Shown piece by piece: positions 1 through 39,296 of a DNA stretch of 39,296 nt. The first letter of the stretch is position 1. Each line of letters begins with the position of its first letter. The position numbers and the translations under genes were made by a program. Source of the stretch: a virus. The stretch lies in the IMG/VR virus record IMGVR_UViG_3300042521_001276, positions 1 to 39,296 of that record. One strand, written 5' to 3'. The notes beneath the pieces are model-generated. The model searched no databases. It had not been told where the DNA came from and saw nothing but the letters and a program-made list of their open reading frames with translations.

Positions 1-1116
1 GCCCTTGAGTTGGCGTAAAAGTCATTTGAATGCCGTAGCCTCGCATATTCCCGATTCTACCACGCACGGATGCATCTTCGCTGATTGCTAGCACAGCACC
101 AAGATAGCCTCCTAAAGTGCCAAGCGTAGCGGTGCTGTCAACGTTCTCCGTTTCAACAGAGATTGTAGCGTTTGAGGTGTTGGTAGAGCTACTTTCCGTG
201 TGCAACTCAAAGCTGTTGAACTTCTTACGGTCTGTGTCACCCATGTTGTATTGCCGAGTTTGGCCGTAAGACGTTGGCCGGACGGAAGTGGGAGGAACAG
301 CTATTCCCAAGGCCACCACGTCTACGTCATCTTCGCGCTCATCAAGGATGTGAATGCCTCCTAAACGATTGACAGCATATAGCTTGTTTATCCCACCAGC
401 CCCGGCACTAATCAGGTTGGAAACGTCCCATCCAGACCCCGCCACAATGTCAATGCTCTCCCATTGCTGGTTTAAGAGGTTGAAGACAAGGATGGCGTTA
501 TTCGTAGTCGCGGAATCAAGTGGAACCGCAAGGAAGTAACGATTATCGTGGTAGATGGCTACAGAGTTCTGGGCGTAATCTGAGTTAATTCGCTTGATAA
601 GAGGGTCAATGGGGTCGGACAACGGCAGTCCAGCCCCCCGCAAATTGTAAAGATCACCAAACTGTGTGGCATACACCCCGTTATCAGACAAAAAGAAGAT
701 TTTGTTTCCAATGGTGACAACGCTCTTTTGGGCCACCAATCCGGCCTCCCGCGTGATTTCCTTGAGAGAAACATCAGTAAGCGAGCCTGACAACCCATCT
801 AAAAGGTGGATAGAGTTGCGGTTGAACACCACGGCATTGTCATCCGTGAAGGGATGAACGTATTGCAAGTAGTCTGAAATACCAGCCGTCACCTTGAGTT
901 GATTCTGAAGCTGATCGTAGGTGTCAGCATCCAGGATGTCGCTGATTAGGATTTCGTCGTATACGCTACGATCCGTAATAACCTCGCTTCCGCTAGTCCC
1001 CGTAGACGTGTAGCGGTAAGGGACAATCAATCGACGCTGGTGGTAGGCCGCCCACGCGGGCGCGGGAGAATGAACAAACCCAAGTCCAACGCTTTGAGCC
1101 TTTCCAAGGACAACGG
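1..1116. repeat. terminal direct repeat, left copy (about 96% identical to the right end)
   Basis: Position 1 aligns with position 38181, and the match runs without gaps to the end of the window. I counted about 46 substitutions by eye and no indels. All but one fall at the third codon position of the nozzle-like gene. The exception is at base 861 versus 39041, a Tyr/Phe change. Because the match ends exactly at the window edge, it is best explained as the overlapping ends of a circular or circularly permuted genome assembled from mixed strains. A true gene duplication cannot be excluded. Confidence 0.93.
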
Positions 1117-2104
1117 ATGTTGCTGCAAAGTCATCTACGCTGGCGTAAAACGTAAATGTGTTGGCCGTTGGAACGCTTTGGACGACATAGGTAGCTGCGT
1201 TTGTTAAGGGAGAACTTCCCTTGTCCATGATTGTAACAATGTCGCCAACGGACAGGCCGTGCGCTGTTTCTGTTACGGTTGCCACGCCCGCAGTGCAAGC
1301 CGTGTTAGTAGCCGCCGTAAACACCAATGGCTGGGTGTAATTGCCGTTAGCCACCTTGGTGAACGTAGGGGTTGAGGCAATGTTCCCATCAAACTCTAGG
1401 GTGGTGAGACCGTCCCGAAAGATGTAAACCTTGTTAAACGCCTGCAACAGATTGACGTTTTCGGTGATTATAAGGGAAGCGGGATAGTCGATGTTGGTTT
1501 CAACCCCGGTAGTTAAATTCACCGCCATTGCTTTGTCGTAAAGCGCAACGATAATGTATTCCTCGTTGTCGTCTAATGGGTTAGAGAACAAGCATGAGCC
1601 ATAGGCCGCATTAACCAAAGCAGTGATAAATGGTGATCCCGCCGTTCCAGTTCCAGTGTAAACCTCACTTCCCGGTGCTCCACCAAGAAAGATTGTAAAC
1701 GTTGTAGCTCCGGTGACGGTCACCGTCCTGTTGCCATTAGGGTCTACTGTTCCAGTAAGGCCAGCAATACCTACCTGTGTTGCAGTGGTAAATCCGTGAC
1801 TTGTTGTGGTAGTGATAGTTACCGTTTCCGCCACCCGAACTGCCGTTGAAATGTTTTTACTAGCGTAGACGTAGAAAGGAAGAATCAACGCTTCGCTGCT
1901 TGTGTCTATGAGGCCAGAGAAGAAATCAATGCCTTTGCGGGGTTGCCATGCCCCATTCACGCTCATTCGCCCGTTCTGGCTGTAGGCCATAATGCCCGGT
2001 TGAAGCTGATCGGGGCGAAGCCGATTGTTCATCCCAAGGAAGAACGAATCGCCAGCCGAGATGATGGCGGTGTCGTTGCTTCCGTATTTTGAGTATCTCG
2101 GCAT
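1..2104 (-). CDS. nozzle-like / tail tubular B-type beta-propeller protein, C-terminus cut by the window edge
   Basis: One reading frame is open from an ATG at 2104 to base 1 without a stop. The N-terminus reads MPRYSKYGSND, followed by a segment with LRPDQLQPG. The middle is rich in Thr, Val and Gly, as expected for beta sheet. The end carries the stretch around IFFLSDNGVYATQFG and RYFLAVPLD, typical of podovirus tail nozzle and stabilisation proteins such as T7 gp12-like proteins. If the genome is circular, the frame continues at 38180 and stops at 38113, giving 723 residues. It lies just downstream of the lysis-type genes, and the tail fibre gene overlaps its stop. The assignment rests on sequence style and gene order, not on a catalytic motif. 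Confidence 0.75.
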   Translation of the reverse strand, partial: MPRYSKYGSNDTAIISAGDSFFLGMNNRLRPDQLQPGIMAYSQNGRMSVNGAWQPRKGIDFFSGLIDTSSEALILPFYVYASKNISTAVRVAETVTITTTTSHGFTTATQVGIAGLTGTVDPNGNRTVTVTGATTFTIFLGGAPGSEVYTGTGTAGSPFITALVNAAYGSCLFSNPLDDNEEYIIVALYDKAMAVNLTTGVETNIDYPASLIITENVNLLQAFNKVYIFRDGLTTLEFDGNIASTPTFTKVANGNYTQPLVFTAATNTACTAGVATVTETAHGLSVGDIVTIMDKGSSPLTNAATYVVQSVPTANTFTFYASVDDFAATSVVLGKAQSVGLGFVHSPAPAWAAYHQRRLIVPYRYTSTGTSGSEVITDRSVYDEILISDILDADTYDQLQNQLKVTAGISDYLQYVHPFTDDNAVVFNRNSIHLLDGLSGSLTDVSLKEITREAGLVAQKSVVTIGNKIFFLSDNGVYATQFGDLYNLRGAGLPLSDPIDPLIKRINSDYAQNSVAIYHDNRYFLAVPLDSATTNNAILVFNLLNQQWESIDIVAGSGWDVSNLISAGAGGINKLYAVNRLGGIHILDEREDDVDVVALGIAVPPTSVRPTSYGQTRQYNMGDTDRKKFNSFELHTESSSTNTSNATISVETENVDSTATLGTLGGYLGAVLAISEDASVRGRIGNMRGYGIQMTFTPTQG

Positions 2105-2124
2105 AGCTTATTCTACCCTATCAT

Positions 2125-2307
2125 TTACTGCTTAAACCAACGGCGAACCTCTCGGATTGCTTTGGGAGCAACCAAAATAAGGGCGCACAAAGACACAAGG
2201 GCGGCTAGAAAAGCAGCCGCAAATTGGGCCGTTTGCACCAAACTTACGGAAAACCATCCGGAAACGGCCCCGATGCTTGAAATAGTAATTGGGTGCTCCT
2301 TGATCAT
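2125..2307 (-). CDS. small membrane protein, holin candidate
   Basis: This 60-residue protein begins MIKEHPITISSIGAVSGWF. It has one strong hydrophobic segment around residues 26-48, rich in Ala, Leu and Val, and a basic tail ending RRWFKQ. That pattern fits a single-pass inner-membrane protein with a cytoplasmic positive C-terminus. Its ATG overlaps the stop of the 144-residue upstream gene by 4 bp (ATGA), so the two are probably translated together. Small membrane proteins in this position are often holins, antiholins or spanin parts. No family-specific motif is visible, so holin is an inference from size, topology and context. Confidence 0.6.
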   Translation of the reverse strand: MIKEHPITISSIGAVSGWFSVSLVQTAQFAAAFLAALVSLCALILVAPKAIREVRRWFKQ

Positions 2308-2738
2308 CGTTTTGTTGAGTAACGGCTACCAAACCACCAGAAAAGCGCCGTGAATGCGCCAAAGGTAATTTCTCCCAGCATTTGTTGCCGCGCATATTCT
2401 GGGGAAGCCGAGAAAACATAGACCAATATGGACAAAAGCGCCCACGTAAGGCCGGGGCGAGTGAACGTCTTAAATGCCTCTACGGCGGTAAAAATGTTGG
2501 CCATAAGCGGGCTAACGCCCGTGGGCACGGCGAAAGGAGCCTGAGATTGCTGTGAACGGGCAAAGGCATCCCAGGCCGCCGCCTTCTCGGCAGATTCCGT
2601 CTTGGCCTGCATAAGCATGATTTCCACCTCGGCGTCTTTCTTCTTGCGCCAAGTCTCAAATATGCCCGTGCCAAGGTGCAAAAGGGAGCCTACAATGCCC
2701 CCTCCGGCTGCGTTAAAGAGCATATCTACGACGTTCAT
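2304..2738 (-). CDS. membrane protein, probable holin
   Basis: This 144-residue protein starts with a glycine-rich hydrophobic segment (about residues 6-25). A charged helical stretch with many Lys, Glu and Ala follows (about 30-65). After that come hydrophobic segments around 95-112 and 121-138, and a basic end. The layout resembles two- or three-pass phage holins, including those annotated in gene transfer agents. Its ATG overlaps the stop of the lipoprotein peptidase gene by 4 bp, and its own stop overlaps the next small membrane gene. The three genes form a tight cassette just before the tail genes, a usual place for lysis functions. Confidence 0.6.
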   Translation of the reverse strand: MNVVDMLFNAAGGGIVGSLLHLGTGIFETWRKKKDAEVEIMLMQAKTESAEKAAAWDAFARSQQSQAPFAVPTGVSPLMANIFTAVEAFKTFTRPGLTWALLSILVYVFSASPEYARQQMLGEITFGAFTALFWWFGSRYSTKR

Positions 2739-3178
2739 CGTGTGGCGGGGTCAAAGACAACGTGGCCGACGTAGCGCCCCACAAGGTCAGCATCCGTGAT
2801 GAACGAGGACTCCGTGTTGTCGTTGCTGTAATTGTTGGCGCCAGCCACGCCCAGCCGGATGCCGTTGTTGGAATAAACCTGATGAAGGCGGGGGATTTGC
2901 CCCGGCATTTTGCGCCAGAGGATGATGTCGCCCACCTTGACGCCGGCAATCTGCACCGGCTCCGCCAGCACGTAGATGTTGCCAAACAGGATGGGCTCCA
3001 TGCTGTGCGTCTCGGTGACCTCATACACCTGCGCTTTGATGGCTGCGGCGGCGTGGAGTGCGACCGCGTAGGCCGTGGCTTTGTGCAGCGAGGAGGTGGG
3101 GCGGCGCCCTTCATTGTCGCGCTTGGAGCAGCCCGCAAGAGCCAGCGCCATCACGAGCAAAATGCGCAACGCGTTCAC
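2735..3178 (-). CDS. Sec11/S26B-like signal peptidase-type lipoprotein
   Basis: I place the start at a GTG at 3178 that overlaps the previous stop (GTGA), giving 147 residues. A hydrophobic N-terminus ends in the lipobox LAGC (Cys17), so the product is probably lipid-anchored and exported. The rest looks like a serine signal peptidase core. HSMEP (58-62) would hold the nucleophile Ser59. VGDIILW (82-88) is the usual beta strand. RLHQV (97-101) puts a His where bacterial type I enzymes have Lys and Sec11/archaeal enzymes have His. GANNYSND (113-120) resembles the acidic loop of Sec11. The gene directly precedes two holin-like genes. A role in lysis or processing is inference. Confidence 0.65.
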   Translation of the reverse strand: MNALRILLVMALALAGCSKRDNEGRRPTSSLHKATAYAVALHAAAAIKAQVYEVTETHSMEPILFGNIYVLAEPVQIAGVKVGDIILWRKMPGQIPRLHQVYSNNGIRLGVAGANNYSNDNTESSFITDADLVGRYVGHVVFDPATR

Positions 3179-3459
3179 AACGGCCTTTCGGGGTCGGGGG
3201 CCGGGGGAACGTAGTTGGCCCAATTAGACACGCCATCAGTAAACACCTCGTTGTCGAGCTTGGGCAGGTTGTCGCCTAGCGCATCGACGCACTCTTGGGA
3301 GAAAAACACGCCGAAACGGCCATCGTCTCGCACGCTAACGCCGGCCCACTGAGACCCCCTGCTGCCATCGCGCTCTCGCAGGAAAGCGCACACACGGGCG
3401 TCGAGCGCGAGGGCGGCGTCGTAGGAGCGGGCCATCATGTATTGGCGGGGGGTGCTCAT
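3175..3459 (-). CDS. conserved-looking hypothetical protein, 94 aa
   Basis: The ATG at 3459 overlaps the stop of the LamG-like gene by 4 bp (ATGA), so I prefer it to an in-frame ATG 15 bases upstream. The protein begins MSTPRQYMMARSYDAAL. It has a central stretch that looks alpha/beta (around SQWAGVSVRDDGRFGVFFS) and ends in a Pro-rich tail (VPPAPDPERPL). I recognise no domain. It sits between the LamG-like virion protein and the lipoprotein peptidase and is coupled to both, so a minor virion or lysis-accessory role is possible but unproven. Confidence 0.6.
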   Translation of the reverse strand: MSTPRQYMMARSYDAALALDARVCAFLRERDGSRGSQWAGVSVRDDGRFGVFFSQECVDALGDNLPKLDNEVFTDGVSNWANYVPPAPDPERPL

Positions 3460-4781
3460 GGGGTGATGCGCCACTTGCGGATCAGGTAGGACGCGATGCG
3501 CGATTGCAGCGGCGTCGAGTCGGCGGCGGAACGGATGATGATTTCGGAGACGGTGATGTTGGAGGGACCAGCGCCGTCATCACGCGAAGCTAGTGTAAAT
3601 CCGCTGGGGGTCGCCGCGCCCACCGTGCCCACGTTGACCGCGCCGTTGTTAAGCCGAAGCGAAGATGCGGTCGTATTGTATATTGCGGTCAAAACACCCC
3701 GAGTCCCAAGCGGCAGTTGAATTTCCGTGCCCGCTGGTTCGCTGCTGCCGCAACGGATGCGAAGGTCTGTGGATGCATCGGACTGGACGATACGCAGGGT
3801 GTCGAACGTGTTGCCGTCGCACAGGGCAAGATTTGCACCCCACGCCACCTGACTCCCCGTAAAATAAACGCTCTCCGGCTGGCTCAGGCTAAATGAAGCC
3901 GCCTTCAGGTAGTCGTTCGAGCCGTCGAAGGTGAGGTAGTTGCCGCCCGACGCAATCGTCAGCACCGGCTGGTTGGCCACCGTCATTTGCACCAGATCGC
4001 GTGCGCCGCAGATGCGGGCACCGAGGGCTCCGGTGGTGTTGATCGTGACGGTCGCCGCGTTGCTGCTGGACTCGGTGAAGGAGGTGGCGAGCTTCGCAGC
4101 GCCGGTAAAGTTGGCGTCGAAGACCAGCGTGCCAGCGATGCCGCTGTAGATTTGGGCGCGGTAGATGATGCCGGTAACTAGTTCGGCCACGCCATTGGAC
4201 CGCGAGCCCACCTCGATAATGTCGGTTGTGTCCCTAATGCTAGTAGCCCCGAGGGTGCTGGTACTTCCATACTGCGTCCATGTAACGCCGTCGGGTGAAG
4301 TATAAGCGGTGCGGGCGCCAGTGGCGACCGCCATTGTCACCCTCACCCACTGCAAAACCCCGGTCAACGCTGCTCCGGCAATCGTCGCGGAGCGTTGGGT
4401 TCCCCCGCTGTCCCAGTGGTCGAAAATAATAGAGGTGGTGGCAAGTCGGAGCAAATACGCACCGCCGCCGCTTGCGAGCTTAGAGATCACCGATGAGCCA
4501 GTTGCCAATGTGCTGGGATTGACCAATACCCTAAGATCAATGTCGCCCGTGATACTCACCGCTGCACTATCCGGCGCGGACGCGTAATTCCCCGCCACCC
4601 CATTCAACACCAGCCCATTCACCGCACTATTCCCGCTCAAATCCCCCACGAGCTGCACCCGGTTGGACCCGTCGTAGACGAGGGAGTCGAGGCGCGAGAT
4701 GTCGTATCTGGCGGCTAGGCCGGCCACGCGATAAGGCGAGAACGTGTCTCGTTCCAGCAGTGCTCTTACGGCGGGAGTCAT
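3456..4781 (-). CDS. virion protein with two LamG/concanavalin-like domains
   Basis: This 441-residue protein appears to contain two jelly-roll lectin-like domains. The first (about residues 45-235) has the sequence style of LamG-like laminin G folds: a WVRVTMAV strand, then SPDGVTWTQYG and the closing strand around RAQIYSGIAG. The second (about 275-430) contains YLTFDGSNDYLKA, the usual opening of LamG_3-type domains, and ends in IASYLIRKWR. Such domains bind carbohydrates or form trimeric shells on phage tails and heads. The start codon directly abuts the stop of the upstream gene. A role in adsorption or virion decoration is inferred from the fold. Confidence 0.7.
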   Translation of the reverse strand: MTPAVRALLERDTFSPYRVAGLAARYDISRLDSLVYDGSNRVQLVGDLSGNSAVNGLVLNGVAGNYASAPDSAAVSITGDIDLRVLVNPSTLATGSSVISKLASGGGAYLLRLATTSIIFDHWDSGGTQRSATIAGAALTGVLQWVRVTMAVATGARTAYTSPDGVTWTQYGSTSTLGATSIRDTTDIIEVGSRSNGVAELVTGIIYRAQIYSGIAGTLVFDANFTGAAKLATSFTESSSNAATVTINTTGALGARICGARDLVQMTVANQPVLTIASGGNYLTFDGSNDYLKAASFSLSQPESVYFTGSQVAWGANLALCDGNTFDTLRIVQSDASTDLRIRCGSSEPAGTEIQLPLGTRGVLTAIYNTTASSLRLNNGAVNVGTVGAATPSGFTLASRDDGAGPSNITVSEIIIRSAADSTPLQSRIASYLIRKWRITP

Positions 4782-5366
4782 TTAGACCCCCACTGAATGC
4801 AGGGTAACGCTTTTTACCGTTTGCGCCGCTGGAGTGAACGCAGCCACCGTCTGCAAGATGCCATAAACGGTGCTGGATGCCAAAGTCACCTGTTTGCGCA
4901 CCGGGAAGCTCATGCTCTCGGTTTCGCTCCAAAGGGTGGCCCCAAGGTCGATGGGGGTGGGTGTTTCTACGTAGCCAAGGTATTTAGCTCGATCACCAGA
5001 AGGAAGGTTGAACGCCGTGTTGTCGTTGATGGCCGTAGGGCTCGTAGAATAAAGGTGGAGCCGAAACGCACCCATTCCCGATGGGATGGACGCAATGTCG
5101 ATTTCTAACGTCATGGCGTCAACAATCACCTTGCCGCCGCCAGAAGGTCCAACCCCTGTAAACGTCCATACGGTGCCCGCAGAGTCGCTTTCGGCAATAA
5201 CATCTAGGGCGGCATAGGCCGTGGTGTCATTTGGCCGCGTTTTGGACGCAGCGGCGGAATAACCCGCTGTGCTGGCCGACGTTGGGGCAACGGCAAGCAC
5301 CGGAAGGGGGTTGCTGGTAGATACCTTCTGCCCGAGGTTCTGGAGATTTACGGTGGCTTGGCCCAT
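4782..5366 (-). CDS. putative minor structural protein, 194 aa
   Basis: The protein starts MGQATVNLQNLGQKV and is rich in Thr, Ser, Ala and Val. A Pro/Gly-punctuated beta pattern runs throughout, and charged residues are few. These traits are typical of phage beta-sandwich decoration or neck proteins. Segments such as LEIDIASIPSGMGAFRLHLY and SMSFPVRKQVTL look like strands of one compact domain. It lies between the adaptor-like gene and the LamG-like gene, so it is probably part of the neck, tail or decoration layer. No named family is recognised. Confidence 0.6.
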   Translation of the reverse strand: MGQATVNLQNLGQKVSTSNPLPVLAVAPTSASTAGYSAAASKTRPNDTTAYAALDVIAESDSAGTVWTFTGVGPSGGGKVIVDAMTLEIDIASIPSGMGAFRLHLYSTSPTAINDNTAFNLPSGDRAKYLGYVETPTPIDLGATLWSETESMSFPVRKQVTLASSTVYGILQTVAAFTPAAQTVKSVTLHSVGV

Positions 5367-5393
5367 ATTAAAGGTGATTTTACACTATGCGGT

Positions 5394-6257
5394 TTAACGA
5401 CTTTGACGACTGCCGTGAGACTGAAAGCGGGAAAGAAGCTGTCCGTTGGCCTGATTCTGCGGCTTGATAAGCTCCATGGAGAGGTATTCCTTGGCCACCT
5501 GTTCCTCGATCAGAGCCTTATCCACCTGCCCGTCCATGCGCAGAAAATCCGCATACGTGGCGTGGGCCATGTAGTTAAAGAACTCTAGGGGAACGTCCGT
5601 GTTCGTCGTAGCGTCGTAGGGACCATCCCACTGCTTCTTGTAACACACCCAAAAGCCAGCAGCTTCCGTGGAATTGCCCACAACGTGGCACCCGTCGCTT
5701 TGGACGTAAAACGTGTATTCCCCGGCACCATTGAGGTTGTAGGGGAAGGCGTTGAACACGCGGATGAAGGTGTCAACGTCGTTTAGGGCCACCGGGACCA
5801 CAGTGCCCGTGCCGGTGTAGGTTTCCGTGCCCGTCAGCGAGTCGTCAGAAAGTTCAAAAGTGAACACCGCATCATCGCTCACGCTAATCTGCTGCACCCC
5901 ATTAGGGTTGGCCGTCGAGTAGGACAGGCTGGCGATGGTGACATATTGGCCCGAAACGACGTCCCCGTCTAGGTCTGCCGTAGTCGTCACCGTCACCGTG
6001 GTTCCGCTGCGGGTGGCCGTAGAGATGGTGCGGTTGCCGCTAGATGCCGTGTAGCTGAATGGGACAATGTTTAGGGGGCCGGGACGGGCCTCCGCAGCCA
6101 CGATGAATCGCGCCCAGGTGTCGCTCTCCCGATAGGCTTGGTAGCCCCGCCGGTTGATAAAGCTGTTAATCAGCGTGTCTTCGTTTGTCGTAAAGGCATC
6201 CACACCGGCTAAGGCGCGAATCCTGATTAAAAGGTCGGCGTATGTTCCGCTTTGCAT
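5394..6257 (-). CDS. head-to-tail adaptor / tail tubular A-like protein
   Basis: The first 55 residues form a helical segment (MQSGTYADLLIRIRALAGV, then NSFINRRGYQAYRESDTWAR) of the kind seen in gp4/gp11-like podovirus adaptor proteins. A beta-rich insertion runs from about residue 75 to 160. A helical C-terminus follows, with FFNYMAHATYADFLRMDGQ and a Gln/Ser-rich tail. P22 gp4 and T7 gp11 have this general plan and sit below the portal. The gene lies in the late block between capsid and nozzle, where an adaptor is expected. The assignment is by plan and context. Confidence 0.65.
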   Translation of the reverse strand: MQSGTYADLLIRIRALAGVDAFTTNEDTLINSFINRRGYQAYRESDTWARFIVAAEARPGPLNIVPFSYTASSGNRTISTATRSGTTVTVTTTADLDGDVVSGQYVTIASLSYSTANPNGVQQISVSDDAVFTFELSDDSLTGTETYTGTGTVVPVALNDVDTFIRVFNAFPYNLNGAGEYTFYVQSDGCHVVGNSTEAAGFWVCYKKQWDGPYDATTNTDVPLEFFNYMAHATYADFLRMDGQVDKALIEEQVAKEYLSMELIKPQNQANGQLLSRFQSHGSRQSR

Positions 6258-6565
6258 TAGAGCTTATGAACTGCCAAATCAGGGTGTTTCTTCTGGAAGT
6301 ATTTCAAGAACCCACGGGAATGCACTTCCTTGTGCCCATACTTCTGCACAAGCCGGAAGAACTCCCAATCGGGCATTACACCCACATTCCTGCCCAATCC
6401 AGCCACTTTGCCAGCCCCCCGCATCTCCTGTGCCGACTGACGGGCTACAGCCTCGCGTTTGGCCTCCGTTGCCTTCTTTAGCTCGATCCCCGTGCGGAAC
6501 TCGCGCTCAATGGCCTTCCAGCGGTCGCCAACACTAAACCTCTTGGGCGGGATGATAATTTCCAT
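6257..6565 (-). CDS. hypothetical late protein, 102 aa
   Basis: The sequence starts MEIIIPPKRFSVGDRWKAIE, continues as a highly charged helix (many Lys, Arg, Glu, Ala; residues 17-50) and ends in a basic segment with HKEVHSRGFLKYFQKKHP. Its stop overlaps the adaptor ATG by one base (TAATG). A strong terminator lies immediately upstream, so it probably needs read-through or its own start site to be expressed. I do not recognise a family. It could be a small head-completion or packaging-linked protein. Confidence 0.6.
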   Translation of the reverse strand: MEIIIPPKRFSVGDRWKAIEREFRTGIELKKATEAKREAVARQSAQEMRGAGKVAGLGRNVGVMPDWEFFRLVQKYGHKEVHSRGFLKYFQKKHPDLAVHKL

Positions 6566-6566
6566 G

Positions 6567-6600
6567 AAAAAAGGGGCACAAGGCCGAAGCCCTATGCCCC
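6567..6600 (-). terminator. Rho-independent terminator after the capsid/decoration genes
   Basis: On the minus strand a 12-bp stem (GGGGCATAGGGC paired with GCCTTGTGCCCC, including G-U pairs) closes a TTCG tetraloop and is followed by six T residues. It sits between the decoration gene (6626-7060) and the next late gene. It would cap abundant capsid and decoration transcripts and lower downstream late expression. Confidence 0.9.
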
Positions 6601-6625
6601 ATGATTCTATCCTACTTGCTTACAA

Positions 6626-7060
6626 CTAGTCGTTATACTGCGACAGGTTGATGATTCGCAGAGCAACACCCCACTTGCCGGCGGTTAACGAGGTAACAGC
6701 CGCATCGTTCACCTCAAACAGCACCGGAACGGCAGAAGCCGTGCCCGACACGAATTTGCTGTAATTCGACGTGAACTGGTCGCCCGTGTTGAAGATGGGG
6801 GCGGTCATGCCGTCCGCATCCAGCGCGTCAATGAACTCGTCAGGGTCGCCCGCCGTGGTGCCGACATCGAACACCACCGAGGTGCTACCCGCCGCCGCCG
6901 TAATCTTCCAGACACACGCCGCTTCCAACGCGCTATTCGCGGGCATGGACGCAATCGTGCGCTGGCCACCGTTGCCGATGGAGATCAGATCATTGAAGTC
7001 AAGGATGACAACATCCGTCCAAAATGAATTGGCGGATTCGTTAATGCTAAGTTTAGCCAT
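6626..7060 (-). CDS. putative head decoration protein, 144 aa
   Basis: This small beta-rich protein (MAKLSINESANSFWTDVV) lies immediately downstream of the major capsid gene and just before a strong terminator, so it is in the most highly expressed part of the late block. It has short repeats of the type AAGSTSVVFDVGTTAG and few Lys or Cys residues, as is common for capsid-stabilising decoration proteins. It is about the usual size for such proteins (100-150 aa). The stop is TAG and is followed almost at once by another stop. Function is inferred from position and composition. Confidence 0.6.
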   Translation of the reverse strand: MAKLSINESANSFWTDVVILDFNDLISIGNGGQRTIASMPANSALEAACVWKITAAAGSTSVVFDVGTTAGDPDEFIDALDADGMTAPIFNTGDQFTSNYSKFVSGTASAVPVLFEVNDAAVTSLTAGKWGVALRIINLSQYND

Positions 7061-7079
7061 GTTAGTGATCGTCTAAGGG

Positions 7080-8063
7080 TTAGGTGAGAACGGTGATCTT
7101 GCCGTGCGCACCGGGGTGCAGCACCTCAAGCGTGCCGGTCCAGTCCACAAAGCCACGGTCGCCGCCACCCAGATTCGGGACGCGGGAGCTACCAAGGGCA
7201 ATCAGGTCCGCAACGCCCATGTAATCGGGGTTGAGGATGTAGCCGGTGTCCTTGGCCGAGGTGTCAGGAGCGCAATCAGGATTCATGTTCACGATGGACA
7301 CGATGCCGTTGTCGGACTCGTAGAAATCCACGGTGAGCTTGATCGTCGCGCTGTCCGCGCTCTGCTGAATCTGGCGATACACCGTGTTGGTGCTGCCAGA
7401 GGTGCGAGCGAAGTCAGCGATGACAGCCCGAAGCGCGGTGTCAGCCACCAGCGTCAGGTCGTTCGCCATGCCGTTCACGCGGTAGATCGAGGTGATCAGG
7501 CCGTTAAGGACGGTTTCGGTGAACGTGCCGGAAGCGTGAATGCTGCCCGAAGGAGTGCGGAACGCCGCAGGAACATCCGAAGGACCGCCGCTATCAATCC
7601 AGTCGCCCAGACCACGCAGCCCGTAGGCCGTACCGCCACCATTTTCCGCCGAGCGGTCATTGGTAGAGCAGATGGTGGCCTCGATGTCGCGCTTCAGTTC
7701 TTTGACAGCCTTCATCTCAGCCTGAGCAATCTTAGCTGGACCGACGCTATCAACGGCCTGTTGCAAGTCGCTCACCATGAAAGACCGGCGAAGCTTCTGG
7801 ACATAATTGCCCAAACGCGCACGGCCAGAGAACTTGTCGGTGAACGCGGTGACATCCGAACCTTCGGAGACGCCCGTAGTCGAGACAGAAGCCAGGCTGT
7901 CAACGGTCCACTCGTGGAAGGTCGCCGTAGCTTTACGCTTCGGGGCCATCGAGAGGATAGGCGTATCTTGCGGGGCAAGAGTCGTAATAACGTCGAGGAG
8001 ATCCTCGCGGTTGCTAACCCCAGAGCCGGGGTTGGTGGTATCGTATGTGTTTGAAAAAGCCAT
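7080..8063 (-). CDS. major capsid protein, SU10/DUF5309-like
   Basis: The 327-residue protein begins MAFSNTYDTTNPGSGVSN, then REDLLDVITTLAPQDTPIL. That is the characteristic opening of the SU10-type (DUF5309) major capsid family, followed by KATATFHEWTVDSL. A helical spine (about 85-130) contains AEMKAVKELKRDIEATI, as expected for an HK97-fold capsid. The C-terminus ends in a beta segment with HPGAHGKITVL. It lies downstream of the scaffold gene and upstream of a decoration gene, the canonical order. It forms the icosahedral shell. The family match is from memory of its N-terminal motif and is strong. Confidence 0.9.
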   Translation of the reverse strand: MAFSNTYDTTNPGSGVSNREDLLDVITTLAPQDTPILSMAPKRKATATFHEWTVDSLASVSTTGVSEGSDVTAFTDKFSGRARLGNYVQKLRRSFMVSDLQQAVDSVGPAKIAQAEMKAVKELKRDIEATICSTNDRSAENGGGTAYGLRGLGDWIDSGGPSDVPAAFRTPSGSIHASGTFTETVLNGLITSIYRVNGMANDLTLVADTALRAVIADFARTSGSTNTVYRQIQQSADSATIKLTVDFYESDNGIVSIVNMNPDCAPDTSAKDTGYILNPDYMGVADLIALGSSRVPNLGGGDRGFVDWTGTLEVLHPGAHGKITVLT

Positions 8064-8074
8064 GGTAGGCGGTG

Positions 8075-9160
8075 TTAGAGAACTTTACGTTTTGAGATTT
8101 GTGCTGTACGGAGTTTGAGCCAATCGCCCTTATCACCACTCGCTTTGAACTTGGACTGAAGTTCCCCTATCTGCTTGGTCTGGACGCTTTCCGGCTTACG
8201 GCTTGCAGCCGCACCAGACTCAGGATTTTCAGGTGGCCGTGAACTAGGTTTCTTACCCGGCGTCGTTTCCGACAGGGCAATCTCCTTGCGTCCATAGATG
8301 CTGTTAGAGGCGTGGGCGAAGAAATAGGGCAACTGCGCAGCAATGTCGGGCGCGAACTCCTCAAGTTTCTTGAGGCGCGGGTCGGCAATGATGGCATCAT
8401 ATTGCTTCTTCCTTTCGTCGTTAACATCTTCCAGCCAAGGAATTTCCTTCCGCGTCTGCTCGTCCATGGTGACACGCAATCTCTTGCTGTTTTCCACAAC
8501 CGAAATACGTCGTTCCACATCCGGCAAATACTCATCACGAGCTTTGCGGGCGCGGCGCAACGTCTCTCGTAGCTGACGCTTCGTATACTCCTTGCCGTCC
8601 ACCGTAGCAGCGATGTCGTCGGGGCCAATGTCGGAGGAGTCATCAAGCCGCATTTCTGCAAACTCAATCACTTCCTTAATCTCTTTGGCCTTTTCGGAGA
8701 GCCCAGCCGCATCCTTGATGGACGCAAACGGGTTGTCCTTCACCTCTTCTATCGCTTTAACAGTGGTATCACTTCGACGGGCAAGCTCGCCTTCCAAGAG
8801 GCGCACGCGCTCCTCGGCTGCTTTTCGCTTTGCCGTTAGCTCACCGTAGCGAGCCACCGCCTTACTTCCGATGGACTTAGCCAGTTGACTAAGCTCATCT
8901 TCCGAAAGGTCGTCTAAGTTTCCAGACTTAGCTTTTGAAAGAACGTCCTGTTTCGTAGCTTCCGGCGCTTCCCCCTCGGCTTCTGGCTTTTCAGCCTTCT
9001 CCGTGGATTCCGCCTCCTTCTGCTTTTCGGCCTCAGATTCTGCTTTCGCAGTACCCTTACCGGCGAGTCGTCGTTGGATGAAATCACCCTCAGACATGTT
9101 ATCTGTTTTCACTACTTTTTCTGGGGCCGTAGCGGTGGACCTTGATTCTGGTTCAGACAT
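8075..9160 (-). CDS. capsid scaffolding protein
   Basis: This 361-residue protein is extremely charged and mostly helical. Residues 15-70 are Lys/Glu/Ala-rich. A long coiled-coil-like region (about 75-260) follows with repeated Glu-Arg and Lys-Ala pairs, and the C-terminus is basic (PSSRPPENPESG, then a Lys-rich end). Such a profile directly upstream of the major capsid gene is typical of internal scaffolding proteins, which interact with the capsid N-terminus through a basic C-terminal tail and leave or are degraded during packaging. No protease motif is visible. The start ATG lies within the 3' end of a small upstream coding-like frame. Confidence 0.8.
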   Translation of the reverse strand: MSEPESRSTATAPEKVVKTDNMSEGDFIQRRLAGKGTAKAESEAEKQKEAESTEKAEKPEAEGEAPEATKQDVLSKAKSGNLDDLSEDELSQLAKSIGSKAVARYGELTAKRKAAEERVRLLEGELARRSDTTVKAIEEVKDNPFASIKDAAGLSEKAKEIKEVIEFAEMRLDDSSDIGPDDIAATVDGKEYTKRQLRETLRRARKARDEYLPDVERRISVVENSKRLRVTMDEQTRKEIPWLEDVNDERKKQYDAIIADPRLKKLEEFAPDIAAQLPYFFAHASNSIYGRKEIALSETTPGKKPSSRPPENPESGAAASRKPESVQTKQIGELQSKFKASGDKGDWLKLRTAQISKRKVL

Positions 9161-9329
9161 ATTTGTTCCGCCAACTTAACGCCATGGCGACTGCGATGGG
9201 GCCATTGTAGGGTATATGCTTGACAGACAGCACATCTTCGCCACTTTGGGCGTTATAGGCGGCAGCACGTAGAACTCGTACCCGTGCCAGATGGCCCTTT
9301 GCAGGGTAGCGGATTAACGACCCGCCCGC
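9153..9329 (-). CDS. coding-like frame with no normal start, in frame after an amber stop
   Basis: Immediately after the TAG stop of the preceding small gene (9330-9332), the same frame stays open for 58 codons. It reads AGGSLIRYPAKGHLARV, then VLRAAAYNAQSGEDVL and ends LSWRNKYV, with its own TGA overlapping the scaffold start. The composition looks protein-like and fills the only gap between these genes. No ATG, GTG or TTG lies near its beginning; the first are a GTG at 9233 and an ATG at 9185. Options are amber read-through, a non-standard start such as ATC at 9314 behind a GGCGGG stretch, or decay of a once-continuous gene. Confidence 0.45.
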   Translation of the reverse strand, partial: AGGSLIRYPAKGHLARVRVLRAAAYNAQSGEDVLSVKHIPYNGPIAVAMALSWRNKYV

Positions 9330-9542
9330 CTATTTCATCCGCCTACGGATGTTCTCCCAATCGCCATAGCGAAGGATGTCATCGTAAGCCTGGATCCTGC
9401 CCGCAATCTGCTGCACCTGGTCGGTGGTAGCACCCCGCAAGTCGCCAATAGCGGTCTCGCGGGAAACATGCACTTGGGACATAAAGCGTTGGAACGCCTC
9501 AATATGCCCAAGATGGTCTAAGTCCTTCTCGTCCTGAGTCAT
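9330..9542 (-). CDS. small late protein, 70 aa
   Basis: The ATG at 9542 overlaps the stop of the head-fibre gene (TGATG). A GTG one codon upstream is an alternative. The protein (MTQDEKDLDHLGHIEAFQRF) is acidic, then basic at the end (WENIRRRMK), and predicted helical. It lies between the head-fibre gene and the scaffold. Similar short helical proteins occur next to portal genes in several podoviruses, with unknown function. It terminates in TAG, followed in frame by another 58-codon open stretch, so a longer read-through product is possible. Confidence 0.55.
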   Translation of the reverse strand: MTQDEKDLDHLGHIEAFQRFMSQVHVSRETAIGDLRGATTDQVQQIAGRIQAYDDILRYGDWENIRRRMK

Positions 9543-10231
9543 CACTCAATACGATAGGCAACAATTGAAGTGCCAATGGCCGTAGCCGTGATGGTGCCAA
9601 CTCCCAAGCCAGCCGACACGTTGGCAAACAGCGTCACCGCGTCATCCACCGCCGTGGTCGTGTAAACAAAGGGTGGGATGGAAACGATGCCGTAGCTGTT
9701 CGTGAGCGTCGTAGCCACCGGCAAGTCAATGACAACAACAGCCGAAAGGTCAGCAGCGGTGTTGTTGGTCCGCCGCACCTTCAACGTAGCCGTCTCCGCA
9801 ACTACCGTAGCCCCGGCATAAGCCAGATGCACTTGGCCAAAAAGAAGATAGGTGCCAGCTTGCGCCAACACAATAGCCGGGTCAGTTGTCCCAAAATCCA
9901 CAGCCGCAGCCGTGTTAGTTAACGTATAAACCGTTCCCGCACCATAAGCCGTATTCGTGTAGCTGTTGCTATTCAGCCGCTCAAAGGAGCTAACAAACTT
10001 CCATTCCGTAAGGCCGCGAATAAGCTCAACGGCCCCGTAAGGCCCAAGAACGATGCTGGTGAGGCCGTCCACCGTGTCGGAGCCATAGGCCGTCCACGTT
10101 TGATCGGAGGCTGTGTCGTTCTTCAGCAACACGCTGTCGCGGCTTCCGAAGGCGGGGATGGTTCCCGTGCTAGTGTCATTGCCTAAGACGTAACGCTCGG
10201 CGGCTTGCTGCTTGGTGACGGTGATGCTCAT
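9542..10231 (-). CDS. putative head fibre / decoration protein with TNF/C1q-like C-terminal domain
   Basis: The first 80 residues (MSITVTKQQAAERYVLGNDT) form a small beta domain containing TEWKFVSSFERLN. Residues 95-229 form a jelly-roll-like beta sandwich with AGTYLLFGQVHLAYAG, which matches the strand pattern of TNF/C1q-like knobs of phage head fibres. The end (TSIVAYRIE) is the closing strand typical of that fold. The gene lies between portal and scaffold, where head fibres are often encoded. A trimeric surface fibre is the most likely role. The fold is inferred from strand pattern only. Confidence 0.6.
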   Translation of the reverse strand: MSITVTKQQAAERYVLGNDTSTGTIPAFGSRDSVLLKNDTASDQTWTAYGSDTVDGLTSIVLGPYGAVELIRGLTEWKFVSSFERLNSNSYTNTAYGAGTVYTLTNTAAAVDFGTTDPAIVLAQAGTYLLFGQVHLAYAGATVVAETATLKVRRTNNTAADLSAVVVIDLPVATTLTNSYGIVSIPPFVYTTTAVDDAVTLFANVSAGLGVGTITATAIGTSIVAYRIE

Positions 10232-10232
10232 T

Positions 10233-12329
10233 TTAGTAGTTTACGGTGTTAGCTGTCTGAGTGGCAACGTCGCCCATGTTTGCGGGAGCGGTGCCAATTT
10301 TGCCGATCTCAGCGTTCTGTTGCTGCTGGATGGCGAAGGAATACTGGGCAGAATACTTCTCTAGGCGGGTGCGGAACGACTCGTCCTGCTGCAACCGCTG
10401 CGTAATGTCGGGCTGCGCGGCGTATTGCTTGATGATGTCTAGGGCCGATGTCGCCCCATTGGGCCGTGCGCCCACCTCAATGCCAGAGAAAATCTTGGTA
10501 AGATCGTCCGTAACGTCCTTCACCATCTTGTCTTGCGCGGCCTCTACAGGCTGAAGAATAGCGTCTGCAAGCATTGGATTGATAGCATTAGCGGCAAATT
10601 CAATGGCACTATCCAGGTTAATACGGCCACTGCGGTCGTAAGGCACCAAAGCCAAAAGCTGCTCAATCTGTTTCTCACCCGTCTCTGGGTCTGTGTTTTG
10701 AACGTCAAAGGAAATGGCAATGTCAACGTCGGAGTCTGGATCTCCCTTGTTGTAGGTTTGGGCATCTGGCACGCCCGTAACGCGGAAATAAAGCTGTTCT
10801 GGGCCAAACCGCTGATAGGCGTTGTAAGCGGCCTTAATCACTCCTTGAACGTGGGCAAGGAACTTATCCACGAAATACTGACGCCGGGAGGCAGAAAGCG
10901 GGTTCTCAAAGTCCAGCCCCATGAGCTTGTCTGCGCTGGCAAGGAGGGATTGTTCCATCTCCACGCTGCCGGGGTTATAGGCCGGGGTTGGACCCCATTC
11001 GTAGTCTCCCTGCCGCATCCGGCCAATCTTCTTGCCTGGACCCCAATCTGGCGGCGGCTTGCCAATCGGGTGCATAAGCGGAGGCATCGTAGCCATGCTA
11101 TTGCGGTCGGTGCGGCTATCCCGCTCCACCTTAACGCCCCACTGGATGCCCCGCAGAAGCTCTGGCACGGTCTGGAGGTCATACAGCCGCTTGTTGTCCT
11201 CGGACAGCCGGGTGACGATGAAGGGGTAGTCCTCGTAGCCGTTTAAAAGCTCAAACTTAGCATGGCCGGGCACATCTCCCTTGCCGGTAAAGAGCGGAGA
11301 CATCACCGTAAGGTAGATGCCTTGGCTTCCGTCTTCTTGGTCAACGAGGCGCTGATAGACGTAGAGAACGTCAATTAGCTCGTCATTCTGCCATTCCGCA
11401 ACGCTGGATCGGGTGGCCTGTTCTGCCGGGTTGCCGCTCACAACGTCGGTGCTTTGCCCCCTAAAGTGCTCAACGCAGTAGTCCGCCCATTCGCGGTTCC
11501 AATCGGACACTTCTACTTTGTTGAGAATCTCTTGCACCGTCATCCGCGTCTTGTAGAAGACGTAGGGAGCACGCTGCGGGTCCATGCAATACGGCGGAAA
11601 CAGCACATCGCCGTCTGGGGCACAGGTTTTAACGCAAGGCCGGTCAATGTCGCGGCGCGTCACCGTAAGCTCACAGGTGCCCTTGGCGCGAAGCTGGTTG
11701 ATGGCTTTCTTGGCCCGCTTGTCCTTGAGATCGGGGAACACCGACTTAAGCATGGCAATCACCCCTGCGTCGTCGCTGCCGTCTAGGATAACGGAGGCAA
11801 GGCGGGGGTTGCTGGCGGCAATGTCCTCAAGCGAGAACTTCTGGAGGTATTTGTTTTTCTCGCGGTCCCAGCCAACGTAGGTGATCATCAGCCCACGCTC
11901 AAGCAGGTAGTTGGACGCAAGCTCCATCTCCTGCTTAAAGCGGGGGATGTATGAGGCAATCATCCACTTAAGGAAGCTAGAGGTCACCTTGGCCTGCGCC
12001 ATATCGCCCACCTCTACCGGATAGGCTCGGATGTTGGCGCGGTTGAGGGACGTAAGGCACAGGGCAACGTAGGCGTTAATCCGCTCGTTTATGACGTGAA
12101 CCTCGGTGTCTGACGCCCCATCCCACGGGAAAGAGTCAGCCCCGTGCTTGCGCAGGTCTTCGCTCTTACCCGGCCAGTAGTTGCGGCGTTCGTCGTAGGA
12201 ACGGCTACACTGGCTAAAATACTCAGAAAGCTCCGTAACGGTGTTATCATAAGCCGTCTTTAGGACAACAACGTCTGGACCCTTTTCGTTGTAAAACGTC
12301 AGGGCTTTCTCTTCGTCACTTTTTTGCAT
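10233..12329 (-). CDS. portal protein, P22-like
   Basis: This 698-residue protein contains conserved podovirus portal features. They are an N-terminal helical wing with RSYDERRNYWPGKSED, a stem region around NAYVALCLTSLNRANIRAYP, and a clip/crown section with KVERDSRTDRNSMATMPPL (about residues 395-415). The C-terminus is Gln-rich (SFAIQQQQNAE), as in long-barrelled P22-type portals. Its length is in the range of P22 gp1-like proteins. It lies between the terminase genes and the capsid genes. It forms the dodecameric ring at one vertex through which DNA is packaged and ejected. Confidence 0.9.
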   Translation of the reverse strand: MQKSDEEKALTFYNEKGPDVVVLKTAYDNTVTELSEYFSQCSRSYDERRNYWPGKSEDLRKHGADSFPWDGASDTEVHVINERINAYVALCLTSLNRANIRAYPVEVGDMAQAKVTSSFLKWMIASYIPRFKQEMELASNYLLERGLMITYVGWDREKNKYLQKFSLEDIAASNPRLASVILDGSDDAGVIAMLKSVFPDLKDKRAKKAINQLRAKGTCELTVTRRDIDRPCVKTCAPDGDVLFPPYCMDPQRAPYVFYKTRMTVQEILNKVEVSDWNREWADYCVEHFRGQSTDVVSGNPAEQATRSSVAEWQNDELIDVLYVYQRLVDQEDGSQGIYLTVMSPLFTGKGDVPGHAKFELLNGYEDYPFIVTRLSEDNKRLYDLQTVPELLRGIQWGVKVERDSRTDRNSMATMPPLMHPIGKPPPDWGPGKKIGRMRQGDYEWGPTPAYNPGSVEMEQSLLASADKLMGLDFENPLSASRRQYFVDKFLAHVQGVIKAAYNAYQRFGPEQLYFRVTGVPDAQTYNKGDPDSDVDIAISFDVQNTDPETGEKQIEQLLALVPYDRSGRINLDSAIEFAANAINPMLADAILQPVEAAQDKMVKDVTDDLTKIFSGIEVGARPNGATSALDIIKQYAAQPDITQRLQQDESFRTRLEKYSAQYSFAIQQQQNAEIGKIGTAPANMGDVATQTANTVNY

Positions 12330-12531
12330 TAGGATGGCGGCGCTTTATCTGGCGAATCATACCATGCCAAAACGATACGGGCATGGCCAACTTGTCTGTC
12401 AGCACGCGCTCAGACAGTTCTTGCCCCCCGCGCCCGCAATGACGTTGAAGAAGCTCCCAGCCGGCCAGCCGGTCGGTTTGCTCGGCAATCCACTTGGGGT
12501 CAGTCGTAATATCAGTGGGAGAGTGATTCAT
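12316..12531 (-). CDS. hypothetical protein upstream of portal, 71 aa
   Basis: A small protein (MNHSPTDITTDPKWIAEQTD) with a charged helical middle and a strongly basic end (RQIKRRHPNAKK). Its 3' end overlaps the start of the portal gene by 14 bp, and its start lies within the preceding gene, so the three are translationally packed. No family is recognised. The basic tail suggests nucleic acid or acidic-protein contact, but this is only a guess. Confidence 0.5.
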   Translation of the reverse strand: MNHSPTDITTDPKWIAEQTDRLAGWELLQRHCGRGGQELSERVLTDKLAMPVSFWHGMIRQIKRRHPNAKK

Positions 12532-12889
12532 GCCTAAAAGTCGTTCCTTTGATGTCTTTAATTGCTTCTACCGTAAAGTATTTACCAACAAGCCTATCCT
12601 GCATTTTGCGCGGGATGGCAACGGGAATCTTGCCCTTGAAGGTGTCGATGGTGCAATACAACCAGCGGGGATTGGGCGCTGTCTTAACCCCGTAGGCTTC
12701 GTAGCGGTGGGCCACGGTGAGCGGGGATTCCTCGCTTTGGCGAATGAGGTCTGTTCCGGCCTCAGTGAACCAAGTGTTCTTGCCCTTCCCGGTGGACATT
12801 CCCGGCTTTATCACCTTAGCCGCTTGGGCAAGTAGTTGCTCAACATCTATCTTCATTTCCTCGGCTAAGGCCGTGCATTTAGTTTTCAT
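12512..12889 (-). CDS. hypothetical protein, 125 aa
   Basis: I chose the ATG at 12889, which lies inside the end of the preceding gene (11-bp overlap), over a TTG five codons upstream. The N-terminal half (MKTKCTALAEEMKIDVEQLL) is helical. A beta-rich half follows, with WLYCTIDTFKGKIPVAIPRK and KYFTVEAIKDIKGTTF, resembling a small OB or barrel-like domain with a basic surface. No named family is recognised. Its place between terminase and portal suggests a packaging or head-assembly accessory role. Confidence 0.55.
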   Translation of the reverse strand: MKTKCTALAEEMKIDVEQLLAQAAKVIKPGMSTGKGKNTWFTEAGTDLIRQSEESPLTVAHRYEAYGVKTAPNPRWLYCTIDTFKGKIPVAIPRKMQDRLVGKYFTVEAIKDIKGTTFRHESLSH

Positions 12890-13097
12890 GGTTATCAGAT
12901 TCAAAGGGATTGGACAGCTCCGTTAATGCGCGTTCAAGTCGCGCCTCTTCTCGCTCAAGCGCGATGCGTTCCTTCTCAAGCTCAAACTTTGCCTCGGCGT
13001 ATTTCGCTTCCACATCCCTCTGTGCATTACGAACCTTCGCCTTCTGCTCCAATACGTTTAGCTCACACTCTTTTACCTTTAGTTCCTTTTCGGTCAT
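12879..13097 (-). CDS. small coiled-coil protein, 72 aa
   Basis: Nearly the whole protein (MTEKELKVKECELNVLEQKA onwards) is a single charged helix, rich in Glu, Lys, Ala, Arg and Leu with heptad spacing, ending in a short Asn/Asp/Ser-rich tail. It has no Gly or Pro in its first 60 residues. Proteins like this are common between terminase and portal genes in podoviruses. A scaffolding, spacer or terminase-accessory role is possible. Its stop overlaps the next gene by 11 bp. Confidence 0.55.
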   Translation of the reverse strand: MTEKELKVKECELNVLEQKAKVRNAQRDVEAKYAEAKFELEKERIALEREEARLERALTELSNPFESDNHEN

Positions 13098-13126
13098 ACA
13101 GATAAAGCGTTACTCCAGCACCTCCG

Positions 13127-13369
13127 TTAACATTCCCAGGCCCTTCTTGACCAGTAGTTTGCAGACAGCTTGCCCTCGCCGCCCTTGATGCCAGCAGATC
13201 GGGCGCAATAGCTTTTCTTTCGGGCAGGGCTCCCCTTCTTGATGCTCATATTGGCATCACCGAAGCGGACGATCTTCTCTACGCCATTGGCGCAGGCTTT
13301 GACAACAGACTTCTTCCCGCCCTTAACGTCTCGGCGCGGAACATTACATTTCATGTCTTTCTTATTCAT
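13127..13369 (-). CDS. conserved small basic phage protein, 80 aa
   Basis: The protein begins MNKKDMKCNVPRRDVKGGKK, contains KIVRFGDANM and ends with ARSAGIKGGEGKLSANYWSR. I recognise this pattern (KMKCN.PRR at the start, IVRFG in the middle and SA.YW near the end) as a short conserved protein found next to terminase or portal genes in many podoviruses. Its function is unknown to me. It has several Cys and many Lys/Arg residues, so nucleic acid or metal binding is possible. Its start lies 1 base past the terminase stop. Confidence 0.65.
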   Translation of the reverse strand: MNKKDMKCNVPRRDVKGGKKSVVKACANGVEKIVRFGDANMSIKKGSPARKKSYCARSAGIKGGEGKLSANYWSRRAWEC

Positions 13370-13370
13370 G

Positions 13371-14990
13371 TTAATAGCTTCCTCCTGATTGTTTCATGGC
13401 ACCAAGCCACTTGGGGTCCACGTATCGAATGTCAGCGATAGCAGCATAGCGCACGCAGTCCAGCGGGTCCTTCCACGCCTCATCTTTGCCGCCATCCCCT
13501 GTGTATTCTTGGATGGAGCGGATGATGTTCTCGCAGCGGTCGGAGATGTAGAAGCGCGGCCTATTGCTCCCGTCTAACGGCAGCTTGCGGTTGTAGGCCA
13601 TCTTGTTGTGCAGCGCCTGCAATCCGTCCTCGATGTCCAAACCGGGAGCCGGGACAAATGGAAGGCCAGCATCGGCCAAATCCTCAATGATGCAGCTCAC
13701 CCCTGTAGCAGCTTGATACTTGGCGGCACCTAGGCGCGGATCTATCAGCCGTTCCATAATCTCCTCCCGATTCTCGCGCTCCATCTGCATTATCAAATCA
13801 ACGTATTGGGCTATTCCCTCAATGTTCCCATCCCGCTTTGCACCCTCACCGGGAGCCCACTTTCCGCCACGCCATTCAGCCCAATCCCCGTGAGATGCGT
13901 CAGGCCACTCCCTGTAGATCCACCATGTATCGGTAGAGTCTATGGCTATCCAGCACATAAACCACTTCTTCCGCCCAGCGGGGTCTAGCACCATGTATCG
14001 AGTAACATTCTCTGTTGGAATGGCTTCGTGCTTAACAATGTTCACCTCGCGGGAGAATGACGGGAATTTGCTGGAAATGCTCTTGGTGGGGACGCCGTAA
14101 AGCCGGCATAGAATCCACGCCTCATCCCCCTTAGACAGGGCTTCCTTCGCCACACGATCATAGCCAGAGAAGGGATTGTCTATCGTGTGTAGATAGATGA
14201 TGGCGGCATCCTTATCCTTACACTCCTGGATGTATGGCAAAGTCCTGTTGTTCAACAACTCGGCGTTCTTTGTTTCTATCGTCTTAGCCCCGTCAAGGAA
14301 GGCGCGGATGGTTTCAGAATACCCATCAATCGGGGTGAAGGTGAGGAGCATCTTGGCGTTGCGGGTGGCAAGCCGGAATGCAAGGGTGTCAATTAGCTCC
14401 GGTCCCCCAAGGTATTCATCGCACCACGCCCCGAGGTTCACTAGCTTTGGACTGAAGCTACCAAGCTCCAATCCCTCAAGGATGGTTTGATTCTGCTGGT
14501 ATTGAGAATAGGTCTTAAATAGGATGCGGCTACCGTTGGACAGAATGACGCTATTCCCGGCAAATCCATTCTGTTTTGTGTAAGAGATGTATTCGCTCTG
14601 GCCCAAGGTCTTTTGCTTAAACTCTAAAGGTAGCTGGTGGAAGATGGCCGATTGCTGAACCAACACCGATAGCTCGGCATTCTGGGCAAAACAGATGATG
14701 AGTCCGTCTGGGTTCTCCATTGCGCACTTCACCGTCAGCCACGCCCCTAGCTGCGTCTTAGAGGCTCGATTGCCACCTAAGGCCACAACGCTATCATGCT
14801 TGTCCAATAACGCCTCAGTTTTGCGCCAATTGTCTAGGATGAAGCCATAGCGGTAGGGATCGCGTTCGCTGTTGGCCATTGCCGCATGGAACAGCCCGTG
14901 TAGCTCAACAAGCTGCTTTGGCTCCATTTGGGCCATCTCCTCGGCGGTGGGCGCCTTGAGGACAGGGTGCTTACGCCATTCCATGCTCAT
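13371..14990 (-). CDS. terL: terminase large subunit (packaging ATPase and nuclease)
   Basis: This 539-residue protein has the ATPase motifs expected of TerL. The Walker A-like loop GGNRASKT lies at 72-79. The Walker B region NLGAWCDE (185-192) includes the acidic pair, and the coupling motif LLTFTP is at about 215-220. The C-terminal RNase H-like nuclease is marked by MVLDPAGRK (Asp336) and later acidic residues (RLIDPRLGA, and DPLDCVRYA near the end). Length is within the normal 450-600 range. The ATG overlaps the stop of the small subunit (ATGA). It drives DNA into the prohead through the portal and cuts concatemers. Confidence 0.93.
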   Translation of the reverse strand: MSMEWRKHPVLKAPTAEEMAQMEPKQLVELHGLFHAAMANSERDPYRYGFILDNWRKTEALLDKHDSVVALGGNRASKTQLGAWLTVKCAMENPDGLIICFAQNAELSVLVQQSAIFHQLPLEFKQKTLGQSEYISYTKQNGFAGNSVILSNGSRILFKTYSQYQQNQTILEGLELGSFSPKLVNLGAWCDEYLGGPELIDTLAFRLATRNAKMLLTFTPIDGYSETIRAFLDGAKTIETKNAELLNNRTLPYIQECKDKDAAIIYLHTIDNPFSGYDRVAKEALSKGDEAWILCRLYGVPTKSISSKFPSFSREVNIVKHEAIPTENVTRYMVLDPAGRKKWFMCWIAIDSTDTWWIYREWPDASHGDWAEWRGGKWAPGEGAKRDGNIEGIAQYVDLIMQMERENREEIMERLIDPRLGAAKYQAATGVSCIIEDLADAGLPFVPAPGLDIEDGLQALHNKMAYNRKLPLDGSNRPRFYISDRCENIIRSIQEYTGDGGKDEAWKDPLDCVRYAAIADIRYVDPKWLGAMKQSGGSY

Positions 14991-15505
14991 TCTTTGGCCG
15001 GCGTTACATCCACCTCTATCGCCTGTTCCTTGAGCTTGGCCTTAGCCTCGGCAATCGCCGCCATAGCATCCTCAATCGACGGCCCCTTCCTATGCTCCAC
15101 CACCACCTTTGTAGCCTCCCCTAGTGCCGCAAACCCCTTATCCTGAGCAATGGCCCAAGGGATCACCAAGTCCTTTAGGGGCGTCTTAGCCAGAGCTTCA
15201 TCATCCATAGACAGGTTGTGTATCTTCTTCTTAGCCAGCAATCTCAAGCTCTCGGCCATCTCAAACCCATCCTCAGATAAAGCAATCCGCCGCACATCCA
15301 ACCCCTGCTTATGCCGCGCCTTCAAAGCTGCTAATTGCCCAAAGGACAACCCCGTAGCCTTAGACACCTCCTCATATCCCTTCCCCTCTGCCAGCATCTC
15401 TAGGGCCATAACGCTCTCCCTAGGGTGGGTGCGCTCCGTAGCCATAGAGGAAACATCCACCATAGCCACAGACGACGCCAATCCCGGCCTAACGAAATCA
15501 GCCAT
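14987..15505 (-). CDS. terS: terminase small subunit
   Basis: This 172-residue protein lies directly upstream of TerL, with a 4-bp overlap. An N-terminal helix-turn-helix-like part (about residues 28-70: ESVMALEMLAEGKGYEEVSK, then GLSFGQLAALKARH) fits a DNA-binding domain. A central oligomerisation region (about 100-135) and a C-terminal Ala/Glu/Lys helix (IAEAKAKLKEQ) follow. TerS proteins recognise the packaging site and feed DNA to TerL. The order and coupling support the call more than any single motif. Confidence 0.8.
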   Translation of the reverse strand: MADFVRPGLASSVAMVDVSSMATERTHPRESVMALEMLAEGKGYEEVSKATGLSFGQLAALKARHKQGLDVRRIALSEDGFEMAESLRLLAKKKIHNLSMDDEALAKTPLKDLVIPWAIAQDKGFAALGEATKVVVEHRKGPSIEDAMAAIAEAKAKLKEQAIEVDVTPAKE

Positions 15506-15822
15506 TACAGCCCAACCTTCTTTAGCATCCGCTTATACCACGAAGGCAACGCCGCAGCCGGCGCAGAATAGGGCTGAAACGACGACTGCTGATAGCTATT
15601 CCCCGTCGCTTCCCAAAGCGTGTAAGGGTGCGTGTAAGGCCGCGCATTCAGCTCAAGCATCGCCATCTTCTGGCTCAACGCCTCAAGCTCCACGGAAAGC
15701 TCCTCAATCTCCAACGCTTGGTCATCAATGTTCTGCTCCAACACCACCACAAGGCTTTCAAGCTGCTTCACCACAGCCTCATTGTAAGCCGTTCCGTTCG
15801 TTTTAAGACGTTTTGTTGCCAT
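15505..15822 (-). CDS. coiled-coil protein at the head of the late block, 105 aa
   Basis: I favour the ATG at 15822 (MATKRLKTNGTAYNEAVVKQ). A TTG at 15858 would add 12 Asp/Gly-rich residues. Residues 15-60 form a clear coiled coil (LESLVVVLEQNIDDQALEIE, then Leu/Glu-rich heptads). A Tyr/Pro-rich linker (PYTHPYTLW) and a short basic end (WYKRMLKKVGL) follow. Its stop overlaps the TerS start (TAATG). As the first late gene it may be a terminase or head-assembly helper. No family is recognised. Confidence 0.55.
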   Translation of the reverse strand: MATKRLKTNGTAYNEAVVKQLESLVVVLEQNIDDQALEIEELSVELEALSQKMAMLELNARPYTHPYTLWEATGNSYQQSSFQPYSAPAAALPSWYKRMLKKVGL

Positions 15823-15902
15823 ACGGCCATCATCACCATCATTCCCCACATATGTCAAGCATAAGGAAAGCGGCTACCGGCTCCTTTTGACCCATATTTT
15901 TT

Positions 15903-15921
15903 TATAGGGAAGGGACCTATA
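15903..15921. promoter_or_regulatory. TATAGG/CCTATA dyad within A/T tracts near late-block start
   Basis: Arms of 6 bp flank a 7-base spacer. Runs of T lie on either side (15897-15903 and 15925-15933). On the minus strand this gives several -10-like hexamers (TATCCT, TATAAA) upstream of the first late gene and an AAGGAG-like stretch near 15880. It is a candidate late promoter or operator; which hexamer is used cannot be told. Confidence 0.4.
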
Positions 15922-16012
15922 GGATATTTTTTTACAGGTTGAGTGGACCAATCTTAATTCCTAGAGCTGCCCGAGTCGCAATCCCCTCCCCCCCTAGCTG
16001 GGACCTATTGAG

Positions 16013-16041
16013 ACTGAGAATCAGTGTCACTGAGAATCAGT
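16013..16041. promoter_or_regulatory. double palindrome operator candidate
   Basis: ACTGAGAATCAGT occurs twice (16013-16025 and 16029-16041). Each copy has perfect 5-bp arms (ACTGA/TCAGT), centres 16 bp apart. The junction forms a third palindrome, CAGTG-T-CACTG. A dimeric regulator binding cooperatively is the likely reading. Confidence 0.65.
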
Positions 16042-16049
16042 TGCACTGT

Positions 16050-16103
16050 CCATTAGCTATCGGATAGGTAATGGCGGTCCACCATTAGCTGTCTGGTAGC
16101 TAA
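16050..16103. promoter_or_regulatory. paired CCATTAGCT dyads
   Basis: The first element (16050-16074) is a 25-bp imperfect palindrome with arms CCATTA/TAATGG and inner arms CTATC/GATAG. The second starts with the same CCATTAGCT at 16082, 32 bp downstream, and contains TTAGCT/AGCTAA arms. The spacing of about three helical turns suggests one protein binding both on the same DNA face. Confidence 0.6.
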
Positions 16104-16130
16104 CGTGTAGAGAGAACGGGTGTCAATATC

Positions 16131-16205
16131 ACTTACGTAATTGGCTACGGTGAGACGGTAAGCCTTTTTGCCTATGAGACCGGAAAAGGGGTCAGTTACG
16201 TAAGT
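16131..16205. promoter_or_regulatory. inverted ACTTACGTAA / TTACGTAAGT pair
   Basis: Perfect 10-bp arms at 16131-16140 and 16196-16205, each with a TTACGTAA core palindrome, flank 55 bases. They could be two copies of one operator or the ends of a looped structure. Confidence 0.5.
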
Positions 16206-16216
16206 CGATCAAATAA

Positions 16217-16269
16217 GTGTCCAAACGAACACGTGTCCAAACGAACACTAGGCGTGTTCAAGCGAACAC
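16217..16269. repeat. three tandem 16-bp palindromic repeats (iteron or operator array)
   Basis: GTGTCCAAACGAACAC occurs at 16217-16232 and immediately again at 16233-16248. The variant GTGTTCAAGCGAACAC follows at 16254-16269. Each is an inverted repeat of GTGTyC/GAACAC half sites. Start-to-start spacing is 16 then 21 bp. Adjacent, same-size direct repeats beside early promoters resemble origin iterons or a cooperative repressor operator. Confidence 0.75.
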
Positions 16270-16700
16270 TATTCCCCGGCAAACGGGCATTGCTTGGCAT
16301 TACGAGGCCGGCGATTGCCACCCTTGGCATTGCCTCGTGTTGCGCGTCAAATCGCCCCTAAACCGTTCTGGCGGCGAGCCTTTCTGTCACACTCTGTGTC
16401 AAATTGGCTCATTCGCCTGGGCGTTGCCTCGTGGGCCGGTCGTGGCCTTTTAGTGGGCCGGCGGGCATGAGGGAGGATGGGTTGCCAGAAGACCATTGCC
16501 CCCGACTTGCCCGAACTATTGGCCGGACCACACCAACACCGGAGCGGACAACGTGAGTGTGTGCGGATCTCTCTCTCTCTCTATGCTTAGAACAGAAGAT
16601 GCGTGGCTATAGTGCCGCGAGTTGGGCGCACGCTTGACGATTGCGCGAAACTTTAATCAGTTGCGCGAGCAAGCGTTTGCGTGATTCGTGCAAATTGTTC

Positions 16701-16729
16701 TTGAGTTCCGGAATGCGTGCGTGCATATT
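16701..16729 (+). promoter_or_regulatory. candidate early promoter, sigma70-like
   Basis: TTGAGT (16701-16706) and CATATT (16724-16729) are separated by 17 bases; each matches the consensus hexamer at four of six positions. The predicted start lies at about 16736, coinciding with a small reading frame whose transcript could be leaderless. Confidence 0.45.
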
Positions 16730-16735
16730 TGAAGC

Positions 16736-16831
16736 ATGGAAAACATCAACTCCCTCACCCAAATCACTCCGGCGATTGTCTCGCAGGTTTTCGCTCTCTC
16801 ACTCCCGGCGCAAATCTTGATTTCCATTTAA
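16736..16831 (+). CDS. small hydrophobic peptide, 31 aa
   Basis: An ATG-TAA frame 19 bases before the next gene encodes a 31-residue peptide starting MENINSLTQITPAIVSQVF and ending in a hydrophobic segment (LPAQILISI). It lies just downstream of a promoter-like pair. It may be a small early protein or a leader peptide. The frame is short, so chance occurrence is possible. Confidence 0.35.
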   Translation: MENINSLTQITPAIVSQVFALSLPAQILISI

Positions 16832-16849
16832 CAAAAAAACTTTCCCACC

Positions 16850-17299
16850 ATGAAAAAAACGAACGCACACAAACGGAAACACGCACTTTTTGACCGCCTT
16901 GCGCGCCTTGGATTCACTTCCGGCGAATCCGCCACGCTCCGCCGAGTTGAGATGACGTTGCACCGTTGGGCGGAACGCGAATGCGGCGATGGATCAAACT
17001 GGTCAATTGAACGCGACGATACGACGGGTAAACCGTTTAACGTCTGGCACGGCGGTGGTGCGCGGCGCCAATATGCCATTGCAGATCGCGAGGCAGGAGC
17101 GTTGCGCCGTTTGTCCGCGATTGTGGCAGAGCGTAATGAGCGCAACCCCGGCACCCCAAACCACGTTTTGGCCTACCATCAACAAGACTGTCGCGGATGC
17201 ATGGTTTATCTCGTGTCAATTGCGCAATTGACGGACGAAACTGGGTTCATCGCCCCGGTCGAGCAATACTACCAAAACGGACTGGCAGTTTGCGTGTAA
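16850..17299 (+). CDS. conserved hypothetical early protein, 149 aa
   Basis: The protein begins MKKTNAHKRKHALFDRLARL. It contains EMTLHRWAERECG (about 45-57), ERDDTTGKPFNVW (about 64-76) and AGALRRLSAIV (about 92-102). I recall this combination from uncharacterised proteins of many unrelated phages, where it also lies in the early region. The motif order (basic helical start, RWAE.ECGDG, TGKP, AGALRR, a Cys-containing DCRGC near 131-135) is preserved. Biochemical function is unknown to me. A terminator follows the stop codon at once, so the gene can form its own short transcript from the early promoter. Confidence 0.75.
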   Translation: MKKTNAHKRKHALFDRLARLGFTSGESATLRRVEMTLHRWAERECGDGSNWSIERDDTTGKPFNVWHGGGARRQYAIADREAGALRRLSAIVAERNERNPGTPNHVLAYHQQDCRGCMVYLVSIAQLTDETGFIAPVEQYYQNGLAVCV

Positions 17300-17320
17300 A
17301 TCAACGCGCTTCGCCCTTTG

Positions 17321-17354
17321 CCCTGCCTGCTCATGCGTGAGCGGCGGGGTTTTT
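17321..17354 (+). terminator. Rho-independent terminator after first early gene
   Basis: The arms CCCTGCCTGCTCA and TGAGCGGCGGGG pair with one bulged T and one G-U, close a 4-base loop and are followed by five T residues. The sequence resembles the terminator at 17959-17987. Confidence 0.85.
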
Positions 17355-17402
17355 GGGCGCAAACCGGCATTTGCCAGACACGGAAAACACAAAAACAATA
17401 CT

Positions 17403-17933
17403 ATGAAATTATCAAAAGATTGCCTGATCGAAAAGATCTGTTCCAAAGACGCGACGCGGCCCGCCATTAATCGCCCGTTTCTGGACATTAAAGACGGCAT
17501 CGCCCACTTGATCGGCACCAATGGCCGCGCCATTGCTGTAATTCCGGTTGAAATCGGGCAAGAAGACTCGCAAGGGCATATTCCTATTGACGGCCTAAAG
17601 GCCGCGCGCAAGGCCGCAAGGGGAAAGGGCGCAGAAATTGACGCAAAGGCGAACGGAAGCTTCGCACTGGCAACCGGGCAGAGTTTTCCGAGGGGTGTTG
17701 ACGCAACCTTTCCAAATTGGCGCCAAGTTATTCCGGCGGAAAAACCCTTCGTTTTTGAAATTGGTTTAGACGCTGAAATCCTGCTTAACCTTGCGCAAGC
17801 CTTAGGCTCTGAGGGGCAAGTGCGCTTAAGCTTCACCGGGCCGCAAGACCCTGTATTGGTGCGGGCAATGAGCGGCCCTTTGAAGCACAAGGACGAAGTG
17901 AAGGCCGTGATAATGCCAATGCGCATTTCGTAA
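17403..17933 (+). CDS. compact sliding clamp-like protein (DnaN-like), 176 aa
   Basis: The ATG at 17403 is preferred over an upstream frame extension that runs through the terminator. The protein has the C-terminal signature of beta clamps: GPQDPVLVRAMSG followed by KAVIMPMRIS, matching the PVxVR ... VMPMR pattern. A mid-region FPNWRQVIPAEK corresponds to the FPDxxxVIP motif of clamp domains. At 176 residues it is about half of a bacterial beta subunit (about 366 aa). It would need to form a ring from more subunits or act as an adaptor. It is flanked on both sides by terminators. It probably recruits host polymerase, since no phage polymerase is recognised here. Confidence 0.8.
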   Translation: MKLSKDCLIEKICSKDATRPAINRPFLDIKDGIAHLIGTNGRAIAVIPVEIGQEDSQGHIPIDGLKAARKAARGKGAEIDAKANGSFALATGQSFPRGVDATFPNWRQVIPAEKPFVFEIGLDAEILLNLAQALGSEGQVRLSFTGPQDPVLVRAMSGPLKHKDEVKAVIMPMRIS

Positions 17934-17958
17934 AGCCAAGCCAAGCCAAAGCCCTTCG

Positions 17959-17987
17959 CCCTGCTCCGTAAATGGGGCGGGGTTTTT
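17959..17987 (+). terminator. Rho-independent terminator after clamp-like gene
   Basis: CCCTGCTCC pairs with GGGGCGGGG over 9 bp (two G-U), with a 6-base loop and five T residues following. The stem and tail closely resemble those at 17321-17354. Confidence 0.85.
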
Positions 17988-17999
17988 GGCTGAAAACTC

Positions 18000-18125
18000 A
18001 TGAAAACAAACGCTTGCCGGCCCACGTCTTGCCACGATTGCCCCAAACTCCGCCCGCTTGATTTTTTCCTTTGGGCGCTCATTTGCGCAGCAATGACGGC
18101 GCTTCTCTGGGCGCTGACGGGATAA
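18000..18125 (+). CDS. small Cys-rich membrane peptide, 41 aa
   Basis: This short frame starts 12 bases after the terminator T-run and reads MKTNACRPTSCHDCPKLRPL, then a hydrophobic helix (about residues 21-39, with FFLWALICAAM) and TAA. Three Cys in nine residues (6, 11, 14) before a single membrane span suggest a metal- or disulphide-linked head on a small membrane protein. It is too short for a family call. Its start position after the terminator and its clear head-plus-span pattern support coding. Confidence 0.5.
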   Translation: MKTNACRPTSCHDCPKLRPLDFFLWALICAAMTALLWALTG

Positions 18126-18201
18126 CACTCTTTTCCCGCCGTTCCTTGCCCTTTTGCGGGCATTTGATGCGCGGGCAATAGCAACACACACGCACACACC
18201 C

Positions 18202-18252
18202 ATGACGACACAAAACGCCCAGGAATTGACACAAACGCCCACCAAAACATGA
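18202..18252 (+). CDS. threonine-rich 16-residue leader-like peptide
   Basis: The frame encodes MTTQNAQELTQTPTKT, six Thr in 16 residues, and its TGA overlaps the ATG of the 103-residue gene (ATGA). Such coupling to the next start is the rule in this early block. It may be a leader peptide that sets translation of the next gene. It is very short, so coding is supported mainly by the exact overlap. Confidence 0.4.
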   Translation: MTTQNAQELTQTPTKT

Positions 18253-18560
18253 AAACCACAGAACACGCCAAAGAATGGTCCACAGCCAAGAAACTCAGCT
18301 ATACAAGGGGCAAACTGTCCCTGATTTCCGCCTTCGGCGATAGCATAGGAAAAGATGTTAACAAGGCCGAACTTGCTTTGTGCGTGGCCATGCTTGCCAG
18401 CGCCGAGGCAGCGCACGCCGATTTGCTTGCCGCGCTTGAGGCTTTGTCGTTTGAAAGTTCCCACTTTTTAAGCGGCGAGGGAAACAATGGCCAATTTGTC
18501 GCAAACGCCCTCGAAAACGCGTTCGCCGCCATCACCCGCGCCAAGGGGGTGCAATCGTGA
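18249..18560 (+). CDS. hypothetical early protein, 103 aa
   Basis: The protein (MKTTEHAKEWSTAKKLSYTR) has a basic start, then Ala/Leu-rich helices (about 40-65 with LALCVAMLASAEAAHADLLA) and a C-terminal helical part with GQFVANALENAFAAITRA. It looks like an all-helical bundle of the kind seen in small phage regulators or inhibitors. No family is recognised. It is coupled at both ends, ATGA upstream and GTGA downstream. Confidence 0.6.
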   Translation: MKTTEHAKEWSTAKKLSYTRGKLSLISAFGDSIGKDVNKAELALCVAMLASAEAAHADLLAALEALSFESSHFLSGEGNNGQFVANALENAFAAITRAKGVQS

Positions 18561-18718
18561 AGTACAAAGGCATAACCGTCACGCGGACAACCTACCAAGG
18601 GCTTTCCGCCTACAGGGTCAACAATTGGTTTGAGCTTGCGGCAAACTTGGCAACCGTCAAACGGTGGATTGATATTGAAATTGCCGCTCGACTGGCAAGG
18701 CGCGCCCGTAGCACCTAA
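18557..18718 (+). CDS. small basic protein, 53 aa, GTG start
   Basis: A GTG that overlaps the previous stop (GTGA) opens a 53-codon frame ending TAA. The product starts (M)KYKGITVTRTTYQGLSAYR and then has a helix with ELAANLATVKRWIDIEIAA and a basic end. The beta-then-helix plan and strong basic charge (net positive) resemble small DNA-mimic-binding or single-domain phage early proteins. Function unknown. Confidence 0.55.
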   Translation: MKYKGITVTRTTYQGLSAYRVNNWFELAANLATVKRWIDIEIAARLARRARST

Positions 18719-18840
18719 AGGGTGCCGAATGCCCTTAAAACGCACGGAAACGGCCTTATGCTCCCCAAGCCAAGGCACTTGACAAGCGTCCCATGGCGGT
18801 CAACCTCTGAAAAGTTGGGTTGGGTTTCGTTCATTGCACC

Positions 18841-18873
18841 GAAAGGGGGGCGGGCTTCAACCGCTCCCCTTTC
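18841..18873. repeat. strong 12-bp inverted repeat
   Basis: GAAAGGGGGGCG and CGCTCCCCTTTC pair over 12 bp (one G-U) around a 9-base loop. No T-run follows, so it is either a weak terminator, an RNA-processing site or a transcript-stabilising hairpin at the 3' end of the preceding small genes. Confidence 0.7.
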
Positions 18874-19009
18874 TCGTGTGCATCAGATAGTCTCTGTGCT
18901 CCAGAGAGGCGAACAGGTAATGCGGCGCGGGTTTCACTGTGGTCAAATATACGCCTGTCCCCGTAATCGCATAAAAGCGGGGGGCCGCCTCTCTGGATCA
19001 TTGTGAGTA

Positions 19010-19040
19010 TTGACAAAACGAAAAGCACCCGTGATAGAGT
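19010..19040 (+). promoter_or_regulatory. candidate promoter with consensus -35 box
   Basis: A perfect TTGACA (19010-19015) is followed 19 bases later by TAGAGT (19035-19040) preceded by TG at the extended -10 position. The predicted transcript begins near 19047 and meets a terminator 50-80 bases on. Confidence 0.55.
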
Positions 19041-19046
19041 ATTGCT

Positions 19047-19126
19047 TGTCAGTTGAGGGTGTGCGCCCGAATGGACTTTGTCAGTTGTAAGGAAGCCCGG
19101 AAGAGCGCACACTCTCCGGGCTTTTT
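19047..19126 (+). ncRNA. candidate terminated leader RNA / attenuator
   Basis: Between a promoter-like pair and the terminator lies an RNA of about 80 bases. It has GTGTGCGC at 19059-19066, exactly complementary to GCGCACAC at 19105-19112 in the loop region of the terminator hairpin. The two pairings would be exclusive or form a pseudoknot. A short repeat (TGTCAGTTG) occurs twice in it (about 19048 and 19079). This is the layout of an attenuator or a small regulatory RNA. Confidence 0.45.
19095..19126 (+). terminator. Rho-independent terminator just before the 60-aa gene
   Basis: GCCCGGA (19095-19101) pairs with TCCGGGC (19115-19121), extended by GAG/CTC with a bulged A, followed by five T residues. 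The next gene starts only 7 bases after the T-run. Confidence 0.88.
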
Positions 19127-19132
19127 ATTTAC

Positions 19133-19315
19133 ATGACACAAGTGCCGCGAGTTTGGGAAGTGACATCGGCCTCCTCAAAAGAGGAACGGGCGAACGTGCG
19201 CGAATGGCGCAGGGCACGGGATAGCTTTCAAAACGACATCGCCCGCTATGGCTTCGGAACTAAGCTGGGCAAAGCCGCGTGGAAGGAGCGCGTTTCCAAA
19301 CTACGCACAAAATAA
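19133..19315 (+). CDS. small basic early protein, 60 aa
   Basis: The frame (MTQVPRVWEVTSASSKEERA) opens 7 bases after a strong terminator and has no clear ribosome-binding site, so the ATG may be reached only by read-through or from a later start. It is rich in Arg and Lys with a C-terminal helix (KLGKAAWKERVSKLRTK). The composition is consistent with a small DNA- or RNA-binding protein. No family is recognised. Confidence 0.5.
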   Translation: MTQVPRVWEVTSASSKEERANVREWRRARDSFQNDIARYGFGTKLGKAAWKERVSKLRTK

Positions 19316-19785
19316 CCTCCCCGCTTCGGCCCGCAGTCCGATGCAATAGTGACCAACTGCGAATCCGGCCATGATGCTGCGTCTGACGCATTCATGGAGC
19401 GGAACAAGCCAGCGGCGAATACAAATAAGCCTCTGGTCCAGTGCCGGTCTTGAAGAATTAGAGTTTAGACCCAACCGGCAGAGAATAGGCGGGAGCGATC
19501 CCGGTGAACGTAGAGCGGCAGCAACTCGTGGGAATTGGCCGTCTGGCACGAGGCTCTAGAGACAAGATACCATGGTGTCACAAGGCACGCAGAGGTAAAT
19601 CTCTCTTCACTCCTTCAAGGGGTGAAGTGTGTCCAGACCACGGCAGAACAGCAGGCATCAGAGTGTGAAATCTTTAGTGGTTCTCATAGGTAAACTAAGC
19701 GTGAAAAACGGAAGTCAAGTCTAAAGAATACAGAAAAGATTGGTATTTAGCTTGAATGTTAAATGCCGGGAACCATAACCGAGGA
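19316..19785. other. gene-free 470-bp region rich in inverted repeats
   Basis: No credible coding frame is seen here. Several inverted repeats are: TGCCGGT with ACCGGCA around 19442-19482, CGGGAGCGATCCCG near 19490-19503, CTTCAC/GTGAAG with an extended 9-bp stem at 19605-19627, and a long-range GTCTGG with CCAGAC pairing (about 19540 with 19635) that encloses CTCTAGAG and ACCATGGT palindromes. This could be a structured non-coding RNA, an intron remnant or a DNA-level site. I cannot assign it to a known family. Confidence 0.45.
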
Positions 19786-19875
19786 ATGGCAAGCATCACC
19801 CTCGCGCTAATGATGGCCGGATTCGGAATTTTCCTCATCGGGCTTGCGCGTTTCGTTGAACTTTTCCGCAAATGA
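19786..19875 (+). CDS. single-pass membrane peptide, 29 aa
   Basis: The ATG follows a GAGG purine run and opens a 29-codon frame starting MASITLALMMAGFGIFLIGL and ending FRK. The first 20 residues form one hydrophobic helix, and the tail is basic. Its TGA overlaps the next ATG (ATGA). It begins a chain of five genes each joined by ATGA, which argues for coding despite the small size. Confidence 0.55.
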   Translation: MASITLALMMAGFGIFLIGLARFVELFRK

Positions 19876-20138
19876 ATCAAACATTCCAAACTGTGGTCAA
19901 ATTGGCCTCCCGCACGACAGAAAATGGCGTCAATGGCACGAATTGCGTGTCTGGGGCCGGGGGTGGAGCGGAAGGCGTTAATTTGGCCGCAATGGGCCGC
20001 GCCGGCTGTTCTGGTGGGGATATGGGTGCTCCGAATAGGTCTTTTTCCACGCTCCATCTTGCCAACGGTGGATGCGTCCTGTCAACGGTGCCACTTTTTA
20101 ACGACATTGACGACGACAGCCACGAGGCCCGCGCATGA
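19872..20138 (+). CDS. hypothetical early protein, 88 aa
   Basis: The start overlaps the previous stop and the end overlaps the next start, both as ATGA, which favours this frame over a longer hydrophobic alternative frame at 19924-20160. The protein starts MNQTFQTVVKLASRTTENGV. The middle is Gly/Ala/Ser/Asn-rich, and the end is acidic (FNDIDDDSHEARA). The composition is unusual, and the alternative frame, which contains a Trp-rich membrane-like segment, remains possible. Confidence 0.4.
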   Translation: MNQTFQTVVKLASRTTENGVNGTNCVSGAGGGAEGVNLAAMGRAGCSGGDMGAPNRSFSTLHLANGGCVLSTVPLFNDIDDDSHEARA

Positions 20139-20338
20139 AAACCGGCCCAAAACTCGATAACGGCGTTGGCATGGCCCGTCTAAGCGGACGCCCGTGGGTG
20201 TCGCCGGACATTAACGTCATCATTTCCGCCTGGCGCACCAACTACGGCGTGCCGGCTGGTAGATCCATCACCGCCGCGCTTCGTTTTGCTTCTTCTCATC
20301 CAGACTTCAAGCTTCCAACTGAAGGGAAAAAACAATGA
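20135..20338 (+). CDS. hypothetical small basic protein, 67 aa
   Basis: This frame is joined to both neighbours by ATGA overlaps. The product (MKTGPKLDNGVGMARLSGRP) contains PDINVIISAWRTNYGVPAGR and ends in a Lys-rich tail. The pattern of a helix followed by an R-rich turn and another helix (SITAALRFASSH) could be a short DNA-binding unit, but I recognise no family. Confidence 0.5.
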   Translation: MKTGPKLDNGVGMARLSGRPWVSPDINVIISAWRTNYGVPAGRSITAALRFASSHPDFKLPTEGKKQ

Positions 20339-20622
20339 TTTGCGAAAACTACGCCACCAGCGCCGTCAAAACAGCGACGTTCCTTTTGAATAAATATCGC
20401 TATTTGTTGAAAATGCCCGATATTCCTTCTAGGAAATGCGTTAGAAAAGGGCGAACGATTGGCATAGAAAAATGCCTAGAAATCTTCGACCTTCACTTTG
20501 GCGCGGGTTTGTCGCGCACGGCCACGGCTGAAAAGACCGGAGTCCATTACAACACCGTTTTAAGTGTCCTCACAAGACACCATCGAGTAGCCAAAAACAT
20601 CCCAAAACACGCAAACGAATGA
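20335..20622 (+). CDS. helix-turn-helix DNA-binding protein, 95 aa
   Basis: A C-terminal helix-turn-helix is visible at about residues 57-85: GLSRTATAEKTGVHYNTVLS, followed by VLTRHHR. The second helix has the T-V-x-x-V-L-x-R-H pattern of recognition helices that resemble resolvase or insertion-sequence N-terminal HTH domains. The N-terminal half is basic and helical. It is joined by ATGA overlaps to genes on both sides. It is the clearest regulator candidate of the early block and might act on the palindromes of the control region, which is inference. Confidence 0.65.
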   Translation: MICENYATSAVKTATFLLNKYRYLLKMPDIPSRKCVRKGRTIGIEKCLEIFDLHFGAGLSRTATAEKTGVHYNTVLSVLTRHHRVAKNIPKHANE

Positions 20623-21158
20623 ATACAAACCTAAACGACGGAGATTTAGACTTAAACGACGACAACTCCCGCGAATTGGGAATAGGAGAACGCATTGAGG
20701 CCGGGATGTATAGACAAGACGACCTTGAAGTGGGGATTTGGCTCGAAATTGACTCCAACTATCCGCTCTGTGGGGCAATGGTGGAGGGATCTGATCCCTC
20801 GTTCTATCGTCGGCTTTTGCCAGATATGGCCACGTTTCCCACCGGGGCGCAGCGCACGCAACAAGAAGGCCGGGGGCGCTTTGACCTTATCCCATACGAG
20901 GCCATGCTTGCCCTTGCCAAAAGGCTTGAGCTGGGAAGCCTCACCTATGGCGACCGCAATTGGGAAAAGGGGATGCCGCTTTCACGCTACCTTTCAAGCC
21001 TGCGCCGGCACGCAATGCAGGTGAGCTACGATTTCACAGAGGATCACCTCGGCGCGGTCCTTTTTAACGCAGCCGCTTTCGTGGCAACAGCTTCCAGAAT
21101 AAAGGCGGGAATCCTTCCGAAAGAGCTCGACGACATTGGGTATTTGTCCCACTCTTAA
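20619..21158 (+). CDS. dATP/dGTP diphosphohydrolase-like protein (DUF5664-type)
   Basis: After an acidic N-terminus (DLDLNDDNSRELGIGERIEA), the C-terminal 100 residues match the DUF5664 / dGTP_diPhyd_N pattern as I remember it: GRFDLIPYEAMLALAKRLEL, then GSLTYGDRNWEKG, a helix with RYLSSLRRHAMQ, EDHLGAVLFNAAAFV and a closing segment. This all-helical domain resembles MazG-like nucleotide pyrophosphohydrolases, which reduce dNTPs to dNMPs and pyrophosphate. In phages with 2-aminoadenine genomes a related enzyme acts with PurZ, but no PurZ-like protein is seen here. The role would be shaping the nucleotide pool. It is coupled by ATGA to the HTH gene. Confidence 0.65.
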   Translation: MNTNLNDGDLDLNDDNSRELGIGERIEAGMYRQDDLEVGIWLEIDSNYPLCGAMVEGSDPSFYRRLLPDMATFPTGAQRTQQEGRGRFDLIPYEAMLALAKRLELGSLTYGDRNWEKGMPLSRYLSSLRRHAMQVSYDFTEDHLGAVLFNAAAFVATASRIKAGILPKELDDIGYLSHS

Positions 21159-21172
21159 TCAGCACTAAAAAC

Positions 21173-21784
21173 ATGAGCACGATCAAAGAAATCAAAGGCT
21201 GGCCAATCGGCACCATCATCCCCAACCTGTCGGCTACGGCCAAGGTTGTTTTCCAACGCAAGACGGGCGAGGGCCAATACGGGCCTTGGAGCGTTCAGGG
21301 CGTAGTTTTAGCCGACGAAACGGGCGACGAAATTCAAGCGTCATGCTGGGGATTCGACGACCTCTCCCACATCAAGGGCCAAGCTGTAGCGGTAGCCTCT
21401 ACGGGCAAAAATCACAAGACCGGCAAAACCCAAGGGGTGGAGCTTGTCGAGGGCAAGGGCAAGGACGGCACGCCCCGCCTAGAGCTTAAAGTAGGACACA
21501 AAACGGGCGGATTCATTGGAGGAAGCACGCCCAACCCCGCGCATATGGCCGGGAGCACCCCGCCAGCAGCCCCGCAAACGTCGATTCCTGCCCATTCTGG
21601 CCATTCTGCGGCCCCCGGCAAGGGGATTGAGGGTGTAACGGTTGGAATGGCCGTAAATTGCGCTGTTCGGCTCGCGGCGGCAAATGCCGTCAACACGGAC
21701 GACCTGGATGCCTACATCTATGCCAGAGCATCGGCCCTGATTCGCACCGCCCAACGCCTCCAATCGGGCGACCTAGCCCCGTGA
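21173..21784 (+). CDS. OB-fold ssDNA-binding-like protein, 203 aa
   Basis: The N-terminal 110 residues show a five-strand OB-fold-like pattern: TAKVVFQRKTGEGQYGPWSV, then GVVLADETGDEIQASCWGF, a helix with DLSHIKGQAVAVAS and a final strand with LELKVG. A flexible Gly/Pro/Ser/His-rich linker (about 115-155) joins it to a C-terminal helical part ending in a short Asp-containing tail. RPA-like phage single-strand binding proteins have this plan. It lies two genes before the exonuclease and helicase. It probably coats ssDNA during replication or recombination. Confidence 0.7.
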   Translation: MSTIKEIKGWPIGTIIPNLSATAKVVFQRKTGEGQYGPWSVQGVVLADETGDEIQASCWGFDDLSHIKGQAVAVASTGKNHKTGKTQGVELVEGKGKDGTPRLELKVGHKTGGFIGGSTPNPAHMAGSTPPAAPQTSIPAHSGHSAAPGKGIEGVTVGMAVNCAVRLAAANAVNTDDLDAYIYARASALIRTAQRLQSGDLAP

Positions 21785-22146
21785 ACACCATCACCTCGGA
21801 CGATTGGGGGCGATTCTTTGCCTCCTTTCGTGCCGGGAAATGGAAATCGAATTTGTCCCAACAACTGCAAATGAACACACTCGAAAACATCACCTCCGCA
21901 CAGATAATCGCTTGGATCGCTGCCAAGGAAACGCAATATGGCCTTCGCATTGGCTGTATGCCAAGCTACTCAAAGCCCTTCCACGCCATGAGCGACTACG
22001 GTTGCGAGTTTGGCGACACGCCAGAAGAAGCTGTAAACGCGGTGAAGGAAAACCTAGAGGCAAAAGCCGCAGAGCGCATTAAGACGTTGCGAGAGAAGGC
22101 GGACGATCTGCTCAAGCAGGCCGATGCGTTGGAGGCTGGAAAATGA
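21781..22146 (+). CDS. hypothetical early protein, 121 aa, GTG start
   Basis: A GTG overlapping the SSB-like stop (GTGA) is preferred to an internal ATG at 21871 that lacks a ribosome-binding site. The product begins (M)NTITSDDWGRFFASFRAGKW. A middle segment has YGLRIGCMPSYSKPF, and a long charged C-terminal helix ends in KADDLLKQADALEAGK, a coiled-coil-like tail. It may be an accessory to the SSB or exonuclease. No family is recognised. Confidence 0.55.
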   Translation: MNTITSDDWGRFFASFRAGKWKSNLSQQLQMNTLENITSAQIIAWIAAKETQYGLRIGCMPSYSKPFHAMSDYGCEFGDTPEEAVNAVKENLEAKAAERIKTLREKADDLLKQADALEAGK

Positions 22147-22196
22147 ACACAATCATTGTAGTCATTTCAATTTTGGTTAAAATCTTAAAACGATGA
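22143..22196 (+). CDS. 17-residue hydrophobic peptide coupled on both sides
   Basis: ATG at 22143 overlaps the previous stop, and its TGA overlaps the next ATG (both ATGA). The frame encodes MNTIIVVISILVKILKR: 12 of its 17 residues are hydrophobic and it ends basic. Double coupling makes chance less likely. It could be a micro-membrane peptide or simply a bridge that carries ribosomes across the 50-bp gap. Confidence 0.4.
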   Translation: MNTIIVVISILVKILKR

Positions 22197-23026
22197 GCAC
22201 CGAATCCGGCCACTGGTACGACAAGGACGGCAAGCCCTGCCACACGCAGCCCACGAAGAAGGGTGCGAAGTCACCCACCCGCTCCACCACTATTACGGAT
22301 GCGCGGAAGATGTCCCTCCTGCCTTCCGTCTCAGGCATCACCGGCATGATGGCCAACCCCATCCTTGACCGCTACAAACAGAAGCGCGTGGCTGAAGAGG
22401 CATTTGCCCGTCCACCCATTGGCGACGAATCAAAGGACGAATACGTTCGCTACCTGCTCGACAAGGCCGGGGAGCAGACACGGGACGCGGCAGACCTTGG
22501 CACCGAGATTCACGCTCTCCTTGAAGCGTGGGGGAACGGCAAGGCCGTTGATCCCGCCCACACGCTCACATTCCCATCCACCGGGGAGCGGGTGCCGGCC
22601 ACCGTCGTCATTGCCCCCGTCGTAAAGCTCATTGCCGATCTTGGCTTGCAGCCCCGCGGGCACGAATGCGTAGTTGTGAACGCAAGACATGGCTACGCTG
22701 GCACCACGGACCTGCCGTGGGCCACCGCCGACTACTACGGCATCATGGACTTCAAGAGCGCCAAGACTACGCCGGGGGAACCCGTGGCGCCCCGCCAGGC
22801 ATACGGAATGCAGATTGCCGCCTACGTCGCTGCCTACTGGGGGGCGGACTCCGACTGCCCTATCGGGGACAAAGCCGTTGGTTACAACCTCTACATCAGC
22901 ACCACGGAGCCGGGGCGCGTGGAGCTTTCCACTTACGACGCAGCGCAACTACGGGAAGAATGGAAGGCGTTCCAAGCCTGCCTGACTCTTTGGCGGCACA
23001 AGAACAAATACGACCCCCGCCGCTAA
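22193..23026 (+). CDS. PD-(D/E)XK nuclease (phage exonuclease, Cas4/RecB-like)
   Basis: This 277-residue protein has the motifs of the PD-(D/E)XK superfamily: GTEIHALLE (103-111) with the motif I His, GTTDL (170-174) with Asp173, IMDFKSAK (184-191) with the D-x-K core, and QIAAYVAAY (207-215) as the final Gln-helix. Phages use such enzymes as exonucleases in recombination and replication, often with an annealing protein, though no annealing partner is recognised here. It lies between the SSB-like gene and the DnaB-like helicase with tight coupling at both ends, so a replication or recombination role is likely. Length is normal for the family. Confidence 0.82.
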   Translation: MSTESGHWYDKDGKPCHTQPTKKGAKSPTRSTTITDARKMSLLPSVSGITGMMANPILDRYKQKRVAEEAFARPPIGDESKDEYVRYLLDKAGEQTRDAADLGTEIHALLEAWGNGKAVDPAHTLTFPSTGERVPATVVIAPVVKLIADLGLQPRGHECVVVNARHGYAGTTDLPWATADYYGIMDFKSAKTTPGEPVAPRQAYGMQIAAYVAAYWGADSDCPIGDKAVGYNLYISTTEPGRVELSTYDAAQLREEWKAFQACLTLWRHKNKYDPRR

Positions 23027-24360
23027 TGTCTGATATGCCCCACAACTCGGAAGCCGAACGCGGCTTGCTGGCGTGCATCCTCCTTGACGGAGCAGCCGCG
23101 TTATCGAAGGCACTTGATGCCAAGATATCGGAACAATCGTTCCATGATCCCAGCAATGCGAAGCTCTGGCGGGCAATCCTTTGGATACATAGCAAGAACC
23201 TACCCATAGACGCCGCCATCCTCACGGAGGAACTTTCCCGAGTGGGCAAACTCGAAGAAATTGGAGGGTTGGCGGGAATTACACGGGCAACCGCAGATGT
23301 CCCCACCAGCGCCCAATTTGGCTACTTCTTGGAACAGGTGCGGGAAACCTACGTTCGCCGCTGCCTCATTGAGAACGCACAAGCCACGATTGCTATGGCC
23401 AAGGCGGGGGAGGCTGGCGTTGAGGAGTACGTCGCATCTACGCACGCCATTCTGTCTATCCGTCACGCAACGCAGAACAATAAAACGCTGCCAGAAGCCA
23501 CAGACGAAGCCATAGCGTTTGCAGAACGCTGTTTGGCCGGCACCCGCACCGAAGAGGATGTTGGCCTAGAATGGCCGTGGCACGACTGGAATCATCGTTT
23601 TGGGCCTGCTCGTGGCGGGGAGATGATTATCCTGGCAGCACGCCCCGGCATGGGGAAAAGTTCAGCCGCCCGTCAGTGTGCGATGGCATGGCAGAAGACC
23701 GGGGATGTCCTCCTGTTCTCCCGTGAGATGCCACTGGGTCAACTTCCCCACCTATTCGCGCAACAAATCAGCGGGGCGTCATGGAAGGAATTTAGGAACA
23801 AGAGGCTCACCCGCGACAAGGAGAAGGACTTCATGGCTGCGCTTCAAGAGGTGAAGGGAATGAAGCGCCTGCACATTTTCGATAGGGATAGGACGCTGGC
23901 ACAGGTGGCGGCCCGCGCCAAAGCATATCAGCAGATGAAGCCAATCAAGGCCATCATTATTGACTATCTCCAACGCTACGACCCGCAACAAGATAAGGGT
24001 GAGAACAGGGACACGGCGCTTGGAAGAATGAGTATGGCATTCAAGGACATTGCCATTGATCTAAACATACCCGTTCTCGTCCTAGCCCAGATTGGGCGTG
24101 GGGTGGAACGCGAGAACAGGGTTCCCCGCTTGTCTGATTTGCGCGAATCCGGCAATCTTGAACAGGACGCTGACCGCGTGCAATTCCTCCATGCACCAGA
24201 AAAGAATCCAATCTTGAACACCATTCAAGATCCTTTCGACGATTCGCTTTCTACGCTTTACATTGAAGCCATCCAGGCCAAAGGTCGCGGAGAAGGGCAA
24301 GCCCGCGCACCTTTGTCATTCCATCGCCCAACAACCAGATTCCTATCAATCCAATCATGA
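23026..24360 (+). CDS. DnaB-like replicative helicase
   Basis: I start at the ATG at 23026, which overlaps the exonuclease stop (TAATG), giving 444 residues, the usual DnaB length. The N-terminal domain (about 1-100: NSEAERGLLACILLDGAAAL) matches DnaB_N. The RecA-fold C-domain has Walker A ARPGMGKSS (205-213), the Walker B strand IIIDYLQ (310-316) and the DnaB box LSDLRESGNLEQDADRV. The enzyme unwinds DNA as a hexamer at the fork. With a clamp-like protein and an SSB but no polymerase or primase, the phage likely couples this helicase to host enzymes. Confidence 0.92.
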   Translation: MSDMPHNSEAERGLLACILLDGAAALSKALDAKISEQSFHDPSNAKLWRAILWIHSKNLPIDAAILTEELSRVGKLEEIGGLAGITRATADVPTSAQFGYFLEQVRETYVRRCLIENAQATIAMAKAGEAGVEEYVASTHAILSIRHATQNNKTLPEATDEAIAFAERCLAGTRTEEDVGLEWPWHDWNHRFGPARGGEMIILAARPGMGKSSAARQCAMAWQKTGDVLLFSREMPLGQLPHLFAQQISGASWKEFRNKRLTRDKEKDFMAALQEVKGMKRLHIFDRDRTLAQVAARAKAYQQMKPIKAIIIDYLQRYDPQQDKGENRDTALGRMSMAFKDIAIDLNIPVLVLAQIGRGVERENRVPRLSDLRESGNLEQDADRVQFLHAPEKNPILNTIQDPFDDSLSTLYIEAIQAKGRGEGQARAPLSFHRPTTRFLSIQS

Positions 24361-24557
24361 CCGCTAACGAACTCATTTCCTCGGGGTGGAAACCCCTCAC
24401 CTATCCCTACACCTCCATGCAGGCCGATTTGCTGGCGGGGGCCATTGCACAGCTCCGCAAGGGAAATGTGCCCTATCGTGTGGCCATCGACAGCCACGAA
24501 GGCGTGGATGGGTGGGCCATCTACACGCAGCCAAAAATGGCTTACACCGGGGAATAA
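24357..24557 (+). CDS. hypothetical small protein, 66 aa
   Basis: ATG overlaps the helicase stop (ATGA). The product (MTANELISSGWKPLTYPYTS) shows a small alpha/beta pattern with AGAIAQLRKGNVPYRVAID and a C-terminal strand (GWAIYTQPK). It is not recognised. Its coupling to the helicase gene suggests a partner role. Confidence 0.5.
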   Translation: MTANELISSGWKPLTYPYTSMQADLLAGAIAQLRKGNVPYRVAIDSHEGVDGWAIYTQPKMAYTGE

Positions 24558-24560
24558 ACC

Positions 24561-24842
24561 ATGAAACGCCGCACACCAATTCGCAAGGTGAGTGTCAAGC
24601 AAGCTGCGTTGCTGCGGCAATACATGAAGCAGCGCGCCATGTTCCTTGAGGCCCATCCGTGGTGCGAGGTTTACGCTGGATTGGGAGTGCAATCTCCCGC
24701 CACCGACATCCACCATATGAAGGGCCGTGGAAAGTATATGTTGGATGAAACGACATGGATGGCCGTATGCCGGGGTGCCCACACCTACATCCATGACAAT
24801 TCTGGTTGGGCTAGAGAGATGGGATACATCCTGCCGCGATGA
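24561..24842 (+). CDS. HNH-like nuclease with altered zinc-site cysteines
   Basis: This 93-residue protein starts MKRRTPIRKVSVKQAALLRQ, typical of small phage HNH proteins. The core DIHHMKGRGKYMLD (49-62) carries the catalytic-type His pair. TTWMAVCRGAHTYIHDN (64-80) provides the second His. Most relatives have two CxxC pairs around this core. Here only single Cys residues remain (Cys35, Cys70), so the zinc-binding site is probably reduced or uses other ligands. Roles in such families include packaging nicks and recombination (NinG-like). Its stop overlaps the next start. Confidence 0.62.
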   Translation: MKRRTPIRKVSVKQAALLRQYMKQRAMFLEAHPWCEVYAGLGVQSPATDIHHMKGRGKYMLDETTWMAVCRGAHTYIHDNSGWAREMGYILPR

Positions 24843-25468
24843 ATCCAATTGCGGCCCTATTTGTCCAAGAAGATGGGGCTTATTATGGCGTCACAAATGT
24901 AGATCCTTGGCCATTGCCACGCGATGCCCGCAAATACGCCGGACCATTCCCCGTGGTAGCCCATCCACCATGCCAGCGTTGGGGAAAGATGTGGTTTGGC
25001 CAGCCCCTCACTGTAAAGCTTACAGGGATGCGAAAGAAGAAGGGGGATGACGATGGATGTTTTGCCTCGGCTCTTGCTTCCGTGCGAAAGTGGGGTGGCG
25101 TGCTAGAACACCCGTGGGGTAGCCACGCTTGGCCGCATTTTGGCCTTAACAAGCCGTCGCGGGCCGGTGGGTGGATTGCTGCCGACATGGAAGGTGGATG
25201 GACGTGTTGCGTAGAGCAAGGCCAATACGGCCATTACGCCCGCAAGCCTTCGATGCTCTATGCGTTTGGCGTTTCACTGCCAGAACTGCGTTGGGGGCAC
25301 ACAGAAGCCAAATACGATCCGGCAGTGGTTGCACGAATGGGGCTTAAGCGTGCAAAGCGCCTGGGTGAGGTGGGAGCACGCGGAGGCGGCACAGACAGCA
25401 CGGCCCGCATTCACACACCAAAACCATTCCGCGACTTGCTAATCAGCATAGCTCAATCCCAATTATGA
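24839..25468 (+). CDS. conserved phage protein with PPCQRW motif, 209 aa
   Basis: The N-terminal half reads MNPIAALFVQEDGAYYGVTN, then VDPWPLPRDARKYAGPFPVV followed by PPCQRW (43-48), similar to motif IV (PPC) of C5-cytosine methyltransferases. The rest has EHPWGSHAWPHFGL and a Trp/Gly-rich region, then a basic C-terminus. I recall similar uncharacterised proteins in actinophages and freshwater phages. The normal S-adenosylmethionine-binding FxGxG motif is not visible, so active methyltransferase is doubtful. It might be a divergent DNA-modification enzyme or something unrelated with a PPC turn. Confidence 0.5.
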   Translation: MNPIAALFVQEDGAYYGVTNVDPWPLPRDARKYAGPFPVVAHPPCQRWGKMWFGQPLTVKLTGMRKKKGDDDGCFASALASVRKWGGVLEHPWGSHAWPHFGLNKPSRAGGWIAADMEGGWTCCVEQGQYGHYARKPSMLYAFGVSLPELRWGHTEAKYDPAVVARMGLKRAKRLGEVGARGGGTDSTARIHTPKPFRDLLISIAQSQL

Positions 25469-25719
25469 ACTCAACCAACGAACGCATGGTGTATTCTGTG
25501 GAGAGTGACCATAGCCCCCATCCCTATCGAGTGGATTTGCTGGCAAATGGGGGTATTGGGCAATGCTCATGCCGCGATTGGGAAACGAGACGTTCCCCGG
25601 CCATCCGTGCGGGGGCCGCAATAGGAACCCCGGCATCCATGTGCAAACACGTTTTGAAGGCACGCAATTATTTCCTTGACGGCTTATTGACCACCATGGC
25701 ATCAACTGAATCAAGATGA
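25465..25719 (+). CDS. SWIM zinc-finger protein, 84 aa
   Basis: The protein carries the SWIM signature CxCx23CxH: Cys34, Cys36, Cys60 and His62 within IGQCSCRDWE ... PASMCKHVLKARNYF. SWIM fingers bind DNA or proteins and occur in transposases, SNF2-type ATPases and phage proteins. The first 30 residues form a short beta hairpin (SPHPYRVDLLANGGIG). The small size indicates a stand-alone finger. It is coupled to both neighbours by ATGA overlaps. A role in DNA binding in the early replication block is likely. Confidence 0.65.
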   Translation: MNSTNERMVYSVESDHSPHPYRVDLLANGGIGQCSCRDWETRRSPAIRAGAAIGTPASMCKHVLKARNYFLDGLLTTMASTESR

Positions 25720-25850
25720 ACACAGAATCCTCACCGGTGGTAGAAACACCGTTAGAAACAATGATGCCGTCAGACCAGCTCAGAGCTATAGGCGATGCGT
25801 GGTCCTTGGCCGCTTTGGAACGTCAGCAAGAAAGCTGGGTTTACGTATGA
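25716..25850 (+). CDS. small protein, 44 aa
   Basis: A frame overlapping the previous stop and the next start (ATGA at both ends) encodes MNTESSPVVETPLETMMPSD, then a helix with AIGDAWSLAALERQQESW. The opening is acidic with low complexity and the end is helical. No family is recognised. The double overlap is the main support. Confidence 0.45.
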   Translation: MNTESSPVVETPLETMMPSDQLRAIGDAWSLAALERQQESWVYV

Positions 25851-26035
25851 AAACCACTAACAAATTTCCGCAGAAACTATCACTGGCTCCAATGAGCGAA
25901 AAGGCCCTGAAATGCCAGCGGAGGGTAAAGGAGAGCGACAGTCAGCCGGAACCGCATCCGGTGGGTCAGCGCAAGCGCCCGCTATCTCCGACCAGAAGCA
26001 AGACACCCCTGCGGGATTCTTTCTACGTAACATGA
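25847..26035 (+). CDS. small basic protein, 62 aa (alternative frame overlaps)
   Basis: Starts at an ATG in ATGA overlap and ends in ATGA with the next gene. The product (MKTTNKFPQKLSLAPMSEKA) is strongly basic and Pro/Ser-rich with SDSQPEPHPVGQRKRPLSP, looking disordered. A competing frame begins at 25912 and runs to 26304 (MPAEGKGERQSAGTASG). Both cannot be used at full strength. Coupling favours this one, but the issue is open. Confidence 0.4.
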   Translation: MKTTNKFPQKLSLAPMSEKALKCQRRVKESDSQPEPHPVGQRKRPLSPTRSKTPLRDSFYVT

Positions 26036-26304
26036 AAGCACTCAAAGCCCGCCAGTTTTTCGAGGACGTGCGCAAGCTGCACAGTCCCGACGCGCCGGAA
26101 ATGATCGGTGAGGCGATAGACGATGCCGTGAAGGCGCTCGCCCCGTGGCCAACCAGCCGGTGCGAATGCAAACTCTGTAAGCGCGGACGCGAATACTATC
26201 GCATCACCGAACGCCTCCCGGCGGACGAACAGAAATGGATGCGTGAATTTTATGATGCCGTGCTCGATACGGAGACTGAACTTTCGATGGAGAGGGCCAG
26301 CTAA
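26032..26304 (+). CDS. hypothetical Cys-containing protein, 90 aa (longer start at 25912 possible)
   Basis: The ATG at 26032 overlaps the previous stop (ATGA). A start at 25912 would add 40 Gly/Ser/Gln-rich residues. The product reads MKALKARQFFEDVRKLHSPD, then TSRCECKLCKRGREYYRITE with three Cys in CxCxxC form, a likely metal site, and an acidic helix at the end. It is followed by a CTAACG ... TGAGCCACAGCCGCC element that recurs after the next gene. Confidence 0.5.
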   Translation: MKALKARQFFEDVRKLHSPDAPEMIGEAIDDAVKALAPWPTSRCECKLCKRGREYYRITERLPADEQKWMREFYDAVLDTETELSMERAS

Positions 26305-26328
26305 CGACCGGGATGAGCCACAGCCGCC
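26301..26328 (+). repeat. first copy of CTAACG...TGAGCnACAGCCGCC element
   Basis: CTAACG spans the stop codon of the previous gene and is followed after 7 bases by TGAGCCACAGCCGCC. The same unit, with one change, follows the next gene at 26607-26633. The layout recalls the 5' half of an integron attC site (R''/L''-type boxes), but no matching 3' half is found. Confidence 0.55.
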
Positions 26329-26349
26329 GAAAACCAACCAACTCTAAGC

Positions 26350-26610
26350 ATGAAAACTAAACTCACAAAAAACAATAAAACGACCGCCAGCCGGACGGAC
26401 AAGGCTGTTGGCTCTGGACCGCTGGTTAGGCGCTTCTGGTGCGTGATGAAAGCGCACGGCTGGAAAAATCTAACCGTCGCCGGAATCGAAATGGCCGCGC
26501 CCAAGGAAGGCCCGCAGCACTTCATTCCGGTCTTCGATACACGCGAGCAAGCCGTCGCATGGTCGGGCAACGACGAAACGCACGTCTATGCACTCGAATC
26601 CGTCGCCTAA
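26350..26610 (+). CDS. hypothetical protein, 86 aa, between two repeats
   Basis: The product (MKTKLTKNNKTTASRTDKAV) has a basic low-complexity start, then RRFWCVMKAHGWKNLTVAGI, and a C-terminal segment with FDTREQAVAWSGNDETH. It looks like a small alpha/beta protein. It is not coupled to its neighbours, unlike most genes here, and is bracketed by two copies of a short repeat. This suggests separate acquisition, possibly as a cassette. No family is recognised. Confidence 0.55.
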   Translation: MKTKLTKNNKTTASRTDKAVGSGPLVRRFWCVMKAHGWKNLTVAGIEMAAPKEGPQHFIPVFDTREQAVAWSGNDETHVYALESVA

Positions 26611-26633
26611 CGCAGAACTGAGCGACAGCCGCC
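26607..26633 (+). repeat. second copy of CTAACG...TGAGCnACAGCCGCC element
   Basis: CTAACG again spans a stop codon, and TGAGCGACAGCCGCC follows after 6 bases (14 of 15 bases shared with the first copy). A further GTCTAAC box (RYYYAAC type) lies at 26673-26679 without an inverted partner. Confidence 0.55.
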
Positions 26634-26634
26634 C

Positions 26635-26706
26635 ATGAAGACAACCGAATCGCGCAAGACGTGCTGCTTGGCGTCTAACAGTGTTTCTCCGCCATCCGGC
26701 AAATAA
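26635..26706 (+). CDS. possible 23-residue peptide
   Basis: A short ATG-TAA frame directly after the second repeat (MKTTESRKTCCLASNSVSPP). It has two adjacent Cys and no recognisable features. It may be chance; it is listed because the frame fills the gap between two genes. Confidence 0.2.
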   Translation: MKTTESRKTCCLASNSVSPPSGK

Positions 26707-26715
26707 ACGCTTAAC

Positions 26716-26835
26716 ATGAGTGGAAAAGGAATGAAGCCTCAAAACGGCTACAATCGCGCCAAGTGGGAAGCCAACTACGACGCCATTTTTACCAAGAAGC
26801 CAAAAAAGGCTAAGAAACGCCGCCCCAAGTCTTGA
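26716..26835 (+). CDS. small very basic protein, 39 aa
   Basis: The product MSGKGMKPQNGYNRAKWEAN continues with a strongly basic end (TKKPKKAKKRRPKS). Its TGA overlaps the TTG start of the HNH gene (TTGA). The basic tail suggests nucleic acid binding. Support comes from the overlap, the sensible composition and the lack of another gene in this gap. Confidence 0.5.
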   Translation: MSGKGMKPQNGYNRAKWEANYDAIFTKKPKKAKKRRPKS

Positions 26836-27218
26836 AACGCCCCAAGCCCCCAAAACCCCACGCAGGAGGAAAATGGACTACCTCAAGAAAGTTCTCGTTT
26901 ATACGCTCCGCATTGCGGCGTGCTTCGGTTCGATGGCCACCAATCTGCGATCTAAGGAAATCCAACCGAAGGCCATACAAGGGTCCAAACAAGCGTCAGC
27001 AGTACGAGGTGCAATGCAGCGAATGCGGTGGGTGGTTCATGCAAAAAGAGACGCAAATCGACCACATCAACCCGGCTGGACAGCTAAAGCATTATAGCGA
27101 TCTGCCGGGATTCGTGGAGCGGCTGTTCTGCGAGGCAGACGGGCTTCGTCTCCTCTGTTTAGATTGCCACCAAAAACACACCAACGAAGAGAGAGAGCAA
27201 CGCAAAACAACCACATGA
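26832..27218 (+). CDS. HNH endonuclease with zinc knuckles, TTG start
   Basis: The TTG at 26832 overlaps the previous stop, and the TGA overlaps the next ATG. After a basic start (MKRPKPPKPHAGGKWTTSRK), the HNH core is complete. It has CSECGGWF (62-69) with a first Cys pair, TQIDHINPAG (75-83) with the catalytic Asp-His and the Asn, and LLCLDCHQKHTNEE (107-120) with the second Cys pair and the final His. Unlike the HNH-like gene at 24561, all metal ligands are present. It may be a free-standing homing or packaging-linked nuclease. Its position next to an intein-bearing gene is notable. Confidence 0.75.
   Translation: MKRPKPPKPHAGGKWTTSRKFSFIRSALRRASVRWPPICDLRKSNRRPYKGPNKRQQYEVQCSECGGWFMQKETQIDHINPAGQLKHYSDLPGFVERLFCEADGLRLLCLDCHQKHTNEEREQRKTTT

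Positions 27219-39296: not shown

Follow-up and report, generated by a model that had tools for sequence, protein, structure and literature searches.

Signal peptidases of the Ser-His type occur typically in archaea, in the endoplasmic reticulum and in some Gram-positive and other bacteria. In the phage genome analysed here, a predicted lipoprotein (P0001) with motifs of this enzyme type is encoded downstream of a putative tail fibre gene and directly upstream of a holin-like gene, which raises the question of whether the protein is a true S26B (Sec11-type) peptidase and, if so, what a phage would gain from it. The original prediction, made from the sequence alone, had proposed a lipoprotein that might process host or phage membrane proteins, or be a new lysis or exclusion factor.

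The window, i.e. the whole stretch of DNA analysed, corresponds to a single IMG/VR virus record 39,296 bases long. Bases 1-1116 repeat bases 38181-39296 at 95.9% identity over 1,116 bp, which points to a genome that is complete in essence, measures about 38.2 kb and has overlapping ends. The repeat is read as an overlap left by the assembly of a genome that is circular or terminally redundant, and its mismatches as strain variation. The virus is a tailed phage; it encodes a SU10-type major capsid protein (PF17236, E=1.4e-50), a SU10-like portal (PF23899, E=1.9e-5) and a terminase large subunit identified by PHROG (E=7.4e-17). The nearest named phage is C75C1 (OQ984151.1), with 59.6% identity for the capsid and 39.9% for the terminase; the family search of C75C1 gave no match to the S26B model TIGR02228. 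Elsewhere in the window, residues 725-797 of an 865-aa protein (33477-36074, minus strand) weakly match Hint/intein-like families (PF01079, E=0.014; PF13403, E=0.015), and a 946-aa protein in the virion-gene region (29361-32201, minus strand) has no convincing family match, the best being PF21210 (E=0.028). A section of about 4 kb (15860-20130), located between the terminase-side and early genes, contains no convincing long ORFs on either strand.

The open reading frame of P0001 proved to be real, and all the motifs reported for it (HSMEP, VGDII, RLHQV and GANNYSND) are present in its translation. The N-terminus consists of VNALRILLVMALALAG followed by CSKRDNEG..., where the lipobox is MNALRILLVMALALAG directly before the cysteine; the lipobox scan indicated this as the only convincing lipobox on the coding strand of the window. 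Cleavage and lipidation of the protein at Cys17 by the host are predicted from this signal. The junctions P0004/P0001, P0001/P0002 and P0002/P0003 are all formed by 4-nt GTGA/ATGA start/stop overlaps, thereby P0004, P0001, P0002 and P0003 look like one translationally coupled unit (Table 1). The two small membrane genes named in the original prediction as coupled to the lipoprotein do exist and carry these overlaps, whereas their holin assignment is weak (E=0.019 and E=0.13). Diverged relatives of P0004 sit after a LamG-type tail gene in two other viral loci (L009 and L013).

Table 1. Features of the P0001 locus (positions of the window)
Feature	Position	Strand	Description and evidence
P0001	2735..3178	(-)	147-aa lipoprotein with C-terminal S26B (Sec11/SipW/archaeal) signal-peptidase domain; GTG start
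Signal peptide and lipobox of P0001 (predicted)	3128..3178	(-)	residues 1-17, LALAG before C17, +2 Ser; translation and lipobox scan
Ser59 codon (SMEP), predicted nucleophile	3002..3004	(-)	62/62 relatives; invariant with SEC11A fragment
His99 codon, predicted general base	2882..2884	(-)	62/62 relatives; invariant with SEC11A fragment
Asp120 codon, predicted third triad member	2819..2821	(-)	D 61/62, E 1/62; invariant with SEC11A fragment
P0004, 99 aa, upstream of P0001	3175..3474	(-)	4-nt GTGA overlap with P0001
Putative tail fibre / receptor-binding protein, 441 aa, LamG-like domain	3456..4781	(-)	PF13385 E=0.0082 (below cut-off); phrog_5313 E=5.1e-14 (function unknown)
P0002, 144-aa holin-like membrane protein, downstream of P0001	2304..2738	(-)	4-nt ATGA overlap; PF11351 GTA_holin_3TM E=0.019 (weak, below cut-off)
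P0003, 60 aa, one hydrophobic segment, possible second lysis gene	2125..2307	(-)	phrog_6597 holin E=0.13 (weak); 4-nt overlap with P0002

The family of P0001 has been assigned through profile analysis. The NCBIfam model TIGR02228 (sigpep_I_arch) matches residues 40-140 with E=1.3e-8 and 34.8 bits, which is below the curated equivalog cut-off of 51.85 bits; on this score P0001 is a diverged relative of the family and not an equivalog. The Ser-Lys model TIGR02227 (S26A) is not listed for P0001 at E<=10, and His99 stands where the lysine would be. As for the controls, E. coli LepB reaches 150.8 bits to TIGR02227 and 18.8 bits to TIGR02228, and TIGR02228 is not listed for LexA and UmuD. The S26A families, LexA and UmuD are ruled out by the profile scores as the nearest family. 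When 84,980 genomes were scanned with an alignment led by SEC11A, 80 S26B loci were obtained, mostly of Bacillota and archaea, and our own S26B HMM was built from 81 relatives, one of them from a viral contig. P0001 obtained 26.1 bits against this HMM, and the best of 2000 shuffles 5.5 bits. With an HMM of the trimmed domain the scores were 34.7 bits for P0001, 30.3 for LepB, 5.0 for LexA and 1.4 for UmuD; given the LepB value, the trimmed-domain HMM alone cannot split S26B from S26A, a distinction which is made by TIGR02228 and the histidine. Searches of Pfam, PHROG and PADLOC returned nothing for P0001, and phmmer against the PDB gave only SEC11A (E=1.7). The profile similarity to S26 on which the original prediction depended has thus been found with TIGR02228; profile, alignment and fold evidence agree on the Sec11/S26B Ser-His type, and P0001 is very probably an S26B-domain lipoprotein. 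Its branch in the tree is very long (4.93) and joined to another long branch, a pairing from which the origin of P0001 cannot be read.

In the alignment of 62 relatives, the serine and histidine columns are invariant and the Asp120 column holds aspartate in all but one sequence, which has glutamate. Because SMEP was among the patterns used to gather the relatives, the conservation of the Ser column partly reflects this selection, which did not extend to the His and Asp columns. P0001 departs from two positions that are conserved in 62/62 relatives: the Arg after His (HR[VI]) is replaced by Gln100, and the GD aspartate (G-D-N) by Ala114. Both changes were missing from the original prediction, and they make activity likely but not certain; P0001 is probably catalytically active. 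The three corresponding invariant residues are found at positions 3, 43 and 69 of the SEC11A fragment, with a His-to-Asp spacing of 26. A Ser-His-Asp triad has been reported for Sec11A, and the catalytic serine is Ser56 (S56A mutant, PMC13385932), so the other invariant residues are His96 and Asp122. Asp120 of P0001 corresponds to the Asp122 position of SEC11A. The first Asp is reportedly dispensable in the signal peptidase of M. voltae. For this enzyme Ser52, His122 and Asp148 alone are given as crucial, also with a His-Asp spacing of 26 (PMC4343526); that source prints the M. voltae residues in the FlaK row, yet cites the type I signal peptidase mutagenesis (Bardy 2005).

The AlphaFold2 model of P0001, made with 46 S26B rows, has a pLDDT of 83.8 (>90 in much of the core) and a pTM of 0.69. 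Foldseek against the PDB ranks SEC11A and SEC11C in the first two places, followed by LexA and SpsB. The VIA-align Z-scores are 10.4 for SipA, 9.4 for LepB, 9.4 for LexA, 8.5 for SEC11C and 8.0 for SEC11A, which means that the structure alone supports the LexA/signal peptidase superfamily and not S26B specifically. The alignment used for modelling is made of S26B proteins, so the fold evidence is not independent of the sequence evidence. A signal-peptidase fold of P0001 is supported by the model. In BFVD the best match is A0A6J5PXA0, followed by Pandoravirus signal peptidases.

The whole of P0001 is present at 100% identity in three IMG/VR contigs, and a fourth encodes the last 22 residues at its edge. 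The three complete copies differ at a single DNA position, synonymous and common to two of them; Ser59 and His99, the residues whose conservation was to be checked, are kept in these identical copies. UniProt A0A6J5PXA0 (“Sigpep_I_arch, signal peptidase I”, uncultured Caudovirales phage) is 84% identical over the 147 residues of P0001, so the gene had already been catalogued in another phage, as a database entry with an automatic name. Relatives of the holin-like protein P0002 were detected in 18 viral loci. In seven of them (L010-L012 and L014-L017, 78-80% identity) a 194-aa gene precedes the holin-like gene, and the LamG-type gene and the lipoprotein are both absent. The locus L013 possesses the LamG-type gene and a 104-aa gene without the lipoprotein. 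In L009 a LamG-type gene and then an 87-aa gene precede the slot, which is filled there, directly before the holin-like gene, by another lipoprotein of papain-like type. The existence of close relatives without the P0001 gene indicates an accessory gene, and in the few cases available the presence of the peptidase gene goes with the fibre-like module.

The L009 lipoprotein (IMGVR_UViG_3300007363_000080, 5466-5993) shows Cys..His..Glu features and a weak match to PF18021 (E=0.0067); its AlphaFold model is unreliable (pLDDT 40), so the papain assignment rests on the weak Pfam match. It is similar in size to P0001 and occupies the same slot, but would belong to a different fold family.

Pattern scans of 2.9 million viral contigs at the DNA level (SMEP..GD..H[QR]V or HRV), confirmed by HMM, revealed S26B domains only in this phage, L038 and L138; the remaining pattern matches are unrelated to S26B by HMM. 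In L138, a 3.3-kb contig, the S26B-type ORF (3-326; TIGR02228, 35.4 bits) misses its N-terminus and lies directly upstream of a gene that by eye resembles a terminase large subunit. This ORF has the S26B domain in common with P0001 and differs in its terminase-like neighbour. No match to P0001 was obtained by tblastn in the phage and plasmid collections, and a genome scan with P0001 as the confirming sequence gave 589 stretches, none of them confirmed. The SEC11A-like tblastn matches in the phage collection are weak, or come mainly from UNVERIFIED records from human faeces. In the literature searched, no paper on a phage-encoded S26B peptidase was found. Ser-His signal peptidases are thus very rare in phage sequence.

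The most plausible reading of P0001 is that of a lipid-anchored endopeptidase of the S26B type which faces the periplasm and, in the infected cell, works on proteins of the envelope (probability about 0.6). Lipidation of Cys17 would fall to the Sec pathway and signal peptidase II of the host, and the +2 Ser would favour sorting to the outer membrane if the host follows E. coli-like Lol rules. The domain would act as a diverged Ser59-His99-Asp120 serine endopeptidase on the periplasmic face of the envelope, presumably made together with the coupled tail-fibre-like and holin-like genes, and may cleave exported or membrane-proximal proteins of the host or the phage. Instead of the usual transmembrane anchor P0001 has a lipobox signal peptide, and ordinary signal-peptide cleavage at the inner membrane is therefore doubtful. 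Its likeliest use would be to alter the host envelope while the cell is infected, for instance by acting on the phage receptor (superinfection exclusion), and not to remove signal peptides in general, although a role in exclusion or at the receptor is tentative. Several observations count against the reading as an envelope endopeptidase: (i) the missed TIGR02228 cut-off; (ii) Gln100 and Ala114; (iii) the very long branch; (iv) the fibre-like gene of L013 without a lipoprotein. So does the nature of the known exclusion lipoproteins, which are small proteins that act by binding and not by cleavage.

The main rival is a pseudo-enzyme, in which the S26B fold would be reused as a binding lipoprotein, for instance blocking a receptor like T5 Llp, without proteolysis. 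R100Q and D114A at positions invariant in 62 relatives, together with the very long branch, speak for it, and so does SipA of S. pyogenes, the top VIA-align match, a signal-peptidase homologue which is not known to act by catalysis. P0001 also follows a tail-fibre-like gene, an arrangement known from Llp (PMC9586334), and this points in the same direction. A binding-only protein would, however, not need the Ser, the His and the second Asp, all of which are kept, and the first Asp may be dispensable if the short list of crucial M. voltae residues is a guide; the pseudo-enzyme appears improbable, though it deserves to be taken seriously. An explanation by chance, i.e. the motif in an unrelated lipoprotein, would agree with the empty Pfam search and the marginal phmmer match, but the E-value of TIGR02228, the shuffles that fall short and a model fold matching signal peptidases and LexA leave it very little room.

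A function in lysis, as had also been proposed, would mean that P0001 activates lysis proteins or sets them free, or that it weakens the outer membrane at the end of infection, taking the place of a spanin or an unrecognised endolysin. P0001 is translationally coupled to the holin-like gene, a lipoprotein beside a holin resembles the position of an o-spanin, and the reported absence of an endolysin held for the main ORFs searched with Pfam and PHROGs. An endolysin may, however, be too diverged to be seen, S26 enzymes cut polypeptide and not glycan, and relatives with 47-84% identical holin-like proteins have no P0001. In the lysis-cassette test P0001 matched no lysis family of Pfam or PHROGs and was not conserved with the holin-like gene, so beyond adjacency the lysis role found no support, close relatives keeping the holin-like gene without P0001; we consider it unlikely. 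The same low likelihood is given to a maturation protease for an exported or virion protein encoded by the phage. P0001 is encoded among structural genes and S26B enzymes can serve few substrates, as SipW does for TasA (PMC10269814), but no phage substrate has been identified and closely related phages with similar structural genes do without the enzyme. The Llp-like arrangement combined with an enzyme domain, and the holin-like gene kept without P0001, make the envelope-modifying endopeptidase the preferred reading; the other lipoprotein in the L009 slot, and the lack of one in relatives that have no LamG-type gene, also count in its favour, and by analogy with T5 Llp the position downstream of the tail-fibre-like gene may slightly favour exclusion over lysis.

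A lipid-anchored S26B enzyme encoded by a phage operon would represent a portable protease of the periplasm, and with P0001 it could be tested directly whether enzymatic editing of envelope proteins by phages takes place late in infection. It is conceivable, if rather speculative, that the S26B lipoprotein described here and the papain-like one of L009 represent a class of protease-bearing phage lipoproteins, encoded at an exchangeable site that follows the tail-fibre gene and cleaving envelope proteins such as the receptor, thereby providing an enzymatic and not a binding form of superinfection exclusion.

Compared to the S26B peptidases (SEC11A/C, archaeal Sec11 and Bacillus SipW), P0001 has the Ser-His-Asp positions, the SMEP and VGD motifs and the core fold in common. 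The differences relate to the lipid anchor in place of a transmembrane helix, HQV in place of HRV, GANN in place of GD(A/N)N, and the bacteriophage origin of the gene. Among exclusion lipoproteins, T5 Llp has its gene immediately after that of the receptor-binding protein (PMC9586334), and Rtp45, from phage Rtp, acts from the periplasmic side (PMC12685063); the known representatives are small binding proteins and do not cleave (PMC9586334, PMC12685063). Like Llp and Rtp45, P0001 is a phage lipoprotein encoded by a small accessory gene. In contrast to both, it is a protein of 147 aa with an enzyme domain, and a 99-aa gene is located between P0001 and the LamG-like putative fibre gene.
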